A DNA stretch of 64,000 bases, taken from assembly GCA_020851635.1 (NCBI GenBank), contig JADZCJ010000015.1:1-64000 (forward strand), given 5' to 3'. Shown piece after piece: positions 1-64,000 of the stretch (the first letter of the stretch is position 1; every line of letters begins with the position of its first letter). The DNA is from Anaerolineae bacterium (lineage in GTDB: Bacteria > Chloroflexota > Anaerolineae > UBA4142 > SHND01). The notes below the pieces were generated by a model. That model worked only from the letters and a program-made list of their open reading frames with translations. It was not told the origin of the DNA and searched no databases. A program made the translations under genes and the position numbers.

Positions 1-35
1 AACGAACGCTGTTTCGTTCCCGTCCCGGCACGCTG
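1..35. repeat. Dispersed repeat R2, copy 1 (cut by window start)
   Basis: The first bases carry an AACGAACGC(C/T)GTTT(C/T)GTTCCC core that recurs at 14986-15020 and 62402-62436. The core is an imperfect palindrome (GGAAC-AACG against CGTT-GTTCC). A separate hairpin, GGCACGCT/AGCGTGCC, follows at about 27-48. This copy is only partly visible, so its left boundary is unknown. Confidence 0.4.
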
Positions 36-205
36 CGGCGAGCGTGCCCTACGTCCGATCAAAAATCTGGCGCATACCCGAATGTGACCGCGTCGTGACA
101 CCTCGCCGCAAATTGATGATACAATCACAAGCGTCAAAAACATGACACGGAATCCTAACCATAGGGGGTCCTACGGCGTAGAACTCCCGAATCATCCTGT
201 CTCTT

Positions 206-1426
206 ATGAAAGCTATCCGCTTTGACGCTTCCATCCCGCGCTATGCGCTCGGTCTTGCCGGGCAAAAACTCGCGTCCTCGATCCTCTGGAACGGACTCTC
301 ATGCACTGCCATGCAGGATATTCCCGAGCCACCCCTGCCCAACGACGAATGGGTCCGCATCAAAACTCGCTACGGCGGCATCTGCGGCACCGATACCGGC
401 ACGATTCATCTGCATACCAGTCCCTATCTGTCACCATTCAGTTCCTTTCCCTTTACCTTTGGACATGAGAACGTCGGCACCATCGCCGAGGTCGGCGCGC
501 AGGCGGGCAATTTCAAGATTGGCGAACGTGTGGTGGTGGAACCCCTCTTGTGGTGCAAGCCGCGCGGCTTCAAGGACTTGTGTCATTTTTGCGCGCGCGG
601 TGAAATCAACCTGTGCGAACGGTTTCGAGAGGGGGTCCTGGCGCCGGGCGTCGCTACGGGCTTTTGCCGTGATACCGGCGGGAGTTGGAGCGATTCCTAC
701 CTCGCCCACATGTCTCAGGTGTATCGCGTGCCCGACAATGTGAGCGACGAAAATGCCGTGCTGGTAGAACCCTTTTCCATCGGTCTGCATGCGGTCCTGC
801 AATACCCACCGCGTGAGAAGGAAACCGTCCTGATCATGGGCGCAGGCGTCATCGGGTTATTGACTATAGCCGCGCTCCGCGCCGCCGGCTCACAAGCCGC
901 GGTTTGGGTCGTCGCGCGTTATGGTTTTCAAGCGGATGCTGCCCGCAAACTGGGCGCGACCGAAATCATTGACGGCAAAGCGGATTATTCCTCCGAAATC
1001 GCCAAACGCACGGGCGGAGAAATGCTCAAACCGATTATCGGCAAACGCGTCCTGAGCGGCGGCGGCATGGATTTGACATACGAATGTGTCGGCAGTGATG
1101 ATTCCATAGACGATTCGCTGCGGCTGGCGCGCAATCGGGGTCAGGTGATCCTCGTCGGCGTGCCGGGCATCACCAAGAACGTTGATTGGACACCCATCTT
1201 TGCCAAAGAATTACAAGTGACCGCTTCTTATAATTCGAATCATGTCGAACCTTTCAAGGGAGAAAAGCGTTCCGCCTTTGCAATTGGGCTGGAATTGATG
1301 CAACATGGCTTGGACTTGGGCTGGCTCGTCACGCACAAATTCAAACTGCAGGACTATGCCCACGCGTTCGAGCTGCTGGAAAAGCGCGGCGCGAGCCGCG
1401 CCATCAAAGCTGTGTTCGAGTTTTGA
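206..1426 (+). CDS. Zinc-dependent medium-chain dehydrogenase (threonine/alcohol dehydrogenase-like)
   Basis: A 406-residue NAD(P)-dependent oxidoreductase of the zinc-containing medium-chain dehydrogenase superfamily, probably cytoplasmic. Catalytic zinc ligands are visible as Cys60 (GGICGTD) and His87-Glu88 (GHEN). A structural-zinc cysteine set is at 117, 126, 129 and 137, and the cofactor-binding GAGVIG loop is near 212-217. Length is slightly above the usual 340-390 because of an N-terminal extension and an insert before the structural zinc site. The substrate cannot be read; threonine, glucose and polyol dehydrogenases all have this layout. No strong ribosome-binding site precedes the ATG. 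The gene stands alone and ends at a bidirectional terminator shared with the converging downstream gene. Confidence 0.85.
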   Translation: MKAIRFDASIPRYALGLAGQKLASSILWNGLSCTAMQDIPEPPLPNDEWVRIKTRYGGICGTDTGTIHLHTSPYLSPFSSFPFTFGHENVGTIAEVGAQAGNFKIGERVVVEPLLWCKPRGFKDLCHFCARGEINLCERFREGVLAPGVATGFCRDTGGSWSDSYLAHMSQVYRVPDNVSDENAVLVEPFSIGLHAVLQYPPREKETVLIMGAGVIGLLTIAALRAAGSQAAVWVVARYGFQADAARKLGATEIIDGKADYSSEIAKRTGGEMLKPIIGKRVLSGGGMDLTYECVGSDDSIDDSLRLARNRGQVILVGVPGITKNVDWTPIFAKELQVTASYNSNHVEPFKGEKRSAFAIGLELMQHGLDLGWLVTHKFKLQDYAHAFELLEKRGASRAIKAVFEF

Positions 1427-1450
1427 ATTTCCGCGGCGCGTCGAATTGCG

Positions 1451-1485
1451 AAAAAAATCCCGATACTATGTATCGGGATTTTTTT
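1451..1485. terminator. Bidirectional Rho-independent terminator
   Basis: A 15-bp stem (seven A, then TCCCGATA, pairing with TATCGGGA and seven T) with a 5-base loop. It gives a T-tract on either strand and lies between two convergent genes ending at 1426 and 1509. Confidence 0.9.
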
Positions 1486-1508
1486 CACACCTCTTGTTTC
1501 TTGTAACC

Positions 1509-2927
1509 TTATGGCTGGTCAATATGGTCGTGCGTGTATTCGATCGCGCCCACCCGCTGCGGATCATACATATCCAACAGCCCTTGCAGGGGCTGATCGC
1601 TCGCGCCAGGTTTCCACAATTCCACCGCGGTTTCGCCGTGATACAACATCTGCCAGCGCACATACAGGCGGTTGTCGTTGGGATCGTGAATCGCTTTGGA
1701 ACGACGCGCCGCGTCCTGTGCCAGCTGTTTCATCAAGTCGGTGCCACACCCAAAACCATACGGATAATCGCGACGATTGAGCCCCATGTCTTCGACCCAT
1801 TCTTCGTCAATGTGCAGAACCCCGATGTGGGTATGCACCCCGCCACGAATCATCGGCACCTCTTTTTCACCATGCGGGTCCGCCATCCAGACCCCGTTCT
1901 TTTTCGAAACGCGCGTTTTGGGCACGCTCATCAAGAGCGTATACATCTCCACCGCTTCGACCGACGGACCTTTTGGCTTGACCCCTTCGGGCGCATAGAC
2001 CAGAATCTTGTGTCCTTCCATGCCGCCAATCGGCACCACTTCCTCACGCTTGAGCGCGCGCTTGTCCACGTTCCACGACCCGGACGCCGTGACCATCAGC
2101 GTATCCGTATCAGGATCGAACGCAAACAACATGCCCTCGCTAAAACCCTTCATATTCAGATAGCGATTATAGATCGTCGCCAGTTCGGGGGAAACATAAT
2201 CGCTGATATTTTTGGGCGCGGGCAGCAGGTTTAGCTTGTCCATGCGATGACCCGCATCAATCAGCGCTTCGGGTGTGCGAGTGTTTGCCCACTGCGCGCG
2301 GCTGATCTTGTCGTCCACCACGATATAGTCCGCGCCGACATCCCGCGCGCACGCCATCGAAATCAGACGATCGCGCAGCATCGTGACCACATCACGCTCT
2401 TCGGTCTTGTCGCTCGGGTGCCCGCCTTCCATCGTGGTATACGTGCTTTCCCACAGCTCACCCGTCTTGCGGTCTCCCGAAAGAAAGATGATCTTGGGAG
2501 ACCCCGCCCGTGCCATGGCGGTGCGGGACAGCTCGATCACCTGTTTGTGCAGCATCTGACTGGGTCGTTCGCGAATGGTCAGAAACAATACGAGATTATC
2601 GGGACGGCGCGCCAACTTGTATTCGCGCATGACCGTCAAAGCCAGCGGCAGAGGGCGCTCCGGGATGCGGTCCAACAAGAGCTCGTCCGTGTTCGGCACC
2701 TCGTAAAAACCAATCATCAAATTCACATTGCCGTCAGGTCCATCCGAAACAATATGTCCTTGTTCGCGAAAGGACTCGATTAACTTGGGCAAGAGCTCCG
2801 CCTGGACTTTGTCGCCGGGAATTGGCTCATTCAGAATCGAGATCGTGCGCGGGGCAAACCAGGGTGTTTCGCGCAAATCAGCGCGAGGAATTTTCAAATC
2901 TACGAGTTCAGGGGCTGACGTAATCAA
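1509..2927 (-). CDS. Conserved-looking protein of unknown function, 472 residues
   Basis: I do not recognise this family. The protein is soluble-looking, with no signal peptide or membrane span. It has an alternating alpha/beta pattern and a His-rich motif (GGVHTHIGVLHID) in the C-terminal third that could bind metal. An N-terminal stretch (DGNVNLMIGFYEVP) suggests a Rossmann-like strand. In-frame ATGs exist at 2945 and 2942, but neither has a Shine-Dalgarno. The TTG at 2927 has AGGAG seven bases upstream (2935-2939), so I chose TTG. A good promoter lies at 3041-3068. It is monocistronic and ends at the shared terminator at 1451-1485. The coding assignment is secure from length and codon use; function is open. 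Confidence 0.75.
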   Translation of the reverse strand: MITSAPELVDLKIPRADLRETPWFAPRTISILNEPIPGDKVQAELLPKLIESFREQGHIVSDGPDGNVNLMIGFYEVPNTDELLLDRIPERPLPLALTVMREYKLARRPDNLVLFLTIRERPSQMLHKQVIELSRTAMARAGSPKIIFLSGDRKTGELWESTYTTMEGGHPSDKTEERDVVTMLRDRLISMACARDVGADYIVVDDKISRAQWANTRTPEALIDAGHRMDKLNLLPAPKNISDYVSPELATIYNRYLNMKGFSEGMLFAFDPDTDTLMVTASGSWNVDKRALKREEVVPIGGMEGHKILVYAPEGVKPKGPSVEAVEMYTLLMSVPKTRVSKKNGVWMADPHGEKEVPMIRGGVHTHIGVLHIDEEWVEDMGLNRRDYPYGFGCGTDLMKQLAQDAARRSKAIHDPNDNRLYVRWQMLYHGETAVELWKPGASDQPLQGLLDMYDPQRVGAIEYTHDHIDQP

Positions 2928-3040
2928 GAGTGTACTCCTCATCATATAAACAACGCAGAAAACTGTGTCGCGTGCCCGCCCGGACAGGCACAAACCTGCC
3001 GCGCACTGACACCACAGTCGTGACCTTTGCGTCGAACTTT

Positions 3041-3068
3041 ATTATATCGCACACTAGTAAAACACCAA
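3041..3068 (-). promoter_or_regulatory. Sigma70-type promoter for the 1509-2927 gene
   Basis: On the minus strand: TTGGTG (3068-3063), a 16-base spacer, then TATAAT (3046-3041). Transcription would begin near 3034, giving a leader of about 110 bases. Confidence 0.7.
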
Positions 3069-3143
3069 CCTGCCCCCCGCGTCGCGTTCGAGCGGGCCGC
3101 AGCGCACAAGCACGCCGCAACTTGTGGTATAGTCATTTTTGCC

Positions 3144-3172
3144 TTGACGCCGCGCGGGGCTTGTGCTATAGT
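3144..3172 (+). promoter_or_regulatory. Sigma70-type promoter for the LysM lipoprotein
   Basis: TTGACG (3144-3149), 17-base spacer, TATAGT (3167-3172). The leader to the ATG at 3278 is about 100 bases and contains an AAAGGAG ribosome-binding site. Confidence 0.8.
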
Positions 3173-3277
3173 CCTTGCTGTAACCCGGCGGCATTATCCT
3201 GCTTGACTCGCTTATAAAATTGGTGTTCGATCAAGTTGGACATCAAACCCCGCGAATCGGAAAAAGGAGAATGACCG

Positions 3278-4042
3278 ATGAAATCGTATTACGCCAGGGG
3301 CATTCTATTTTTATCGCTTGTCCTCATGGTCGTTGCCACTGCAGCTTGCACCCAAAGCAAGCCCGCAGTTCCCACTCCCACGCTCGTCCCGCTCGCCAAC
3401 GAACCGATTGTCGTTCCGTCCGCCGAAAACCCGCAAGGGCAGCCCACCCCTATTATTGCCGACACGGTCCCGACCCCTCAATCGGGTGAGGTCCCAACGC
3501 TCGTTCCTCCCCCAACCGGCAGCGAATCATCAGAGACGCCGGCACAAGGGCAGCCGACGCCCATTATCGTCGAACCGACCCTTTTCCCGACGCCAACCAC
3601 CGTTGGCGACACCGGTCAACCTGTCCAGGCAACACCGGCCCCGGGTTCGGACACCACTACACAGCAACCCTCGTCCGGCGCGTGCGCCAATCCATACACA
3701 GTTCAAGCCGGCGAGTGGTTCTATGCTATAGCGCGCAAGTGTGGCGTGACTCCTCAGGCATTGTTGGCGGCAAACCCCGGCATGAATCCCAGTGTTTTGG
3801 TCCCGGGGCAACAGCTCAACATGCCCGGCGGCGGTTCCTCTCAACCGCAGCAGCCCCCGAGCAGTGGCGGCCAGGCGCCCCCCTCTTCCGGCAGCTGTGC
3901 CAGCCCATATACCGTCAGGAGCGGCGATACGCTCAACAGCATTGCTCGCGCCTGCGGCACGACTGCCGCCGCGTTGCAACAAGCCAACAGCATTCCGGCT
4001 CCCGATTACATCTTTCCGGGACAACAGCTGATCATCCCCTGA
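3278..4042 (+). CDS. Lipoprotein with two LysM domains
   Basis: A 254-residue exported protein. A hydrophobic signal sequence (residues 8-23) ends at a likely lipidation cysteine (Cys24, TAAC). Residues 25-135 are a low-complexity Pro/Thr/Gln linker with repeated PTP(I/L)I blocks. Two LysM modules follow, at about 140-183 and 211-254, each beginning YTV-(Q/R)-(A/S)-G and ending PGQQL. LysM binds N-acetylglucosamine-containing glycans, so the protein is probably tethered to the membrane and bound to peptidoglycan. Paired cysteines flank and lie within each LysM. There is no attached catalytic domain. A ribosome-binding site (AAAGGAG) is suitably placed. Expressed from the promoter at 3144. Confidence 0.9.
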   Translation: MKSYYARGILFLSLVLMVVATAACTQSKPAVPTPTLVPLANEPIVVPSAENPQGQPTPIIADTVPTPQSGEVPTLVPPPTGSESSETPAQGQPTPIIVEPTLFPTPTTVGDTGQPVQATPAPGSDTTTQQPSSGACANPYTVQAGEWFYAIARKCGVTPQALLAANPGMNPSVLVPGQQLNMPGGGSSQPQQPPSSGGQAPPSSGSCASPYTVRSGDTLNSIARACGTTAAALQQANSIPAPDYIFPGQQLIIP

Positions 4043-4073
4043 CACTGACTATCGTCATCACGTTCAACCAATC

Positions 4074-4105
4074 AAGGCGCGCGCCCACGGGTGCGCGCCT
4101 TGTCA
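4074..4105 (+). terminator. Probable terminator after the LysM lipoprotein
   Basis: A 9-bp stem AAGGCGCGC/GCGCGCCTT (4074-4082, 4093-4101) followed by a weak T-run (GTCATTTT). Confidence 0.6.
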
Positions 4106-4135
4106 TTTTCCCCCAGCTGTGGCAATGTTACCTCT

Positions 4136-4663
4136 ATGGAAAAACTAATCCAGAGCGACTATATCTATCGCGGCCGGGTCCTCGATCTCCGTGTTGATAC
4201 GGTCAGTGTAAAAAACGGCGATATCACTAAACGCGAGATCATTGAACATCACGGCGCCGTTGCCATGATTCCACTCGACGCGGATGGCAATGTGACCCTG
4301 GTGCGCCAATGGCGCGCGGCGGCAAAGCGCGTCATGCTTGAAATTCCGGCAGGCACCCTCGAAAAAAACGAGGACCCCGCAGAGGGCGCGCCGCGCGAAC
4401 TGGCTGAAGAAACCGGCTTGACCGCCGCGCGCTGGGATTTTCTAGTCCGCTTTTTCTCCAGTCCCGGCATCCTGACCGAAGAAATGTTTTTGTATCTCGC
4501 GCGCGATTTGACCGAGGGTCAACAAAACCTCATGGGTGACGAGGACATTGCGGTCGAAAAACTCTCGCTCGACGATGCGATCGCGCGCATCGCCACAGGT
4601 GAAATCGCCGACGCCAAGACGATTGTCGGCTTGTTGTTGACACGCGACAAGCTTCGTTCCTGA
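4136..4663 (+). CDS. NUDIX hydrolase, ADP-ribose pyrophosphatase-like
   Basis: A 175-residue cytoplasmic hydrolase. The complete Nudix box is at residues 73-95: Gly73, Glu79, Arg87-Glu88, Glu91-Glu92, Gly94. The preceding beta strand and the overall length resemble the NudF/ADP-ribose pyrophosphatase group, which cleaves ADP-ribose to AMP and ribose 5-phosphate. Substrate assignment beyond the Nudix box is by family resemblance. The ATG at 4136 is chosen because the family begins with a short strand before YRGRVLDLRVD. There is no ribosome-binding site; a possible TTGTCA-17-CAATGT promoter ends seven bases before the ATG, so the message may be leaderless. The next gene starts one base after its stop and is surely co-transcribed. 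Confidence 0.85.
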   Translation: MEKLIQSDYIYRGRVLDLRVDTVSVKNGDITKREIIEHHGAVAMIPLDADGNVTLVRQWRAAAKRVMLEIPAGTLEKNEDPAEGAPRELAEETGLTAARWDFLVRFFSSPGILTEEMFLYLARDLTEGQQNLMGDEDIAVEKLSLDDAIARIATGEIADAKTIVGLLLTRDKLRS

Positions 4664-4664
4664 A

Positions 4665-5243
4665 ATGACATTGATTTACGGCGAAAAAACCTTTCTCCGC
4701 CGCTTTGAAGACCGCATGAGCGACGCCGAGATTTCGCGCCTTTACGCCTGGAGCCGCGATACGGAATTGCTGCGCTGGAGCGGCGGCACTCCCACTGCAT
4801 TGAGCGAGAGCGAATTCCGCGACCATGTGCGCGGCGAGCGGCTCTATGGACCGACCAACCGCCGCATGTATTTGTTATTTGTCCGCGACACCTTGGAGCT
4901 GATCGGGCGTATCGGCGTTTTTGCGATAGATTGGAACCGCCGCGACGCCGAATTGGGCGTGGTGATTGGCGCGCGCGAGTATCAAAACCGCGGTTACGGG
5001 CGCGACGCCACGCGCACCCTCCTCCATCATCTCTTTACCACCTCGTCGCTCAACCTGATTTATTTGTATACGTTCCGCGAGAATGTGCGCGCCCAGCATG
5101 CGTTTGCCGCCGTCGGCTTTCGCGTCACCGAGCGCGGACCTCGTTTTACGCCCGATGTGGGCGAATTTGACGGGGTCAAAATGGAAATTACACGGCAGGA
5201 ATTTCTGGCGCACGAATTTCAAGATGCCGAAACGCCCAAGTGA
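4665..5243 (+). CDS. GNAT-family N-acetyltransferase
   Basis: A 192-residue protein of the RimJ/RimL-type GNAT fold. The acetyl-CoA loop is seen as IGAREYQNRGYGRDATR (Q/R-x-x-G-x-G/A) at about residues 104-120. The later FRENVRAQHAFAAVGF motif is typical of ribosomal-protein or small-molecule acetyltransferases of this subgroup. It begins one base after the NUDIX stop codon, so translation is probably coupled. The acceptor is not predictable. The stop is followed within four bases by the left target duplication of a MITE-like element (5247-5254). Confidence 0.85.
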   Translation: MTLIYGEKTFLRRFEDRMSDAEISRLYAWSRDTELLRWSGGTPTALSESEFRDHVRGERLYGPTNRRMYLLFVRDTLELIGRIGVFAIDWNRRDAELGVVIGAREYQNRGYGRDATRTLLHHLFTTSSLNLIYLYTFRENVRAQHAFAAVGFRVTERGPRFTPDVGEFDGVKMEITRQEFLAHEFQDAETPK

Positions 5244-5254
5244 CCTCTATTTGT

Positions 5255-5355
5255 CCACATCGCGCAGAACAAGTTGAGGTTCAAAACCTTCGAGGTCGGG
5301 CGCACTCGATTCGCCATGAGACACTCGAAGGTTTTGAGATTTAGGTAACCACCGG
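5255..5355. mobile_element. MITE-like element family M1, copy 1
   Basis: A non-coding palindromic element. It carries ACATCGCGCAGAACAAGTTG, then an inverted pair built on CAAAACCTTCGAGG and CTCGAAGGTTTTG, and ends in GGTAACCACCGG. CTATTTGT occurs directly on both sides (5247-5254 and 5356-5363) as a target duplication. Compared with the copy at 16028 its left end lacks about ten bases of terminal repeat. No transposase is encoded. The right target duplication overlaps the -35 region of the next gene. Confidence 0.7.
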
Positions 5356-5359
5356 CTAT

Positions 5360-5389
5360 TTGTAGGTTTCAATTTCCTGTGCTTATAAT
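5360..5389 (+). promoter_or_regulatory. Promoter of the peptide-binding lipoprotein, leaderless type
   Basis: TTGTAG (5360-5365), 18-base spacer, TATAAT (5384-5389), then only six bases to the GTG start at 5396. Transcription would begin at or beside the start codon. The -35 box overlaps the target duplication of the adjacent MITE-like element. Confidence 0.65.
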
Positions 5390-5395
5390 CATGGG

Positions 5396-7048
5396 GTGAA
5401 AATTCGCTTGTTGCTTTTGCTCGGGGTGTGTCTTGTCCTCATCGGCTGCCGACAGACGACCTCCGCCCAAGGCACAGAAATTGCCCTCAACCTCGGCGCC
5501 GAGCCGCAGACTCTTGACCCCCTCCTCGCCACCGACCCGCCAACCATTCAGGTAGACCAACTCTTATTTGCCAATCTGATCCAGTTGAACGAAAGCGACG
5601 GCGCACCCCTGCCCGGGATCGCGCGTGAATGGCTGGTTTCCTCCGATGGACTGCTCTGGGAATTTCGCCTCCGCGACGATGTTTACTGGGTAAAATACAA
5701 TGCCGAAACAGGCGACACTGAGCGCTTGCGCCCCATCAATGCAGAGGACGTGGTCTATAGCGTGCGCCGCATGTTCGACCCGCGCACCGCGTCGGGCTAT
5801 GCGCCCCGGTTTGCGCCCCTTATTCAAAACGCAAGCCGCTTTGTCAATGCCGACCCGCGCACCGCACCCGCAGACCTCGAACGTTTTGCCGAGGAACTGG
5901 GCGTTCGCGCGACGGGTGAATACACCGTCCAATTTCAACTGATTCAACCGACATCTGCCTTTCCCACCATCGTCGGCGCATGGCTCGGTCGCGTCGTGCC
6001 GCGTGAAAATATCGATGCGTCGGGCGTCAATTGGACCGATCTCGGCGAAATGTGGACCAGCGGACCCTATGTCTTGATTGATCTCGAACCATTTCGTTTT
6101 CTCTTGCTCGAAAAAAACCCCCACTATTACGAGGCGGACGATACCGAAATCGAACGTCTGCGATTTCGCCTGCTGCCCGACGTGGCATCCGCGCTCGATG
6201 CGTATTTGCGCGGTCAGTTGGACACAACCGACCCTTATGACAGCATCGAAGACGCAAATCTGGATCGGGTGTATGCAGACCCCGCACTGTCACGCGAGAT
6301 AACGCTCCATCCCGGTCTATGTTCGTTGTACTGGGGGTTCAACACCTCCAAACCGCCCTTTGACAATGCACAAGTGCGCCAGGCGTTTGCGCTGGCATTG
6401 AACCGCGATGATGTTGTCGCGCAAGTTTTCAAACTGGGTGAACCGGCGCGCTGGTTCACGCCCCCCGAGGTCAATGCCGCGCCCGATTCGAGCGCCGATG
6501 TGGGAATTGATTTTAACGCGCCCCTTGCCAAGACGACCATGGATCAGGCGCGCGCTGCCGGCGCGCGCTTACCCGCGCTCGTATTCGGCACCAACACCAA
6601 TACCCTTTTTCTCGATGCCGCCGTCGCCTCTATTCAGAATTGGCGCGCCACACTCGCCGCTTCCATCACCGTCGAAGATTCCGACTTTGGCACCTATATG
6701 GAGCTTTTGCGGACTGACCCGCCGCCCATCTTTCGGATGGGCTATTGCGGTTCTTATCCCGACGCACACAATTTTGCCTATGACGCTTTTCATTCGGGTT
6801 CGCCCTACAACTTTACCAAATGGTCATCGCCCCAATACGACCAGTTGGTCTCGGAAGCCGCGCGCGAGACCGACGTCCTCAAACGCCGCTTGCTCTATTC
6901 CCGCGCCGAAAAGCTTTTGGTCGAAGAACAGGCAGTCATTATCCCGGTCTTGTGGAGCCAGCGCGCTTCGCTCAACCGCCCGCGCCTCGACCGCACTTTT
7001 GCCGTGATGGAGGGCTATGAGCGTATCGAAAAATGGGGTCTCAAATAG
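5396..7048 (+). CDS. Oligopeptide-type ABC transporter substrate-binding lipoprotein (SBP family 5)
   Basis: A 550-residue exported solute-binding protein. A signal sequence ends at Cys18 (LIGC lipobox). The family-5 pattern is clear: an early EPQTLDPLLATD segment, a LVSSDGLLWEFRLRDDVYW strand pair, and late peptide-pocket motifs (NARVRQAFALALNRDD-type, GYCGSYPDAHNF, YSRAEKLLVEEQAVIIPV). Such proteins bind oligopeptides, or sometimes sugars or nickel, outside the membrane and hand them to a permease. No permease or ATPase genes are adjacent, so this is an orphan receptor. The start is GTG at 5396 because a TATAAT box ends six bases upstream, and the encoded MKIRLLLLLGVCL is an ideal signal peptide. 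Confidence 0.9.
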   Translation: MKIRLLLLLGVCLVLIGCRQTTSAQGTEIALNLGAEPQTLDPLLATDPPTIQVDQLLFANLIQLNESDGAPLPGIAREWLVSSDGLLWEFRLRDDVYWVKYNAETGDTERLRPINAEDVVYSVRRMFDPRTASGYAPRFAPLIQNASRFVNADPRTAPADLERFAEELGVRATGEYTVQFQLIQPTSAFPTIVGAWLGRVVPRENIDASGVNWTDLGEMWTSGPYVLIDLEPFRFLLLEKNPHYYEADDTEIERLRFRLLPDVASALDAYLRGQLDTTDPYDSIEDANLDRVYADPALSREITLHPGLCSLYWGFNTSKPPFDNAQVRQAFALALNRDDVVAQVFKLGEPARWFTPPEVNAAPDSSADVGIDFNAPLAKTTMDQARAAGARLPALVFGTNTNTLFLDAAVASIQNWRATLAASITVEDSDFGTYMELLRTDPPPIFRMGYCGSYPDAHNFAYDAFHSGSPYNFTKWSSPQYDQLVSEAARETDVLKRRLLYSRAEKLLVEEQAVIIPVLWSQRASLNRPRLDRTFAVMEGYERIEKWGLK

Positions 7049-7123
7049 AGGCGCAGTTTCTCCGCAAGATGCAAGACGTGAGTTATAATTGTTTCAACCA
7101 ATAGCACTCTACGGAGCCGGCTA

Positions 7124-8239
7124 ATGTCCCAATCCAAACCATCATTTTTCGCAAATCTCGCCAATTTTTTCCGTTCGCTCTTTGGCGCGTCACCGCCTTC
7201 CCCCGCTCAACCCCCCACCGAACCCGACAAACCGGTCATTACGCCCGAGCCCCTCGTCCCGCTCGAGCCGCGCGTCGTGGCGTTGGTCTATGACCCTATT
7301 GTGGACCCGATAAAGAATTTGTCGCTGATAGAATGGGGCAGAACAAACCGCGGATGGTCACGCGTCGAGGACTTGATAGCGGGCTATCTGGCTGACGTGG
7401 ACGAGACCAGCGGCGGACTCGTCAAATACAACGTTGTCGAGCGCATCACCATACCTGAATTTCCGCTCAAGGCGGACGGCTTTCGCTACACCGCGCTCGA
7501 ATTCCTTGACATGTATACCAACCACATGGACCGGTATCACCAGCCCGACAAGATTGACTATTACAAAATCATCGCCGACCATCGTCTCACGGAACGTGTC
7601 AACAATGATGAAATTGACGAGGTATGGATTTTTGCGCCGCCCTTTGCCGGTTTGTATGAATCTATCATGTGCGGGACCGGCGCGTTTTGGTGCAATGCCG
7701 AGCCGCTAGCCAACACCTCCGGCAGACGCTATGTGATCATGGGCTTTTCGTACGAGCGCGGCGTCGGCGAAATGGAAGAAGACCTCGCGCACCGCACCGA
7801 ATCGCTCATGGCAAGAATCTACAATGCCCAGAGTTTTCTCAGCTGGACCTACGCTTTTCGCAGCAACCCCAACCAGTTCGACGCGCTCAAATACGCCGAG
7901 ACCAATCTATTCGCCAAATTTTTGCTATTCGATAAAATCGCGCCGGGAAACGCACAATGTGGAAACGTCCACTATGCGCCCAACAGCGATCAGGATTACG
8001 ATTGGGGCAATCAGCGCCCCGTTGTCACCTATGCCGATGACTGGCTCACCTTTCCCAATCTGCCCCGCGCGCCCAAAACGCAAAACGCCGCCGCCTGGGG
8101 CAGTGGCGACATTCGCGGACATCATCATTGGTGGTTCAGCCGTTTCCCCAAAGCTGCGGGACGCATCAACGGAATTTCCAACAACTGGTGGAGCTATATT
8201 TGTGATGTGACCAATCCGGAATTTGACGCGCGTGCGTAG
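7124..8239 (+). CDS. Conserved-looking protein of unknown function, 371 residues
   Basis: I do not recognise the family. An N-terminal amphipathic stretch (FFANLANFFRSLFGA) is followed by a Pro-rich linker (residues 25-50) and a roughly 320-residue globular domain rich in aromatic residues. That domain includes DEVWIFAPPFAGLYES and a C-terminal HHHWWF cluster. No classical signal peptide is visible, though the linker style matches exported proteins of this genome. A GGAG ribosome-binding site lies eight bases before the ATG, and a TATAAT box is at 7084-7089. The gene ends before a bidirectional terminator at 8334-8367. It may form a unit with the preceding binding protein (75-base gap), but it has its own -10 box. 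Confidence 0.7.
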   Translation: MSQSKPSFFANLANFFRSLFGASPPSPAQPPTEPDKPVITPEPLVPLEPRVVALVYDPIVDPIKNLSLIEWGRTNRGWSRVEDLIAGYLADVDETSGGLVKYNVVERITIPEFPLKADGFRYTALEFLDMYTNHMDRYHQPDKIDYYKIIADHRLTERVNNDEIDEVWIFAPPFAGLYESIMCGTGAFWCNAEPLANTSGRRYVIMGFSYERGVGEMEEDLAHRTESLMARIYNAQSFLSWTYAFRSNPNQFDALKYAETNLFAKFLLFDKIAPGNAQCGNVHYAPNSDQDYDWGNQRPVVTYADDWLTFPNLPRAPKTQNAAAWGSGDIRGHHHWWFSRFPKAAGRINGISNNWWSYICDVTNPEFDARA

Positions 8240-8333
8240 CGGGCAATGCGCTTGAACGCCGCTTAAAGTTTGCTTTCAATACGCAAGACGCGCCCATCAA
8301 ACACGCCACTGGCAGCGCGCGCTGCGGCAAAAT

Positions 8334-8367
8334 AAAAACCCGATGTCGCTCGTGACATCGGGTTTTT
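8334..8367. terminator. Bidirectional Rho-independent terminator
   Basis: A 14-bp stem with the core CCCGATGTC/GACATCGGG and A5/T5 flanks, between genes converging from 8239 and 8415. Confidence 0.9.
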
Positions 8368-8414
8368 GCATCACATGAACTGCGATCACATCCGCGACTC
8401 TCGGTCTCGTTCGA

Positions 8415-9254
8415 TTACGGGTTGCATACGCTGTCAATGGAGGAGACCGGGTCATCCCGCCCGGTTTCGCCGACGAAATAAAGTTCGACTTCGACATCTC
8501 CCGAGGCGGACGGGTCTCCGGAAATAAAATGATAAGTCTTCATAACGGTCCCGTCAAAAATGCGCGGGTATGCCTCGCTCAAAATCCGCGCGGTTTCCTC
8601 TGCCAGGCGGTTTCCAATGGTGGGGCTAGAGTCCGAACCAAAAATCAATGCAACACCAACCCGTTCCACGTTGTTGAATCGCGCCAGACACTGCTGAACT
8701 TGTGTGCGCAACTGGGCGCGCATTTCCTCGCGCAGGCGCGCGCGCGCCTGCTCCGAGCCGGTCAATAACGCCCGCGCGGTCGCCGGACTGACTTTGAAAT
8801 TCGCGACAAAGGGGGTTCCACTCAGCCCATAAACCACCGTCGGATACGGCGTATAGGTTGACAGCGGCGTAAAAGTTGCCCGCGGAGTCTGTGTTGCGAC
8901 CGGTGGAAACGGTGTGTAGGTGGGGTACGGCGTATAGGTCCATTCCGGCGGAATCGGCGTAAACGTCGGATACGGCGTATACGTCAAGTTCGGCGGGAAC
9001 GGGGTGAACGTAGGATACGGCGTAAAAGTATAAATTGGAGTAAAGGTCGGGTACGGCGTATACGTCGGTAGTCGTGTAATTGTCGGGGTCGGCGTAAATG
9101 TCAAACTGGCGGTTGGAGTGATCGTTGGAGTTGGCACGGGCGGCGTGCCTTTGCTTGCTGCCACAAAAAACAACAATCCCAGACCCAAAAGCAAGTCGGC
9201 AAAAAGCCATCCCGCCAGAGCGATGGTATCACGCGAAGAATTTCCGGTATTCAT
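8415..9254 (-). CDS. MotB/ZorB-like single-span membrane protein with TPYPT repeats and a degenerate OmpA-like C-terminus
   Basis: A 279-residue protein, last gene of a three-gene operon. A short N-terminus leads into one membrane span (about residues 11-33), which carries Trp16 and Asp20 in the pattern W-xxx-D-LLLGLGLLFF. MotB, ExbD and ZorB proteins hold a proton- or sodium-carrying Asp in the same place. Residues 38-140 are a repeated T-Y-T-P-Y-P-T-F-T-P linker, long enough to cross a cell wall. Residues 197-261 (VGVALIFGSD, helix NRLAEETARILSEAY, then VEVELYF) could be a divergent OmpA-like peptidoglycan-binding fold. That last point is inference from strand-helix order only. The ATG at 9254 has GGAGAG five bases upstream. 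The alternative is a secreted stalk protein with no motor role. Confidence 0.6.
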   Translation of the reverse strand: MNTGNSSRDTIALAGWLFADLLLGLGLLFFVAASKGTPPVPTPTITPTASLTFTPTPTITRLPTYTPYPTFTPIYTFTPYPTFTPFPPNLTYTPYPTFTPIPPEWTYTPYPTYTPFPPVATQTPRATFTPLSTYTPYPTVVYGLSGTPFVANFKVSPATARALLTGSEQARARLREEMRAQLRTQVQQCLARFNNVERVGVALIFGSDSSPTIGNRLAEETARILSEAYPRIFDGTVMKTYHFISGDPSASGDVEVELYFVGETGRDDPVSSIDSVCNP

Positions 9255-9342
9255 TAAATCTCTCCGAGCTACAATAGCCGGCGCTGCCGGCAACCTCGGC
9301 AAGCAAGCTCGTAAATCAACTTGCCCAATCCAGCAGCCATGA

Positions 9343-10860
9343 TCAGTTGGGAAAAACGCGCAGCATCAAAAATACAGCGCCGATTACAAGAATCGAGGCA
9401 ACGACAACGCTCGCGCCGATGGCAAAGGCGAGAGGCATCACCTGAATCTGCGCCTGAACAGGTCCGGTATTGCGGTTGAGCGCCTGCTGTTCCAATGCCT
9501 GCGTCACGCTCGCCCGCTCGGTCATGAACGCCCGCATCGTCTGAGTCAGTTCGTTGCGAATCTGGGTGAGCAGATTCGTCTGGTCGCGCGCGATTTCCGC
9601 GTTGGTCCGCGCAAGTCCCTCCACGGTTGACCTCAGCTGACTCGCGCCGAGGGCGCCCGCTTCATCGCGGCTTGACGCGACAGTGGTGGATAAAGTCCGC
9701 TCCAAGGAATTGATCGCCGTCCGCAGTTCATCCTGACCTTTCAACACTGCCGTCACTGTAACAACCGCGCCCGCGATGCTCGCCGCGGAACTACTGCTCT
9801 TGTCCACCGCCAACCGCAGGTCATCCGTCGTCTTGCGAAGCGCGAGACCCCAACCCTTGGCTTCTTCCTCCATCAGGTTCAGCTGTGCCGCAATATCAGT
9901 CAACTTGTCTTCCTGGACCACCGTGTTGGCTTGGACCGCCCCGGACAATTGTTCGATGGCGGTCGCCAGCCGCGCAGACGTTTGCGACGCCGATTCCAGA
10001 TTTGAAAACATCTTGTCAACGTTGCCGGTCAGCCCATTGCTAAAGACGCGCAGTCCATCCGCTTCTTCTTTCATCTGCCCCACCACCATGCCCAGACGCA
10101 AGTCCAAGCCCTTGGTGAGATTCATCCATTCGCGCGCGCCGCCATCCATCTGGCTGACCGCCGAGCCCATCTGCGCGGAAATCGTGTTAAACTGCAAAAG
10201 CGCTTGCTGGAGGTCCTCGACCACGCCAATATCTGTATCCGTGCGACGGCGGCTGCTCAGCGCTTTTTCAATTTCCCACAGCGCATCTTCCACATCGGCG
10301 CGAATCTTGGCGGCATCATTATTTGCGCGCGTCGCCCCAACATCCTTGCGATAGTGCACCAGGATCGTCAGAAAAATAATAATGACCAGCACAAAGGCGG
10401 CGAGCAGCGCGGTCTGACTGAATGTCATAAAGGGCATCACCGCCTTGCCCGCAAAACCCGTTTCCCAGAGATAGAGAAAACTCTCACCTCGCATCTGGGG
10501 GTCCGATTGCAACAACGCCCCATAGTCCTGCGCCGCCAGCCAAAAGGAAAACCAGGTCAACGTGATGGGGACCAGCACGAGCACGTTGCGGATCCATTCG
10601 AAACCACTCCACAGCGTGCTGTATTCGCGCAGCGCCTCATCGGCGGCGCGCTTTTCGATTGCCTCCGGATCAAACGCGCCATATATGTTGATATTGGACA
10701 GCTTGCCCATTTGGACGTCACTGCTCAATGCCTCATTAAGCGATTGCAGGCGCCGCGCGGGCTGGCCCATGTTTATCCGATTCAACTCGGAAACAGCCAG
10801 GTCCACCTTGAGATCACGGTCCACCCCCGGCCCGGTCCGCGGTACGATTACGTTTTCCAT
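9343..10860 (-). CDS. Membrane-anchored coiled-coil protein (operon partner)
   Basis: A 505-residue protein. An N-terminal cytoplasmic region (1-88) is followed by two membrane spans (about 91-110 and 147-169), a roughly 300-residue predominantly helical region with heptad-like repeats (175-470), and a final C-terminal span (about 477-502). The helical part has the feel of chemoreceptor or tail-like coiled coils (TAIEQLSGAVQ, TISAQMGSAVSQM). It sits between the RING protein (ends at 10904) and the MotB-like protein, so it is the natural stator or partner subunit if the latter is energised. I cannot align it to MotA, TolQ or ZorA by eye, and its span arrangement differs. The ATG at 10860 has a near-perfect GGAGGTG nine bases upstream; longer in-frame starts at 10941 and 10983 lack one. 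Confidence 0.65.
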   Translation of the reverse strand: MENVIVPRTGPGVDRDLKVDLAVSELNRINMGQPARRLQSLNEALSSDVQMGKLSNINIYGAFDPEAIEKRAADEALREYSTLWSGFEWIRNVLVLVPITLTWFSFWLAAQDYGALLQSDPQMRGESFLYLWETGFAGKAVMPFMTFSQTALLAAFVLVIIIFLTILVHYRKDVGATRANNDAAKIRADVEDALWEIEKALSSRRRTDTDIGVVEDLQQALLQFNTISAQMGSAVSQMDGGAREWMNLTKGLDLRLGMVVGQMKEEADGLRVFSNGLTGNVDKMFSNLESASQTSARLATAIEQLSGAVQANTVVQEDKLTDIAAQLNLMEEEAKGWGLALRKTTDDLRLAVDKSSSSAASIAGAVVTVTAVLKGQDELRTAINSLERTLSTTVASSRDEAGALGASQLRSTVEGLARTNAEIARDQTNLLTQIRNELTQTMRAFMTERASVTQALEQQALNRNTGPVQAQIQVMPLAFAIGASVVVASILVIGAVFLMLRVFPN

Positions 10861-10903
10861 GCTTTGATTCACCTCCGCAATATCATACACCTGATGACTG
10901 GGT

Positions 10904-12811
10904 TCAATCGTCCACCGGTCTGGCAAGCTCACTTTGGACATACTCGATGCGCTGCATATCTTCGCTGGCGAGCGCGCTGGCAATCCGTTCCTTGCGACTC
11001 GTATTTTTCAATGCCCTGACAAGCGTTTGTTTTTCATGGTCGTTCAACAACTCCAAACCCTCATGCAAATAGCCGGGATTCCACGCTTCAAAGATGGCGC
11101 GGTCATCCCCCGCGCCCAGCGCGTTCGTGAGCACCCTCCAGCGCTCCTGAAACTCGAGCGCGGCACGGATTTTGCTCCAATTCAGGGTGTTTGGCAAAAT
11201 GACGCCCGCGTCATACGCCTTTTTGTAGGTCGCAGCAATCGCCAGTTTAATGTATGCCATCTCCGGCGCTTGTTCGAGCCGCCTCAATTCGTCAATTGCT
11301 GTGAACGTAGCCAGCGCATTGCGTACCTGTTTCATCTCAAACGGCGACAACAACGCGTCTATCGTCTCCAGATTCTCGGGACCCTCACACCAATCCACAA
11401 TCTGCTGAAGCATCGTTTCTGTCCAGGGACGGTCAGCAATCGCTTTTCGCAATTCCACGACCGTCTGCACCGCTTGCTGCACCCGCTCAACAACGACCTT
11501 TTCTGACCCATCCAAATGCTGCATCAGTCCAACCGCCAAAGCCGGGTCTTGAATCAGGACGCTGACCGCCCGCAAATCATTTCGACGGATTGCGCGCCTC
11601 AGCGCAAGCAGCGGCTTGAACACGCGTCGCGCGTTATTGATTTCATCGCGTTTTCCTTGCGCCAACAACTTGTCATCTGCCAGCAACTCTTCATCATACG
11701 CAATGATCAGATCGCGTTCGTTATCTGCTTGCGCCACCCGCGCCCGCGCGGCGCGGCGCCCTGCGGCTTGACGCACGCGCTCCAACGTCGCATCGGGAAG
11801 CACCCAGCCAACAGCCAGCGCGGCAGTGGCGGCGGCAAGAATCTGCTCGTCATCTCCACTGATCACGGCTTGGCGCAGCGTATCGCGTGACCGCGCGCGC
11901 CGCGCGTCATAGAGCGCGCTGCGATCATTTTTCGAGAGTGCTCTGGAATCGGCAAGATGCAATTCATGCTCTTTATCGTCATACAGGTCAAGCGCCCTGT
12001 CCTGCGAATTCACGCGCGCCAAATAATTTTTGATTTCGCGGATCACCCCGAGCCGCTCCAACGCCAACACCCCGCGCGTGCGGTCTTCCGTCGTCAGAAT
12101 CCCGAGCCGTTCGTAATAGTCCAACATCGCAAACGAAGTGTAACCGGAAGCGCGTTCGGTCAAAATCTTCTCCAACGCCTCGTCGTCATTTTGTTCGAGC
12201 GCGGCATTAAAGCGCTGCTGCAATTGCAGCGTGAGCTGCCGGATCGCCTCTTCCACATGCGGTTTGTATCCGTTCAAAAAGTCATCGCATGAATCAAAAT
12301 GCTCGCGATTGGCTTCATAGATTTCGACGACACGCTGCCAACGTTTTTGACGATACTCGGTCCGCAGTTGTTCCATATGGCGCACGCACCGATTCGCGAC
12401 AGCGATCTCGGCGCGATACTTTTCCGCCGGTTGGAAATATCCAAACAATTCCTCGTTCCACGCCGCCGCCATCCGCCGATGACTGCCGGACGCATATTCA
12501 GCTTCGAACTTTTCAAAAGCCGTCCAGCGGTCCGTGTTCAGGTGCGCCTGTTCGGGACCCTCATCCATCATAAACACCTCATGCACGCGCTCGGGCTGGT
12601 AAGGAATTGTGCCATGCCTGCGGCTCCGCGGATTGAGCAGGCAGTTTGGTTTGGCACATCCCCCATGCACATGCCAGCACCACACATGGTGCTGGGTGGC
12701 ACATTCCGGGCACCTGCCCACGCGCCGCTTGTCGGGTTCGGGACCAATCGGGCGCTCGGCGGGCAGCTGACAGACCGGGCAGTTGAGCGGAGGTGATGCT
12801 TGAAATGTCAT
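10904..12811 (-). CDS. Prokaryotic RING-finger protein with alpha-helical repeats
   Basis: A 635-residue protein, first gene of the operon. The N-terminus holds a zinc-binding module: Cys11-x2-Cys14, Cys34-x2-Cys37, His41/His42, Cys45, Cys52 and Cys57 with the HHVWCWHVHGGC signature. This matches what I know as the prokaryotic RING family (CP.C....HH..CW...GGC). The remaining 550 residues are helical, with a degenerate repeated unit of the form L-xx-A-I/V-xxx-D-xxx-I/L followed by E-xx-R-V-xx-A. Examples lie around residues 310, 390, 440 and 560 (LRQAVISGDDEQIL, LRRAIRRNDLRAVSVL). No enzymatic motif is visible. Prokaryotic RING proteins are often wired to membrane or stress modules, so a scaffold or adaptor role is likely. 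A TATAAT box at 12897-12892 probably starts the operon. Function is unproven. Confidence 0.7.
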   Translation of the reverse strand: MTFQASPPLNCPVCQLPAERPIGPEPDKRRVGRCPECATQHHVWCWHVHGGCAKPNCLLNPRSRRHGTIPYQPERVHEVFMMDEGPEQAHLNTDRWTAFEKFEAEYASGSHRRMAAAWNEELFGYFQPAEKYRAEIAVANRCVRHMEQLRTEYRQKRWQRVVEIYEANREHFDSCDDFLNGYKPHVEEAIRQLTLQLQQRFNAALEQNDDEALEKILTERASGYTSFAMLDYYERLGILTTEDRTRGVLALERLGVIREIKNYLARVNSQDRALDLYDDKEHELHLADSRALSKNDRSALYDARRARSRDTLRQAVISGDDEQILAAATAALAVGWVLPDATLERVRQAAGRRAARARVAQADNERDLIIAYDEELLADDKLLAQGKRDEINNARRVFKPLLALRRAIRRNDLRAVSVLIQDPALAVGLMQHLDGSEKVVVERVQQAVQTVVELRKAIADRPWTETMLQQIVDWCEGPENLETIDALLSPFEMKQVRNALATFTAIDELRRLEQAPEMAYIKLAIAATYKKAYDAGVILPNTLNWSKIRAALEFQERWRVLTNALGAGDDRAIFEAWNPGYLHEGLELLNDHEKQTLVRALKNTSRKERIASALASEDMQRIEYVQSELARPVDD

Positions 12812-13204
12812 AGTCAGGCGATCTTGAGAAATTGGTTTTCAGACAACTCGCCCCGAGCCAAAATGCCCCGAGCGCGGGTGAATTATAACATGACCGCGCA
12901 GAATAGAATTTCCGGATCGGATACGGGCAATCTACAGAAAAAGGGTTGAAAAAAGTCGAAACATGCGCTTGACAGCAGTCTATGCGGAATGCTACAATCG
13001 CATATGAGATTCGGGGGCGCCGCCAAGGCGGGACGGAATGTTTTCGATTGGGATACCCCTCCGAGTCGCATCGCAATTTTCAGGCGACCGCAAGTCCCAC
13101 TCTCCAGTTTATCCCGGGATAGGAAGGTATCCACTATTGACACGTTGAGCACAACCTACACATCCATTCCAGGGTTCATATCATCTGTTCAAAGGAGATA
13201 TACG
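12812..13204. other. Divergent intergenic region with long leader
   Basis: A 393-base non-coding stretch. It carries a minus-strand -10 box (TATAAT, 12897-12892) for the RING operon and a plus-strand promoter (12969-12998) for the secreted protein at 13205. About 200 bases of leader follow that promoter. In it, GGATACC (about 13050) can pair with GGTATCC (about 13126), so a structured RNA leader is possible. I recognise no known riboswitch. Confidence 0.5.
12969..12998 (+). promoter_or_regulatory. Sigma70-type promoter for the secreted protein at 13205
   Basis: TTGACA (12969-12974), 18-base spacer, TACAAT (12993-12998). Confidence 0.75.
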
Positions 13205-14029
13205 ATGAAACACAAATTGCTCTTTGCTGCAGTAATCGCAATTGCCTTGCTGTGTCTTAATATGGCGATCTCGAAACCGATCGAAGCCGCCGGTCCACCC
13301 GAAGGCAAGCCCAAACAGGGTCCGGCGAATAATAGCGCCAAAGTTGATATCACCATTGACGATGCAGGCAATATCAACGTGGGCGGCATCAATCTCGCTG
13401 CACTCGGTATGGCTCCCGTTGACCCGCAAATCGCGACGATTGCAAAGAATCTCGGAGCCGTGGACCTTGAAGTTCAAGACAGCTCGATCGCGCTCGCGGT
13501 ACAGGGGCAACAGGTTGTGCAGGGCTTGTGGACTCCGGAGCAGCGCCAAAATGCGGCCGCATTAGCTGCCAACTATGGCATCCAACTCGTTCCTGGCGTC
13601 CAGGCGCGCGTAGAAGAGTGGGTTAGTTCCTCCGACTTTGACGTGACCGCGCGATACAGCAACGACGGCAGTCACGCCGTCGAACTCAGTCTGTCCAAAC
13701 CGATTTTGGTTGACATTGCATCCAACGGTCAACTGGCAGTCGAGAACGGACCGCTCGCCACAGGGATTCATCCATACGTCCTTCAACAAATACGCATGGG
13801 CGGCAGTCATGCGCTCGCATGTTGGGATCAAGGCACATTGACCACGTCGGTTGACGGAGCCGAACTCCCCACGCTCGTGTTGAACCCGGCCGGGGTTGAC
13901 ATTATAGCCCAGGCATTGGGTCTGCCCATCAATCAACTTGGCACCGAGTCCATCTTGAATGCGCGCGTCGGCGTGGATTTAAGCTTGCCAGGCGGCGCAC
14001 ACCGATCAGACGCCGCGTGCGGCGAGTAA
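13205..14029 (+). CDS. Secreted protein of unknown function
   Basis: A 274-residue exported protein. It has a clean signal peptide (KHKLLFAAVIAIALLCLNMA, cleavage near residues 29-30), then a short basic/Pro stretch (GPPEGKPKQGP), then an all-beta-looking domain. Recurrent short strands (VDITIDDAGNINVGGINL, VDLEVQDSSIALAVQGQQV) suggest a repeat or a beta-sandwich. Two cysteines (in LACWDQG and DAACGE) may form a disulfide. No family is recognised. The ATG is fixed by AAAGGAG and the signal peptide. A 200-base leader precedes it. It is monocistronic, with a strong terminator at 14063-14094. Confidence 0.8.
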   Translation: MKHKLLFAAVIAIALLCLNMAISKPIEAAGPPEGKPKQGPANNSAKVDITIDDAGNINVGGINLAALGMAPVDPQIATIAKNLGAVDLEVQDSSIALAVQGQQVVQGLWTPEQRQNAAALAANYGIQLVPGVQARVEEWVSSSDFDVTARYSNDGSHAVELSLSKPILVDIASNGQLAVENGPLATGIHPYVLQQIRMGGSHALACWDQGTLTTSVDGAELPTLVLNPAGVDIIAQALGLPINQLGTESILNARVGVDLSLPGGAHRSDAACGE

Positions 14030-14062
14030 CGATCAACGCGCCCACACTTTTTAGAGATCCAG

Positions 14063-14094
14063 AATTGCGCCGACGATTACGTCGGCGCAATTTT
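14063..14094. terminator. Bidirectional Rho-independent terminator
   Basis: A perfect 12-bp stem AATTGCGCCGAC/GTCGGCGCAATT with a 6-base loop and T-run, between convergent genes. Confidence 0.9.
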
Positions 14095-14109
14095 CTTGAT
14101 GACATCTTT

Positions 14110-14859
14110 TTATGATGGAATACAAACCTCTCGCAGGGTGCGCCGCGCGTCCGCTTCAAATTCCAAACCTTCGATCGGCGGACGAGTCAAATACCACCGC
14201 ACCCCCTGCATCTGCGCGCGCCCGAGCGGTCCAAGTATCACCTCGCGCATAAAAGAGAAAATATCGTGCGCCGTATAGACATTGAACGCGGTGCAGTCGT
14301 CCCAACGCAAGCCCAGCGTATCCAACCGCCCATTGAGCTCCGCCATCACAAAGACCGCTTTTTCCCGCATGGCATCGTCGGAGGTTTCCCCCGCGCGAAT
14401 GATGCCGCGCGCGCCGTCCAGATCCGCCGCGCCCGACAATACAAAATCGCGCGGTGTGCCCCGGTCGGTGGCCGCGACCGTGTAGGCAAAGGCATAGATG
14501 ACAGGCTGCGACGGTGGATTCATTTCGACGGCAAGGTTGCTGCGCGTCATGGGACCGACACCATTCATCTGCAAATCATGTTTTTTCAACGCGGGCAAAT
14601 AGACGCCGTTGTTAAACTCGCCAAATTCCGACATCGAGAGACGCCGCGGCGAGCGCAGTTCAATCGCACAGACCGCTTGCGCGGGTCTGCCCTGTTTTAT
14701 CAAATAATCGGCAATCCAGTCAAAACCTTCCGTGACGGGCGGTGGTTTCAAAAATGTGACATGGATAATGGCGTAACCGGGGTCAGCGATCACCGCGCCG
14801 GAAAACGCCGCGCCGCCCTGTAAAAAACGATAGTTACCGCGTGGATTTGATACCAGCAT
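14110..14859 (-). CDS. RidA-superfamily protein, resembling 2-amino(chloro)muconate deaminase
   Basis: A 249-residue cytoplasmic protein. The N-terminal MLVSNPRGNYRFL and the spacing of GFDWIADYLIKQGRP and ELRSPRRLSMSEFGEFN resemble, from memory, the two-domain RidA-like family that includes CnbZ (2-amino-5-chloromuconate deaminase). The C-terminal half has the RidA-like element LNGRLDTLGLRWDDCTAFNVYTAHD, in which one subunit strand supports imine or enamine hydrolysis. The identification rests on remembered sequence style, and no neighbour supports an aromatic degradation pathway. AGGACC lies upstream of the ATG. An equally safe label is RidA-like deaminase of unknown substrate. Confidence 0.6.
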   Translation of the reverse strand: MLVSNPRGNYRFLQGGAAFSGAVIADPGYAIIHVTFLKPPPVTEGFDWIADYLIKQGRPAQAVCAIELRSPRRLSMSEFGEFNNGVYLPALKKHDLQMNGVGPMTRSNLAVEMNPPSQPVIYAFAYTVAATDRGTPRDFVLSGAADLDGARGIIRAGETSDDAMREKAVFVMAELNGRLDTLGLRWDDCTAFNVYTAHDIFSFMREVILGPLGRAQMQGVRWYLTRPPIEGLEFEADARRTLREVCIPS

Positions 14860-14985
14860 GGATGGGTCCTTTTGAAAGAGATGCGAAAACTGACAGCAGA
14901 GATTCTGCGCACGCCAATTCTACCACCGCTTGCGATTCCGGGGACACAGATTTGACGAGAGCGCAAGTGCGTCATCATTTTGAAT

Positions 14986-15020
14986 GGTAAGGAACAAACG
15001 CCGTTTCGTTCCCGCCCCCA
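14986..15020. repeat. Dispersed repeat R2, copy 2
   Basis: GGTAAGGAACAAACGCCGTT followed by TCGTTCCCGCCCCC. It matches 62402-62436 with about three differences and the first bases of the window in part. Imperfect inverted arms GGAACAAACG and CGTTTCGTTCC surround the centre. Confidence 0.55.
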
Positions 15021-15103
15021 ACCAAGAATAGGACGCACAGCCAACGAGAGCAGGACCGGACCGGCTCAAGAGCGGGGATAATAGATTTTTGTATCACAAC
15101 TCC

Positions 15104-15132
15104 TTGACATAGAAATAAAAATATAGATAGTA
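15104..15132 (+). promoter_or_regulatory. Sigma70-type promoter for the membrane protein at 15300
   Basis: TTGACA (15104-15109), 17-base AT-rich spacer, ATAGTA (15127-15132); alternatively GATAGT with a 16-base spacer. Confidence 0.6.
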
Positions 15133-15299
15133 GAGTCGCCCGGTATCATCACTGCCGCTGCCGCGCTCAGTCCCGTGCCACCTGCAGTGCGCGCGGGTTC
15201 CACAGCAAGAGTTATGGCTGCGTTCTGCCAAGAATCTTTTCCATTGCCGGGCACTCGCTCTTTGCCCTTTGACGCTTTTATTTGCATCCAAGTCAAACC

Positions 15300-15983
15300 A
15301 TGACCCAAGAACCCTCTGACACTTCCAAGAGTATTCTTGACCGCATCCTGCCGCGCAAGAATCGGGAAAAAATACTGGACCATTGGCTCGAGCTCGCGGC
15401 AACCGTGCTGCTGGCGCTGGCGACAGTGGCAACCGCCTGGAGCGGATATCAGTCCACACTTTGGGGCGGCAAACAGACCGATCACTCGTCTGCCGCCACA
15501 GTGGCAATCATTCGCACATCCAAATACGCCAACCTGGCGGAACAAAAGTTAACCTTGCACGCGGACTTGTTCAGCCAATGGCTTGGCGCGAGAGGCGCCA
15601 ACAATCAACCTCTGGCTGACTTTATGCAGCGGCGTTTCCCCGAGCCGCTCAAGACTGCAGCCATCGCCTGGCAAGCAACCCAACCCCTGACCGACCCGAC
15701 GGCTCCCACCACCCCGTTTGCGATGGCTGAATATGTGCTGCCGGAAACACTAGAGATGCAGCATTGGGAGGCAGTCTCGGAAGCCGAGTTTCAAGCCGCC
15801 GCCGAGGCGGGCATCATTGCGGACCGCTATTTATTGTTTACAATTATCTTTGCGTCAGTACTCTTTTTTGGCGGGGTGACCGGCAAATTTGATGCAGAGG
15901 CGCTCAACTGGGCGGTCCTGGCGCTCGGCGCCATCGGGCTTTTGCTCGGGTTGGCCATTCTCCTTTCGACACCCATTCTGTAG
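15300..15983 (+). CDS. Three-span membrane protein of unknown function
   Basis: A 227-residue inner-membrane protein. One membrane span lies at about residues 30-48 (ELAATVLLALATVATAW), followed by a 110-residue extracytoplasmic or cytoplasmic domain. Two adjacent spans sit at the C-terminus (about 173-193 and 200-224). The layout, N-span, helical loop, two C-spans, resembles small DUF-type membrane proteins (for example the DUF4337 type), but I cannot assign a family. The ATG at 15300 lacks a clear ribosome-binding site; a TTG at 15282 is the alternative. It has its own promoter at 15104. Confidence 0.7.
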   Translation: MTQEPSDTSKSILDRILPRKNREKILDHWLELAATVLLALATVATAWSGYQSTLWGGKQTDHSSAATVAIIRTSKYANLAEQKLTLHADLFSQWLGARGANNQPLADFMQRRFPEPLKTAAIAWQATQPLTDPTAPTTPFAMAEYVLPETLEMQHWEAVSEAEFQAAAEAGIIADRYLLFTIIFASVLFFGGVTGKFDAEALNWAVLALGAIGLLLGLAILLSTPIL

Positions 15984-16027
15984 CAGCCCGCTTCAAGATG
16001 CGTTGACGCGCGACCGGCAGAGTATTT

Positions 16028-16121
16028 CTGGTGATTACCTACATCGCGTAGAACAAGTTGACGTTCAAAACCTTCGAGGTCTTGGAGACCTCGAAGGTTT
16101 TGAGATTCAGGCAATCACCAG
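16028..16121. mobile_element. MITE-like element family M1, copy 2 (most complete)
   Basis: A 94-bp element. The terminal inverted repeats CTGGTGATTACCT (16028-16040) and AGGCAATCACCAG (16109-16121) differ at one base. An internal 17-bp perfect stem is built on CAAAACCTTCGAGGTC and GACCTCGAAGGTTTTG. AGTATTT flanks it on both sides (16021-16027 and 16122-16128) as a 7-bp target duplication. There is no coding capacity. Confidence 0.8.
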
Positions 16122-16237
16122 AGTATTTGCATTTCTACAGTATTCGATTGATAATGCTTTTTCTTGGCTTGGCCGCGCGTGGCATTTGACCTTTTTTTAA
16201 ACCGGATTCAGATAGAATTTCATTCAGGAGGTATGCG

Positions 16238-16663
16238 ATGGCATACGGACCCGTGCAGTATTTTGTATTCGCCTTTCCCAAAAATCAATTCAGAGGCGAA
16301 ATCGTTCCGGCATTAGCCGATGTAGTTTCACAGGGATTGATTCGGATCGTGGATATTGCGTTTGTCATCAAAGACCAGGACGGCAACGTTGCTACGATGG
16401 AAATTAATGATCTGGATGACGCAGAATTCAATGCGTTTGGAGAGATCGTAGATCACACGGACGGGGTGTTGTCCGACAGTGATCTGCAAGAACTGGCTGC
16501 CAACATTCCGCCAAACAATTCGGCTGCGCTATTGGTGTTTGAACACACCTGGGCTGTCGGGTTGGCGGAAGCAATTCGAGGGGCGAACGGACAAGTGGTA
16601 ACCCAAGGTTTTGTGCCGCGCGAAATCGTGGAACAAGTGATGCAAGCTCGCGGCAAAGCATAG
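16238..16663 (+). CDS. DUF6325-family protein
   Basis: A 141-residue soluble protein of the kind annotated DUF6325: GPVQYFVFAFP at the start, then LADVVSQGLIRIVDIAFVIKD, a helical centre and LLVFEHTWAVGLAEAI near the end. The fold looks like a small alpha/beta domain with an acidic middle (MEINDLDDAEFN). Function is unknown. It is followed 19 bases later by a SHOCT-domain protein, a pairing I have seen elsewhere in Actinobacteria and Chloroflexota. AGGAGG lies upstream of the ATG, and a TAGAAT box is at 16213-16218. Confidence 0.75.
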   Translation: MAYGPVQYFVFAFPKNQFRGEIVPALADVVSQGLIRIVDIAFVIKDQDGNVATMEINDLDDAEFNAFGEIVDHTDGVLSDSDLQELAANIPPNNSAALLVFEHTWAVGLAEAIRGANGQVVTQGFVPREIVEQVMQARGKA

Positions 16664-16682
16664 GATTTTAGGAGGCATTCAA

Positions 16683-17081
16683 ATGAGACGAAGACCGGTA
16701 GTCGTGGCGCCGCGGCGCGGACCCAGTTTGGTCGGAACCGCCGCGCGCACCGCCGTGATCGCGGGGACCGCGACCGCAGTTTCCAAAGGTGTCAGCGGCG
16801 CGATGAACAACAGCGCGCAGCAAAAAGCGGCTGCCCAGCAAGCGCAAGCCGAACAAGCGGCTGCCGCGCAACAAGCGCAGATTGACGCCGCTGTAGCACA
16901 ACAGTTGGCTGCCCAGCAAGCACCCGCCGCACCCGAACCGGCGCCCGCCGCACCCGCGCCCGTGGCTGCGCCCGCAAATGATGCAATGGCGCAGCTCGAG
17001 AGACTAATGCAAATGAAACAGGCGGGAATGTTGACCGACGAAGAATTTGCAGCCGCCAAAGCCAAAGTGCTTGCGGGATAG
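16683..17081 (+). CDS. SHOCT-domain protein with Ala/Gln-rich linker
   Basis: A 132-residue protein. A basic N-terminus (RRRPVVVAPRRG) leads into a short hydrophobic stretch (15-45), then a low-complexity Ala/Gln/Pro linker (46-100). A C-terminal SHOCT module (about 103-132, LERLMQMKQAGMLTDEEFAAAKAKVL) is a short oligomerisation or targeting domain. It is co-transcribed with the preceding DUF6325 gene (19-base gap with AGGAGG). The unit ends at the strong terminator at 17099-17140. Confidence 0.8.
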   Translation: MRRRPVVVAPRRGPSLVGTAARTAVIAGTATAVSKGVSGAMNNSAQQKAAAQQAQAEQAAAAQQAQIDAAVAQQLAAQQAPAAPEPAPAAPAPVAAPANDAMAQLERLMQMKQAGMLTDEEFAAAKAKVLAG

Positions 17082-17098
17082 CGCGACAGTCTGACCAA

Positions 17099-17140
17099 AG
17101 AAAAAAAAGGAGAGGCACATTGTTTGTGTCTCTCCTTTTT
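17099..17140 (+). terminator. Rho-independent terminator
   Basis: A stem of about 16 bp with the core GGAGAGGCACA pairing with TGTGTCTCTCC, a short loop, and T5. It follows the DUF6325-SHOCT unit. Confidence 0.9.
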
Positions 17141-17266
17141 GACGTACTGCCGCTTGCAGCGCCAACCGTTGCAAGGACAATGCTCTTGGCGGCGTTATGC
17201 AATTCACTCTGATTCGTTGTATCATTTCGACGGGATACATCATCTGGTCCCACAGGAGATTTACCA

Positions 17267-17857
17267 ATGAACTTTTTGCGACCCGATCCTCGCACGACGA
17301 TCTATATTCCCGACCCGCCGCTCGCCAAGTTTCTCTTTTCCGATACTCGTTTCGCATGGTTTTGGCTGATCGTGCGCCTGTATTTGGCATATTCCTGGCT
17401 GAGCTCCGGGTTCGGCAAACTGACAAATCCCGCCTGGTCACAGACCGGGCAAGCCCTCATGGGCTTTTGGGCAAAAGCGCTCGACGGAAACATCTATTTC
17501 GACTGGTATCAGACGTTCATCCAGTATCTCTACGACATTCAGGCGTGGACCTGGTTTTCGAAACTGGTCATCGCCGGCGAGTTGTTCGTGGGGTTGAGTC
17601 TGCTGCTTGGCGCCTTTGTCGGCATCGGCGCTTTTACCGGCGCGTTTCTGAACTGGAACTTCCTTCTGGCAGGCAGCGCTTCCTCCAATCCCTTGTTTCT
17701 GGTTCTCGAGATCGCGCTCGTCCTGGCATGGAAAACCGCAGGATGGTATGGTCTCGACCGCTACCTTTTGCCCAAATTGGGGACTCCCTGGGCGCCGGGT
17801 CCCGCCGTTCAGGACCTCGTCACACAATCCAAGACGCCCCGCAAGAGTTCGGAATAG
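17267..17857 (+). CDS. DoxX-family membrane protein
   Basis: A 196-residue integral membrane protein of the DoxX/DoxD family, four membrane helices. The motif RLYLAYSWLSSGFGKL at the first span is the family hallmark. Further spans cover about 100-120 (KLVIAGELFVGLSLLLGAFVG), 122-140 and 146-160. DoxX-like proteins associate with thiosulfate:quinone oxidoreduction or redox-stress membrane complexes; no partner subunit is adjacent here. The start is fixed by CAGGAG eight bases upstream. It is a single-gene unit. Confidence 0.85.
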   Translation: MNFLRPDPRTTIYIPDPPLAKFLFSDTRFAWFWLIVRLYLAYSWLSSGFGKLTNPAWSQTGQALMGFWAKALDGNIYFDWYQTFIQYLYDIQAWTWFSKLVIAGELFVGLSLLLGAFVGIGAFTGAFLNWNFLLAGSASSNPLFLVLEIALVLAWKTAGWYGLDRYLLPKLGTPWAPGPAVQDLVTQSKTPRKSSE

Positions 17858-18201
17858 AGTGTTTATTGGCAAGGACGCAAAGCAAATCGGTTAGGGTTCG
17901 TACAAGTATACCTTGCTTGTCGAAACGGAAACCAGTGTTAGTCTCTGGAACGCGAATCGGCGCGAATCGTTCGCCAAACTGCGGCTTGCACGAATCTCCA
18001 CAAAATGCTTGGGACAAAATAGAATTCGCGTAAATTCGTAATGATCCGCGAGGATTCGCGTTTTCCAGTATCTGGCTCATTCAAGCAAATTCGGGAAATT
18101 GTAAATTTACGGATCCTTAATGATGCGTCGGTGAGCATGCCTGATAAACGTTCGCGCAGGGCCACGGGGTATCAAAATCCAAGTGAAACAAGGAGACTGT
18201 T
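17858..18201. other. Intergenic region, no gene
   Basis: A 344-base gap. It contains several GCGAATC/TTCGCG-type fragments around 17950-18060 that look like a decayed repeat. Near its end is the leader of the oxidoreductase, with AAGGAG before its ATG. I see no open frame with coding character. Confidence 0.4.
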
Positions 18202-19383
18202 ATGCAGACAACCGCTGATGTCGTCGTAATCGGGGGAGGCGTCACAGGCACGAATGCGGCATTTCAACTTGCCGCGCGCGGCATGCGCGTGATTCTGACA
18301 GAAAAGAAATTTCTCGCGGCGGGCTCGACAGGACGCTCCTCCGCGGTCATCCGTCAACATTATTCGAATGAAATCACCGCCCGGATGGCGCTGTACTCGC
18401 TGCGGGTATTTCAACACTTTGGCGAGGTGGTGGGAGGCAGCGCGGATTTTGTCAACACTGGCTTTGTTGTTTTGGTTTCGGGCAAGGATGAAAATGGCTT
18501 GCGCGAGAACATTGCCCTCCAGCAGGGCGTCGGTATCCAAACGCAAATCATCACGCCCGAGGAATTGCGCGAACTGGAGCCATCCATCACGGCAACCGAA
18601 TTGGTCGCTGCCGCATACGAACCGGAAGGGGGTTATGCAGACCCCGCCGCGACGACCGCGAGTGTGGCGCAAGCCGCGCGCGGCAAGGGCGCAGAAATTT
18701 GGCAAGAAACACCCGCAACGCGCATCGTCATGGAACACGGACGCGTCGCGGGCGTGGAAACGACTCGCGGAATGATTTCAACTCCGAACGTGGTCAATTG
18801 CGCCAATGCATGGGCGCCCGGTCTCTGCGCGCCATTGGGCATCTCATTGCCCGTCACCCCGGAACGCCATCAAATCGCGATGTTTCAGCAACTGCCGGGG
18901 CTTGGGAAACCCGGGCACGTGATCGCCGATTTTGCCCATCAAGTCTATTATCGTCCAGAAGGCAAAGCGCTCACTTTGATCGGCTCGGTCTCGCCGCACA
19001 ATGGCGACACGATCGCGGACCCCGACCAGTACAACACCTCGGCGGACGACACCTTTATTGCCGAAATAGGGGGTCTGCTCACCGAGCGTCATCCTGCCAT
19101 GGCGAATGCCCTTTCCAAAGGCGGCTATGCGGGCATGTATGCGGTCACACCGGATTGGCACCCGATCATTGACGAGATTCCGGCGGACAGCGGTTTCTTT
19201 GTGGCTGCCGGATTTTCGGGGCACGGGTTCAAACTCAGCCCTGCGGTGGGGGTAATGATCGCGGATATGGTCACACGCGCATCCGAGCCGACCGCACAGT
19301 TGGATCGCGCCCTTTTTCGCTTTGCGCGCTTTGCCGAGGGCAAACCGGTGCAGGGCAAATACGCATACAGTATTATAGGTTAG
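18202..19383 (+). CDS. FAD-dependent amine/amino-acid oxidoreductase (DAO family)
   Basis: A 393-residue flavoprotein of the D-amino-acid oxidase/sarcosine oxidase superfamily. The dinucleotide-binding GGGVTG loop is at residues 11-16, and the GSTGRSSAVIRQHYSN segment is typical of the sarcosine oxidase beta-subunit group. C-terminal motifs GMYAVTPDWHPIID and FFVAAGFSGHGFKLSPAVG complete the FAD site. Enzymes of this type oxidise N-methyl amino acids or amino acids to imines. The substrate is not readable, but the larger dimethylglycine-dehydrogenase-like gene at 30293 is a distant relative. AAGGAG precedes the ATG. It converges with the next gene. Confidence 0.85.
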   Translation: MQTTADVVVIGGGVTGTNAAFQLAARGMRVILTEKKFLAAGSTGRSSAVIRQHYSNEITARMALYSLRVFQHFGEVVGGSADFVNTGFVVLVSGKDENGLRENIALQQGVGIQTQIITPEELRELEPSITATELVAAAYEPEGGYADPAATTASVAQAARGKGAEIWQETPATRIVMEHGRVAGVETTRGMISTPNVVNCANAWAPGLCAPLGISLPVTPERHQIAMFQQLPGLGKPGHVIADFAHQVYYRPEGKALTLIGSVSPHNGDTIADPDQYNTSADDTFIAEIGGLLTERHPAMANALSKGGYAGMYAVTPDWHPIIDEIPADSGFFVAAGFSGHGFKLSPAVGVMIADMVTRASEPTAQLDRALFRFARFAEGKPVQGKYAYSIIG

Positions 19384-19405
19384 CGCGCACGACGCGCGAG
19401 ACAAC

Positions 19406-20236
19406 CTAACTTGCGATCTTGTTTGCGTATTCGCTGCTGATACGGATCACCCAATCCTCGATGTCGCTGTCGGGCAGGATCGCATCGGCATTATACAAAA
19501 TGCGGTCCCTGCTGCCGTTCAGGTTTTCTATTCCCCGACCGATAATGTTCTTTTGAAACATTTCGTCGTATGCAACAAGGACCGGGATGACGATGGCGGT
19601 GTCTTTTTTCTGCAGGACCGCGCTGATCGCTTTGGTTGTCCACTCGGGGCTATAGTGCGCGATATGTCCGCACCAGCCATAGCTGTGCTCGCTGATTCCG
19701 ATAGTCTGTTTCACGTGTTCAGCCACTTGCTCAAACAGCTCACCCCATTCGCGCTCGTAGGTTTCATCGCCATAGCCGATCAGGACCAGACCCTCTTGTT
19801 CGGGATGTCTGGACAGTTCCTTGCAGCGTCTCAACACGTTTGTCTGTAGGGTATTGGAAAAGTCGAGCAAGGGAGCAATGTGCGTCCTCGCAGTCGGAAC
19901 ATAGCGTTCAATTTTTTCTTCTTTGAGCGTTTCGATGATCGTGGCGTCATCTTTTTGCCCAAGTATAGTTGGAATGTCATCAACAGAATGCGGGCTGACG
20001 GTCAAAAATATCGGCACAATGACAATGTCGGTGAAACCTTCCCGGTCAAACTCTTTCATCCGTGTGGCGATTGACGGCTCGGTGTATTCCATATGAGCGG
20101 TCTTGATCTCTTGCACAAGCCCGTCCGCGAGAATTGAATCGCGCACGCGCGTTTCAAGGTCCATCAGGGCTTGTCTCCACGTTTGAGAGTGGGAACCGTG
20201 GTTCACCAATAACACGCCGACTCGTTGTTTGGTCAT
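19406..20236 (-). CDS. CbiX/SirB-like chelatase-family protein
   Basis: A 276-residue protein of the class II chelatase superfamily (CbiX/SirB sirohydrochlorin cobalto- or ferrochelatases). The N-terminal RVGVLLVNHGSHSQTW holds the usual metal-binding HGS motif, and FTDIVIVPIFLTVSPHSVDDIP matches the second active-site region. A second half (GLVLIGYGDETYE through IVIPVLVAYDEMFQKN) looks like a duplicate chelatase lobe. The later catalytic His of the second lobe is not obvious. No cobalamin or siroheme genes are nearby. The ATG at 20236 has GGAG nine bases upstream; an in-frame start at 20269 is less likely. Confidence 0.75.
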   Translation of the reverse strand: MTKQRVGVLLVNHGSHSQTWRQALMDLETRVRDSILADGLVQEIKTAHMEYTEPSIATRMKEFDREGFTDIVIVPIFLTVSPHSVDDIPTILGQKDDATIIETLKEEKIERYVPTARTHIAPLLDFSNTLQTNVLRRCKELSRHPEQEGLVLIGYGDETYEREWGELFEQVAEHVKQTIGISEHSYGWCGHIAHYSPEWTTKAISAVLQKKDTAIVIPVLVAYDEMFQKNIIGRGIENLNGSRDRILYNADAILPDSDIEDWVIRISSEYANKIAS

Positions 20237-20407
20237 GATTGATTTATGCTCCTGCCGGTGAATTTGCAATGATTAGCCACAAGATGGGAGCCGTTAGGAC
20301 CGTCCGGTCCGGCACAGTTCGCACACTGTTGTTCCCAAACTTGAAGCGCCTCAGAATATCACCGCAACCGCGATCAGGCAAAACCGGCGATACCCGGATT
20401 AGCGCCA

Positions 20408-21784
20408 TCAAGACAGCTTGTCCGCGCCGGACCGGTTGGGAGAGGAGGTGGGCACGGGTGTTGCGGTGTCCGGCGCGGGCACAAGTTCGACGGGAAATTG
20501 ATCCAGCCCGTCGGATGGTGTCACAAACTCACTGCTGACCCAGCCGAGCGAGCCGTAATCGGGATACGCGATCGCAAGCCAGGCGCTGTCCGCGCTCCGC
20601 CCCAGAATATCGAGCACAAAATTCTCGGGCACACGGTCAATTACATCATACTCGACACCGGGACCGGAGCGCACCCGCAATATTCCCGTGGTGCGATAAG
20701 CGGCAAGGGCGATGGGGGTAGGCGTTGGCGTCGGTGACGGTCCGCGCGTCGCGGTCGCGGCGGATGACGCGGCGGGCGCCGCCGTCGGTTCGAGAGTTGG
20801 GTGAGGGGTCGGAGACGCGGCGAGCGCCATCTTGTCTTCCATAGACGGCGGCGCGGAACTTTTGAACTGCGCGGCAAATTCGCGGGTGAGGTCGAGATAG
20901 AGATTGCCATAGGACACGCTCGGCTCGATCATCGAACCCTCGACCCATTCATTAAAACTGGTAATAACTACCAGGTCGGGACGGGTGGCGAGGGCAGCGT
21001 TCCACGTCTCGCGATAAAAATCGCCGTTGCGGCGATCGCGCGCAAAACGGTCCGCGCGGTCGGTGAGCGTGTCATCGTAACCGGGCATCACGGTTGCGAC
21101 CCACAGTTTATCCACCCCCGCGCGACGAATGCGACGTGACCAATCGCTCAACGTGTGATTCACATCCGGCGACCACGCAATCGAATACAGGTGATGTCCG
21201 TCAAACACGCGCTGATACGCCGCGTTGACGCCTTCGGCAATCCAAATCTGGTCGCGGTTCGGGTCCACTTGATTGCGAATCTCCTGCCATTCCTCAACAC
21301 TGCGCGCCTGCTGACGCCAAAAAAACAAGACGGGCTTGCCATTCACGCGCGAAAAAGCGCCGTGCGGCATCAATTGGTCGCGCACATGGACAAGCGCGCC
21401 GATCAGGGCATCGCGCGAGCCATAACGATTCGCCTCAAAATCAATGGTGGCAGAAAAACCTTTGCCGCCCGCAATGTCGAGCAGGACGCGCAGGCGTTCG
21501 TCGGTGGGATTGCCGGGACCGAGCCACGAGACGACAAAGGAATCAATGCCCGCGCCGGCTGCCTGGTCAATGTGTCGCGCGATCGCGTTGGGGTCACGCG
21601 AGACATAGGGCTCGGCGGGCAAATCGGCGACGTGGTCGGGCGTCCAGGTTTGTTCGTCAAACCATGCATAATAAAAGGCAAAGACGCGCGGCGGTTGGTC
21701 GGCAGAGGTTGTGGAGGGACAAACAAAAAGGAACGTTAGGAGGAGAACGAAAGCGGCGATGCGGATGAGATTGTTACGAACCAT
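20408..21784 (-). CDS. Secreted GH99-like glycosidase with SH3b domain
   Basis: A 458-residue exported protein. A signal peptide (residues 5-28) precedes a domain that begins RVFAFYYAWFDEQTW and continues DSFVVSWLGPGNPTDERL and VVITSFNEWVEGSMIEP. This is the pattern of glycoside hydrolase family 99/71-like domains (endo-alpha-mannosidase relatives), including the late FNEWxEG motif. A Pro/Thr linker (about 320-360) and an SH3b domain (about 365-425, RVRSGPGVEYDVIDRVPENF) follow, with a second Pro-rich tail. SH3b probably anchors it to the cell wall. Specific activity is untested. The ATG at 21784 is chosen because it begins the signal peptide; no strong ribosome-binding site is seen. Confidence 0.75.
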   Translation of the reverse strand: MVRNNLIRIAAFVLLLTFLFVCPSTTSADQPPRVFAFYYAWFDEQTWTPDHVADLPAEPYVSRDPNAIARHIDQAAGAGIDSFVVSWLGPGNPTDERLRVLLDIAGGKGFSATIDFEANRYGSRDALIGALVHVRDQLMPHGAFSRVNGKPVLFFWRQQARSVEEWQEIRNQVDPNRDQIWIAEGVNAAYQRVFDGHHLYSIAWSPDVNHTLSDWSRRIRRAGVDKLWVATVMPGYDDTLTDRADRFARDRRNGDFYRETWNAALATRPDLVVITSFNEWVEGSMIEPSVSYGNLYLDLTREFAAQFKSSAPPSMEDKMALAASPTPHPTLEPTAAPAASSAATATRGPSPTPTPTPIALAAYRTTGILRVRSGPGVEYDVIDRVPENFVLDILGRSADSAWLAIAYPDYGSLGWVSSEFVTPSDGLDQFPVELVPAPDTATPVPTSSPNRSGADKLS

Positions 21785-21943
21785 GAGAACGGGCGGGATT
21801 TTAGCACGAGGACTGACAAACGGCAATTTGTGACCCGGCAAACGGTCTGCGTCACGATTTTGGCTCGTCCGGTCGAGTCAGCAGTAAATTTGTGACGCCG
21901 TCCGACGAATTGTCTTGGAGGTCCGTGAAAACAAACCGCAGGT

Positions 21944-21972
21944 TTGGTCAAGACCTGAGATTCTATTACAAT
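21944..21972 (+). promoter_or_regulatory. Sigma70-type promoter for the lipoprotein at 22006
   Basis: TTGGTC (21944-21949), 17-base spacer, TACAAT (21967-21972). The predicted transcript start near 21979 excludes the upstream GTG at 21892 as the real start codon. Confidence 0.6.
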
Positions 21973-22005
21973 CACCCGCGTCAATTCCGCCAGAGAACGT
22001 TCAAT

Positions 22006-23076
22006 TTGCAGAATTCTTCATTTCGCGCTTTACATCTCGGACTGATTGCCCTTTTAGCGTTGCTCGTTGCCACTGTCGCATGCAGCTCGGGCTCGGATCG
22101 TCCTACCCGCCGCCAACCCACCCGCACCCGCCAACCTACTCGCGCGGCGCGCCTCTTGTCAATGGCGCAAACGCAAAAGGTCGCACGCGTCGAACCAACC
22201 CGGACAACCGAACCCACCGCCACGCGACTCCCCACCCTCACACCGATCCCCACAGCCGCCGACACACCAACGCGCCATAACACACTCGTTGTTCCGGGCT
22301 CACCCACGCCCAAAATTGCCGCCGCGCAAGAGAGCCATGAAAGCGTGCCCGCAACCGAGCAACCCACGCCGCTTCCGTCCGCCACCAACACGCGCGCGCC
22401 CAACGCGGCGCTGTTGGTTGATGCGCAGTGTGAGCCGACTGTGGGGGGTGAGGTGGGGCTGCTCGGCGCAGGTGGTTGGGAAGGACGCGCGCCCGAATCT
22501 CACCCTGACCTTAACCTCGCCGTGCGCGGCTATCGAGAGGTGGACGCATTTCGCGGGCTGGTGGACTATGACGGCGAGACCGATGGTAATGCGCCCCAGT
22601 TGTGGGGCTTGTTTGCCGACCGCCGCACGCCGGAAATCACCCACACCTATCAGGTGTATGATTGGGATTGGGGTTCGAATTCCCACGGCGACCCGATTCA
22701 AGATTTTGATGTGACTATGGTGGGTTTACGGTTTAGTGAAGGCGAAACCATCTACACGCCCGATTTCGGACACGAGATCGGCGAAGGATACGTGGCGCTG
22801 GTCCTTTACGCAGACACCCATCGCATTACAATAAAATACACCGGCGAGGACAATGTCATTGACGGCTACACCCTTCATCTCGAAGGGTTATGCGTCTATT
22901 CCAATCTCTTGAACCTCTATAACGAACGTCATGCCGCCGGACGCGGCGCACTCCCTGCCTTGCGCCCGGGCCAAGCCATCGGCTATTCCCCCGGTGCCGA
23001 AATCGGCGTCGCCATCCGCGACCGCGGCGCCTTCCTCGACCCCCGCTCGCGCAAAGACTGGTGGCAGGGGCGCTGA
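22006..23076 (+). CDS. Pro/Thr-rich lipoprotein of unknown function
   Basis: A 356-residue exported protein. From the TTG at 22006 the N-terminus reads as a signal sequence (SFRALHLGLIALLALLVATVAC) with lipidation cysteine 26. Residues 27-150 are a Thr/Pro/Arg-rich linker. The C-terminal 200 residues are a beta-rich domain (AALLVDAQCEPTVGGEVGL, HTYQVYDWDWGSNSHGDP, GYVALVLYADTHRITIKYTG) that I do not recognise. Its metal- or sugar-binding look comes from aromatic and acidic clusters. The open frame extends back to a GTG at 21892, but a good promoter lies inside that extension. The next gene, a PadR regulator, starts two bases after its stop and is probably co-transcribed. Confidence 0.7.
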   Translation: MQNSSFRALHLGLIALLALLVATVACSSGSDRPTRRQPTRTRQPTRAARLLSMAQTQKVARVEPTRTTEPTATRLPTLTPIPTAADTPTRHNTLVVPGSPTPKIAAAQESHESVPATEQPTPLPSATNTRAPNAALLVDAQCEPTVGGEVGLLGAGGWEGRAPESHPDLNLAVRGYREVDAFRGLVDYDGETDGNAPQLWGLFADRRTPEITHTYQVYDWDWGSNSHGDPIQDFDVTMVGLRFSEGETIYTPDFGHEIGEGYVALVLYADTHRITIKYTGEDNVIDGYTLHLEGLCVYSNLLNLYNERHAAGRGALPALRPGQAIGYSPGAEIGVAIRDRGAFLDPRSRKDWWQGR

Positions 23077-23077
23077 A

Positions 23078-23638
23078 ATGAAACCCTCTATCTCTCCCGA
23101 ACCCGCTCTGCTCGGATTTCTCCGGCAGGGTCCTCTGCACGGATACGACCTGCACAAACAGGTCGTCGCCAATCTCGGCGCGGTGTGGCGTTTGGGACAG
23201 AGCCAGATGTATGCCATTCTAAAAGAATACGAGACGCGCGGTTGGATCAAAACCGTCGTCACCCCGCAGCCAGACCGCCCCGCGCGCAAGATGCTCCAGC
23301 TCACCCCGGCGGGCAAGCGCGCGTTTGACGCATGGATGAATCAGAGCGCGCACGGCTTGCGCGAATTCCGCGTTGATTTTTTCGCCCGCCTCTATTTCGC
23401 CCGCGCCGCCGGACGCCCTGCCCTGCGTGCGTTTCTCAATCAGCAAATCAAGGCGACGCAGGACGAATACAACAAACTCCGGGCGGCCGAGCCCGACTCT
23501 GAATTTGCACGCGTCGTCTCTAATTTTCGACAGGCACAATTGCAAGCCATTCTCGACTGGCTCACCGTCTACCAAACGAATGCGGCCACCCCCCCACCGA
23601 GACGCCTAAAGAATAAAGTTAAACATAAACTCAAATAA
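23078..23638 (+). CDS. PadR-family transcriptional regulator
   Basis: A 186-residue regulator. The N-terminal winged helix runs from residue 7 (ALLGFLRQGPLHGYDLHKQV) through SQMYAILKEYETRGWIKT and LTPAGKRAFDAWM, the signature of PadR proteins. A C-terminal helical dimerisation region follows. It starts one base after the lipoprotein stop codon and so depends on the upstream promoter. It sits directly before the modBCA operon, whose promoter region carries a TGAATATTCA palindrome that could be its operator, though no direct evidence links them. It ends in a basic tail (RRLKNKVKHKLK). Confidence 0.85.
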   Translation: MKPSISPEPALLGFLRQGPLHGYDLHKQVVANLGAVWRLGQSQMYAILKEYETRGWIKTVVTPQPDRPARKMLQLTPAGKRAFDAWMNQSAHGLREFRVDFFARLYFARAAGRPALRAFLNQQIKATQDEYNKLRAAEPDSEFARVVSNFRQAQLQAILDWLTVYQTNAATPPPRRLKNKVKHKLK

Positions 23639-23648
23639 TGCTCCATCC

Positions 23649-23669
23649 TCGCGCGGGGCGCGCTTTTTT
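23649..23669 (+). terminator. Short terminator after padR
   Basis: A 5-bp GC stem (GCGCG/CGCGC) with a 3-base loop followed by six T. It separates padR from the molybdate operon. Confidence 0.6.
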
Positions 23670-23687
23670 GGTCGAAAATCACCTCAC

Positions 23688-23716
23688 TTGATGAATATTC
23701 AATCATTGAGTATAAT
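23688..23716 (+). promoter_or_regulatory. Promoter and candidate operator of modBCA
   Basis: TTGATG (23688-23693), 17-base spacer, TATAAT (23711-23716). A perfect palindrome TGAATATTCA (23692-23701) overlaps the -35 box and spacer, so a regulator bound there would block RNA polymerase. The leader to modB is about 80 bases; I do not see a molybdenum-cofactor riboswitch in it. Confidence 0.7.
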
Positions 23717-23802
23717 TTTTCTAGCGCATTTCCCCTTACCTCTCAACTCGCTCGCATTTATCCGGCACAAAAAAAGATGTTCTGCGCTACCCCACACTCA
23801 TT

Positions 23803-24630
23803 ATGAGCACAAGTAATCTCACGCTTTCCCAATTTTCCCTTCGCCGTCTCTCCGGAAAACGAGCTCTTCTGCTCGCATTTTCCACGCTGCTCATTCTCTT
23901 TCTCACGCTCCCGCTCGTTGCGCTCGTCCTGCGCGCGCTGCCGCTCGGCATCGAGGCATGGACGAGCCGGGCAACATTGGACGCGCTCCAATTGAGTCTG
24001 ACGACCGCCACCATCGCCACGCTCATCGCTTTTGGCATCGGGACGCCGGTCGCCTATGTGCTTGCCCGCGAGAATTTCCGCGCCAAACCCATTGTGGACA
24101 CGCTGATTGACGTGCCAATGGTGCTGCCCCCTTCAGTCGCAGGGCTTGCTCTTTTGATGGCTTTTGGGCGCCGCGGTTTGCTGGGTCCGCCCCTTGCAGC
24201 TCTCGGTCTCGAACTGCCTTTTACCATAGCCGCCGTAATCCTCGCCGAAACCTTTGTGGCGGCGCCGTTCTATGTGCGTTCCGCCAAAGCGGGTTTTGGC
24301 GCGGTGGACCGCAAACTGGAACAAATGTCAGAGCTGCTCGGGGTTTCGCCTTTTCGCACCTGGCTGCGCGTCACCCTGCCGCTGTCCGCCCCGGCGCTTT
24401 TTGGCGGCTTGCTCATGACCTGGGCGCGGGCGTTGGGCGAGTTCGGCGCAACCATCATGTTTGCGGGCAATTTTCCGGGGCGCACCCAAACCATGCCCCT
24501 CGCCATCTATTCCGGACTCGAATCCAATCTGGACAGCGCGCTCGTCCTCTCACTCTTGCTCGTCATTGTCTCGTTCGGCATCCTCTTTGTCGTCCGCGCT
24601 ATCTCGCCCAAAGGAATCACGCTGGGATAA
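23803..24630 (+). CDS. modB: Molybdate ABC transporter permease ModB
   Basis: A 275-residue inner-membrane permease with five to six spans. The cytoplasmic EAA loop that docks to the ATPase is visible near ELLGVSPFRTWLRVTLPLSAPAL, and ARALGEFGATIMFAGNFPGRTQTMPLAIY is strongly diagnostic of ModB/CysT-type permeases. It is the first gene of a modB-modC-modA operon. The order is unusual because modA normally leads. The start ATG has no strong ribosome-binding site but follows the promoter at 23688 at a sensible distance. The protein transports molybdate, and tungstate cannot be excluded, delivered by ModA. Confidence 0.9.
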   Translation: MSTSNLTLSQFSLRRLSGKRALLLAFSTLLILFLTLPLVALVLRALPLGIEAWTSRATLDALQLSLTTATIATLIAFGIGTPVAYVLARENFRAKPIVDTLIDVPMVLPPSVAGLALLMAFGRRGLLGPPLAALGLELPFTIAAVILAETFVAAPFYVRSAKAGFGAVDRKLEQMSELLGVSPFRTWLRVTLPLSAPALFGGLLMTWARALGEFGATIMFAGNFPGRTQTMPLAIYSGLESNLDSALVLSLLLVIVSFGILFVVRAISPKGITLG

Positions 24631-24637
24631 AGGGACA

Positions 24638-25720
24638 ATGCTCTCGCTCGACATTCACAAAAAATTCGACGGCTTTGAGTTGGCCCTCACGCTCTCCACG
24701 CCTTCCGAAAAAATCATCGTCCTCTTTGGCGCAAGCGGGTCAGGCAAGTCGCTGACGCTGGCGAGCATCGCAGGGTTTATTACGCCCGATGCGGGACGTA
24801 TTCAACTGGGCGAGCGCGTGCTCTTTGACGCCGTCGGGGGCATCAATCTCTCTCCGCAAGCGCGCAAAATTGGTATGGTGCGCCAGGACCTGACATTGTT
24901 TCCCCACCTGAGCGCGGCGGACAATATCGCGTATGGCTTGAAAGGTCCGCGCAAGGACAAGGAACGCCGCGTGCGTGACCTCTTGGAATTGATGCGGCTG
25001 ACGAGTTTTGGCGCGCGCAAACCGACCGAATTGTCCGGCGGACAGCAGCAGCGTGTCGCGCTCGCCCGCGCGCTGGCGATTGAGCCGACCCTGCTCTTGC
25101 TCGACGAACCCTTTTCCGCGCTCGACCTTGCGACGCGCATCGAACTGCGCCGCGAACTAAAAGAGCTGCAGCAGCGTCTGCGCACCAGCATGTTGTTTGT
25201 CACGCACGATCTCGGGGAAGCGGCGCTGTTGGCGGACGAGATGGCGGTGATCGAGAGCGGGCGCGTGCTTCAATTCGCCCCGCCCAACCAAATCTTGCGC
25301 GAACCATCGAATGCGCGCGTCGCGCAAATTGTGGGCGTGAAAAATATCTTGCCCGCAAAAATCATTGATGTTAATGCCGTCCGGATCGGCGAACGTATTT
25401 TCGAGACCGACCCGGTCAAGTTCCCCATCGGCTCACAGGTGCGGGCATGTATCCGCGCCGAACGCGTCTTGCTGATTCGTCCCGAGGGACCGTCGCGCGT
25501 CCACCCCAACACCATCGCGGGCGAGCTGCTCGACCAGGAAAGCGACGGGAACGATGTCATGCTCCGCTTTCGCGCCGACGATGCCCGCTTGCAGCCCGAA
25601 CTCGATTTTGATTTGCATATTGACATTCCCGTCTATGTGTATGAACGCCTGCACCTTTCACGTCAACGTCACTGGCTTGTCACGCTCAAACCGAGCGTCC
25701 TGCATCTGGTGACGGAATAG
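24638..25720 (+). CDS. modC: Molybdate ABC transporter ATPase ModC
   Basis: A 360-residue cytoplasmic ATPase. Walker A is GASGSGKS (about residues 31-38), the ABC signature is LSGGQQQR, and Walker B is LLLLDEP with the H-loop in THDL. The C-terminal 130 residues form the regulatory part with a TOBE/Mop-like oxyanion-binding domain (ILPAKIIDVNAVRIGE, then VLLIRPEGPSR, and a terminal HWLVTLKPSVLHLV strand). It begins seven bases after the modB stop with AAAGGG in between. A longer open frame upstream of 24638 overlaps modB and is rejected. Confidence 0.92.
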   Translation: MLSLDIHKKFDGFELALTLSTPSEKIIVLFGASGSGKSLTLASIAGFITPDAGRIQLGERVLFDAVGGINLSPQARKIGMVRQDLTLFPHLSAADNIAYGLKGPRKDKERRVRDLLELMRLTSFGARKPTELSGGQQQRVALARALAIEPTLLLLDEPFSALDLATRIELRRELKELQQRLRTSMLFVTHDLGEAALLADEMAVIESGRVLQFAPPNQILREPSNARVAQIVGVKNILPAKIIDVNAVRIGERIFETDPVKFPIGSQVRACIRAERVLLIRPEGPSRVHPNTIAGELLDQESDGNDVMLRFRADDARLQPELDFDLHIDIPVYVYERLHLSRQRHWLVTLKPSVLHLVTE

Positions 25721-25745
25721 AAATTCAACCCCCAAGGAGAAAGAA

Positions 25746-26603
25746 ATGCCGCATCGTTCGATTGTTCCGGTAATGACTGTTCTCGTTGTTTGTCTGTTCG
25801 CCCTTGGCGCGTGCGCGCCCGCCATCACAACAGTGCCCGCCGCCTCTGCGCCCCAACCCACCGCTGCCGCTCAACCTTCCGTGACCACCGACCTCACCGT
25901 ATTTGCTGCGGCATCCTTGACGGATTCATTCAAGGAAATTGCACAGCAATTTGAAGCGGATCATCCCGGCGTCAAGGTCGTCAATAACTTTGCCGGGTCG
26001 CAGGCGCTGAGCACTCAATTAAAAGAAGGCGCAAAAGCAGATGTGTTTGCGTCGGCGAACAATACCGAAATGAAAAATGTGCAGGATGCCGGTCTCGCTG
26101 ACAATACCGCCGAGGTGTTTGTCACCAACCGTCTCGTTGTAATCGTTCCCGCGGACAATCCGGGTGGGATTAACGAGCTGGTGGACCTGGCAAAACCGAA
26201 TTTGAAATTGGTCATGGCGCAAAAAACCGTGCCCGTCGGCGGATATACGATTTCCATGCTGGAAAAAATGTCGGCGGATGCCGACTATGGGGCGGATTTC
26301 GTGACAGCGGTATTAAAAAATGTCGTGTCCGAGGAGAACAATGTCAAAGCTGTTGTCGCCAAGGTGGCGCTCGGCGAAGCGGACGCCGGGGTCGTGTATG
26401 TGAGCGATGTGACGCCGGATGTTTCGGACAAGGTAAAATCCCTCCCTGTCCCCGACAATTTCAATCAAGTCGCGCGCTATCCGATCGTCGTGCTCAAGAA
26501 TGCGGCGCAGCCGCAGCTTGCAAGCGATTTCGTCTCTTTTGTACTCGCGGCAGATGGAGGACAAAAGATTTTGGAAAAGTGGAATTTTATTCCCGTGAAA
26601 TGA
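25746..26603 (+). CDS. modA: Molybdate-binding lipoprotein ModA
   Basis: A 285-residue exported binding protein. A signal sequence ends at a textbook lipobox LGAC (Cys23), followed by a Pro/Ala/Thr spacer. The mature domain opens LTVFAAASLTDSFKEIAQQFE and contains the oxyanion pocket residues in FAAASLTDS and FAGSQALSTQL, then PVGGYTISMLEK. It is the last gene of the mod operon, with AAGGAG before the ATG. A 19-bp hairpin follows (26623-26668). Having ModA after ModC is a rearranged order. Confidence 0.92.
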   Translation: MPHRSIVPVMTVLVVCLFALGACAPAITTVPAASAPQPTAAAQPSVTTDLTVFAAASLTDSFKEIAQQFEADHPGVKVVNNFAGSQALSTQLKEGAKADVFASANNTEMKNVQDAGLADNTAEVFVTNRLVVIVPADNPGGINELVDLAKPNLKLVMAQKTVPVGGYTISMLEKMSADADYGADFVTAVLKNVVSEENNVKAVVAKVALGEADAGVVYVSDVTPDVSDKVKSLPVPDNFNQVARYPIVVLKNAAQPQLASDFVSFVLAADGGQKILEKWNFIPVK

Positions 26604-26622
26604 TGTGCGCGCAGCCGGCGCA

Positions 26623-26668
26623 TTGAAAATTCGGGCGGTGATAAGCGTCTCACCGTCCGAATTTTCAA
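26623..26668 (+). terminator. Long hairpin after modA
   Basis: A 19-bp stem with the core GAAAATTCGG pairing with CCGAATTTTC (one G-T pair) and an 8-base loop. There is no proper T-tract, so it may act as an mRNA-stabilising hairpin rather than a terminator. Confidence 0.6.
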
Positions 26669-26680
26669 TTATAACTCATG

Positions 26681-26772
26681 TTACGCAGTAAATGTCATTT
26701 CGAGCCGTTTTTGCGAGAAATCTCTCTTGGGAAAACCGAGATTTCTCACTTTGTTCGAAATGACATGCGTAA
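26681..26772. mobile_element. Palindromic element P1 upstream of rqcH
   Basis: A 92-bp inverted-repeat element. Outer arms TTACGCA (26681-26687) and TGCGTAA; then ATGTCATTTCGA paired with TCGAAATGACAT; inner arms GAGAAATCTC and GAGATTTCTC. Sequences of the form GTCATTTCGA...GAGAAATCTC recur in other bacterial genomes from memory, consistent with a non-autonomous repeat. Its right end stops eight bases before the -10 box of the next gene. Confidence 0.65.
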
Positions 26773-26779
26773 GGTGAAT

Positions 26780-26785
26780 TATAAT
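26780..26785 (+). promoter_or_regulatory. -10 box of rqcH, leaderless type
   Basis: TATAAT with eight bases to the ATG at 26794. No convincing -35 box, because the palindromic element occupies that position. Confidence 0.55.
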
Positions 26786-26793
26786 ACTCCCCG

Positions 26794-28506
26794 ATGATTG
26801 ATGCTCTCACCGCTCGCGCGCTCGGCGCGGAACTTCATGGCACGTTTGCCGGGGGTCGTGTCCAGGGGCTGTATTTTGTTGCGCCCCTGACCATTGGGTT
26901 GGAAATTTACGCCAACCAGAAACGACATTATGTGCTTGCGTCCGCCGAACCGCAGCGCGAGCGGGTTCTGCTCGTCACCGAAAAACTGCGCAGCGCCTCC
27001 GTCCCTCTCACGCCCTTTTTCCTGCTCTTGAAAAAATACGTGAATGGCGCATTTCTCAACCGTGTCCAGGTCGTCGCGCGCGAACGGACCCTGCGCTTTG
27101 AGTTTGACGAGCGGACACAGGGCATCTCGACGCTGGTTATCGAACTCATGAGCAATCGCGCCAATCTCATTTTGCTCGATGCGGGAGGCGTGATTCTCGA
27201 CGCCCTTCGGCGTATCCCCGGCACAAATAACCGCGCGCGCGAAATCGTACCGCGCGCCCGCTACTTTCCTCCGCCGCCGCAAGCCAAAGCGGACCCGCTG
27301 ACCGTGACTGCGCCACAATTACGCTCTCTGCTGGATCAAGCGGCGGGTGATACCCTCGCGGCGCGCTTGGTCGCAAGCGTCGCGGGCACAAGTCCCCTCT
27401 TTGCTCGCGAGATCGCCTTTCGGGTGACCGGCGAAGCAGACGCCATTTTTAGTGGTTCGGATGTGGCGGCGGCACAAGAACAGTTGACGCGCGTCTGGAA
27501 CTCGCCTGCCGCGCCGAGCATCGCCTTTGAAAATGACCAGCCCGTCGCCGTCGCCGCGTTTGGATTGACGCATCTGGCTGCGCCGTCGCAAGATTCGAGC
27601 GTCATCACGCGCGTGGATTCGGTCCCCTCCATGAGCGCCGCGCTTGAAAAATTCTTTGGCGCCGAAGAATCATACCAAGCGGTCAAGGTCCCCCTGCGCG
27701 CACAAATCGAGTCCGCGCTGGAAAAAATGGAGCGAATACAAGCCAGTCTGGAGCGCGAATTGGTATCCGATGAGAAGATCGAGGAACTGCGCCTGCAGGG
27801 GGAAATGATCCTGGGTTATCAATATGAATTGACCGAGGGGCAGGCCAATCTGCGCGCGCCCGTCAGTGAGGAATTGACGCTCGAAATCCCGCTCGACCCC
27901 GGGCTCTCGCCCGTCGAGAACGCCACGCGCTATTTTGACCGATACAAACGCGCGCGGGATGCGGCGGAACGCGTGCCCGAACGCCTGACTGTTGTCGAAA
28001 ACGACATTGCCTTTGCGCGCCAGGTCCTCAACGATCTCGCCCAAGCCGAATCACGCGCGGAAATTGACCAGGTGATGGACCAGGCGCGCGAGGCAAACAT
28101 TCTGCGAGCGCCCACCCTGCGCAGCGGCGCGCGCCCCCCGCGTTCCGAACCGCGTCAGTATGTTTCGCCCGATAACTTTCAGGTGCTTGTCGGGCGCAAC
28201 GCGCGCCAGAATGATGCGCTCACCTTTGACCGCGCCCAGGCAAATGATCTGTGGCTCCATGCGCGCGGGCTGTCGGGATCGCACGTCGTTATCCTTTCGG
28301 GCGGCAGACCCGTACCCGAACCCACGCTCGCATTTGCCGCCTCCATCGCCGCCTATTTTTCGCAGGGGCGCGCAGAGAGCGCCGTGGATGTTTCATACAC
28401 CCCGCGCAAAAATGTCCACCGCGTGCGCGGCGCCGGCGCGCACCCCGGTCTCGTCACCGTGCGTGACGAACAGGTGATCCGTGTGCGACCGGTCGCTCCC
28501 GAATAG
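26794..28506 (+). CDS. rqcH: NFACT-family ribosome quality-control protein RqcH
   Basis: A 570-residue cytoplasmic protein of the NFACT family (bacterial Rqc2/NEMF homologue, older name fibronectin-binding protein A). The NFACT-N lobe starts MIDALTARALGAELHGTFAGGRV and continues with LTPFFLLLKKYVNGAFL. A long coiled-coil middle spans about residues 290-430. The C-terminal NFACT-R domain has DNFQVLVGRNARQNDALTF, NDLWLHARGLSGSHVVI and YTPRKNVHRVRGAGAHPGLV. RqcH recruits tRNA-Ala to stalled 50S subunits and adds C-terminal alanine tails that mark nascent chains for degradation. It appears to be translated from a leaderless message. Followed by a possible short decayed reading frame. Confidence 0.92.
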   Translation: MIDALTARALGAELHGTFAGGRVQGLYFVAPLTIGLEIYANQKRHYVLASAEPQRERVLLVTEKLRSASVPLTPFFLLLKKYVNGAFLNRVQVVARERTLRFEFDERTQGISTLVIELMSNRANLILLDAGGVILDALRRIPGTNNRAREIVPRARYFPPPPQAKADPLTVTAPQLRSLLDQAAGDTLAARLVASVAGTSPLFAREIAFRVTGEADAIFSGSDVAAAQEQLTRVWNSPAAPSIAFENDQPVAVAAFGLTHLAAPSQDSSVITRVDSVPSMSAALEKFFGAEESYQAVKVPLRAQIESALEKMERIQASLERELVSDEKIEELRLQGEMILGYQYELTEGQANLRAPVSEELTLEIPLDPGLSPVENATRYFDRYKRARDAAERVPERLTVVENDIAFARQVLNDLAQAESRAEIDQVMDQAREANILRAPTLRSGARPPRSEPRQYVSPDNFQVLVGRNARQNDALTFDRAQANDLWLHARGLSGSHVVILSGGRPVPEPTLAFAASIAAYFSQGRAESAVDVSYTPRKNVHRVRGAGAHPGLVTVRDEQVIRVRPVAPE

Positions 28507-28674
28507 AGTTTATTCTTGCCCTGCTCGTCACGCTCGTCGCCATCCTCTATCTCATCGGGAGCGATAGATGTTCAGAAAGCGTTTTGGACTGCCGGATTGG
28601 TTCTCGAGCTGCTCCGCGAACTGCCAAACATTCGCGCCGCCATGCGCGCCCAGTCCATCAGCAGAAACAATTGA
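28506..28674 (+). pseudogene. Possible frameshifted remnant of a small membrane protein
   Basis: Starting at 28506 one frame encodes a hydrophobic helix (EFILALLVTLVAILYLIG). After one extra base near 28560 the next frame continues (AIDVQKAFWTAGLVLELLREL, then PNIRAAMRAQS) to a TGA at 28674. Together they read as one small protein of about 56 residues with a single +1 shift. No start codon is present in the first frame. It may be a pseudogene, an assembly error or chance; confidence is low. Confidence 0.3.
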
Positions 28675-28743
28675 TTCCCCGGCGCCTCGGGCTGACGCGC
28701 GCCTGCCCCTTGCGCCAATTGCAGCATTCACAAGGAGACTCGA

Positions 28744-29427
28744 ATGAATATTGGGATTTTGGGCACGGGGGTCGTCGGACAAACCCTCGGTGGGGCGTTG
28801 GCGGAACTGGGACACAGCATAATCATCGGCACGCGCGATGTTGCCGGGACGATGGCGCAGGAAGAACCCGGCGTATATGGTCAGCCGCCATTCCGCGTGT
28901 GGCTCCAACAACACCCGCGCGTGGCGCCGGGAACGTTTGCGGATGCGGCAAGACACGGCGAAACCATCATCAATGCGACAAACGGTGTGGGGTCATTAGC
29001 GGCATTCGATCTGGCAGGGGCATCCAACTTTGACGGCAAGATCATCATTGACATCTCCAATCCGCTCGATTTTTCGCGGGGGATGCCGCCGACTCTTGCC
29101 GTCAGCAACACGGATTCACTGGGGGAGCAGATTCAGCGCGCGTATCCCGGCGCGCGGGTTGTCAAGACCCTCAACACGGTGACGGCGAGTTTGATGGTCA
29201 ACCCGCGTCAGCTCGCCGACGGCGACCATCACATTTTTGTCAGCGGCAATGATGCAGCTGCCAAAGCGCAGGTATGCGAGTGGCTTGCCGCCTGGTTCGG
29301 GTGGAAACACATCATTGACCTGGGCGACATCACCACGGCGCGGGGCACGGAAATGTATCTGCCGCTGTGGCTGCGGCTCTGGGGCGCGCTCGGGACAGGT
29401 GTCTTTAACATCAAGATCGTGAAATGA
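28744..29427 (+). CDS. NADPH-dependent F420 reductase-like / NAD(P)-binding protein
   Basis: A 227-residue Rossmann-fold protein. The N-terminal MNIGILGTGVVGQTLGGALA carries the GxGxxG motif, and the second strand ends GTRDVAG, as in the F420-dependent NADP oxidoreductase family (npdG-like). A C-terminal segment RVVKTLNTVTASLMVNPRQLADGDHHIFVSGND also fits that family. Enzymes of this type reduce F420 with NADPH or act on small carbonyl or imine substrates. The N-terminal part is secure, but no F420 biosynthesis gene is in the window, so cofactor use is unproven. AAGGAG precedes the ATG. Confidence 0.8.
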   Translation: MNIGILGTGVVGQTLGGALAELGHSIIIGTRDVAGTMAQEEPGVYGQPPFRVWLQQHPRVAPGTFADAARHGETIINATNGVGSLAAFDLAGASNFDGKIIIDISNPLDFSRGMPPTLAVSNTDSLGEQIQRAYPGARVVKTLNTVTASLMVNPRQLADGDHHIFVSGNDAAAKAQVCEWLAAWFGWKHIIDLGDITTARGTEMYLPLWLRLWGALGTGVFNIKIVK

Positions 29428-29459
29428 AAAGTCGAGCGTAATCCTGTATCAATACAAAC

Positions 29460-30224
29460 TTATTTTTTCCCCAACGCGATCAACGAAGTCCCAAAGGGCA
29501 GATTCACCGCGCCAAGCAGCGCATTTTCCACATGTCCCACTCCGCGCAGCGCCGTATTGAGCGCGGGCGATACGGGCTCCATATCCACCTGATACGCTTC
29601 ATCGTCAAAATGATGTGATTTCAATTCTGCGTTCTTGCCCGTCAGGTTCTTGAGCGCGATCATGCTCGCCGCCAGCGGAAACACCAAAAAGAAATTGTAC
29701 GAGAGCCGCGTCACCTTGAATCTCGCGCGCGCCAGCTTGTCGTTCAGTTCCTTTGCCGTGTATCGTCGCTTGTGCGCGTTCAACTCGTCGTTATGGCTCC
29801 ACAGCCATTGAAACGCGGGGGTGGTAATCAAAAGACTCCCCCCCGGACGCAGGACCCGATGCGCCTCGCGCAAAATGTTTTCATCGGCGTCCACATGTTC
29901 GATCACATCGAGCGCGGTGACCAGGTCAAACGACGCATCCGCAAATGGAATCTCTCGGGTCGCGTCGCCGAGCTGCACATCATACCCGCGCTGCTGGGCG
30001 ATTTTTACAGGACGCGGGTCAACTTCAATCCCGCGCACGCGTCCATACTGCGCGAGATGATGAATCATATTGCCCGCGCCGCAGCCAATATCCAAAACAT
30101 CCAAATCTCTTTGCCCGGGCAGAGTTGCCAAAAATTTTTCAATCGCCCAGGTCCGCGTGGCAAACCACCAGTGATTGTCTTCGGGAATGGTCTTGGGGTA
30201 CGAAATCGTTTGCGCGTGTTCCAT
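29460..30224 (-). CDS. Class I SAM-dependent methyltransferase
   Basis: A 254-residue methyltransferase of the UbiE/Methyltransf_11 type. Motif I is VLDIGCGAGNMIHHL (near residue 50), the acidic residue after motif II is in GIEVDPRPVKIA, and LVTALDVIEHVDAD and LRPGGSLLITTPA complete the fold. A hydrophobic stretch near the C-terminus (LVFPLAASMIALKNL) suggests membrane association, as in lipid- or quinone-linked methyltransferases. The start at 30224 is chosen because a TTGGCT-17-TAGAAT promoter ends seven bases upstream, so it is leaderless. The target is not predictable. Confidence 0.85.
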   Translation of the reverse strand: MEHAQTISYPKTIPEDNHWWFATRTWAIEKFLATLPGQRDLDVLDIGCGAGNMIHHLAQYGRVRGIEVDPRPVKIAQQRGYDVQLGDATREIPFADASFDLVTALDVIEHVDADENILREAHRVLRPGGSLLITTPAFQWLWSHNDELNAHKRRYTAKELNDKLARARFKVTRLSYNFFLVFPLAASMIALKNLTGKNAELKSHHFDDEAYQVDMEPVSPALNTALRGVGHVENALLGAVNLPFGTSLIALGKK

Positions 30225-30231
30225 TGCGCCC

Positions 30232-30260
30232 ATTCTATCAAAAAGCGGCGAGGCAGCCAA
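30232..30260 (-). promoter_or_regulatory. Promoter of the methyltransferase gene, leaderless type
   Basis: On the minus strand TTGGCT (30260-30255), 17-base spacer, TAGAAT (30237-30232), then seven bases to the ATG at 30224. Confidence 0.75.
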
Positions 30261-30292
30261 AGCGCAAGCCCGCGGCGCCCCTCCCGCGCTGA

Positions 30293-32752
30293 TCAGACGC
30301 CTCGCAATTTCTTGTTTTCGGGGTCATACAGCGGCGCGCGCACGGCCGTCGCGGGAAAACGCTCCCCATACAGATCAATCGAGAGCGCCGTCCCGGCGGC
30401 GCTGTGGGAACGCGGCAAATATGCCAGAACGATCGTCTTGTCCACCGTGTGTCCATACTCGCCCGAACAAACATAACTCACCGCCTGGTCTCCCGCAAGG
30501 ATGGGTTCCCACCCGTGCGGAATGGCATCGTTCCCCTCCACGACAAGACATTCCAACGTGCGCGCGATGCCCTCTTGTTTTTGTTTCACCAACGCCTCGC
30601 GTCCGATAAATTCGCCCTTGTTCCATTTTACAAACGGGTGCAAGCCGGCTTCAAGGGGCGTCGTCAAGGCGTTCATGTCCAGACCCCAAAAACGGTATCC
30701 CTTTTCCAGCCGCAGCGAGTCCAGCGCGCGATACCCAAAATTCACAATCCTAAATTCGCGCCCCGCCTCCCAAAGCTGTTGATACAGATAGCGTTGATAG
30801 GCGACCGGAGTGTACAATTCCCAGCCCGATTCGCCGACATAGGAAATGCGATACGCGCGTACGGGCGCGGACCCGACCAAAATATCTTGAAAGGTCATGA
30901 ACGGAAAGGCGGCAGGTCCAAGCGCCGTATCGGTCAATTTTTGCAGGACGCCCTGCGCTTGCGGTCCCATCAAACTCAACACCGCATAGTCCCCGGTAAT
31001 ATTGTCAAGCGCAATATTAAAGCCATCGGGCGTTTCGAAACGGTGAGCATCAATCCACGCCCAATCGTGAGTGGTCGTCCATGCGGCGGTGACAATCCAA
31101 TAGGTCTCGGCGGCGACCCGCGCCACCGTCAGATCACATTCAATCCCGCCGTTTGGGTTGAGCATTTGCGTGACCACAATTTTTCCGATGGGCACGTCAA
31201 TCTGGTTCGCGCACAGGTGATTGAGAAACGCCGTTGCCCCTGCTCCCGCCACCTGAAACTTGCCGAAACTGGTTTGGTCGAGCACGCCCACACGTTCGCG
31301 CACGGCGCGACATTCTTGCCCGACGTGAGAGAACCAATTTGCGCGCCCAAAGGTCGGTTCGTCGCGCTGCGCGATTCCCTTTGGGGCAAACCACAACGGA
31401 CGCTCCCAGCCGTGCCGCGCGCAGAAAACAGCTCCGGCGGATTGCAGCTGATCGTGAATCGGAGTGGTCTTGAGCGGACGTCCGGCGTGCCGTTCGTGGT
31501 GCGGGTAATGCAACGCGTAATCCAGCGCATACGCTTCGCTCGCTCTTGTCACCAGATAGCTCTTGCGCGCGGCATACTCGCCAAAACGGCGCACGTCATA
31601 TTCCCACAGATCAATCCCCGGCGCGCCATGCACGATCCATTCGGCACACGCGCGCCCGGTGCCGCCGCTGTTGGCGATGCCAAACAAACTGAAACCCGCC
31701 ATGACCCAAAAGTTGGGGACGCCGGGCACCGGACCAACGATCGGCGAACCGTCTGGCGTATATGCGTCGGGACCATTGACAATTCTTTTGATGCCCGCGC
31801 GCCCCAGGATGGGGATGCGTTCTTCCGCGCGCCCCAAATTCGGTGTGAGATGCTCCAGCCGTTCGGGCAATAGTTGGCGTCCGAAATCACGCGGGATGCC
31901 ATCCACCGCCCACGGAATCGGGTTCGACTCGAAAAAACCAAATAACAGACCATCGCCTTCCTGCCGCATGTAAAAAGAGCGCTCCGGATCGCGTGTCACC
32001 GGGATCTCGTGTGCCAATTTCTTTAATTCGGGAATCGCCTCCGTGATCACATATTGGTGCTCCATTGGCACAAGGGGCAGCTCGACCCCAACCATGCGCC
32101 CGATTTCGCGCCCCCACTGCCCGCCCGCATTGATCACAATTTCCGCCGTGATGGTCCCATTGTTTGTCGTGATTGCCCACTCGCCGGACGCGGTGCGCGT
32201 GATGCGCTCTACGCGGGCGTCGCGATAAATCACGGCGCCGCGCTGGCGCGCGCCCTTTGCCAGGGCGATCGTCACCGAGGAAGGATCAAGATACCCGTCC
32301 CCGTGCAGGTGCGCGGCGGCGAGGACGCCTTCGGGATTGATGAGCGGGTTCAAGGCGATAGCTTGTTCGACCGAAATCACCTCGTTCCGGACCCCCGCGA
32401 GCTGCGACATGGCTTGGATTTGTTTGTACCAGGTCAACAAATCCGTTGTCGTGGCAAGACGCAGACTCCCCACCTGATGAAATCCGACCGGCTGTCCCGT
32501 TTCATCTTCGAGCGATGCATAGAGTTCGTTGGACGCTTTCAGGATGCGCAGCAGGTTGAGCGACGACGTAAACATCGGCGTGTTGCCGACGGAATGCCAG
32601 GTGGAACCGCCGGTGAGCTCGTTGCGTTCGAGCAGCGCCACATCGCTCCAACCCAATTTCGTCAAATGATACAAAACACTGCATCCTGCGATGCCTCCGC
32701 CAATGACAACGGCACGGGCGTGCGTTTGCATTTCGTTTTCCGATATTGACAT
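30293..32752 (-). CDS. Dimethylglycine/sarcosine dehydrogenase-like flavoprotein with GcvT domain
   Basis: An 819-residue two-part enzyme. The N-terminal DAO domain has the FAD-binding GGGIAG loop (residues 18-23) and His53 in GSTWHSVGN. In the dimethylglycine/sarcosine dehydrogenase family this His is the covalent flavin-attachment site. The C-terminal half (from about residue 440) is a glycine-cleavage T/aminomethyltransferase fold (GVLDQTSFGKFQV, YRISYVGESGWELY, RALDSLRLEKGYRFWGLDM, FIGREAL). It channels formaldehyde onto tetrahydrofolate. Likely reaction: oxidative demethylation of N-methylglycine-type compounds. It starts 62 bases after a DUF1989 gene in the same direction. GAGGTGG lies near the ATG at 32752; the open frame extends further upstream but has no better start. 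Confidence 0.85.
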   Translation of the reverse strand: MSISENEMQTHARAVVIGGGIAGCSVLYHLTKLGWSDVALLERNELTGGSTWHSVGNTPMFTSSLNLLRILKASNELYASLEDETGQPVGFHQVGSLRLATTTDLLTWYKQIQAMSQLAGVRNEVISVEQAIALNPLINPEGVLAAAHLHGDGYLDPSSVTIALAKGARQRGAVIYRDARVERITRTASGEWAITTNNGTITAEIVINAGGQWGREIGRMVGVELPLVPMEHQYVITEAIPELKKLAHEIPVTRDPERSFYMRQEGDGLLFGFFESNPIPWAVDGIPRDFGRQLLPERLEHLTPNLGRAEERIPILGRAGIKRIVNGPDAYTPDGSPIVGPVPGVPNFWVMAGFSLFGIANSGGTGRACAEWIVHGAPGIDLWEYDVRRFGEYAARKSYLVTRASEAYALDYALHYPHHERHAGRPLKTTPIHDQLQSAGAVFCARHGWERPLWFAPKGIAQRDEPTFGRANWFSHVGQECRAVRERVGVLDQTSFGKFQVAGAGATAFLNHLCANQIDVPIGKIVVTQMLNPNGGIECDLTVARVAAETYWIVTAAWTTTHDWAWIDAHRFETPDGFNIALDNITGDYAVLSLMGPQAQGVLQKLTDTALGPAAFPFMTFQDILVGSAPVRAYRISYVGESGWELYTPVAYQRYLYQQLWEAGREFRIVNFGYRALDSLRLEKGYRFWGLDMNALTTPLEAGLHPFVKWNKGEFIGREALVKQKQEGIARTLECLVVEGNDAIPHGWEPILAGDQAVSYVCSGEYGHTVDKTIVLAYLPRSHSAAGTALSIDLYGERFPATAVRAPLYDPENKKLRGV

Positions 32753-32814
32753 GAACCACCTCGCCTGATGAATTGGGAACCACTCAACAGCAGTATACGT
32801 GATATGCTGACCTT

Positions 32815-33636
32815 TTATGCGGCGAACCCGTGCAATCCTTGATAGTCCGCCACAAGAGGTCCCCTCCATCCTTGCAGCAGTTGCGAATCTACCTCGTATA
32901 CCTCGACCCCGAGCGGGCGACAAATCTTGATCGGGTCAACCGCATCCGGTCCCCAAATCGGGAGCGTCATGTCGCCGTGGGGACACGCGGAAAGCGCGCA
33001 GAGCAAATCAATCTCGGCAAAGAATTCGAAATAATCGCCGCGTTTGGCGGGACATGGTTTGCAATAATATTGATGCCCCTCCACAGTGAGTCCCGTCACC
33101 TGAAAGACATTGAGCACGTCATGAACATCCAGCTCGTTCAAGCGGTAGGGAGCGATCGCGCGCGTGAGATTGGAATGACAACAGCAGTCCAGTTCCTGCC
33201 CCGTCAGCATCTTGTGAATGTAGGGGTCACAGCGCGTCCCCAGCAAATCGTGACACCCCGCGCCGTCCTCATCGAACCCATAGTTGATGCTGTCGGCGGT
33301 GACGGTCGCCATCGGACGCAGATACGGCAGGGTGGACCAGAAACGGTCGTGCACGCGCATATGCGCGCTGTGCAGCTGTTTCGTCCGCGATGCCCAGAAA
33401 CGTTCGCGCGGGTTCTCGCGGTTCCACAAATTCAGATCGCCGACCTGCGCGCCCTCGACGGCGGTGATCCGACATACCTGTCCCGCGCGGACCTCCCAGG
33501 CGCGTCCGGTACGGGCGGGAATCACAAACGCATTGACGGTTTTCCGCGCATCCGTTTGACGGGCGATACGCTCATAAAAAGGCGCGTCAAGAGAGAGAAA
33601 TCCAACTGTTTTCGCTTGATACAAGGGCAACGGCAT
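32815..33636 (-). CDS. DUF1989 (urea carboxylase-associated family) protein
   Basis: A 273-residue cytoplasmic protein of the DUF1989 family, first noticed next to urea carboxylase genes. It has an N-terminal RTGRAWEVRAGQVCRITAVEGAQVGDLNLWN and conserved DGAGCHDLLGTRCDPY and CCCHSNLTRAI segments; the Cys/His cluster probably binds metal. Members have been tied to catabolism of small nitrogen compounds (urea, allophanate, guanidine). Here it precedes a dimethylglycine-dehydrogenase-like enzyme, suggesting a shared N-methyl or guanidino-compound pathway. GGAGG lies before the ATG, and a TACAAT box is about 35 bases upstream. Biochemistry of the family is largely unknown. Confidence 0.85.
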   Translation of the reverse strand: MPLPLYQAKTVGFLSLDAPFYERIARQTDARKTVNAFVIPARTGRAWEVRAGQVCRITAVEGAQVGDLNLWNRENPRERFWASRTKQLHSAHMRVHDRFWSTLPYLRPMATVTADSINYGFDEDGAGCHDLLGTRCDPYIHKMLTGQELDCCCHSNLTRAIAPYRLNELDVHDVLNVFQVTGLTVEGHQYYCKPCPAKRGDYFEFFAEIDLLCALSACPHGDMTLPIWGPDAVDPIKICRPLGVEVYEVDSQLLQGWRGPLVADYQGLHGFAA

Positions 33637-33795
33637 CCTTTTTCCTCCATCCCGGCAAGATACGTTATTGTATCACGTCATTTGTACAAGATACCGTTAC
33701 CCCCCATCACCAAATCGCTGCGCCCGGGTTGGCACAAGCTGACGGAAACACAAGCTCGCATCGCGAGATTGAATCACGAGTGAGAATATCCGCGC

Positions 33796-35151
33796 TCATG
33801 GAACGATCGTAAACGACCACTTGGTCGCCGCACTGCATCCGAACGCATTGCACGCTCTCACTTTCCACACATACCGCATCCCGTGGTTGAGAGCCGAAAA
33901 GGTGTACTCGGTCTCGCTCGCGGTCAGGTTAACGCGCATATACACATGCCTCGGCGGCGACTCGACAACCTTTAGTCTGTAAAAATCGGCGCAGTTTGTT
34001 TCCTCCCAATCAATCTTGACCGGTCCGAACGGGAGTTGTGCCCCGTTTGCAGGTGACAGCAGAACCGGTTTTGACGGCTGTGACGTGCAACTTGATGGCA
34101 GGCGCGTGGGGGTCGGCGTGGGCGTTAGTGTTGGCGTCGGCGGGGCATTGAGATAAACATCCTGAATCACGGTCAGACTACCGTCGGCATAGTTGGTCAC
34201 ATAAACACGATTGGTCTGCAGGTTGATCGCGATGCCCTGCCCGCCTTCGTCCCGGTCCTGGTGTCCAACATCGAGGGTGGTCAAAAGCTCGCCGCTCTTG
34301 GTGTCCAGCACCTGCACCACATCGTTCCATGCATCCACCACAAACAGATGGTCCGTTTTATAGTTTACGGCAATACCGTAGGCAGGTCCCGGCAGTTGAA
34401 TGGTCCTGAGCGGGTAAAAGCCGTCCTTGGCGAATACATGCAATGTGTTGTCATGGCGGTTCCCGATGAAAATTTCTCGCGAGTGCAAATTTTCTGTCAC
34501 CGCAAACGCGCCGGGACCGATCGAGACGGGCGATGTCAGACCGTTGTCACGCGTATTCAGCACATACAGGTTGCCGGTTTGCCAACCCGGCACATATATA
34601 CCCCAATAACCAAATGCCATTAGCCCGGGCGCATCATTTGGCAGTGGAATGGTCGCCAACAAGCTGTCCAGATTGACGTCAAACACACTGATGCCGGAAG
34701 AACCAAAATTCCCGACAAAGACCTTGTCGTTCGCCGCAATCACACTCCAGGGCAATTTCCCTGTCGGAATCCAGCGCAGAACTTGCAAGGAGTAGGCGTC
34801 GAGCAGCGAAACACTGTTGGAATCGCGATTTGTAACATACAGCTTGTCGAAACCCCACATCGCGAGTTGATTCGGGTGCAGCCCCTGACTGTATGCGCAT
34901 GTCCCCAAAGTCAGGTCTTGTCCATCCAACGTTTGAATGCAGCTGGCATCAAACATGGCGACATAGACCCGATTGATGCTCCAGTTGACCGCGACGCCCT
35001 TGAGATGTGTCCCCACCGGAATCGTCGTGACCACGTAGGGCAAACTGACTGCGGACGCGCGCGACGCATCAATCCGTGGCGTTGGCGCGAGGATGCTCAG
35101 GACCGCCACCACAAAGAATCCGCACCCCAGCGCAAACCATTTTTTCTTCAT
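33796..35151 (-). CDS. Secreted beta-propeller protein with C-terminal Fn3-like domain
   Basis: A 451-residue exported protein. The signal peptide is KKKWFALGCGFFVVAVLSILA (cleavage near residue 28). Residues 38-330 are YVTN-type beta-propeller blades with recurring short motifs (VYVAMFDASCIQTLDG, LYVTNRDSNSVSLLDA, VFVGNFGSSGISVFDV, LFVVDAWNDVVQVLDT). A Pro/Thr linker (332-345) leads to a fibronectin-III-like domain (about 355-451) ending with RYVWKVRACNAFGCSAATKWSFTIV. It is likely a surface scaffold or sensor; no catalytic motif is seen. AGGAGGT precedes the ATG at 35151. Confidence 0.8.
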   Translation of the reverse strand: MKKKWFALGCGFFVVAVLSILAPTPRIDASRASAVSLPYVVTTIPVGTHLKGVAVNWSINRVYVAMFDASCIQTLDGQDLTLGTCAYSQGLHPNQLAMWGFDKLYVTNRDSNSVSLLDAYSLQVLRWIPTGKLPWSVIAANDKVFVGNFGSSGISVFDVNLDSLLATIPLPNDAPGLMAFGYWGIYVPGWQTGNLYVLNTRDNGLTSPVSIGPGAFAVTENLHSREIFIGNRHDNTLHVFAKDGFYPLRTIQLPGPAYGIAVNYKTDHLFVVDAWNDVVQVLDTKSGELLTTLDVGHQDRDEGGQGIAINLQTNRVYVTNYADGSLTVIQDVYLNAPPTPTLTPTPTPTRLPSSCTSQPSKPVLLSPANGAQLPFGPVKIDWEETNCADFYRLKVVESPPRHVYMRVNLTASETEYTFSALNHGMRYVWKVRACNAFGCSAATKWSFTIVP

Positions 35152-35261
35152 TTTGCACCTCCTAACCTCATAGTGTCCACACCCAAGGTCAGAGATGCGT
35201 TACCGTTCTGTTCCGCATTGGTTACAATCGAGTCCAAAAATCAATGTTTCTGTCCATAGGA

Positions 35262-35298
35262 ACAAAAAAACCCCTGACCGGGAAAGTGTCAGGGGTTG
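35262..35298 (-). terminator. Rho-independent terminator after the cyclase fusion
   Basis: Minus-strand stem CCCCTGAC/GTCAGGGG (35271-35278, 35288-35295) followed by seven T. It lies 65 bases after the stop of the 35363-39007 gene. Confidence 0.9.
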
Positions 35299-35362
35299 GA
35301 CGTGCGTTCAACCAAAAAGTCCGTTGGGTCAGCGCGCTCGTGCGCCAACTCGATATTCAAGT

Positions 35363-38300
35363 TCAATGCGGCTCAACTCGCACCTGCTTGATCAGTGTCG
35401 AGACGATTGGCAATGGTTCGAGCCCCTTGACCCACGGGCGCAAGACGAGACAGTCGATTTTCGCGTCATACCCCAGTGGCATGAGCAGGATGCGCTCGGC
35501 GACGAGGATCCGGTCCGCTTCCCGATACATTGCCATTCGCTGCGCGCGATCGCGCACCTGAACGGCGTCCTCGACCAAATCCATATACCGCGCCCCCAGC
35601 ACATCCGGGGTCAGCCACAGATGAAACGCGACCAATAGGCGCAAAAAGTTATCAGGGTCAGGATAGTCGCCGACCCATCCAAAAACTCCGCAATGGCTGA
35701 TTGGTCTATTGATAGCTTGGTCGAACTCGACCGGATACAGCTCTGCACGAACGTTTAGGATGTCTTGCCACTGACGAACGATCATTTGGCTCAGTTTGGC
35801 AAGATGGGGGTAATGTTCAAGAATCAAAGGAGGAAAACCGACTCCGTCGGGATACCCCGCTTCGGCAAAAAGGTGGCGCGCTTGCTCGGGATCAAAGCGG
35901 AGATTCAATTCGGGTGAATGAGCCGCCACCGCCGGGTGAACCATCCCACCGCGCGCAGGAACGGAGTCTATGGCGCCCGCAATCGCTTCCAGATCGAGCG
36001 CGTGCGCCAGGGCGCGCCGCACCCGCACATTATTCAAGGGCGGTAACTGCGCATTGAACTCTAGAAATTCTGTCGAAAGATTGTGTTTGTCTTCCAATCT
36101 CGTTGTTTCGAAAGGCGCATTCGGTTCGCGCCCCAATACAAATATCGAATCTCCCTCACCTCGCAGAAAGGTGCGCCAACGCTCATCTTCACCTCCGATA
36201 AACCGAATTTCAGCACGCCCTACATTTCCGCTAACCTCGCCAAAATAATCTCGGTTGCGCTGCAATACCATGCCATCTGCGTCAAGTCGCAGCAGGCAAT
36301 AGGCGCCATTCGAGACGATGTGCGCTGGCTCGCACCATTCATCGCCATAACGTTCGACCGTCGCGCGGTGAAGCGGAAAGGTGATGGGGTTGGCGAGGAT
36401 ATAGGGCAAGAACGCCACAGGTCGCGCCAGTCGCACCTCGAACGTCAGAGCGTCGAGTGTCTTGATCCCCACTGAATCCGGGTCTGGATTGCGGCCCTCT
36501 CGAAATGCTCTCGCTCCAACAACCTCATCCAGGAGCTGGGAATAAAAGGATGCGACTCCGGGTCTGAGGTTTCGCTTCCAGGCCCATTCAAAATCTGCTG
36601 CGGTGACGGGTGTGCCATCTGTCCAACGCACGTCGTCCCGCAAGTGAAAAACATAGCGCGTCCCTTTGTCCATCACCTGCCATGACCGAGCGACATTAGG
36701 AATCACATTGAGCTCGGCGTCGAGTTCCACCAGCCCCGCAAAAATGTTCCAGTACGTCCAAGTTTCGCCAATGAACCTCATTTTGGGAGGATCAAGGGAG
36801 GGCAGCGTCTCGCTCGACTTTAGCATGACAAGCTCACCGGCAGGTTCGACTTTGGTTGACGCGGTCCGGGCTTGTCGTTCGCGCAGCTGCTGCCCTAATT
36901 CAAACGCCTTTTCATTCGCAGCGTGCGCTTGATCAAATTCAAAATTCGCATGATAAATCAGTCCCAACTTGAGCCATGTTCTCGTCGCGCGTTCCCGGTC
37001 TCCCGTCTCCATTAATAATTCGATCGCGCGCTCATAGAACGTGAGCGCCTCTTCGGGGGCATCCTCCAGCCGCGTCTTGTCCCCTGCCCGAAGCAAATAG
37101 CCAATCGCCTTGTCGCGCTCGCCCGCGCGGTCAAAATGATATGCCAGCAATCCCAGGAATTCGTCTTGACGGTCGCCAAACAATTCTTCCAGCGTCATAC
37201 CCACCCTGCGGTGGAACTCGCGCCGCCGCTCATTGGGGAGCGAACCGTATGCCGCTTCCTGTGTCAGCGAATGCTTGAACATGTATTCCAGTTCGGGGCG
37301 TCGCGCCTTTTCACGGACCAGGTCTGCCCGCTGCAGCTGCGCCAGGTGTGTCTCGAGTTCGCGCTCGGCACCCGCGATCGCTTGCAGCACGCGATAGAGA
37401 AACGTCTTGCCAATCACCGACGCGAGCTGCAGCGTGCGCCGTAAATCACTGTCCAACCGATCAATGCGCGCAAGCAGGACCCCTTGCAGGGTGTCAGGGA
37501 TCTGGAGCTTGGAACTTGGAGCTTGGGCGCGCCGCGAGCCGTCGCCATTCCGAATGATTTCCCTTTGTTCGATCAGATGACGGACAATCTCTTCGAGATA
37601 AAACGGATTCCCCTCCGCGAGTGCGAGAATCGAACGCCGAGTGGTGTCGGGCAGTTCGGCGGCTTCCAGCAGATTATTCACGAGACGATTCTGTTCGTCG
37701 CTAGAGAGTGGTTTGAGATTGACCTCGGTGTAGCGATGTTCGTAATTGGTGCGCGCCGCTTGCATGACACGCCACGAGCCATGATCTCGTTCGACCCGCA
37801 TCATTGCAAGCAGCATCAGCGGCACGCGATTGGTGAGGGCAAAGAGCTGTTCGAGTGTCTCGAGCGTCGAAGGGTCTGCCCAGTGCAAATCCTCCAAGAT
37901 GAGGACCGTCGGCTGCTGCTCTGCCATCCGCGAAAAATAACCGGAAATCGCGAGTTGTGTTTGACGCTTGAGCGTTTCACCGTCGAATTGCTTGACCTGC
38001 TCTGCTGCCTCTCCTTCCAATTTCACGCCGAGCAGTTGAGCGAGATAAGGGAAAACCTCATCCGATTTGTCTGCAAACAACTCTTTGACGCGTCGTCGGA
38101 GTGGCACTTTGATGCGGAATTCCGGTTCGCCCTCCGACAACCCCAGGTCGTTTTGAAGCAGCTGTGTGATCGTCCAGAATGGCAGCGCTCGACCGAACGA
38201 AAGCGCTCGCCCCTCCAAAAAGCGCACGGTGCCTGAATTGAGCGCACCTCGCGCCTCTTCGACGAGACGAGTCTTGCCGATGCCTGCCTCGCCCAACACA

Positions 38301-39007
38301 AAGACAATTTGCCCGTGTCCTTTGTACAATTCGTTCAACGCCTCGCGCAATTGTGTCAATTCGCGCTCGCGTCCGACGAGCGGCGAGGTCAAGCCCTCGA
38401 TGCCGCGACCGCTCGAAAAGCCGGCGCGCGCATCCACGGCTTGAAAAACGTGAACCGGCTCCGCTTTGCCCTTGACGGCAATTTCGCCCAGGTCTTGAAG
38501 TTCAAAGGCATGGCGCACGAGACGCGCGGTAGCGTCGGAAATCAGAACGCGTCCGGGGTGCGCGGCGCTCTGCAGGCGCGCGGCAAGATTCACCGCGTCA
38601 CCCACCGCGAGATACTCTTTATGTTCGGGAGCGCCGACCGCGCCGACGACGACCGTGCCGGTATGGATGCCGACGCGCATTTGCAGGTTTTCGATATAGC
38701 CGTGCAAGCTGTGCGCATAGTCATCCATCGCGCGTTGAATTTCCAAGCCCGCTTTTACGGCGCGCACCGGGTCATCTTCGTGCGCGTGCGGCGCGCCGAA
38801 AAAGGCGAGGACGCCATCGCCCAGCAGCTGCGCCACCGTCCCCTCATAGCGCGTGACTGCCTCACTCACGCGCTGATGCGCGCCGTTGACGATCTCTTTC
38901 CATTCTTCGGGATCGAGTTTTTCCACCAGAGTGGTCGAGCCGACAATGTCAGTAAAGAGGATCGTGACAGGGCGGCGTTCGTCCATTGACTCTTTTTCTC
39001 TACTCAT
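35363..39007 (-). CDS. Class III nucleotide cyclase - AAA ATPase - TPR - SBP5 fusion protein
   Basis: A 1214-residue soluble signalling protein. Residues 12-190 are a class III adenylate/guanylate cyclase domain: metal-binding Asp20 (FTDIVGST) and Asp64 (LLGDGVLAFFG), and transition-state Asn140 and Arg144 (GDAVNLAARL). Residues 205-500 are an AfsR/MalT-type ATPase with Walker A GEAGIGKT (239-246) and Walker B near ILEDLHWADPS. A helical TPR-like part follows (about 500-720). From about residue 735 to the end is a complete family-5 peptide/solute-binding domain (LEPSLDPP-like start, WTDGTPVTAADFEWAWKRN, GVFGWVGDYPDPDNFLRL). No signal peptide or span is visible, so a binding domain normally outside the cell would be in the cytoplasm. 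A TAGAAT box ends seven bases before the ATG (leaderless). Confidence 0.85.
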   Translation of the reverse strand: MSREKESMDERRPVTILFTDIVGSTTLVEKLDPEEWKEIVNGAHQRVSEAVTRYEGTVAQLLGDGVLAFFGAPHAHEDDPVRAVKAGLEIQRAMDDYAHSLHGYIENLQMRVGIHTGTVVVGAVGAPEHKEYLAVGDAVNLAARLQSAAHPGRVLISDATARLVRHAFELQDLGEIAVKGKAEPVHVFQAVDARAGFSSGRGIEGLTSPLVGRERELTQLREALNELYKGHGQIVFVLGEAGIGKTRLVEEARGALNSGTVRFLEGRALSFGRALPFWTITQLLQNDLGLSEGEPEFRIKVPLRRRVKELFADKSDEVFPYLAQLLGVKLEGEAAEQVKQFDGETLKRQTQLAISGYFSRMAEQQPTVLILEDLHWADPSTLETLEQLFALTNRVPLMLLAMMRVERDHGSWRVMQAARTNYEHRYTEVNLKPLSSDEQNRLVNNLLEAAELPDTTRRSILALAEGNPFYLEEIVRHLIEQREIIRNGDGSRRAQAPSSKLQIPDTLQGVLLARIDRLDSDLRRTLQLASVIGKTFLYRVLQAIAGAERELETHLAQLQRADLVREKARRPELEYMFKHSLTQEAAYGSLPNERRREFHRRVGMTLEELFGDRQDEFLGLLAYHFDRAGERDKAIGYLLRAGDKTRLEDAPEEALTFYERAIELLMETGDRERATRTWLKLGLIYHANFEFDQAHAANEKAFELGQQLRERQARTASTKVEPAGELVMLKSSETLPSLDPPKMRFIGETWTYWNIFAGLVELDAELNVIPNVARSWQVMDKGTRYVFHLRDDVRWTDGTPVTAADFEWAWKRNLRPGVASFYSQLLDEVVGARAFREGRNPDPDSVGIKTLDALTFEVRLARPVAFLPYILANPITFPLHRATVERYGDEWCEPAHIVSNGAYCLLRLDADGMVLQRNRDYFGEVSGNVGRAEIRFIGGEDERWRTFLRGEGDSIFVLGREPNAPFETTRLEDKHNLSTEFLEFNAQLPPLNNVRVRRALAHALDLEAIAGAIDSVPARGGMVHPAVAAHSPELNLRFDPEQARHLFAEAGYPDGVGFPPLILEHYPHLAKLSQMIVRQWQDILNVRAELYPVEFDQAINRPISHCGVFGWVGDYPDPDNFLRLLVAFHLWLTPDVLGARYMDLVEDAVQVRDRAQRMAMYREADRILVAERILLMPLGYDAKIDCLVLRPWVKGLEPLPIVSTLIKQVRVEPH

Positions 39008-39014
39008 CGCGTGA

Positions 39015-39020
39015 ATTCTA
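39015..39020 (-). promoter_or_regulatory. -10 box of the cyclase fusion gene, leaderless type
   Basis: TAGAAT (39020-39015) with seven bases to the ATG at 39007. No good -35 box: the region upstream is the relic comEC tail. Confidence 0.55.
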
Positions 39021-39025
39021 GCATA

Positions 39026-39181
39026 CTATTTTTTCGCCTGCATTTGAATCCTTTCTCTATCCACTACCAACGTAATCGTCCCCCTCTCATCCGTCCGCAG
39101 CACCGTCACGCCCTCCAATAATTTCAACGTCACTCCTGTCGGTTTATCCTGCGGTCTCCGCCCCACAAACAAAACCACCAT
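39026..39181 (-). pseudogene. Relic copy of the comEC 3' end
   Basis: The minus strand encodes VVLFVGRRPQDKPTG and LKLLEGVTVLRTDERGTIT, then a TAG. This matches the last 45 codons of comEC at 39939 in sequence. Positions 39072-39179 match 39985-40092 at 105 of 108 bases by eye. The extreme C-termini then diverge (VVDRERIQMQAKK against SILDGASVTLRAER). It lacks a start codon of its own and is best read as a displaced gene end. Confidence 0.75.
39072..39179. repeat. Direct repeat, left copy (comEC tail duplication)
   Basis: A 108-base segment repeated in the same orientation at 39985-40092, with three mismatches seen by eye. The two copies bracket the hypothetical-DUF4160 cassette. Confidence 0.85.
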
Positions 39182-39182
39182 A

Positions 39183-39233
39183 CAAAAAACAAGCCACTTG
39201 ATCCCCCGGCAGATGCGAGCGTCAGTGGCTTGT
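39183..39233 (-). terminator. Rho-independent terminator of the DUF4160 cassette
   Basis: Minus-strand stem ACAAGCCACT/AGTGGCTTGT (39233-39224, 39198-39189) with a 25-base loop and T6. It stops transcription of the comEC-DUF4160 operon before the relic. Confidence 0.75.
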
Positions 39234-39258
39234 AGAGACGTAAGAACCAACAGGACCT

Positions 39259-39636
39259 TTAGTCGGTACCCAAAAGACTCCCGTCATCCAAAAACTCTAC
39301 GGGTTTTTGATCCGCGCCATTTTCCCACAAGAGCGAAAAGAACCACACCTCATTTTCCCCAATTGTAAAGCTGGCAGGTGACCATAGAGGCATCGTCTGC
39401 TTTGTGAATCCGCCCTTGCCATCAGGAATTTGAACCTCAGCGGCGCTTTCTCGAATTTCCGGCTCATAAGTGACTTGCCAGCCCCATTCACGTCCAGAGT
39501 AGGGATTGCCTTCCGCGTGGAGTCGCGCTGCCAACGCGAGCACCTCATCCAGATCGGGGATAAGGATGGGTACAGTTACCGAACGCGATTGTCCCTGGCG
39601 GGGATGGGTTTCAAGAGTTACCAGTGCAGTACTCAT
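39259..39636 (-). CDS. Small protein of unknown function coupled to DUF4160
   Basis: A 125-residue soluble protein. It starts with SVTVPILIPDLDEVLALAARL, then an aromatic-rich segment (YSGREWGWQVTYEPE) and ENEVWFFSLLWENG. I do not recognise a family; it does not look like DUF2442, the usual partner of DUF4160. Its ATG at 39636 overlaps the TGA of the DUF4160 gene (ATGA), so translation is coupled. The pair lies inside a duplicated region of the comEC 3' end, which suggests they arrived together. It could be an antitoxin or a co-factor; unproven. Confidence 0.65.
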   Translation of the reverse strand: MSTALVTLETHPRQGQSRSVTVPILIPDLDEVLALAARLHAEGNPYSGREWGWQVTYEPEIRESAAEVQIPDGKGGFTKQTMPLWSPASFTIGENEVWFFSLLWENGADQKPVEFLDDGSLLGTD

Positions 39637-39917
39637 CGTCGTTTTGCGCTTTCCCTCTCCCACGCTTTCCGAATGTAAGCCCTGTTGTGACCAATGATTC
39701 GTTCAATTTCATTCAACTCATGCTCCCGGTAACCGCGCACCCATGCAGGGGCGACCGGGTCAATCCAAAATTTTGCCTGTTTGCGTTCGCGACGAACATG
39801 AACGTGAATTGGTTCCCCCAAATCAGACATAAAGAAGGAGAACTCGTATCCCTTCTCTCGCAAGATAACAGGCACTCGAAGATTATAGTCAGCGCACGTA
39901 CTGTCGTCAAACCGCAT
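39633..39917 (-). CDS. DUF4160-family protein
   Basis: A 94-residue protein matching the DUF4160 pattern: VPVILREKGYEFSFFMSDL followed by EPIHVHVRRERKQAKFWIDPV and a C-terminal HELNEIERIIGHNRAYIRKAW. DUF4160 proteins are usually encoded with DUF2442 partners, and the pair has been proposed to be a toxin-antitoxin or mobile module. The partner here is different. The ATG at 39917 is chosen; a TTG at 39938 directly after the comEC stop is possible. The gene is probably read from the comEC transcript. Confidence 0.75.
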   Translation of the reverse strand: MRFDDSTCADYNLRVPVILREKGYEFSFFMSDLGEPIHVHVRRERKQAKFWIDPVAPAWVRGYREHELNEIERIIGHNRAYIRKAWERESAKRR

Positions 39918-39938
39918 AGTTTCTGTCTTTGTTTTCAA

Positions 39939-42353
39939 CTATCTCTCCGCTCGTAACGTGACACTTGCACCGTCCAAGATGGAGGTAATCGTCCCCCGCT
40001 CATCCGTCCGCAGCACCGTCACGCCCTCCAATAATTTCAACGTCACTCCTGTCGGTTTATCCTGCGGTCTCTGCCCCACAAACAAAATCACCGTCTCGGG
40101 CGTCACCCGTTCCAGAAACTCTTTTTCCACATCATTCGGCAGCACCGCCACATCCGCATCCAACACAACAGCGCTCTCCAACAACTCTTTTTGCTCGCTT
40201 GCCGTCAACCTCGGCGCCATCAAGAACGTTGTACCTTCTGTGTCTATTCGCAACACAGTATTCGTTGTTGGTCGTTCGTCCTTCGTCCCAAGTACTACCT
40301 CCAGCTCCGCCGCTCCCGCACGCAGCGTCATCCCCGGCGCCGCCTCATGCGCGGACAACCCCCGCGTCTCGACCAACTCGCGCCATTTCTCAAAACTCAC
40401 TCCCGGGCGCGCAGGCGCGCTCGGCTCCAGCACCTGTCCCACGTCATACCGCTCCAACACCGCATTCAGCGAGGAAAGATTGTCATTATCCAGATGCGTT
40501 GCGACCACCAGGTCAAGCCGCCGGTCCCAGGGCGGTAATTGATTCCCCAGAAAACTCAACAGCGTATTCGGTTCCCCCGTCCCATTGATCAGGATGCGAT
40601 AATCATCACCCGTCCGCACAAACGTCGCATCGCCCTGTGACGCCCCGACGAATATCACCCGCGTTCGTCCATCGCTCCAAGCCACGGCACTCGCCCACAC
40701 AAACACCACACCCGTCGCCAACAGCGCGATCGGAATCCAGATGTGCGAGAACATCATTCCCAGCGCGCGGCGCACCCCCAGCCACGTCACGGCGGCAAGC
40801 GCGGCGTAAAACAGGAGGGCGGCTGTCATGTCCACCCGCTCTACGGCGAACGAACCATACGGCACCGCCGCCGTTCCCTCGACCACCGAAATTGTATATT
40901 GCAAAAAGACAAACGCACCCCATCCAATCCCCTGCGCGAGCGCGCCCACAATCAATCCGATGATCGGAATCGGCGCGAGCGCATTTGCCAGCATTTGCAG
41001 CAAGGTCGCCGCGCCGCCGAACACCATAATCGCGGGCTGCGCCGGCAAAATCAGGAAATTGGTCAGAAACCCGATCGGCGACACGCGATGAAAATAGACG
41101 ATCAGAAGCGGCGCGGTCACCAGAAACGCGGCGAGCGTGACAATGAACGTGTCGCCAAGCAAATACACAATGCGTTGGGCGCGTCGTGGCTCCATGCGCG
41201 TCGTCAAGCTGCTTTCCATGCGCGCTTGAATCCGCGGAACATAGATCAACAATCCCAGCGTGGCAAGAAATGAAAGTTGAAAGCCAAGGTCCCAAAGCAC
41301 ATACGGGTTCAACAACGTCATGACGAACGCCGCAATCGCCAGCGCATTGATCGCCCAATTCACGCGCCCAAATTCGAGCGCGATCAGCACAAGCGCGCCC
41401 ATGATGCATGCGCGCACCACCGACGCGGACGCGCCGACCAGCAGCGTGTACAACACGAGCATCGCAACAATGATGACCGTCGTGAGATGCCGCGCGGCAA
41501 AACCCGAAATCTGCAGAGGCGCGCCCGTCTGTCCCGCGATCAGCACCCGCGCATAAATCGCATCCGCAGGTCGCCGCACGACGTATACCAGCACGCCGAT
41601 CAGCACGGCGATATTGAATCCTGAAATCGCGATCACATGCGCCGTGTTGGTATCCGCAAACGCCTGTGCCAGCGCATCGGGCAATCCGCGGTCGTCCCCC
41701 AGCAAAATCCCGGTCAAAAGCGCGGCGCTTGGTTCGGGCAACAGTTGGGCAATTGCTCGCTTTGCCTCTGCCTTGAACGCATACACTGCTGCAAAAAACG
41801 AATCGCCTCTGCCGCCGGTAATGGTGTATAAACGCGCGTAACGCACAAGCGTAAACACATGCTCGCGCGCCAAATAGTCGCGATACGAGAAATCCGCGCC
41901 GTCGGGTGGCGTCGTCGGCGCACCATCCACCTGCACCTCATCACCATAGCGCACCGCCGTATCGCGCGGCGCCGAGACCAGCGCCAGACCGCCTGTATCG
42001 CGCCACTGCCCCGCCGTCTGAATCTTGGAGACTCGCACCTTGACCAACGTCTGCGTCTGGCGCACATCCGGCTCATCAACCACCACGCCGACCAATGAGG
42101 CGCGCCCCTGCTCATTAAACTGTGCCAGCTCCAGCTCCGGCTCGCCCGGCAGCGCTAACTGGAACCGCAGCGCGCCCAACACAAGAAAAATCAAAACAAA
42201 GTGCCACAGGCGCAGACGCTCGTCCTTCCAAAACAACAACAAATATCCAAGCGGAATCGCGCTCAACAGCAGCCACACCGCCGTCGGCAGCTCCAGCGAC
42301 GCCGCCAGCACGATTCCTATCACCCAACCCGCAACCAACAAAATGAGAATCAA
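39939..42353 (-). CDS. comEC: ComEC/Rec2-type DNA uptake channel
   Basis: An 804-residue membrane protein of the ComEC family, the channel that takes single-stranded DNA across the inner membrane during transformation. It has N-terminal spans and an OB-like region, a central competence domain (LLTGILLGDDRGLPDALAQAF, HVIAISGFNIAVLIG) with multiple spans, and a C-terminal metallo-beta-lactamase-like part (VIFVGASQGDATFV, VVATHLDNDNLSSLNAVL). The usual HxDxDH metal motif reads HLDNDN, and DGG is missing, so the nuclease site is probably degenerate. The start is uncertain: a TTG at 42353 with GGGGAG upstream, or 42392. The last 50 codons duplicate the relic at 39026. No pilus or comEA genes are in the window. 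Confidence 0.85.
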   Translation of the reverse strand: MILILLVAGWVIGIVLAASLELPTAVWLLLSAIPLGYLLLFWKDERLRLWHFVLIFLVLGALRFQLALPGEPELELAQFNEQGRASLVGVVVDEPDVRQTQTLVKVRVSKIQTAGQWRDTGGLALVSAPRDTAVRYGDEVQVDGAPTTPPDGADFSYRDYLAREHVFTLVRYARLYTITGGRGDSFFAAVYAFKAEAKRAIAQLLPEPSAALLTGILLGDDRGLPDALAQAFADTNTAHVIAISGFNIAVLIGVLVYVVRRPADAIYARVLIAGQTGAPLQISGFAARHLTTVIIVAMLVLYTLLVGASASVVRACIMGALVLIALEFGRVNWAINALAIAAFVMTLLNPYVLWDLGFQLSFLATLGLLIYVPRIQARMESSLTTRMEPRRAQRIVYLLGDTFIVTLAAFLVTAPLLIVYFHRVSPIGFLTNFLILPAQPAIMVFGGAATLLQMLANALAPIPIIGLIVGALAQGIGWGAFVFLQYTISVVEGTAAVPYGSFAVERVDMTAALLFYAALAAVTWLGVRRALGMMFSHIWIPIALLATGVVFVWASAVAWSDGRTRVIFVGASQGDATFVRTGDDYRILINGTGEPNTLLSFLGNQLPPWDRRLDLVVATHLDNDNLSSLNAVLERYDVGQVLEPSAPARPGVSFEKWRELVETRGLSAHEAAPGMTLRAGAAELEVVLGTKDERPTTNTVLRIDTEGTTFLMAPRLTASEQKELLESAVVLDADVAVLPNDVEKEFLERVTPETVILFVGQRPQDKPTGVTLKLLEGVTVLRTDERGTITSILDGASVTLRAER
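39985..40092. repeat. Direct repeat, right copy (inside comEC)
   Basis: Matches 39072-39179 at 105 of 108 bases by eye. It encodes the end of ComEC, residues around RPQDKPTGVTLKLLEGV. Confidence 0.85.
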
Positions 42354-42467
42354 TCCACTCTCCCCGACACGATTGTATCGCTCCCCCCCCAATTTTCAAC
42401 CCCCCTGGGAACGCAAATCTCCGATTTGCGCTTTGCGGTTTCCGATTTGCGCTTTTCCCGCCCGCGC

Positions 42468-42473
42468 TATAAT
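42468..42473 (+). promoter_or_regulatory. -10 box for the small protein at 42483
   Basis: TATAAT with nine bases to the ATG at 42483. TTTGCG with a 16-base spacer is a possible -35 box. A CGCAAATC/GATTTGCG hairpin (42412-42430) lies upstream. Confidence 0.5.
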
Positions 42474-42482
42474 AGCCGCACC

Positions 42483-42674
42483 ATGCCGCAAGCAACACCC
42501 TCTTTGCTCCGCTTTCTTTTCACCGGCATCCCCGGCTGCCGGCAAATGCTCTCCGCGCAAAAATACAAAATGACCACCGCGCGTCCTGAAACCGAACTCG
42601 ACGGTTTGCCCAACCAACAATACACTATCGCGCTCGTCCAACAGATTGCCGCACAGCGCGCACATTCCAAATGA
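42483..42674 (+). CDS. Small protein of unknown function (63 residues)
   Basis: A possible short gene: PSLLRFLFTGIPGCRQ at the start, then PETELDGLPNQQYTIALVQQI. A TATAAT box ends nine bases before the ATG. The stop (TGA, 42672-42674) is followed by GAGGTG and the esterase ATG at 42683, so it would lead a two-gene unit. There is no family and no membrane span. It may equally be a leader peptide or chance frame. Confidence 0.45.
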   Translation: MPQATPSLLRFLFTGIPGCRQMLSAQKYKMTTARPETELDGLPNQQYTIALVQQIAAQRAHSK

Positions 42675-42682
42675 GGTGACCA

Positions 42683-43654
42683 ATGTACTTTGATCTGCCG
42701 CTCGACCAACTGAAAACCTATGTCCCGCCGCGCAGCGAGCCGGCGGCGTTCGACTCGTTTTGGCAAAACACGCTGGCGCAAGCGCGCCGATTTCCATTGA
42801 ATCCGGTTTTTGAACGCGTGGATGTGGGGCTCGCGCGCATCGAAACATATGACGTCACCTTTAGCGGCTTTGCGGGTCAGCCCATCAAAGCGTGGTTGAA
42901 CCTCCCTGCCGACCGCAAGAGATCACTCCCTTGTCTTGTCGAATACATTGGTTATGGCGGCGGACGCGGCTTTGCGACCGATTGGCTTTTGTGGAGCAGC
43001 GTCGGCTATGCCCATTTCATCATGGACACGCGCGGGCAGGGCAGCGCGTGGCGCAGCGGTGACACCCCCGATTTCGAGACCGAACCGGGCAACCCCCACT
43101 TTCCCGGATTCATGTCGCGCGGTGTGCTCCATCCCGAAACCTATTATTATCGTCGCGTCTTTGCGGACGCCGTGCGCGCCATCGAGACCGCGCGGGCGCA
43201 TCCTGATGTGGATGGTTCACACATTGGCGTCACAGGTGTCAGCCAGGGTGGCGGCATTTCGCTCGCCGCCGCCGCGCTTGCCGACAATGTCGAAATTGTC
43301 ATGCCCGATGTCCCGTTCCTTTGCAATTTCAGCCGCGCCATCACAATCACCGACACCAGTCCGTATCTCGAACTGGCAAAATATCTTGAAACGCATCGCG
43401 ACCGGGTTGATCAGGTGATGGAAACGCTTGCATATTTTGACGGCATGAATTTCGCCCCCCGCGCCCGCGGCAGCGCGCTCTTTTCCACCGCGCTGATGGA
43501 CGAAATCTGCCCCCCCTCCACCGTCTTTTCCGCCTACAATCATTATGCAGGTCCCAAACAGATCAAGGTGTGGCAGTTTAACCACCACGAAGGCGGCGAA
43601 GGGTACCAGACACGGGAAAAAATAAAGTTCGTCACTGCACACTGGGCGCGATAG
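42683..43654 (+). CDS. Acetyl xylan esterase / cephalosporin-C deacetylase family (AXE1)
   Basis: A 323-residue alpha/beta hydrolase of the carbohydrate esterase family 7 group. The first lines (MYFDLPLDQLKTYVP, FDSFWQNTLAQARRFP) are typical of the family. The catalytic triad is visible: Ser187 in GVSQGGG, Asp273 in LMDEICPPS, His301/302 in FNHHEGG. These enzymes remove acetyl groups from xylo-oligosaccharides and some antibiotics; they act in the cytoplasm or are exported. No signal peptide here, so it is cytoplasmic. GAGGTGACC just upstream of the ATG serves as the ribosome-binding site. Confidence 0.9.
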   Translation: MYFDLPLDQLKTYVPPRSEPAAFDSFWQNTLAQARRFPLNPVFERVDVGLARIETYDVTFSGFAGQPIKAWLNLPADRKRSLPCLVEYIGYGGGRGFATDWLLWSSVGYAHFIMDTRGQGSAWRSGDTPDFETEPGNPHFPGFMSRGVLHPETYYYRRVFADAVRAIETARAHPDVDGSHIGVTGVSQGGGISLAAAALADNVEIVMPDVPFLCNFSRAITITDTSPYLELAKYLETHRDRVDQVMETLAYFDGMNFAPRARGSALFSTALMDEICPPSTVFSAYNHYAGPKQIKVWQFNHHEGGEGYQTREKIKFVTAHWAR

Positions 43655-43671
43655 ACGATGCCGTATCCCCC

Positions 43672-43699
43672 TTGAAACTTGTCATAACGGGGATATAAT
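43672..43699 (+). promoter_or_regulatory. Promoter of the 43799 gene
   Basis: TTGAAA (43672-43677), 16-base spacer, TATAAT (43694-43699). The leader is about 93 bases. Confidence 0.75.
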
Positions 43700-43717
43700 G
43701 GCTGACTTAAGGTCCAG

Positions 43718-43765
43718 GTATTTGCATCCCTGGTGTGACTCGGCGCCGGCGCGCAGTGCAAATAC
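43718..43765 (+). promoter_or_regulatory. Structured leader of the 43799 gene
   Basis: GTATTTGCA (43718-43726) pairs perfectly with TGCAAATAC (43757-43765). The 30-base loop holds a GC-rich inner palindrome (GGCGCCGGCGCGC). It lies between the promoter and the ribosome-binding site, as a regulatory RNA would. Confidence 0.4.
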
Positions 43766-43798
43766 ATCGTCCTTACCTACGCTATAAAGGAGCAGACA

Positions 43799-44131
43799 AT
43801 GGCACAATACACGAACGGTTTCGATTCCTATCAGGCATTCTATTACAGCGGTCCCACCCAACTACAAGCCGTCATTCAGGTCTATGCGGCGGGCGTTTTC
43901 AACGGACGGCTCGGTTTCTATCCCGATGCCGGTCCTGTCGTTCCCAACGGCGAAATTCAACCCACCGGCGTCAAAGTGCCAGCCATCAACTATCCGCTCA
44001 GTCGTTTTCAAGCCGTCATGGGGATGCTGCGCTACGAAAAACCCCTCTATATTTTTCTAGACACCTCCAACGGCATCGGCTTTTTGGGAACCTCACAACT
44101 GGAGCCCGTCGGCGAACAAGAAGGCAAATAA
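43799..44131 (+). CDS. Small protein of unknown function (110 residues)
   Basis: A 110-residue soluble protein. SYQAFYYSGPTQLQAVIQVYAA and GVFNGRLGFYPDAGPVVPNGEIQP suggest beta strands with tight turns; the C-terminal YIFLDTSNGIGFLGTSQLEPVGE is also strand-like. No known family. The start has AAAGGAG seven bases upstream, and the promoter at 43672 plus structured leader indicate a regulated single gene. The terminator at 44153-44193 follows. Confidence 0.7.
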   Translation: MAQYTNGFDSYQAFYYSGPTQLQAVIQVYAAGVFNGRLGFYPDAGPVVPNGEIQPTGVKVPAINYPLSRFQAVMGMLRYEKPLYIFLDTSNGIGFLGTSQLEPVGEQEGK

Positions 44132-44152
44132 TGACCCTTGGCGTTGGGGAAA

Positions 44153-44193
44153 CAAAAAAAACTGCTCGCGATTGAACTGCGAGCAGTTTTTTG
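44153..44193. terminator. Bidirectional Rho-independent terminator
   Basis: A stem of about 14 bp with the core ACTGCTCGC/GCGAGCAGT, nine-base loop, and A- and T-runs on either side. It is shared by convergent genes. Confidence 0.9.
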
Positions 44194-44210
44194 TTTCACT
44201 TTATTTCTTC

Positions 44211-47075
44211 TCAAGGACACACCACGTTAAACGTAGACTGGTTCGAGACCAGCGCATTGGGACTCGAAACGCTGATTTGTACCCATTGAGGCGGGAGTAT
44301 CAGCGGTCCCGGTCCAAAGTTCCATACGTGATTGACCACTTGTGACCCTGCTGCGGCAAACACCAGGGGCGGTAATGGACCAGACCCGCCGCCATCACTT
44401 TGCTGCCATTCATACGTCACATTGGTCGGACCATCCACGGTGATTGTGCCGGTAAAGCTCACTACGCCCGGACATGCGGCGAGCACGGGCGGAAGCGCGG
44501 GGTCGGCGACCGCGCTCGTCACTTGCGATGGCGGCAGCGGCGTCAACGTTGGCGTAAAGGTCGGCGTCAGGGTGATGGGCGGACAATTCAGACTAAAGTT
44601 CGCCTGGTTCGAATCCGTCGCATTCGGCGAAAGCACCTTGATCTGTCCCCAACCATTCGCAATAAAGCCGGGTATGCCGATGGTGTAGGGTTCCGTTGCG
44701 ACCGGCTGCGTGCCCGCGGCGAGGAATGTCAGCACCTGTACGGGTCCCACGTATCCGTCATTGCGTATCCATTGATACGTCACGTTGCCTGCCGCGTTGG
44801 TTGTGATCGTCCCATCAAAATTGAACGTTTGCGGACAGCTCGTGCTTGAAGTGGGCGCAACGGTCGCCACTACATTCAATACGGCAAAGGGCGGCAGTGT
44901 CGCAGTCGAGGTCGCGGTTGCCGTCGGCGTAAAGGTCGGCGCGCCACAGCTTAGCGTCAGGTTCGCTTGTGGCGATAACAAAGCATTCGGCGAAATGATT
45001 TGCAGCCGCGCCCAACCACCGGTTGTAAAATTCAGAGACCACGAGTCAGGCACCACATTTTGCGTTCCCGCAAAGGCGAACGGCAGGGACTGAATCGGAC
45101 CCAGCGTCCCGTCACTACGCTCCCAGCGATATGTCACCGAGCCCGCGCCGTTGGTCGTGATCGTCCCATTAAAAATAAATGTCTGCGGACATGTGTTGCT
45201 AAACGACGGCGCAACAAATGTGTTGGTATTGATTACGGCAAAGGACGGCGGGAAGGTTGCCGTTGGCGTAAAGGTCGGCGTTATGACCGGCGCCTGTCCA
45301 AACCCAAAGTTAAAGCCCGGCACCACACCGCACCCGCCAATGAATACGGGAATGGTTGTCGCGGTCGTCGCAAACCACGCCGGCGGCACATTCGCAATCA
45401 CCTTGTAACTGCCAAACGGGATATCGGTAAAGCGATAATTGCCAAACGCATCTGTTGCCGTCACGCTGATCACCGAATTGGTTTGCGTCTGCAAGTTAAT
45501 GACGACGCCCGAAAGCCCTGGTTCGCTCGGTTCGCGGATACCGTTGCCGTTCAAGTCGTTATAAGCCAGACCGGACAAACCGCCGCGGCTACACGGCGTG
45601 ACGGTCGCAAACGGCGGCGGCGGCAGGAACGTCGGCGGCGGCGGGAAGGTTGGAAATGGCGGCGTGATCGTCGCAAACGGCGGGGTCGGAGTGCCAATCA
45701 CAACGATGGGCGTCACGGTCGCGACTTGTGACGTCACAGGCACGATGGGCGTCACACTCGCAACCGGCACAATCGGGGTGACACTGGCTAAACCATCGGG
45801 CGTGATCGCGGGCGTGCTCGTGCCCGCGGCGACGACAAAGAATGTCCAGGAAACCTCTGCTGTGTTTCCCGTCTGGTCCACCAATACAACCTTGACAATG
45901 TGCGAACCGACATCCAGCGGTCCGGTCCACGCCACCGTATTGTTTACAAACTGCGGGACCACCTGTCTGCCGTCAATTTCCATGGTGGTGCGCGTTTGGT
46001 CCAGCGGGCTTGGACCCTCATACACGGCATAGACATTGATTTCCTCGCCCTGTTGAATGGTCTGGCCGTTTGGCGGCTGCGTGCCGGTGACAACGGGCTT
46101 GTTGCGGTTCTGCGTCAGCACAAAGATGGCGCCGCACAAGAGCAGCGCCAGCGCCACACCCAACAACGCGGCGAGCGCCGATGTGGGCAGACCGCCGAAC
46201 CTTGAACTTGCTGCGGGTTTTTCATACGGCGCGGGCGCGGGCATCACTTTGACCGGAGGCAAAGGTTCTGCTTGCGCGGAAGCCGCTGCGACAAAAGCAG
46301 TCGGAGGAGGCACGCTCCCTTCGCCGGCGGCTGCGGCCACCGCCGCGCCACCCAAGACCGCGCCGGCCGCCAGATCACCGGTCGTGCGCGTGGTAGACGG
46401 CGGACTTGTCGCCTCCACAACATGCCGTCGAATTTGTTGTTTCAACGATTCGGGGAATTCAATGACGGGCAAAAAGCCAAATAACGAGCCGCCTTCGATA
46501 GGCAAACGCCGGCGCGCATTCCACACCGTATCCGTGTTGATGCGGTCCGACGTCGGGCGACCTTCGGCGCGCGCCTGCGCGTCGTAAATGCGGTTAAAGG
46601 ACTTGCGCGCTTCTTCAATCAAGCGCGCCAGGTCGGTGCGATTGACTCCGAGGGCGCGCGCCTTTTCTGACGGCGAGAGGGGTTGCAGCTCTTCTGTGAT
46701 GAGCACGGCGCGAAAAAAGCCGGGCATGGCGCGCGCGGCTTTCCACACATCGCCTTGCAGTCCGGGTTGAATCGGTTCATCACTCGGCGGCAGTCCATCC
46801 AGCCAGCCGCGCTGCCGCAGCCAGTCAAGCCCGGACTCGCGCGCGATGCTGTAAAGCCAGCCGCGCACCGAATCGCGCGGTTGAAAGCCCGCGGCCGCGC
46901 CGGGCACGCGCAGCATCACCTGGTCCAAAAGCCGAGCGGCTTGATCGCGGTCTCCGACGAGGCGCGCCAAATAATCGTACAGGTCCGCGCTGTAGCGGTC
47001 AAAAAGCTGTGCCAGCGCCTCGCGGCGTCCCTGGCCAATATATTGAACGAGTTCTTGATCGGTGGGGCTCGACAT
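44211..47075 (-). CDS. Sigma-factor-like protein with one membrane span and extracellular repeats
   Basis: A 954-residue protein. Residues 1-165 look like an ECF sigma factor: region 2 (LAQLFDRYSADLYDYLARLVG, then RGWLYSIARESGLDWLRQRG) and region 4 (PLSPSEKARALGVNRTDLARLIEEARKS). A single span (about 300-321) follows after a low-complexity linker. Outside are an Ig-like domain (330-420), a Pro/Thr linker, an SdrD-B-like domain (about 505-580, GLAYNDLNGNGIREPSEPGL), and three repeats of about 115 residues with TCPQTFIFNGTITT-type motifs. Topology predicts a cytoplasmic sigma domain tethered to a surface stalk. Alternatively the sigma part is a degenerate regulator. ATG at 47075; TTG at 47090 is the longer option. 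Ends at a shared terminator. Confidence 0.75.
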   Translation of the reverse strand: MSSPTDQELVQYIGQGRREALAQLFDRYSADLYDYLARLVGDRDQAARLLDQVMLRVPGAAAGFQPRDSVRGWLYSIARESGLDWLRQRGWLDGLPPSDEPIQPGLQGDVWKAARAMPGFFRAVLITEELQPLSPSEKARALGVNRTDLARLIEEARKSFNRIYDAQARAEGRPTSDRINTDTVWNARRRLPIEGGSLFGFLPVIEFPESLKQQIRRHVVEATSPPSTTRTTGDLAAGAVLGGAAVAAAAGEGSVPPPTAFVAAASAQAEPLPPVKVMPAPAPYEKPAASSRFGGLPTSALAALLGVALALLLCGAIFVLTQNRNKPVVTGTQPPNGQTIQQGEEINVYAVYEGPSPLDQTRTTMEIDGRQVVPQFVNNTVAWTGPLDVGSHIVKVVLVDQTGNTAEVSWTFFVVAAGTSTPAITPDGLASVTPIVPVASVTPIVPVTSQVATVTPIVVIGTPTPPFATITPPFPTFPPPPTFLPPPPFATVTPCSRGGLSGLAYNDLNGNGIREPSEPGLSGVVINLQTQTNSVISVTATDAFGNYRFTDIPFGSYKVIANVPPAWFATTATTIPVFIGGCGVVPGFNFGFGQAPVITPTFTPTATFPPSFAVINTNTFVAPSFSNTCPQTFIFNGTITTNGAGSVTYRWERSDGTLGPIQSLPFAFAGTQNVVPDSWSLNFTTGGWARLQIISPNALLSPQANLTLSCGAPTFTPTATATSTATLPPFAVLNVVATVAPTSSTSCPQTFNFDGTITTNAAGNVTYQWIRNDGYVGPVQVLTFLAAGTQPVATEPYTIGIPGFIANGWGQIKVLSPNATDSNQANFSLNCPPITLTPTFTPTLTPLPPSQVTSAVADPALPPVLAACPGVVSFTGTITVDGPTNVTYEWQQSDGGGSGPLPPLVFAAAGSQVVNHVWNFGPGPLILPPQWVQISVSSPNALVSNQSTFNVVCP

Positions 47076-47185
47076 AAGGCAACAATGCAAATTCTATCAC
47101 ACGCCCGCGCGCCTGACAATAGCGGTAAATTACAGAATGAAAATGTACAAATGACAAACTGCTGACATCAGACCTGTCTCGTATA

Positions 47186-47253
47186 GATGGGGTTCCCTCG
47201 CCCGATCTGGAAGGGGGGCAGTCCCATGCCGAAAATGGGCGGGACACCCCATC
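47186..47253. repeat. Inverted repeat next to the flippase gene
   Basis: GATGGGGT (47186-47193) and ACCCCATC (47246-47253) bracket a region with a second internal pairing (GTCCCATG/ATGGGCGGGAC). It may be a terminator or a relic element; no T-tract on either strand. Confidence 0.4.
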
Positions 47254-47260
47254 ACCTGCA

Positions 47261-48262
47261 TTATGCGTTTTCCAGCGAAACCTCGCCCCGGCTCGATTTT
47301 TGCAGCTGTCCGAGCGACAAACCCAGACGCCAGGTAAAGACAAGTCCGAGAATTACGACCGGGATAATCAGCGCGGCGTGCAAGAGCAGCACATAGCTTG
47401 CCGCCACATTCACATTCACGCCAAACAGTTCGAGAATATAGCGAATTGGCGCATCAAACACACCAATATAGCCCGGAGTCGAAGGCACAATCGTCACCAG
47501 GTTTGCCACCGCAGTTGCAAGCACAAACACCGCAAACGATGCCGTGATCCCAAAACCGATTGCCAGCACCGCGTACATGCCCGCTTCGCATATCCATGCC
47601 AGGAGGGAAAAGACAAACGCCAGAAACGCATCCAGAGGATTTCGCAAGACCGAAAGTCCGTGAAAGAACGAATCAACCAGCTTGAGCCCGCGCCCACCCC
47701 ATTTTTCCGGCAGCCGCCCCATCATCGCATGAATCAACCCGTCAAAGCGTTGGCGAAATCCCGCAGCCATGACCAAAATCAAAATGACCACTGCAAACAA
47801 TACCGTGCCAACCAGCAACAGGGTGCGGATCCAATCCGGCAAGGGCAAAAAGAAAGAGGCGATGCCGATAAAAAACAGCATCGTCACCCCGTCAAATACG
47901 CGTTCCAGCACAATAGTGACCAACGTGGATGCTTTGCTGATCTGTTCTGTCTCGCCCAAAATATAGGCGCGTGCCAGTTCGCCAATCCGAAAAGGCAAGA
48001 GATCATTGACCATATAGCCGATCACGGTCACCTGAAACAAGTGATTGATGCTGATGGGTTTGATCGAACGCAGCAGGAAATGCCAGCGAATCGCGCGCAT
48101 CAGCACACCGACAAAATAGAGCGCCAGCGCCGGCACCAGGAACCAGTAGTTGGCGGTCCGAAAGACCTCCGCCAACGTCCGCAGATCCGTCCCATAAAAA
48201 ACCAGCGTGAGCAGCGCCAAACTGATGATTATGCCTATCCAAAGCGTTTTGTTTCTGAGCAT
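47261..48262 (-). CDS. LPG synthase TM/UPF0104-type flippase-like membrane protein
   Basis: A 333-residue polytopic membrane protein of the lysylphosphatidylglycerol-synthase transmembrane/UPF0104 family (also AglD-like). The pattern RAIRWHFLLRSIKPISINHLFQVTVIGYMVNDLLPFRIGELARAYI is diagnostic, with SFFHGLSVLRNP and VPSTPGYIGVFDAPIRYILELFGV in the C-terminal half. Eight or so spans. Members act as lipid flippases or lipid-linked sugar translocases; the ligand is unknown. It is a single gene from a leaderless promoter (TTGGAA-17-TACACT seven bases from the ATG at 48262). Confidence 0.85.
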   Translation of the reverse strand: MLRNKTLWIGIIISLALLTLVFYGTDLRTLAEVFRTANYWFLVPALALYFVGVLMRAIRWHFLLRSIKPISINHLFQVTVIGYMVNDLLPFRIGELARAYILGETEQISKASTLVTIVLERVFDGVTMLFFIGIASFFLPLPDWIRTLLLVGTVLFAVVILILVMAAGFRQRFDGLIHAMMGRLPEKWGGRGLKLVDSFFHGLSVLRNPLDAFLAFVFSLLAWICEAGMYAVLAIGFGITASFAVFVLATAVANLVTIVPSTPGYIGVFDAPIRYILELFGVNVNVAASYVLLLHAALIIPVVILGLVFTWRLGLSLGQLQKSSRGEVSLENA

Positions 48263-48269
48263 ACGGACG

Positions 48270-48298
48270 AGTGTAACATAGTCAATTGCCAGTTCCAA
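48270..48298 (-). promoter_or_regulatory. Promoter of the flippase-like gene, leaderless type
   Basis: Minus strand TTGGAA (48298-48293), 17-base spacer, TACACT (48275-48270), seven bases to the ATG. Confidence 0.7.
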
Positions 48299-48333
48299 GT
48301 TGCCCGCGCTCTGTCAAAAGGACTGAAAACAAA

Positions 48334-48369
48334 ACGCCGTTTTTTGCCTGTGCAGGCAAAAAACGGCGT
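48334..48369. terminator. Perfect 17-bp hairpin between two minus-strand genes
   Basis: ACGCCG followed by T6 and GCCTG (48334-48350) pairs exactly with its complement at 48353-48369. The T-run lies inside the stem. It follows the stop of the SWIM gene and could stop transcripts in both directions. Confidence 0.6.
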
Positions 48370-48400
48370 GTCTATTTATGGATTCTTTGCGGCTTGATAC

Positions 48401-48664
48401 CTACGCTGCGCTGGGAACGGTCTCTTGCTCCATCTCGACCATCATGCCTTCCAAAAGGTATTCCATCGCTTTTGTATGACTACACCATTGGTGCATCTCA
48501 AAGTAATGGCAGTTGCATTGCCATTGCCCGTGATCAAAACCCACCACGTGCGAATCGTTGTCGCCGTTGATGGTCGCATTGAATTGATCAAAGATGATGC
48601 GCCCGCGCGCTTCATTGGCATAGCGCCGTGCTTTTTCGATTTTGCCGATCATGCTCGAATCCAT
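48401..48664 (-). CDS. SWIM zinc-finger protein
   Basis: An 87-residue protein. The C-terminal half carries the SWIM motif: CNCHYFEMHQWCSHTKAMEYLL (CxC...CxH). SWIM fingers bind DNA or proteins and occur in transposases, recombination factors and ubiquitin-type ligases; here it stands alone. A strong ribosome-binding site (AGGAGG) precedes the ATG at 48664. A perfect TTGACA-17-TATACT promoter lies 340 bases upstream with a terminator-like hairpin between them, so it may be attenuated (see findings). Confidence 0.8.
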   Translation of the reverse strand: MDSSMIGKIEKARRYANEARGRIIFDQFNATINGDNDSHVVGFDHGQWQCNCHYFEMHQWCSHTKAMEYLLEGMMVEMEQETVPSAA

Positions 48665-48823
48665 CGGACACCCTCCTTGAGTTGATGGGCTTGCAAATGT
48701 CTCGAACCGTAGAACCTATGCGGCAGCATTACCTCGCAAGTGACAAACCCGTTGTCTGACACTGCATCCTGCGCGCGGCAGAGCGCGTTGCGGCTCGCGG
48801 GGAATCCGGCGGGTTGCCGGGAA

Positions 48824-48853
48824 ACAAAAAACCCAGACGCATAGCGCGCCTGG
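48824..48853 (-). terminator. Terminator-like hairpin in the SWIM leader
   Basis: Minus-strand CCAGGCGC (48853-48846) pairs with GCGTCTGG (48840-48833), one G-T pair, then T6. It is a possible attenuator or end of a small RNA. Confidence 0.6.
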
Positions 48854-49001
48854 ATTTCAAAAATTGTCACGTGAGAGCGTACACTCTGACTCGCCGCATT
48901 TGACCTCACAATAACCTCGCCGTCAATCGCTGCCATTTGTATTTATGACGTTTTTTTCATGCATTTTGTTGCATTGACAGCTTGACCGCAACGGCAATGC
49001 C

Positions 49002-49030
49002 AGTATAGGGTCTTTCAATCACGATGTCAA
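49002..49030 (-). promoter_or_regulatory. Strong sigma70-type promoter, minus strand
   Basis: TTGACA (49030-49025), 17-base spacer, TATACT (49007-49002): consensus -35, near-consensus -10. The nearest gene is 340 bases downstream. Confidence 0.8.
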
Positions 49031-49186
49031 TAGCCGCGCGGCACTGTTTCAATTTTCTAATCGAATTCTAAAGAAAAACGGCAAACGGAGAAACCGCCCC
49101 TCTATGTTTTATTGTATAATTGGCGCGCTCCGCAGGAATTTGCTCGCGTTCACTACAAAATTGTGTGTGCGCGGGCGCGCCGTCCT

Positions 49187-49795
49187 ATGCATAATCGAAC
49201 TTTTTTGATTCTGATCCTGGTGCTCTCATGTGCGCTGCTGGTCGCCGGCGGCGTGTTCATCGGCGCCGCCCTTTATTTGCAGGGACGCGCACCCGCCATT
49301 GCCGCCTTTCCAACCGCGCCTTCTGCGGGCAACCTCTTGCTCACTCCCGAGGCATCCGGCGGCATGCCTCAGGTCGGTGATCCCGCCCCCGATTTCACCG
49401 TCGCCACTCTGGACGAAAAACCACTCAAATTGTCCGATTTTCGCGGCAAACCGGTTATGCTCAATTTTTGGGCTTCCTGGTGCGGACCTTGTACCGCCGA
49501 AATGAAAAACATTGAAGCCGTGTATCAAAAACACATCAATGAAGATGTTGTTATTTTGGGCGTAAATCAGGGCGAAGGCGCCGAGACGATCAAAGGGTAT
49601 AGCGAGTTGTGGAAATTGAACTTTCGGCTTGTTCGTGACCAGGGCGACATGGCATCGCGACTCTATCAAGTGCGTGCTCTGCCGACCACGGTTTTCGTGG
49701 ACGCCGATGGCAACATTCACGAAATTCACGTCGGCGGTCCAATCACTGTGGAATTTATCGAAAAGCGCATCAACAAACTGTTGGGCCAAGAGTAG
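49187..49795 (+). CDS. Membrane-anchored thioredoxin-like (TlpA/ResA) protein
   Basis: A 202-residue thiol-disulfide oxidoreductase. An N-terminal signal-anchor (residues 5-30, FLILILVLSCALLVAGGVF) holds the thioredoxin domain outside. The domain starts GDPAPDFTVATLDEKPLKL and has active site Cys99 and Cys102 (WASWCGPC), with the cis-proline loop in VRALPTTVFVD. Such proteins reduce cytochrome c or other exported thiols, or act as peroxiredoxin-like TlpA. ATG at 49187. A TATAAT box is about 65 bases upstream. Confidence 0.9.
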   Translation: MHNRTFLILILVLSCALLVAGGVFIGAALYLQGRAPAIAAFPTAPSAGNLLLTPEASGGMPQVGDPAPDFTVATLDEKPLKLSDFRGKPVMLNFWASWCGPCTAEMKNIEAVYQKHINEDVVILGVNQGEGAETIKGYSELWKLNFRLVRDQGDMASRLYQVRALPTTVFVDADGNIHEIHVGGPITVEFIEKRINKLLGQE

Positions 49796-49837
49796 CCGAT
49801 TCTCACCCCTTGCAAATATAAAGTCAGAGAGGCACAA

Positions 49838-50152
49838 GTGCAGGAAATTCTATCCAATCTCCAACAATGGCAAGCGCGCGGTGACGAGACCGCCCTTGCG
49901 ACGGTCACCTGGACGGCCGGTTCCACCCCGCGCACGATCGGCGCAAAAATGGCGATCAACTCGCGCGGTGAATTTGTCGGCTCGGTCAGCGGCGGCTGTG
50001 TCGAAGGCGCGGTGATTGATGAGGCGCGCCAGGTCATCAGGACCGGCAGACCCAAACTCGTCAGTTACGGCATCTCGGACGACATGGCATGGGATGTCGG
50101 ACTGGCTTGCGGCGGCAGTATTCGAGTATTTATCGAAAAAGTCCAGTCTTGA
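49838..50152 (+). CDS. XdhC/CoxI family protein, N-terminal domain only
   Basis: A 104-residue protein carrying only the N-terminal XdhC/CoxI domain: RGDETALATVTWTAGSTPRT, then VGSVSGGCVEGAVIDEARQV and LACGGSIRVFIE. XdhC proteins insert a sulfur ligand into molybdenum cofactor for xanthine dehydrogenase-type enzymes. GTG start with AGAGAGG upstream. The usual Rossmann half is encoded separately at 50306. A hairpin element lies between them. Confidence 0.8.
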   Translation: MQEILSNLQQWQARGDETALATVTWTAGSTPRTIGAKMAINSRGEFVGSVSGGCVEGAVIDEARQVIRTGRPKLVSYGISDDMAWDVGLACGGSIRVFIEKVQS

Positions 50153-50191
50153 TGATCACGCCCTGTTGTGGGGCAAAACTCTTTGTGATTA

Positions 50192-50289
50192 CAACGCATT
50201 TCAAAAATTTCGAGCCATTTGAGCTTCAAGCTGGGCAAGCCGCAAATGTCTATTATGAACGCCCATTCCCGCATTTTTGAAATACGTTG
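50192..50289. mobile_element. Palindromic element P2 between the two xdhC genes
   Basis: CAACGCATTTCAAAAA (50192-50207) pairs with TTTTTGAAATACGTTG (50274-50289), one mismatch, around a 66-base centre. The sequence outside the arms is partly similar (GTGATTACAACG against the complement of GCAAGCATTG). It looks like a small transposed or inverted-repeat element. Confidence 0.5.
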
Positions 50290-50305
50290 CAAGCATTGAT
50301 GCTCT

Positions 50306-51037
50306 GTGTGGCTGAAAACCGTTTCTGAAAATATCGCGGCAAAAAAAATCTTTGCCATTGCCACCGTCGTCACGGGCGCACACGTTGGCGCCAAGTGGGT
50401 TATTTATCCTGACGGCGCCACCGATGGCGCACCCGCCGATGCGGACTGGAACGCGCAGGTCATCACCGACGCACAGGCGCTGCTCGCGGCGGAACGCTCC
50501 GAAACGCGCACGTATGGCGATGCGGAAATCTTTATCGAGTCCATCCTGCCGCCGCCGCGTCTCATCGTCGTTGGCGGGGTGCATACCGCGATTCCACTCT
50601 CGCAATACGCCAAGATTCTCGGTTTCCATGTCACGATCGTTGATGGACGCGGGCGCTTTGCGACGCGCGAGCGATTTCCGCACGTTGACGAATTGATTGT
50701 CGAATGGCCCGACGACGTGATCCCGCGTTTGCAGATTGACGCCATGACATATGTGGTCATCCTCACGCACGACCCAAAATTCGATCTGCCGGCGCTCAAA
50801 GCGCTATCCGCGACCAAACCGCGTTATATCGGCGCAATGGGTTCGCGCGAGACGCGCCGTCAACACATGGCGGAATTACGCGCTCAGGGTGTCCCCGACG
50901 AATTTCTGAAAACGGTCTACGGACCCGTCGGGCTGGACCTTGGGGGGCGTTCTCCCGAAGAGACCGCGCTCGCAATCATCGCGCAAATTATCGCCGTGCG
51001 GCATGGACACGGCGGCGGCCATCTGCAACTTGACTAA
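50306..51037 (+). CDS. XdhC/CoxI family protein with Rossmann domain
   Basis: A 243-residue protein. An N-terminal half resembles the XdhC domain (AIATVVTGAHVGAKWVIYPDGA). The C-terminal half is the family's Rossmann-like domain: LIVVGGVHTAIPLSQYAKILGFHVTIVDGR, RYIGAMGSRETRRQHM, GLDLGGRSPEETALAIIAQI. Together with the 104-residue gene it forms the maturation pair for a molybdenum enzyme. No catalytic Mo enzyme gene is in the window, but molybdate uptake genes are (23.8-26.6 kb). The GTG at 50306 follows soon after the hairpin element; no ribosome-binding site is clear. Confidence 0.85.
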   Translation: MWLKTVSENIAAKKIFAIATVVTGAHVGAKWVIYPDGATDGAPADADWNAQVITDAQALLAAERSETRTYGDAEIFIESILPPPRLIVVGGVHTAIPLSQYAKILGFHVTIVDGRGRFATRERFPHVDELIVEWPDDVIPRLQIDAMTYVVILTHDPKFDLPALKALSATKPRYIGAMGSRETRRQHMAELRAQGVPDEFLKTVYGPVGLDLGGRSPEETALAIIAQIIAVRHGHGGGHLQLD

Positions 51038-51195
51038 CCGGAACGTCGTATCCGCGCTGCGACATCCCCCCCGCCGATACAGCTCGCAAAACAAGCAGGC
51101 CGACCGTAACGGCGGCGAACCCTATTCGGAAGCCGCTGCGCCGCTCCCGGAGAAACTCGCTCCACAAATCGCGGTTGCGCTCACCGAGGATGACC

Positions 51196-52314
51196 ATGCG
51201 GGTCGGGATTGATTACACCTCCGCCTCGCGCCAGCGCGCCGGCATTGGACGCTATACCCGTTCGCTCGTCCATGCCCTCGCCCGTCTCGACAAGACCAAT
51301 CAATATGCTCTCTATATCCCGCGTGATGCGCGGTATCTTGAGGATACTCGCACATTTCCCGGGAATTTTCGCCTCACCCGCGCCCCCTTGAACGAGCGCT
51401 ATATGGTCGCGCTCTGGCAGCGCGCGCGGTTCCCGCTTCCCGTCGAAGTCTTGACCGGCGGTTTGGATGTGTTCTATTCGCCTGATTTCGTCCTGCCGCC
51501 CACGCGCGCTCGCAAAAAGATCCTCACGGTGCACGACCTCTCGTTCAAACGCGTTCCCGAAACTGCGGTGCCCAACCTCAAATGGTATCTGGAAGGCGCG
51601 GTGCCGCGCGCGGTCTCGCGCGCGGATCTGATTCTCGCCGATTCAAACGCGACCCGGATTGACTTGATCGAGTTGTTTGACGCGCCTCCCGAGCGCGTCC
51701 GAACGCTCTATTCCGGCTGCGACGCGCTGTTTCGCCCGATTACCGACCAGACCGAATTGCGCCGGGTGCGCGCGGCCTATTTGTTGGAAAAACCATTCAT
51801 CCTCCATGTCGGCACCATCGAACCGCGCAAAAATCTCGAACGCCTCATCCAGGCATATTCGCGCCTGCCTCACCGCCGCGAACTCGAGCTCGTAATTGCG
51901 GGAGGACGCGGGTGGATGTATGATGAAATTTATGCCGCGCCGCAAAAGTTCGGCGTGAGCGCGTCCGTGCGGTTTATCGGCTTTGCGCCCGACGCCGATT
52001 TGCCCGCGCTCTATTCGCTCGCGGAACTGGTAGCTTATCCCTCGCTCTATGAGGGTTTTGGCTTGCCCGTGCTCGAAGCAATGGCGTGCGGCGCGGCCAT
52101 CGTCACATCCAACAATTCATCCATCCCCGAAGTCGCAGGTGACGCCGCCATGATGGTTGATGCGCGGGACACCGAAGCGATCACGTGGGCGATGCTCCGT
52201 GTGCTCGACAATCCGCGCTGGCGCGCCACCTTGCAGCACAAGGGGATTCAGCAAGCCAAAAAGTTTTCGTGGACCAAGAGCGCGCAGCAATTACGGGACG
52301 CATTTGAAAATTAA
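51196..52314 (+). CDS. Glycosyltransferase family 4
   Basis: A 372-residue GT-B glycosyltransferase. MRVGIDYTSASRQRAGIGRYTRSLVHAL at the start is the acceptor-side loop. FILHVGTIEPRKNLERLIQAY and the E-x7-E motif in YEGFGLPVLEAMACGAAIV (about residues 287-305) bind the sugar nucleotide. It transfers an activated sugar onto a lipid or polysaccharide acceptor at the cytoplasmic membrane face. The ATG at 51196 has GAGG six bases upstream; 51190 is the alternative. A methyltransferase follows after 22 bases, so this is probably a sugar-modifying operon. Confidence 0.88.
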   Translation: MRVGIDYTSASRQRAGIGRYTRSLVHALARLDKTNQYALYIPRDARYLEDTRTFPGNFRLTRAPLNERYMVALWQRARFPLPVEVLTGGLDVFYSPDFVLPPTRARKKILTVHDLSFKRVPETAVPNLKWYLEGAVPRAVSRADLILADSNATRIDLIELFDAPPERVRTLYSGCDALFRPITDQTELRRVRAAYLLEKPFILHVGTIEPRKNLERLIQAYSRLPHRRELELVIAGGRGWMYDEIYAAPQKFGVSASVRFIGFAPDADLPALYSLAELVAYPSLYEGFGLPVLEAMACGAAIVTSNNSSIPEVAGDAAMMVDARDTEAITWAMLRVLDNPRWRATLQHKGIQQAKKFSWTKSAQQLRDAFEN

Positions 52315-52336
52315 TCTGCATGTCCCGCGCCTCATC

Positions 52337-52888
52337 ATGCGCGGGTTTTACAACTGGCGTTATCTGACGGGCAAGACCCCGTGGGATACCAATATCACGC
52401 CTCCCGAAGTGGTGCAGTTCATCGAACATGAAAAATTACCGCCGGGACGCGCGCTCGACCTCGGCTGCGGCACGGGGACCAATGCGCTCTATCTCGCCAA
52501 ACACGGTTTTGACGTAATTGGGATAGACTATGTGGGACGCGCTATTGAAACAGCAAAACAAAAGGCGCGCCAACAAAACGTTCGCGTCGAATTTCGCGCG
52601 GCGGACGTGTTGTCACTCTCGTTCGACCGATCGTTCGATTTGATTCTGGATATTGGCTGCTTTCATTCGATCGATCGTGCCGGGCGCATGCGTTATGCCG
52701 AAAATATCCGCGCCTGGACACGCCACGGCAGCGCTTTCCTGACCTATGCGTTTTTTCCGTTTCACGCGCTCGGGCGCGCTTGGGGTATCAGCCGCGCCGA
52801 GATGGAGAGCATATTTGGGCGAGATTTTTTCTTGGCAATGTATGCCGATGACGGCAAATCTGCCTGGTATAGGTGGATAAAACAATGA
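52337..52888 (+). CDS. Class I SAM-dependent methyltransferase
   Basis: A 183-residue methyltransferase. RALDLGCGTGTNALYLAKHGFDVIGIDY gives motif I and the Asp of motif II, with SFDLILDIGCFHSI as motif IV. It is related to TehB/thiopurine-type enzymes (PWDTNITPPEVVQFIE at the N-terminus). Its TGA overlaps the ATG of the next gene (ATGA). The start is uncertain; an in-frame TTG at 52304 overlaps the glycosyltransferase end. Confidence 0.8.
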   Translation: MRGFYNWRYLTGKTPWDTNITPPEVVQFIEHEKLPPGRALDLGCGTGTNALYLAKHGFDVIGIDYVGRAIETAKQKARQQNVRVEFRAADVLSLSFDRSFDLILDIGCFHSIDRAGRMRYAENIRAWTRHGSAFLTYAFFPFHALGRAWGISRAEMESIFGRDFFLAMYADDGKSAWYRWIKQ

Positions 52889-53436
52889 AACCCAAGACCA
52901 CACCTCCAACCAAAACACGCAAAAGCAAAGCCGCTTCCGCCAGGACCATGGGCGGAAATCCCGGTCTGCCCGCGAAACGCGTCAGCGATTCGCAACTCCG
53001 GCTCTCTCTGCCCATGAATCCCGACATGGCAAACGCGGTGGGCAATATTCACGGCGGCATTATTATGAAACTGGTGGACGAAGCGGGCGGTTTTGCGGCA
53101 ATGAAACACGCGCGCAACGTCACAGTCACCGTCGCGATGGATTCCATGACGTTTCTCTCACCCATCAAAATCGGCAGTCTGGTCAGTTTTCAGGCATCGG
53201 TCAATTGGGTGGGTCGCACTTCGATTGAAGTGGGGATTCGCGTCGAAGCGGAAAATGTTTTGACGGGCCAGGTCACGCACACCAATTCGGCGTATCTGGT
53301 CTATGTCGCGCTCGACCAATACGGACAGCCGACGCCCGTTCCACCCTTGCTTATCGAGACCGAGCAGGAATTGCGCCGCTGGCACGAGGGCGCGGAACGT
53401 CAGGCGCATCGCTTGAAACGAGCCAAAGCCAAATAG
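52885..53436 (+). CDS. Hotdog-fold acyl-CoA thioesterase
   Basis: A 183-residue thioesterase of the YciA/BFIT type. LRLSLPMNPDMANAVGNIHGGIIMKLVDEAG holds the Asn and His-Gly-Gly motif of the hotdog active site. VTVAMDSMTFLSPIKIGSLV and NSAYLVYVALD continue the fold. It hydrolyses acyl-CoA esters. The N-terminal 30 residues are basic and disordered. ATG at 52885 overlaps the methyltransferase stop, so coupling is likely; why it is in this run is unclear. Confidence 0.88.
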   Translation: MKPKTTPPTKTRKSKAASARTMGGNPGLPAKRVSDSQLRLSLPMNPDMANAVGNIHGGIIMKLVDEAGGFAAMKHARNVTVTVAMDSMTFLSPIKIGSLVSFQASVNWVGRTSIEVGIRVEAENVLTGQVTHTNSAYLVYVALDQYGQPTPVPPLLIETEQELRRWHEGAERQAHRLKRAKAK

Positions 53437-53442
53437 GACCGT

Positions 53443-53479
53443 ACGACAACTTGTTCTGCGCGATGAGGGTAAGCACCGG
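53443..53479. mobile_element. MITE-like element family M1, copy 3 (one end only)
   Basis: On the minus strand it begins CCGGTGCTTACCCTCATCGC and continues to GAACAAGTTG. It matches the left end of the copy at 16028 for about 35 bases, then diverges. The central hairpin and the other end are gone; a decayed relic. Confidence 0.55.
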
Positions 53480-53549
53480 GAAAAATCAGGTTGAGTTTGA
53501 TTCTATCCTACGGTAGAATCGCCAAAAACACATCAGGAGTGAACAATTC

Positions 53550-54719
53550 ATGAAGTTAGCACAACGCATGCATAATCTGGGCACAGAAACAGCTTTCGAA
53601 GTCCTGGTTAAAGCCCGCGCCCTTGAAGCGCAGGGACGCGATATCATCCATCTCGAGGTGGGCGAACCCGATTTTGCCACCCCCGAAAACATCGTTGACG
53701 CAGCCGTCACGTCCGTCAAAAAAGGCGCGACCAAATACACCCCCAGCGCGGGCATACCCGAATTACGCAGCGCCATCGCCGGACGTGTGAGCGAATCGCG
53801 CGGCATCCACGTCAAGCCCGAACAGGTCGTCGTCACCCCCGGCGCAAAACCGATCATGTTTTTTGTCATCCTCGCGTTGATTGATGCGGGTGATGAGGTC
53901 GTCACGCCCAATCCCGCGTTCCCGATTTACGAAAGCATGATTCGTTTCACCGGCGGTGTGCCGCGCTTTTATCGTTTGCGTGAGGATAACAATTTCCGGT
54001 TCGACCCGCAGGAATTTCGTTCGCTTGTCAACGAAAAAACCAAATTGATCATTCTCAACTCGCCGCAAAACCCGACGGGCGGCGTGCTCGAAGAATCCGA
54101 CCTCGCGGTGATCGCCGAACTCGCCACCAAATACGACATTCCCGTGCTCGCCGACGAAATCTATTGGCAGATTATCTATGACCGCAAATTCCACAGCATC
54201 ACCCGGTTTCCGGGCATGCCGGAACGCACCATCATTCTCGACGGATTCAGCAAATCGTATTCGATGACGGGCTGGCGGCTCGGCTTTGGCGTCATGAACG
54301 AAACGCTCGCGACCCACATTACGCGCTTGATGACCAATTCCAACTCTTGCACCTCCGCCCTGACACAATGGGCGGGCGTCGAGGCGCTCACCGGTCCGCA
54401 GGAATCAGTGCAAGAAATGCGCCGCGCGTTCCAGGAACGCCGCGATGTGATGGTCGCAGGCATGAACGCGATCCCCGGTTTTCGCTGTACTAAACCCGAG
54501 GGCGCATTCTATGTCTTTCCAAACATTACCGGCACGGGTTGGGACTCGCGCAAGATGGCGGACTATATTTTGAACGAAGCCGGCGTCGCGTGCATCAGCG
54601 GCACGGCGTTCGGCGAATACGGTGAAGGGTTTATCCGCTTTAGCTATGCCAACTCGCTCGAAAATCTGCAAGATGCGCTCCACCGCGTCCGCGCAGCAGT
54701 AGAAAAGATTCAGGACTGA
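53550..54719 (+). CDS. Pyridoxal-phosphate aminotransferase, class I (aspartate-type)
   Basis: A 389-residue fold-type I aminotransferase. Motifs in order: LEVGEPDFATPENIV, YTPSAGIPELRSAIA, ILNSPQNPTGGVL, PVLADEIYWQIIYD, and the PLP lysine in LDGFSKSYSMTGWRLGF (about residue 235), with RFSYANSLENLQDAL near the end. It interconverts amino and keto acids; the aspartate group is likely but not certain. CAGGAG precedes the ATG. A terminator follows at 54721-54756. Confidence 0.92.
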   Translation: MKLAQRMHNLGTETAFEVLVKARALEAQGRDIIHLEVGEPDFATPENIVDAAVTSVKKGATKYTPSAGIPELRSAIAGRVSESRGIHVKPEQVVVTPGAKPIMFFVILALIDAGDEVVTPNPAFPIYESMIRFTGGVPRFYRLREDNNFRFDPQEFRSLVNEKTKLIILNSPQNPTGGVLEESDLAVIAELATKYDIPVLADEIYWQIIYDRKFHSITRFPGMPERTIILDGFSKSYSMTGWRLGFGVMNETLATHITRLMTNSNSCTSALTQWAGVEALTGPQESVQEMRRAFQERRDVMVAGMNAIPGFRCTKPEGAFYVFPNITGTGWDSRKMADYILNEAGVACISGTAFGEYGEGFIRFSYANSLENLQDALHRVRAAVEKIQD

Positions 54720-54720
54720 A

Positions 54721-54756
54721 CCAAAAAGGGGCAGCCGTCTGGCTGCCCCTTTTTGG
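54721..54756. terminator. Bidirectional Rho-independent terminator
   Basis: A perfect 16-bp stem with the core AAAAAGGGGCAGCC/GGCTGCCCCTTTTT and a 4-base loop, between convergent genes. Confidence 0.95.
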
Positions 54757-54767
54757 TCATTTCCTAC

Positions 54768-55313
54768 TCATGAATACATCTCGGGTTTCAAAACTCCGAT
54801 ATACGGCAGATTGCGATACAGCTCGTCAAAGTCCAACCCGTATCCCACCACAAACTCGTTCGGAATGTCAAACCCCACATAGTCCAATTGAATGTCCTTG
54901 TCACGGCGCGCGGGCTTGTTCAGCAGCGCGCAAATTTTCAAACTCGCCGGATTGCGCGTGTTCAAAATGTCAACCATGTAGTTGAGCGTATGCCCCGTAT
55001 CCACAATGTCTTCGACCACCAGCACATGCCGGTTCTCGATATTGGAGGTCAAGTCCAGAATAATACGCACCACGCCCGACGACTCGACGCGTTTGCCGCC
55101 ATACGACGAAATCGCCATAAAATCCAACTCGTGTGGGATGTTCATTGCGCGCGACAAATCGCTCAAAAACATCACACCACCCTTGAGCACGCACACCAAC
55201 AGGGGTCGTAAATCTCCATAGTCCCTCGAAACTTGCGCGCCCAGCTCGTAAATGCGCGCCTGGAGGCGGTCGCTGGGGATTAGAATTTTGGCGAGGTTGT
55301 CTTCGAGACGCAT
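54768..55313 (-). CDS. hpt: Hypoxanthine phosphoribosyltransferase
   Basis: A 181-residue purine salvage enzyme that makes IMP/GMP from hypoxanthine/guanine and PRPP. The PRPP-binding motif is VLVVEDIVDTGHTLNYMV (about residues 95-112). LLVCVLKGGVMFLSDLSRA and IPNEFVVGYGLDFDELYRNLPYIGVL are family signatures. The start at 55313 has AAGGA nine bases upstream and a promoter at 55345-55373; the open frame continues upstream but without coding character. Confidence 0.93.
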   Translation of the reverse strand: MRLEDNLAKILIPSDRLQARIYELGAQVSRDYGDLRPLLVCVLKGGVMFLSDLSRAMNIPHELDFMAISSYGGKRVESSGVVRIILDLTSNIENRHVLVVEDIVDTGHTLNYMVDILNTRNPASLKICALLNKPARRDKDIQLDYVGFDIPNEFVVGYGLDFDELYRNLPYIGVLKPEMYS

Positions 55314-55344
55314 GATCGAGAATCCTTGACAGATGATTAGGCGG

Positions 55345-55373
55345 ATTCTATCAGGTTGTCGGAGTGAAATCAA
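55345..55373 (-). promoter_or_regulatory. Promoter of hpt
   Basis: Minus strand TTGATT (55373-55368), 17-base spacer, TAGAAT (55350-55345). Confidence 0.75.
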
Positions 55374-55389
55374 ATTATCTGTTATCCTG

Positions 55390-55455
55390 GAGCTACTATG
55401 ACGCGCGTGCATAATCACAACTGGGGTCTCTCCGACAACCTGAAAGCGCCAAATC
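55390..55455. repeat. Dispersed repeat R3, copy 1
   Basis: Shares ACGCGCGT, CTCTCCGACA, CCTG and AGCGC blocks, in order, with 57643-57708; about 70 percent alike by eye. Both contain a CTAYGA-type palindrome. Confidence 0.5.
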
Positions 55456-55483
55456 ATGAAACCGCAAGCAAACAGAAAAAAAT

Positions 55484-55511
55484 TTGACGTTCCACCCATC
55501 GCGGTTATAAT
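55484..55511 (+). promoter_or_regulatory. Promoter of rplY
   Basis: TTGACG (55484-55489), 16-base spacer, TATAAT (55506-55511). Confidence 0.8.
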
Positions 55512-55630
55512 AGCAACTCGCGTCTGGAAGGCGCGTTTTTGTGTACTAGGAATGCGTCGTCTCCCGGACCGTCCAGATTCCGGCTATTATTGGATGCGAC
55601 CCATGCATCTCAGGAAGGAAGTTGTTTGAC

Positions 55631-56293
55631 ATGGCTGAAGAAATCCTATTGTCCGTAAAACCCCGCCAGGTAATTGGCAAGCAAGTGCGCGCCCTGCGTC
55701 GCGAGGGCTGGATTCCGCTCTCGGTCTATGGCGCACACGTCGAGACGCGCAGTATGCAAGCCGAGGAACGCACCTTGCGCAACGTGTTGAACAAGGCGGG
55801 CACCAACCGCCTGATTCGACTCGATACAGGCGACGGCGGGCAGCACGTCGTCATTACCCGTGAAATTCAGCGCGAACCCATCAGCGGCAAATTCTGGCAT
55901 GTTGATTTTATGGAAATCTCGCTGACCGAAAAGATGGACATTGACATCCCTGTCGTCCTCCAGGGTGTCCCGCCGCCGACCAAGAGCGGCGAGGGCTTGC
56001 TCATCCACGGACTCGAACAAGTCACAGTCCGCCTGCTTCCCACCGACCTCATTCCCGAGATTGTGGTAGATGTTTCGGGACTTGTCAGTTTGAATGACAC
56101 GATCAAGGTCTCGGATTTGAAATTGGGCGACAAGATCGAGATTCTCACCAGCCCGGACGAGATGCTTGCCAAGATCATTCCGGTCAAGGAAGAGGTTGTC
56201 GAGACCGAAGCCCCCGCTGCCACTGCCGAAGTCGAAGTGGTCGGCAAAGCCAAAAAAGAAGAACAAGCCGAAGAAGAAGAAGCCAAGAAATAA
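55631..56293 (+). CDS. rplY: 50S ribosomal protein L25/general stress protein Ctc
   Basis: A 220-residue bL25 of the long (Ctc) type. The N-terminal 5S-rRNA-binding domain (VIGKQVRALRREGWIPLSVYGAHVET, VITREIQREPISGKFWHVDF) is followed by the TL5/CTC beta domain (VPVVLQGVPPPTKSGEGLLIHGLEQV-type, VDVSGLVSLNDTIKVSDLKL). An acidic/lysine tail (EEQAEEEEAKK) closes it. It stabilises 5S rRNA in the large subunit. ATG at 55631 with GGAAGG upstream; a TTG at 55622 is rejected. The leader may regulate translation. Confidence 0.92.
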   Translation: MAEEILLSVKPRQVIGKQVRALRREGWIPLSVYGAHVETRSMQAEERTLRNVLNKAGTNRLIRLDTGDGGQHVVITREIQREPISGKFWHVDFMEISLTEKMDIDIPVVLQGVPPPTKSGEGLLIHGLEQVTVRLLPTDLIPEIVVDVSGLVSLNDTIKVSDLKLGDKIEILTSPDEMLAKIIPVKEEVVETEAPAATAEVEVVGKAKKEEQAEEEEAKK

Positions 56294-56480
56294 TTGGGTT
56301 TTGCAATCCTGCGCCGCGTGTCGTTATACCCCCTCGTATGACGACACGCGCGTTTTTGTTTGGGACCTGTTTCAAAATGGCAAAATGCGCTCGAAATATC
56401 GTTTGCTCTCCGACAGCCGTGCACCAATACATCGTTCGCCATTAATTTTGCAATTGATTCTGGCGAACTCTCAATTGTGA

Positions 56481-56486
56481 TATAAT
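56481..56486 (+). promoter_or_regulatory. -10 box of the mreBCD cluster
   Basis: TATAAT (56481-56486) with a weak TTCTGG -35 box 17 bases upstream. The leader of about 40 bases has GCAGAGG before the ATG at 56530. Confidence 0.6.
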
Positions 56487-56529
56487 CGTTTAGAATGATT
56501 GCGTTTTCACCCCGCAGAGGTAGTCTGAA

Positions 56530-57603
56530 ATGACCAGCGCGTTGACCAGTCCTTTCAACGCGCTTTTTGGCGCGTTCTCGCGCGATGTCTCGATTGACCT
56601 CGGCACCGCCAATACGTTGGTGCTGGTCCGCGGGCGCGGGATCACGATCAACGAACCCTCCGTCGTCGCCATCGAACGTCGCAGCAAGCGCGTGTTGGCA
56701 ATCGGCTCCGAAGCCAAACAAATGGTCGGACGGACGCCGGCGGACATTATTGCCATCCGTCCTCTGCGCGATGGAGTCATTTCCGATTTCGATGTCACCG
56801 AAGCCATGCTCACGCACTTTATTCGGCGCGTGCATGACGAAACCCTTTTGCCCGTCCCGCATCGTCCCCGCGTCGTTATTGGCATTCCTTCGGGCGTAAC
56901 CGAAGTCGAGAAACGCGCGGTCAAAGACGCAGCCATCAGCGCGGGCGCGCGCGAAGTCCATCTGATCGAAGAACCGATGGCAGCCGCCATCGGCGCGGGC
57001 TTGCCCGTGACCGAAGCGGTCGGCTCGATGATCGTAGACATTGGCGGCGGCACAACCGAAATGGCGGTCCTGTCGCTCGGCGGCATCGTCGTCAGTCGCT
57101 CGATCCGTGTGGCGGGCGACGAGATGGATGAAGAAATCATTCGCTATGCGCGCGAGAAATACAATCTCTTGATTGGCGAACGCATGGCGGAGCAGGCAAA
57201 AATCGAAATCGGTTCCGCCTATCCGCTGCAGCAGGAACGCACGATGGTCATTCGCGGGCGCAACCTGATTACCGGTCTGCCCGAATCTATTGAAATCTCA
57301 TCGGTCGAAGTGCGCGAAGCATTGGTCAATCCTGTCAATCAAATTGTAGATGCGCTCAAGACCACGATTGACGAGACCCCGCCCGAACTGGTTGCCGATT
57401 TGATGGTGCGCGGCATTGTGCTGGCGGGTGGCGGCGCGATCCTCGGCGGACTGGCGGAACGACTCTCGCGTGAGACTAAAATGCGTGTCTATGTTGCCGA
57501 CGATCCGTTGACTTGTGTCGTGCGCGGCGCAGGGCAATTTCTCGAAATGCTCGACATTCTGCCGCGCGGCTTTGCAGGCGCCAATGGGCGCGGCAGACGC
57601 TAG
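56530..57603 (+). CDS. mreB: Rod shape-determining protein MreB
   Basis: A 357-residue actin-like filament protein that positions elongation machinery. Phosphate-1 loop VSIDLGTANTLVLVRGRGI, phosphate-2 SMIVDIGGGTTEMAVLSLGG, the adenosine motif VLAGGGAILGGLAERL and the connect-1 AVKDAAISAGAREVHLIEEPMAAAIGAGL are all present. First gene of mreB-mreC-mreD; cells are probably rod-like or filamentous. Slightly longer at both ends than E. coli MreB. Confidence 0.95.
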   Translation: MTSALTSPFNALFGAFSRDVSIDLGTANTLVLVRGRGITINEPSVVAIERRSKRVLAIGSEAKQMVGRTPADIIAIRPLRDGVISDFDVTEAMLTHFIRRVHDETLLPVPHRPRVVIGIPSGVTEVEKRAVKDAAISAGAREVHLIEEPMAAAIGAGLPVTEAVGSMIVDIGGGTTEMAVLSLGGIVVSRSIRVAGDEMDEEIIRYAREKYNLLIGERMAEQAKIEIGSAYPLQQERTMVIRGRNLITGLPESIEISSVEVREALVNPVNQIVDALKTTIDETPPELVADLMVRGIVLAGGGAILGGLAERLSRETKMRVYVADDPLTCVVRGAGQFLEMLDILPRGFAGANGRGRR

Positions 57604-57642
57604 CAGAGTCTCAGAGTGGAATCGAACTATAGTTATTTTTGA

Positions 57643-57708
57643 GATGCTACGACGCGCGTTCGTAGTTGCAAACGAGCTCTCTCCGACACCCTGCGAGCGC
57701 TCCCAAAT
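57643..57708. repeat. Dispersed repeat R3, copy 2
   Basis: Lies between mreB and mreC. The CTACGA/TCGTAG arms flank ACGCGCG, and CTCTCTCCGACACCCTGCGA follows. Relates to 55390-55455. Confidence 0.5.
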
Positions 57709-57723
57709 TTGTATTTCCCCTTC

Positions 57724-58656
57724 ATGCTCGACCTCCTTCGTTCGCGTTCCGGTTTTATCGTCATCCTAATCGCCATCGTCTTTGTCGGTATCGCCTTGCG
57801 CGCCACCGGCAACATGGGTATTGTTCAGGATGCCACCTTTGGCGTCTTTTCGCCCGTCCAGACCTTTTTGCTCGATATAACCAACGGCGTGACCAATCTC
57901 TTTGGCGGCTTTCAAGAGGTCAACGAACTCCGCGCGCAGGTCAAACAACTCCAGGAGCAACTGAATACAGCGGTGATTGACACGGTGCGCGTCCGCGAGC
58001 TGGAAATTGAAAATTCAAAACTGCGGGAGCAGTTGGAATACAAGCAAAACAATCCCGATTATCTGTTGAGCGGCGCGACCATTCTCCAAGAGAATAAAGA
58101 CCGCGCGCGTGTGCTCAGTCAGGACCCATCCACGCTTATCAACTATATTATTATTGATCAGGGGCGCGAGGACGGCGTCGAAATCGGCATGCCGATTGTC
58201 ACGTCAGCCGGGCTGGTCGGACGCGTCACCGAGGTTGGCGCAAACTGGTCACGCGTGCTCTTGATCAATGACACCACTTCGTCCGTGAATGCGGTCGTCC
58301 AGTCCACCCGCGCCACAGGCATTGTCCAGGGACAGGCGCAAGGCAGTGATTTGCTGATCATGCGCTTTTTGCCATTGGGCGATTCGGTCAAGGAAAACGA
58401 CCTGATTCTCACCTCGGGTATCGGGGGCGCGTTTCCCAAGCGCCTCGTCATTGGACAAGTCATTCAAGTGCGTCAGCGAGACACCGACCTTTTTACCGAA
58501 GCGATCATCCGCCCCAGCGTTGATTTGGCGCGTTTGGAATTTGTCCTTGTTATGAAAGAGTTTACGCCGCTGGACATTACAACCGAGCCGACGCCGACAC
58601 CAACACCCACCGTGTCGCCCACTCCCATTTTGCCCACGGCGACCGCCGCACCCTGA
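57724..58656 (+). CDS. mreC: Cell shape protein MreC
   Basis: A 310-residue protein. An N-terminal span (about 10-30, FIVILIAIVFVGIALRA) is followed by a coiled coil (65-105, VNELRAQVKQLQEQLNTAV) and the periplasmic/external double beta-barrel (PSTLINYIIIDQGREDGVEIGMPIV through GIGGAFPKRLVIGQVIQV). A Pro/Thr-rich tail closes it (about 285-310), which E. coli MreC lacks. It links MreB to the peptidoglycan synthases. ATG at 57724; a TTG at 57709 is the alternative. Confidence 0.93.
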   Translation: MLDLLRSRSGFIVILIAIVFVGIALRATGNMGIVQDATFGVFSPVQTFLLDITNGVTNLFGGFQEVNELRAQVKQLQEQLNTAVIDTVRVRELEIENSKLREQLEYKQNNPDYLLSGATILQENKDRARVLSQDPSTLINYIIIDQGREDGVEIGMPIVTSAGLVGRVTEVGANWSRVLLINDTTSSVNAVVQSTRATGIVQGQAQGSDLLIMRFLPLGDSVKENDLILTSGIGGAFPKRLVIGQVIQVRQRDTDLFTEAIIRPSVDLARLEFVLVMKEFTPLDITTEPTPTPTPTVSPTPILPTATAAP

Positions 58657-58688
58657 GTTCAAATTACGGATTTCCATTCCAGATTATA

Positions 58689-59186
58689 GTGTCACCTTAT
58701 TTCGTTCTACCCCTCCTAATTATTATTGCCCTCATCCAGACCACCCTCTTGCCCATCCTGTTGCCCGGTCCGGTGCGGCCCGACTTGATGTTGATGGTCG
58801 TTGTCGGCTGGGGTGTGGTGCATGGCAGCGGGGAAGCAGCGTTGTGGGGGTTGGCGGGCGGACTGTTGCTCGATCTGTTTTCCGGCGCGCCCTTTGGACT
58901 GCACACGTTCGCGCTGGGCGGAATCGGCTGGCTTGCCGACACTCTCCAGACAAACTTTTTTCGCTCCAACTTGCTCATTCCGCTCGCCACAATCTTTATC
59001 GCAACTCTCTTGTATCACATCGGACAGGCAGCGGTCATGCAGCTCCTCGGCTATGCGATCAATTGGGCGTTCTATTCGTTCAACGTCGTCTTGCCCACCG
59101 CCATCCTCAACACCGCGCTCATGCCAATCGTCTATTTTATCCTGCGCCGTCTCGATCGCGTCGTCCGCCCTCGTCTCACGTGGTAA
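58689..59186 (+). CDS. mreD: Cell shape protein MreD
   Basis: A 165-residue membrane protein, five or six spans. LPILLPGPVRPDLMLMVVVGWGVVHGSGEAALWGLAGGLLLDLFSGAPFG is typical of MreD, with a charged loop GIGWLADTLQTNFF. It completes the mreBCD elongasome cluster. GTG start with TTATAG just upstream. A 17-bp hairpin follows the stop (59190-59233). Confidence 0.9.
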   Translation: MSPYFVLPLLIIIALIQTTLLPILLPGPVRPDLMLMVVVGWGVVHGSGEAALWGLAGGLLLDLFSGAPFGLHTFALGGIGWLADTLQTNFFRSNLLIPLATIFIATLLYHIGQAAVMQLLGYAINWAFYSFNVVLPTAILNTALMPIVYFILRRLDRVVRPRLTW

Positions 59187-59189
59187 GAG

Positions 59190-59233
59190 ATTGTGAGTAT
59201 GGACACCGACTGTGTCGTGTCCATACTCACAAT
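59190..59233 (+). terminator. Perfect 17-bp hairpin after mreD
   Basis: ATTGTGAGTATGGACAC (59190-59206) pairs exactly with 59217-59233; a 10-base loop and no T-tract. Either a factor-dependent terminator or an mRNA processing/stability element separating mreBCD from the next gene. Confidence 0.7.
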
Positions 59234-59247
59234 TACAGCGCTCGGCT

Positions 59248-61590
59248 TGCGTGAATCTTTCTCGTCTTTATCGTCGCCTGGCGGAACTCGCGCTCCTCCT
59301 GCTTTTCTCCGTCCCCGCACTCGCGCCGCTCTTGACTGCAGTCCCTGTCCGCAGCGCCGACGGACTCTTGCACCTCTACCGTCTCGTCCAGCTAGAGGGC
59401 ATATGGCGCAACGGCGTCTTTTTTACACGCTGGCTGCCTGATCTCGCCTATGGCTATGGCTTGCCGCTTTTCAACTATTATGCGCCACTCGCCTACTATC
59501 TCACCGCCCCTCTGCATTTTCTGGGCATCTCGTTTCCCGCCGCGCTAAATATTTCCCTCGCCCTCGCCATGTTTCTCGGCGCGACCGGGACCTTTTATTT
59601 TGCCCGCGCGCTGTTGATTGAATTTTTCGAAAACCCGGCTCAATCCACCCTCGACGCGTTCGTCGCCGCCATCGCTTTTCTCTATGCTCCCTACATTCTT
59701 TTCAACGCCATCCACCGCGCCAACCTCGCCGAACAATGGGCGCTTGCCCTTGCGCCGTTTGCCCTCTGGCGTTCCTTTGTGCTGATTTCCAAACCATCCC
59801 CCCAAAACTGGTCCCTCGCCATCCTCCCTTTTGCGGGCGTCCTGCTCGCGCACAACATCACCGGTTTTCTGTTTGCGCCTCTGCTCCTGGGTTTCATCGT
59901 CGTCACCGTATTCTCGCGCGCCCGCACCGTCGCGCAATTCCCGCGTTCCGCCGCGCTCGCCGCCTTGTCTGCTTTTGTTTTTGCGCTCGCCCTCGCTGCT
60001 TTTTTCTGGCTCCCTGCGCTTGCCGAACGCGATTTTGTCCAAATTGCCCGCGTCATCGTCACGCCCGATTTCGACTATCGCTACAACTTTGTGCCTCCCG
60101 CCGAACTTGTTGCGCTGCTCCCACCCGCCGACACGGGGCGCATGAATACGGACTGGCCCCTTACGCTCGGAGTATTGCAGGTTGTTCTGTCGGGCACAGC
60201 AATTATCCTTCTGGTTGCGCGCTTGCGCGCTCGTCGCGCGCTCCCGCTCTTTTTTCTTGCATTTGCAGCTTTTGGTTATGTGGGCTTGATGCTCTCGTTC
60301 TCACAACCCATTTGGGACAATCTATCGCTGCTCTCGTTTGTCCAATTGCCCATGCGCCTGCGCGGGCTTGTCGCGCTGTGTCTCGCGCCGCTCGCCGGTT
60401 TCGCGCTTGTCCTTGTTCCCTCAAAATGGCGTCTCGCCGCCGCGCTCATCGCAAGCGCCGGTCTGGTCTTGACCGCCTTTCCAATGCTGTACCCCCGCTA
60501 TGCCCGCGATGTCCCCGCCAACCCCACGCTGTCCGATATGTTCGCCTATGAACAGCGCACGGGCGCGTTCGGCACAACATCATTCAGCGAATACCTTCCT
60601 ATCTGGGTCAAAAATCCCCCCGACACGACACCGTTTGCGGAAGCGTATGCGCGCGGTCAATTGCCCGACCGTTTTGTTCTGCCGACGAGCGCGAGCATCT
60701 GCGGAGCCGGCGCGGGCGTCAACTATCAAATCGTATGCGCGTATGACGACCATCCCTGGAACGTGACCTTTCGCGCATTCTATTTTCCCGGCTGGCGCGT
60801 CATGATCAATCGTCAGCCGGTAGAGATCGAGCCAACTCCGCGCACGGGTCTCATTTCATTCCAGGTAACGCAAGGCGAGGTCATCAACGTCTATTATCAA
60901 GGCACGGGCATTCAACATTTGGCGGAAGGGATTTCCATTGCAAGCGCGCTCGTCATCGCAAGCGTCATGCTCTTGGCGCTCGCGCGAGGGTGGCGCAGCA
61001 AACCCGAAACTGACTTATCCCGACCTGGTCCTGAGAGCAAATCTATCGGCTTGGCACGCGACCGCGTCTCATTTCTCCTGCCGCTTTTGTTATTGGCGCT
61101 CGCGCTCAGCGCCGTGAAATTCCTCTACACTGACCGTATGTCGAATCCGCTGGTTGCTCATTTTGATGGCTCGCAGATTCAAGGCATCGCACAGCCGAGA
61201 CGCATCCCCTTTGGCGGTCAAATTGAACTGCTCGGCTATGACGCGGGACCGTCCCGCATCAAACGCGGCGAACGTCTCGACATCACTCTTTACTGGCGCG
61301 CCCTGCCGGGCATGGACAAGAATCTGAGTACTTTTGTGCATCTCACCGCGCCCGATGGCTTTGTCCTCGCACAACAAGACAACCTGCACCCCGCAAACCT
61401 TCCCACCACGCTCTGGGACGCCGACGCCTATGTCGCCGACGCGCACCCCATCGCAATTCCCGCCACTCTCGCCCCCGGCGTCTACCAACTCCGCGCGGGC
61501 GTTTATGACCCACAGACCAACACCCGTTTGCGCGGACCGGATGGAAGCGATTACATTCTGCTTGGTGAGATTCAAATTACCGACGAATAA
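59248..61590 (+). CDS. Large polytopic membrane protein (YfhO/PTPS-related GT-C type)
   Basis: A 780-residue membrane protein. The N-terminal half has about ten to twelve spans in the style of the 6-pyruvoyl-tetrahydropterin-synthase-related/YfhO membrane family: RSADGLLHLYRLVQLEGIWRNGVFFTRWLPDLAYGYGLPLFNYYAP, where early Asp and Arg positions act like those of GT-C glycosyltransferases. The C-terminal 110 residues are a beta-sandwich (LDITLYWRALPGMDKNLSTFVHL, GVYQLRAGVYDP) that many surface enzymes share. Likely a lipid-linked sugar transferase; not proven. GTG at 59248 is chosen because an upstream GTG (59212) lies inside the hairpin. Confidence 0.75.
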   Translation, partial: CVNLSRLYRRLAELALLLLFSVPALAPLLTAVPVRSADGLLHLYRLVQLEGIWRNGVFFTRWLPDLAYGYGLPLFNYYAPLAYYLTAPLHFLGISFPAALNISLALAMFLGATGTFYFARALLIEFFENPAQSTLDAFVAAIAFLYAPYILFNAIHRANLAEQWALALAPFALWRSFVLISKPSPQNWSLAILPFAGVLLAHNITGFLFAPLLLGFIVVTVFSRARTVAQFPRSAALAALSAFVFALALAAFFWLPALAERDFVQIARVIVTPDFDYRYNFVPPAELVALLPPADTGRMNTDWPLTLGVLQVVLSGTAIILLVARLRARRALPLFFLAFAAFGYVGLMLSFSQPIWDNLSLLSFVQLPMRLRGLVALCLAPLAGFALVLVPSKWRLAAALIASAGLVLTAFPMLYPRYARDVPANPTLSDMFAYEQRTGAFGTTSFSEYLPIWVKNPPDTTPFAEAYARGQLPDRFVLPTSASICGAGAGVNYQIVCAYDDHPWNVTFRAFYFPGWRVMINRQPVEIEPTPRTGLISFQVTQGEVINVYYQGTGIQHLAEGISIASALVIASVMLLALARGWRSKPETDLSRPGPESKSIGLARDRVSFLLPLLLLALALSAVKFLYTDRMSNPLVAHFDGSQIQGIAQPRRIPFGGQIELLGYDAGPSRIKRGERLDITLYWRALPGMDKNLSTFVHLTAPDGFVLAQQDNLHPANLPTTLWDADAYVADAHPIAIPATLAPGVYQLRAGVYDPQTNTRLRGPDGSDYILLGEIQITDE

Positions 61591-61625
61591 AAAAGGCCGC
61601 TCCAAAAATCGAGCGTCCTTTTTTT
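61588..61625. terminator. Bidirectional Rho-independent terminator
   Basis: A stem with the cores GG-CGCTC and GAGCG-CC (one mismatch) flanked by A6 and T8, between convergent genes. Confidence 0.85.
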
Positions 61626-61626
61626 C

Positions 61627-62277
61627 TTATCGCTTGTAATTCTTCAAATATGGCGGCGCCTCCATCTCGCGCCCCAGCTTGGGGTCCGGCTGAGGTGGCA
61701 AATAGCTCTGCTGGATCGGTATCACGCCCGCCCACCAATCGCCCGCATAATCCTCGGCGTCATCTTTGGGACCGCCCATCCGCATCTTGGCAGTCGCGCT
61801 CTCGATGGGCAGCTCGATGATCGTCGTTGCCCTCAGTTCTTTGCGCGTCGGCAGGCGCGAATCGTCCCAGCGTCCCGGCATCACCCGTTCGGTCAAGGTG
61901 AAAAGCGCCTCATTCTTGGATTGGGGGTCGCTCAAAATGTGCCCTACCCCGAACAAGACCACCGAACGATAGTTCATCGAATTATGAAAAACTCCGCGCG
62001 CAACCACCAGCCCATCCAATATTGTGGTCGTCACACAAATCGGATTGCCCGCTTGAATGTGCCGGAGCAGTCGGCTCGACGTCGCCCCGTGCATGAGCAG
62101 CGAATCTTGACGCCGCGCGTGGATCATCGGAATCACAAACGGCTGATTCTCGACTGCAATCCCCACATGACAAATCAATGCTTCGTCCAGGATCCGATAG
62201 ATCGTCTCGCGGTCATACGCCGCGCGTTCCGGCAGTCGTTTCACTCGATTTCGAAGCGTTTTTCCAAAAGTGGTCAT
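61627..62277 (-). CDS. Pyridoxamine 5'-phosphate oxidase-like (NimA-type) flavoprotein
   Basis: A 216-residue split-barrel FMN-binding protein. MTTFGKTLRNRVKRLPERAAYDRETIYRILDEALICHVGI at the start and LLMHGATSSRLLRHI, with RSVVLFGVGHIL, are typical of the NimA-like group, which includes nitroreductase-type enzymes and F420- or FMN-dependent oxidoreductases. The substrate is unknown. ATG at 62277 with GGGAGA upstream. It interrupts the expected mre-mrd order. Confidence 0.85.
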   Translation of the reverse strand: MTTFGKTLRNRVKRLPERAAYDRETIYRILDEALICHVGIAVENQPFVIPMIHARRQDSLLMHGATSSRLLRHIQAGNPICVTTTILDGLVVARGVFHNSMNYRSVVLFGVGHILSDPQSKNEALFTLTERVMPGRWDDSRLPTRKELRATTIIELPIESATAKMRMGGPKDDAEDYAGDWWAGVIPIQQSYLPPQPDPKLGREMEAPPYLKNYKR

Positions 62278-62401
62278 GATGTATTCTCCCGATTTTAGTA
62301 CCCGCCATCCTATCTGCAATTCCTATTCACTCCAAATTCCCTGTCCTCATTCGCGACGTGGAACCGGGTCCCTCGCACCGCACTATGTCACCATTTCGGA
62401 C

Positions 62402-62436
62402 GGTAAGGAACGAACGCCGTTTTGTTCCCCGCCCCC
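62402..62436. repeat. Dispersed repeat R2, copy 3
   Basis: GGTAAGGAACGAACGCCGTT followed by TTGTTCCCCGCCCCC, matching 14986-15020. Confidence 0.55.
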
Positions 62437-62527
62437 GACGCCCTCCGGTCTCCGTTCCTCCGGTCTCTATCATTAAATTCCTCTCATCTGCCGCCGCTTG
62501 AAAATTTTGCCAACATGCGACTGAACA

Positions 62528-62533
62528 TATAAT
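62528..62533 (+). promoter_or_regulatory. -10 box of mrdA
   Basis: TATAAT, 15 bases before the ATG at 62549. TTGCCA at 62507-62512 is a possible -35 box with a short 15-base spacer. Confidence 0.5.
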
Positions 62534-62548
62534 TGACTTGATTTACCC

Positions 62549-64000
62549 ATGTTGAGATACGGACGTCCCCCGCAATTTGACGACGAAGAAGAAGAGCTCG
62601 AGGTCAAACCGAGTTGGTTTATTCGGGTCTTTGCTTTTATCATCGTCGCGCTGTTTGCGGTTCTGGCATACAACCTGTATCAAATTCAGGTCGTCCAGGG
62701 CGAGGAACTCAAGCGCGCCGCCGATGAAAACCGCATTCGTCTCGTGCGCACGGACGCCGCGCGCGGCGTCGTCTATGACACCAACGGCAAGATCATCGTC
62801 CGCAACGAACCACAATTCAACGTTTCAATTGTCCCCGCCGATCTGCCGGTCGAGCGCCAGGACGAAATCCTCCAGACGCTCAGTCTCATGATTGATGCGC
62901 CGCTGGACACGGTGGTATTGGCTCAAGCCGAGGATACGCTTGGCTCGGTGCCTTTGGACGTTTCGCGCACCTTTGTATCGCCCAGACGCGTGCCCGGGCT
63001 GCGTGAACTCGTGGAGGATGGGCGCAACACGGACCCGCTGACCCCCGTCCTCGTCAAAACCAACATCCCGCGTCTCATCGCCTTTCAAATCCAGGAGCGC
63101 ACGATTGATTATCCCGGCGTGCGGATCGAGATTGCGCCCGTGCGGACTTATCCCGAAAAAGAATTGACAGCCCACATCCTGGGTTATCTGGGCGCCATTT
63201 CGCGCGAAGCATTCCCCGAATACGAAAAACGCGGATACGCACAGAATGATTTCGTCGGCGCGAGCGGATTGGAAGCGTCGTACGAAGACCAGCTGCGCGG
63301 GCGCGCCGGCGTCGAACTTGCGATCGTGGACGCGAACGGAAATATTATCCGCAGCACGGAACAACAAGCGTCCGTGCCGGGCAACAACCTCATTCTCTCA
63401 CTCGACACGGAACTTCAAAAAGCCGTCGAAGATGCGCTGAAAAAAGGGTTGGCAGCGAAAAAAGCCACGCAGGGCGTTGCCATCGCCATACGCCCCAACA
63501 CAGGCGAGATTCTCGCGATGGTTTCGCTCCCGACTTATGACAGCAACTTGTTTGCGCGCGGCATTCGCCCCACCGACTTTGCCGCGCTGAACCAAGACCC
63601 GAACCGTCCGCTGCTCAATCACGCGATCAGCGGGATGTATCCTCCCGGCTCGGTCTATAAATTATTCTCGGCCGCGGGCGGGTTACAGGAAGGCGTCATC
63701 ACGCGCGACACCCAGTTATTTGATCCCGGCATCATTTATTTGCCCAATCGCTTTTTCCCCGACGACCCCGATCTCGCCCAGCCCTTTTACAACTGGTATC
63801 GCCCGGGGTTTGGCTTTGGCAATGTGGTGGATGCCGTCTCCAATTCCAACGACACTTTCTTTTACAAGCTTGCCGGCGGCTTTACCGATTTCACCACCCC
63901 GCTCGGGCAGGCGCTCCTTGCCGATTACGCGCGCTTGTTCGGATACGGCACCGCCACGGGGATAGACCTGCCGGGCGAAGCGGATGGTCTCGTGCCCGAC
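62549..64000 (+). CDS. mrdA: Penicillin-binding protein 2 (elongation transpeptidase), 5' part, cut by window end
   Basis: At least 484 residues of a class B penicillin-binding protein; no stop before the window end. A short cytoplasmic acidic N-terminus (DDEEEELEV) precedes the span (about 23-43, FIRVFAFIIVALFAVLAYNLY), then the pedestal domain (RLVRTDAARGVVYDTNGKII, and YAQNDFVGASGLEASYEDQL). The transpeptidase SxxK motif is Ser368-Val-Tyr-Lys371 and SxN is in VSNSNDTFFYKL. PBP2/MrdA crosslinks wall strands during elongation with MreBCD. It is separated from mreD by two unrelated genes. The third (KTG) motif lies outside the window. Confidence 0.93.
   Translation, partial: MLRYGRPPQFDDEEEELEVKPSWFIRVFAFIIVALFAVLAYNLYQIQVVQGEELKRAADENRIRLVRTDAARGVVYDTNGKIIVRNEPQFNVSIVPADLPVERQDEILQTLSLMIDAPLDTVVLAQAEDTLGSVPLDVSRTFVSPRRVPGLRELVEDGRNTDPLTPVLVKTNIPRLIAFQIQERTIDYPGVRIEIAPVRTYPEKELTAHILGYLGAISREAFPEYEKRGYAQNDFVGASGLEASYEDQLRGRAGVELAIVDANGNIIRSTEQQASVPGNNLILSLDTELQKAVEDALKKGLAAKKATQGVAIAIRPNTGEILAMVSLPTYDSNLFARGIRPTDFAALNQDPNRPLLNHAISGMYPPGSVYKLFSAAGGLQEGVITRDTQLFDPGIIYLPNRFFPDDPDLAQPFYNWYRPGFGFGNVVDAVSNSNDTFFYKLAGGFTDFTTPLGQALLADYARLFGYGTATGIDLPGEADGLVPD

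Follow-up and report, generated by a model that had tools for sequence, protein, structure and literature searches.

A conserved pair of membrane protein genes in Chloroflexota and actinobacteria, found in one genome behind a RING-type repeat gene

Three genes on the minus strand

The window, that is, the whole stretch of 64,000 nucleotides that was analysed, comes from a Chloroflexota genome of 5.8 Mb. Open reading frame calls and the sequence place three co-directional genes at 8415-12811 on its minus strand, in the order A, B, C, as the preliminary description had stated. The end of A (10904) is separated from the ATG of B (10860) by 43 nt, and the end of B (9343) from the ATG of C (9254) by 88 nt; good ribosome-binding sites precede B and C. 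The features are given below in window positions.

10904..12811, minus: gene A, 635 aa, RING-type zinc cluster and helical repeat array (sequence, Pfam, AlphaFold)
12641..12781, minus: A residues 11-57, prokaryotic RING-type Cys/His cluster (sequence, relatives, Pfam below cut-off)
10922..12292, minus: A residues 174-630, predicted helical repeat array, with homologues encoded directly upstream of B elsewhere (AlphaFold, searches)
10870..10876, minus: ribosome-binding site of gene B, GGAGGTG, 9 nt upstream of the ATG (sequence)
9343..10860, minus: gene B, 505 aa, ATG at 10860, two core spans, coiled coil and optional third span
10537..10590, minus: B first span, residues 91-108, with invariant P98-x3-T102-W103
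10357..10422, minus: B second span, residues 147-168, Ala154 here and Asp in most relatives
9451..10338, minus: B coiled-coil region, residues about 175-470 (sequence; weak hits of ZorA and JetC models)
9361..9441, minus: B third span, residues 474-500, present in 11/122 relatives
9260..9265, minus: ribosome-binding site of gene C, GGAGAG, 5 nt upstream of the ATG (sequence)
8415..9254, minus: gene C, 279 aa, ATG at 9254, Asp-bearing span, Pro/Thr linker and OmpA-like domain (fold match suggestive)
9156..9224, minus: C span, residues 11-33, with G15-W16-x2-A19-D20
9195..9197, minus: codon of the invariant Asp20 of C
8835..9146, minus: C linker, residues 37-140, 61% Pro+Thr
8460..8819, minus: C residues 146-265, predicted beta-alpha-beta-alpha-beta-beta domain, nearest fold OmpA/MotB-type (AlphaFold and fold search)
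8334..8367, minus: terminator-like 14-bp inverted repeat after C, loop ACGAGC, running into T5-A-T4 (sequence)

A pattern scan lists only a shorter form of this last inverted repeat, on the plus strand.

A Cys/His cluster of the prokaryotic RING type, followed by helical repeats, had been described for A, and both were recovered. The eight ligands (C11-x2-C14-x19-C34-x2-C37-x4-H42-x2-C45-x6-C52-x4-C57) stand in RING order, and the cluster matches small RING proteins from other genomes of the class, which share the ligand pattern (E 9.9e-6 to 0.01); the top Pfam zinc-finger family was Prok-RING_1 (PF14446), at 11.8 bits and below its cut-off of 29.1. The RING is poorly modelled by AlphaFold (pLDDT 26-55), and the remainder of the protein is predicted as helices from residue 174 to 630 (pLDDT mostly 75-93), for which a structure search returned weak, mostly TPR-like matches, none of them reaching Z 8. 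PADLOC gave no match for A.

Spans were located in B at about residues 91-108, 147-168 and 474-500, and the approximately 295 residues between the second and the third are, by appearance, coiled coil for the most part. The three spans described earlier hold for the B of the window and not for its family, where the last one occurs in only 11/122 relatives, and it was rejected as a core feature. The first span carries P98, T102 and W103, invariant in 115/115 sequences; W132 is kept in 117/117, and A109, Y113, F128 and F136 are nearly invariant. Position 154, in the second span, is Asp in 81/116 relatives, Thr in 30 and Ala in the B of the window, and an essential role for this Asp was likewise rejected. 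B had no match to MotA_ExbB (PF01618) in the Pfam search, and no member of this family was detected in the window's own genome by the same search that was positive in eight control genomes. A PADLOC hit of B to ZorA (E 5.7e-5) was not accepted as evidence of membership, because it is limited to the coiled coil and because the JetC, LmuB and PDC-S04 models score Bs similarly.

For C, the single Asp-bearing span with a linker of about 100 residues was found as described (span 11-33, Asp20; linker 37-140, 61% Pro+Thr), and G15, W16, L17, A19 and D20 are invariant in the alignment of Cs. The C-terminal domain was modelled by AlphaFold with a pLDDT of 81-96 and the order beta-alpha-beta-alpha-beta-beta. 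Over about 99 residues, its best aligned chains were OmpA-type (Z 8.6 and 8.3); chorismate mutase reached Z 8.0 and MotB Z 7.4. Because chorismate mutase, an unrelated fold, scores this high, the match is only suggestive of an OmpA/MotB-like fold. No match at E <= 0.001 was obtained for C with Foldseek against the PDB, and its top rows, TubZ/FtsZ, were set aside (odd parts covered, TM 0.15-0.25). By inspection, none of the OmpA-type peptidoglycan-binding residues (TD ... LSxxRA) is conserved in the C alignment.

Sequence profiles placed the Asp of C in register with that of known motor subunits. Among PDB sequences the C profile reached ExbD at a non-significant E of 0.5-1, aligning D20 with ExbD residue 25, and against 14 MotB proteins of Chloroflexota it aligned at W-L-x(0-2)-[FY]-A-D, with the Asp in register, at an hhalign probability of 5% and an E of 0.007, versus 0.34 for the reversed control. 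None of 24 C members matched any Pfam family (MotB_plug, ExbD and OmpA included), and MotB_plug (PF13677) and ExbD (PF02472) were not found in the window's own genome. Neither B nor C is recognised by any curated family. The MotB, ExbD or ZorB design attributed to C was a good reading, supported by the invariant Asp and by the putative OmpA-like fold; the unmatched MotB_plug and ExbD profiles speak against membership of those families.

Distribution of the B-C pair

A profile of the two-span core of B, searched in 400 genomes of the phylum Chloroflexota, was positive in 30, and in the loci read C begins from a few dozen to about 250 nt after B. A contig scan with short exact patterns from B alone returned nothing, because such patterns are too strict. 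A DNA pattern of the C span only, which demanded the Asp, was used to scan 84,980 species genomes and gave 97 stretches, 94 of them with the translated motif and nearly all encoding a full C; these came from Chloroflexota and Actinomycetota, with actinobacteria, judged by genus or title, contributing 31 of the 80 named records, mostly Streptosporangiales. B lay directly upstream of C in 85/94 C loci, and most of the remainder had too little upstream sequence.

Because the C pattern demanded the Asp, and was therefore circular with respect to its conservation, a search with B only was performed on 299 genomes of one actinobacterial order, accepting any residue at the Asp position. B was detected in 62/299 genomes, and C was found next to it, with W, A and D intact, in 32/33 actinobacterial loci read, seed genomes included; 16/18 further loci agreed, among them those with the most divergent Bs (E about 1e-8). 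Asp20 was present in 32/32 Chloroflexota Cs and in 32/32 actinobacterial Cs, both sets reached through B. The Bs of the two phyla form one family (hhalign 99.4%, E 1.2e-21). Three B paralogues from Ktedonobacteria (L043, L052 and L062) have no adjoining C and carry S-F, S-C or T-G in place of T-W; this loss was counted as one event, because the three possibly belong to one lineage. Since the adjacency holds from both the C-only and the B-only searches, B and C make up a two-gene module, and they occur almost always together in Chloroflexota and actinobacteria. The multi-span partner postulated for C is thus B, an obligate one, which lies next door in 85/94 and 32/33 loci and whose first span contains an invariant Thr.

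Gene A followed another pattern. It was absent from all five same-genus genomes (0/5), and a search across 99 related genomes turned up a single weak relative, whose gene immediately precedes a B relative. A B-C pair is present in a same-genus genome (G004). Repeat proteins resembling A, RING-less or with another N-terminal part, occupy the position directly before B in six further distinct loci. Such a protein stands before B with no other domains in L009 and L010, is short in L044, is longer and carries other N-terminal parts in L045, L052 and L110, and is cut by the locus end in L081. By eye, the N-terminal part of the one in L052 is kinase-like. Among the related loci fetched for comparison the RING was found only in the A of the window, and the RING-bearing trio was rejected as the conserved unit. 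The expectation that the trio would be conserved together was therefore not borne out, the pair being kept and the RING gene not, and neither was the RING adaptor as a general part of the system: the conserved unit is the B-C pair, and the RING is a local addition or fusion in front of it. Relatives of A and of B were not found in the plasmid and viral collections searched.

Neighbourhoods of the pair and conflict systems

The genes around B-C were compared in 96 distinct loci of at least 6 kb. At least one tested neighbour family was present in 56/96 and none in 40/96. Kinases were counted in 30 loci, vWA in 22, PP2C in 16, DO-GTPase or GAP1 in 12, HSP70 or DnaJ-like proteins in 9, A-like repeats in 7 and BrxD in 5; these are raw counts, uncorrected for a random-locus background, and minimum ones, because the sequence searches used few queries. 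In L011 a DO-GTPase2 is encoded upstream of B-C (E 3.5e-9), and DO-GTPase and GAP1 are both present there; HSP70 lies near the pair in L049 and L055, and kinase, PP2C and vWA genes do so in L071, L096 and others. The cassettes of L071, L096, L111 and L124 include vWA, PP2C, kinase and BrxD, and a helicase adjoins BrxD in L071 and L132, the order in actinobacterial loci being B-C-vWA-PP2C-kinase followed by BrxD (PADLOC E 3e-160) and a helicase, which resembles the BrxD/BrxHI dyad of BREX. No PglX, PglY or PglZ was seen in the stretches read, except for a partial hit of the PglZ model in a kinase-like protein.

Relatives of the pair thus share neighbourhoods with the GAP1-N2 DO-GTPase, HSP70 and kinase/PP2C/vWA systems, whereas none of those partners is found at the window's locus, where A is the sole linked partner and the other neighbours are housekeeping-type genes. 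DO-GTPase and GAP1 were not found beside the trio, nor DO-GTPase2 in the window's own genome, and PADLOC gave no Zorya hit, neither ZorC or ZorD (type I) nor ZorE (type II), among eight nearby proteins. The envelope machine envisaged in the preliminary description is supported in part; the neighbourhoods point to conflict or defence and not to general envelope work. The available part of the account by Kaur et al. (2020) of NTP-dependent conflict systems presents them with variable transmembrane components, including 2TM effectors reported for GAP1-N2 GTPase systems, and contains no description of the B-C pair (PMC7159879). The text of a 2026 BREX survey does not mention MotB, OmpA or PP2C. 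The pair is undescribed in the literature searched.

Comparison with known motors and alternative explanations

The flagellar and Zorya motors are driven by protons, and GldL, with two spans, and GldM, with one, form a 5:2 complex. GldLM sets the example of a 5:2 motor whose sequences show no obvious homology to MotAB (PMC9389320), and in ZorAB a ring of conserved ZorA Ser/Thr surrounds an essential ZorB Asp, both the ZorA tail and wall binding being required for defence (PMC11890865). As in Zorya, B-C sets a multi-span protein, which extends a long helical tail into the cytoplasm, beside a single-span Asp protein that bears a wall domain, here putatively OmpA-like, and is linked to defence-type genes; it differs in that the core of B has two spans and is not MotA-type, in the absence of ZorC/D/E neighbours, and in its occurrence, here, in Chloroflexota and Actinomycetota. 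MotA/MotB, ExbB/ExbD and TolQ/TolR are likewise gene pairs with a wall-side domain, and C and MotB share the Asp-bearing N-terminal span with the Asp in register, whereas PF01618, PF13677 and PF02472 are unmatched anywhere in the window's genome. In GldM, compared by design, four periplasmic domains make up a shaft, where C has its putative OmpA-like domain. Because these defining profiles are unmet, B-C was not filed as a member of MotAB or ZorAB; the best reading is that the pair would work like MotAB, ZorAB or GldLM while matching none of their sequence families.

On this reading, B and C would form one membrane complex acting like MotAB, ExbBD, ZorAB or GldLM, with several B subunits, each contributing a two-span hairpin, around a C dimer (possibly 5:2, by analogy). 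The Pro/Thr linker would carry the OmpA-like domain of C into the cell wall, which it may bind, and the intramembrane Asp20 of C would face Thr102 of B, where it could carry or gate a flow of ions when the wall domain engages or comes under strain. The cytoplasmic coiled coil of B would hand the movement or signal to a locus-specific cytoplasmic partner: in the window presumably A, whose RING would be a protein-binding tip on the helical array, and elsewhere the kinase/PP2C/vWA, DO-GTPase/GAP1, HSP70 or BrxD/helicase modules. Its role is likely to be envelope sensing in a conflict system of the anti-phage type. That B-C is a motor or force-gated complex which is anchored in the wall and depends on the Asp, ion-driven or ion-gated, has in our estimation an even chance of being correct. 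We propose more tentatively, as a possibility that falls somewhat short of probable, that it represents a new family of ion-driven motors, akin to MotAB/ZorAB in design though beyond recognition by sequence, which powers or gates an entire class of GTPase, kinase, HSP70 and BrxD conflict systems of Chloroflexota and actinobacteria, with A as one interchangeable cytoplasmic output among several.

The same arrangement could act as a signalling scaffold that is anchored in the wall and passes no ions, in which C senses wall strain or binds a ligand in the wall, B relays this through its coiled coil to the cytoplasmic partner, and the Asp and Thr make a packing contact or a hydrogen bond inside the membrane. 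The signalling partners at many loci (kinases, PP2C, vWA, GTPases), the absence of the MotA/ExbB signature from B, and the invariant W and G around the Asp, which fit a packing motif, agree with such a scaffold; an unpaired mid-span Asp with an invariant partner Thr is, however, the hallmark of the ion-driven family, and a buried Asp kept in every independently found C suggests chemistry over packing, for which reasons we regard the scaffold as rather unlikely.

B could also be a two-span pore-former, held by C as a wall-anchored latch or immunity-like regulator, whose activation kills or arrests the cell. This layout is comparable to that of the SLATT 2TM effectors of the same conflict systems, 2TM effectors are reported for GAP1-N2 GTPase systems (PMC7159879), B sits beside switch components, and three B paralogues occur without C. 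Neither SLATT nor any other effector family matched B in Pfam or PADLOC, however, long coiled coils are atypical for SLATT, and B-C is constant and paired, unlike effectors, which are swapped, so that this explanation is improbable. An ordinary complex for wall sensing or growth in monoderm bacteria, outside conflict, would suit the 40/96 loci without tested conflict modules and the housekeeping-type genes around the window's locus, but it is at odds with a patchy spread (B in 30/400 genomes of the phylum, A in 0/5 of the genus) and with the recurrence of GTPase, TerY-like and BrxD modules beside the pair, and we consider it very improbable.

If the motor-like reading of B-C is true, the Zorya principle, in which an ion-driven sensor anchored in the wall is coupled to a defence effector, would extend far beyond the Zorya families. 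The pair would then be the constant membrane part of GAP1/DO-GTPase, HSP70 and kinase-PP2C-vWA systems, giving a name to their missing sensor, and D20 of C and T102 and W103 of B would be sharp test residues. The pair is easily spotted by P-x3-T-W in the first gene and GWLFADL in the next.

Second span of B and paralogues lacking C

The second span of the membrane protein B differs from most of its relatives at one residue:

10357-10422, minus strand: second span of B, with Ala154 at a position that is mostly Asp in relatives

The matching residue was Asp in 81 of the 116 relatives and Thr in 30, and in actinobacterial B proteins an Asp was often found a few residues before the equivalent position.

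Three Ktedonobacteria loci (L043, L052 and L062) carried a B paralogue with no gene for C, the single-span protein usually encoded directly downstream of B; the T-W of the first span was gone from these paralogues, which provide a naturally occurring control for the connection between B and C. A TetR-type regulator followed the paralogue in two of the three. In four other loci of this group (L049, L055, L056 and L060), an additional Cys-containing, Ig-like-looking segment replaced the Pro/Thr linker of C, between the span and the C-terminal domain.

Genes around the trio and its relatives

Two ORFs lie beside the trio, neither with a Pfam match at the thresholds applied:

7124-8239: ORF, 371 aa
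14110-14859: ORF, 249 aa

Four actinobacterial loci (L071, L096, L111 and L124) shared the cassette B-C-vWA-PP2C-kinase-like-BrxD, which looks like an uncharacterised defence locus; its kinase-like protein also matched the end of a PglZ model, and in L071 a helicase adjoined BrxD. In L012 (genome G144), B-C was adjoined by a HerA/FtsK-like ATPase (1073 aa) and three Ser/Thr kinases.

Small RING-type proteins

In L177, from another genome of the same class, two neighbouring genes encoded two different small RING-type proteins, with a ligand pattern identical to that of gene A, the RING-type member of the trio.
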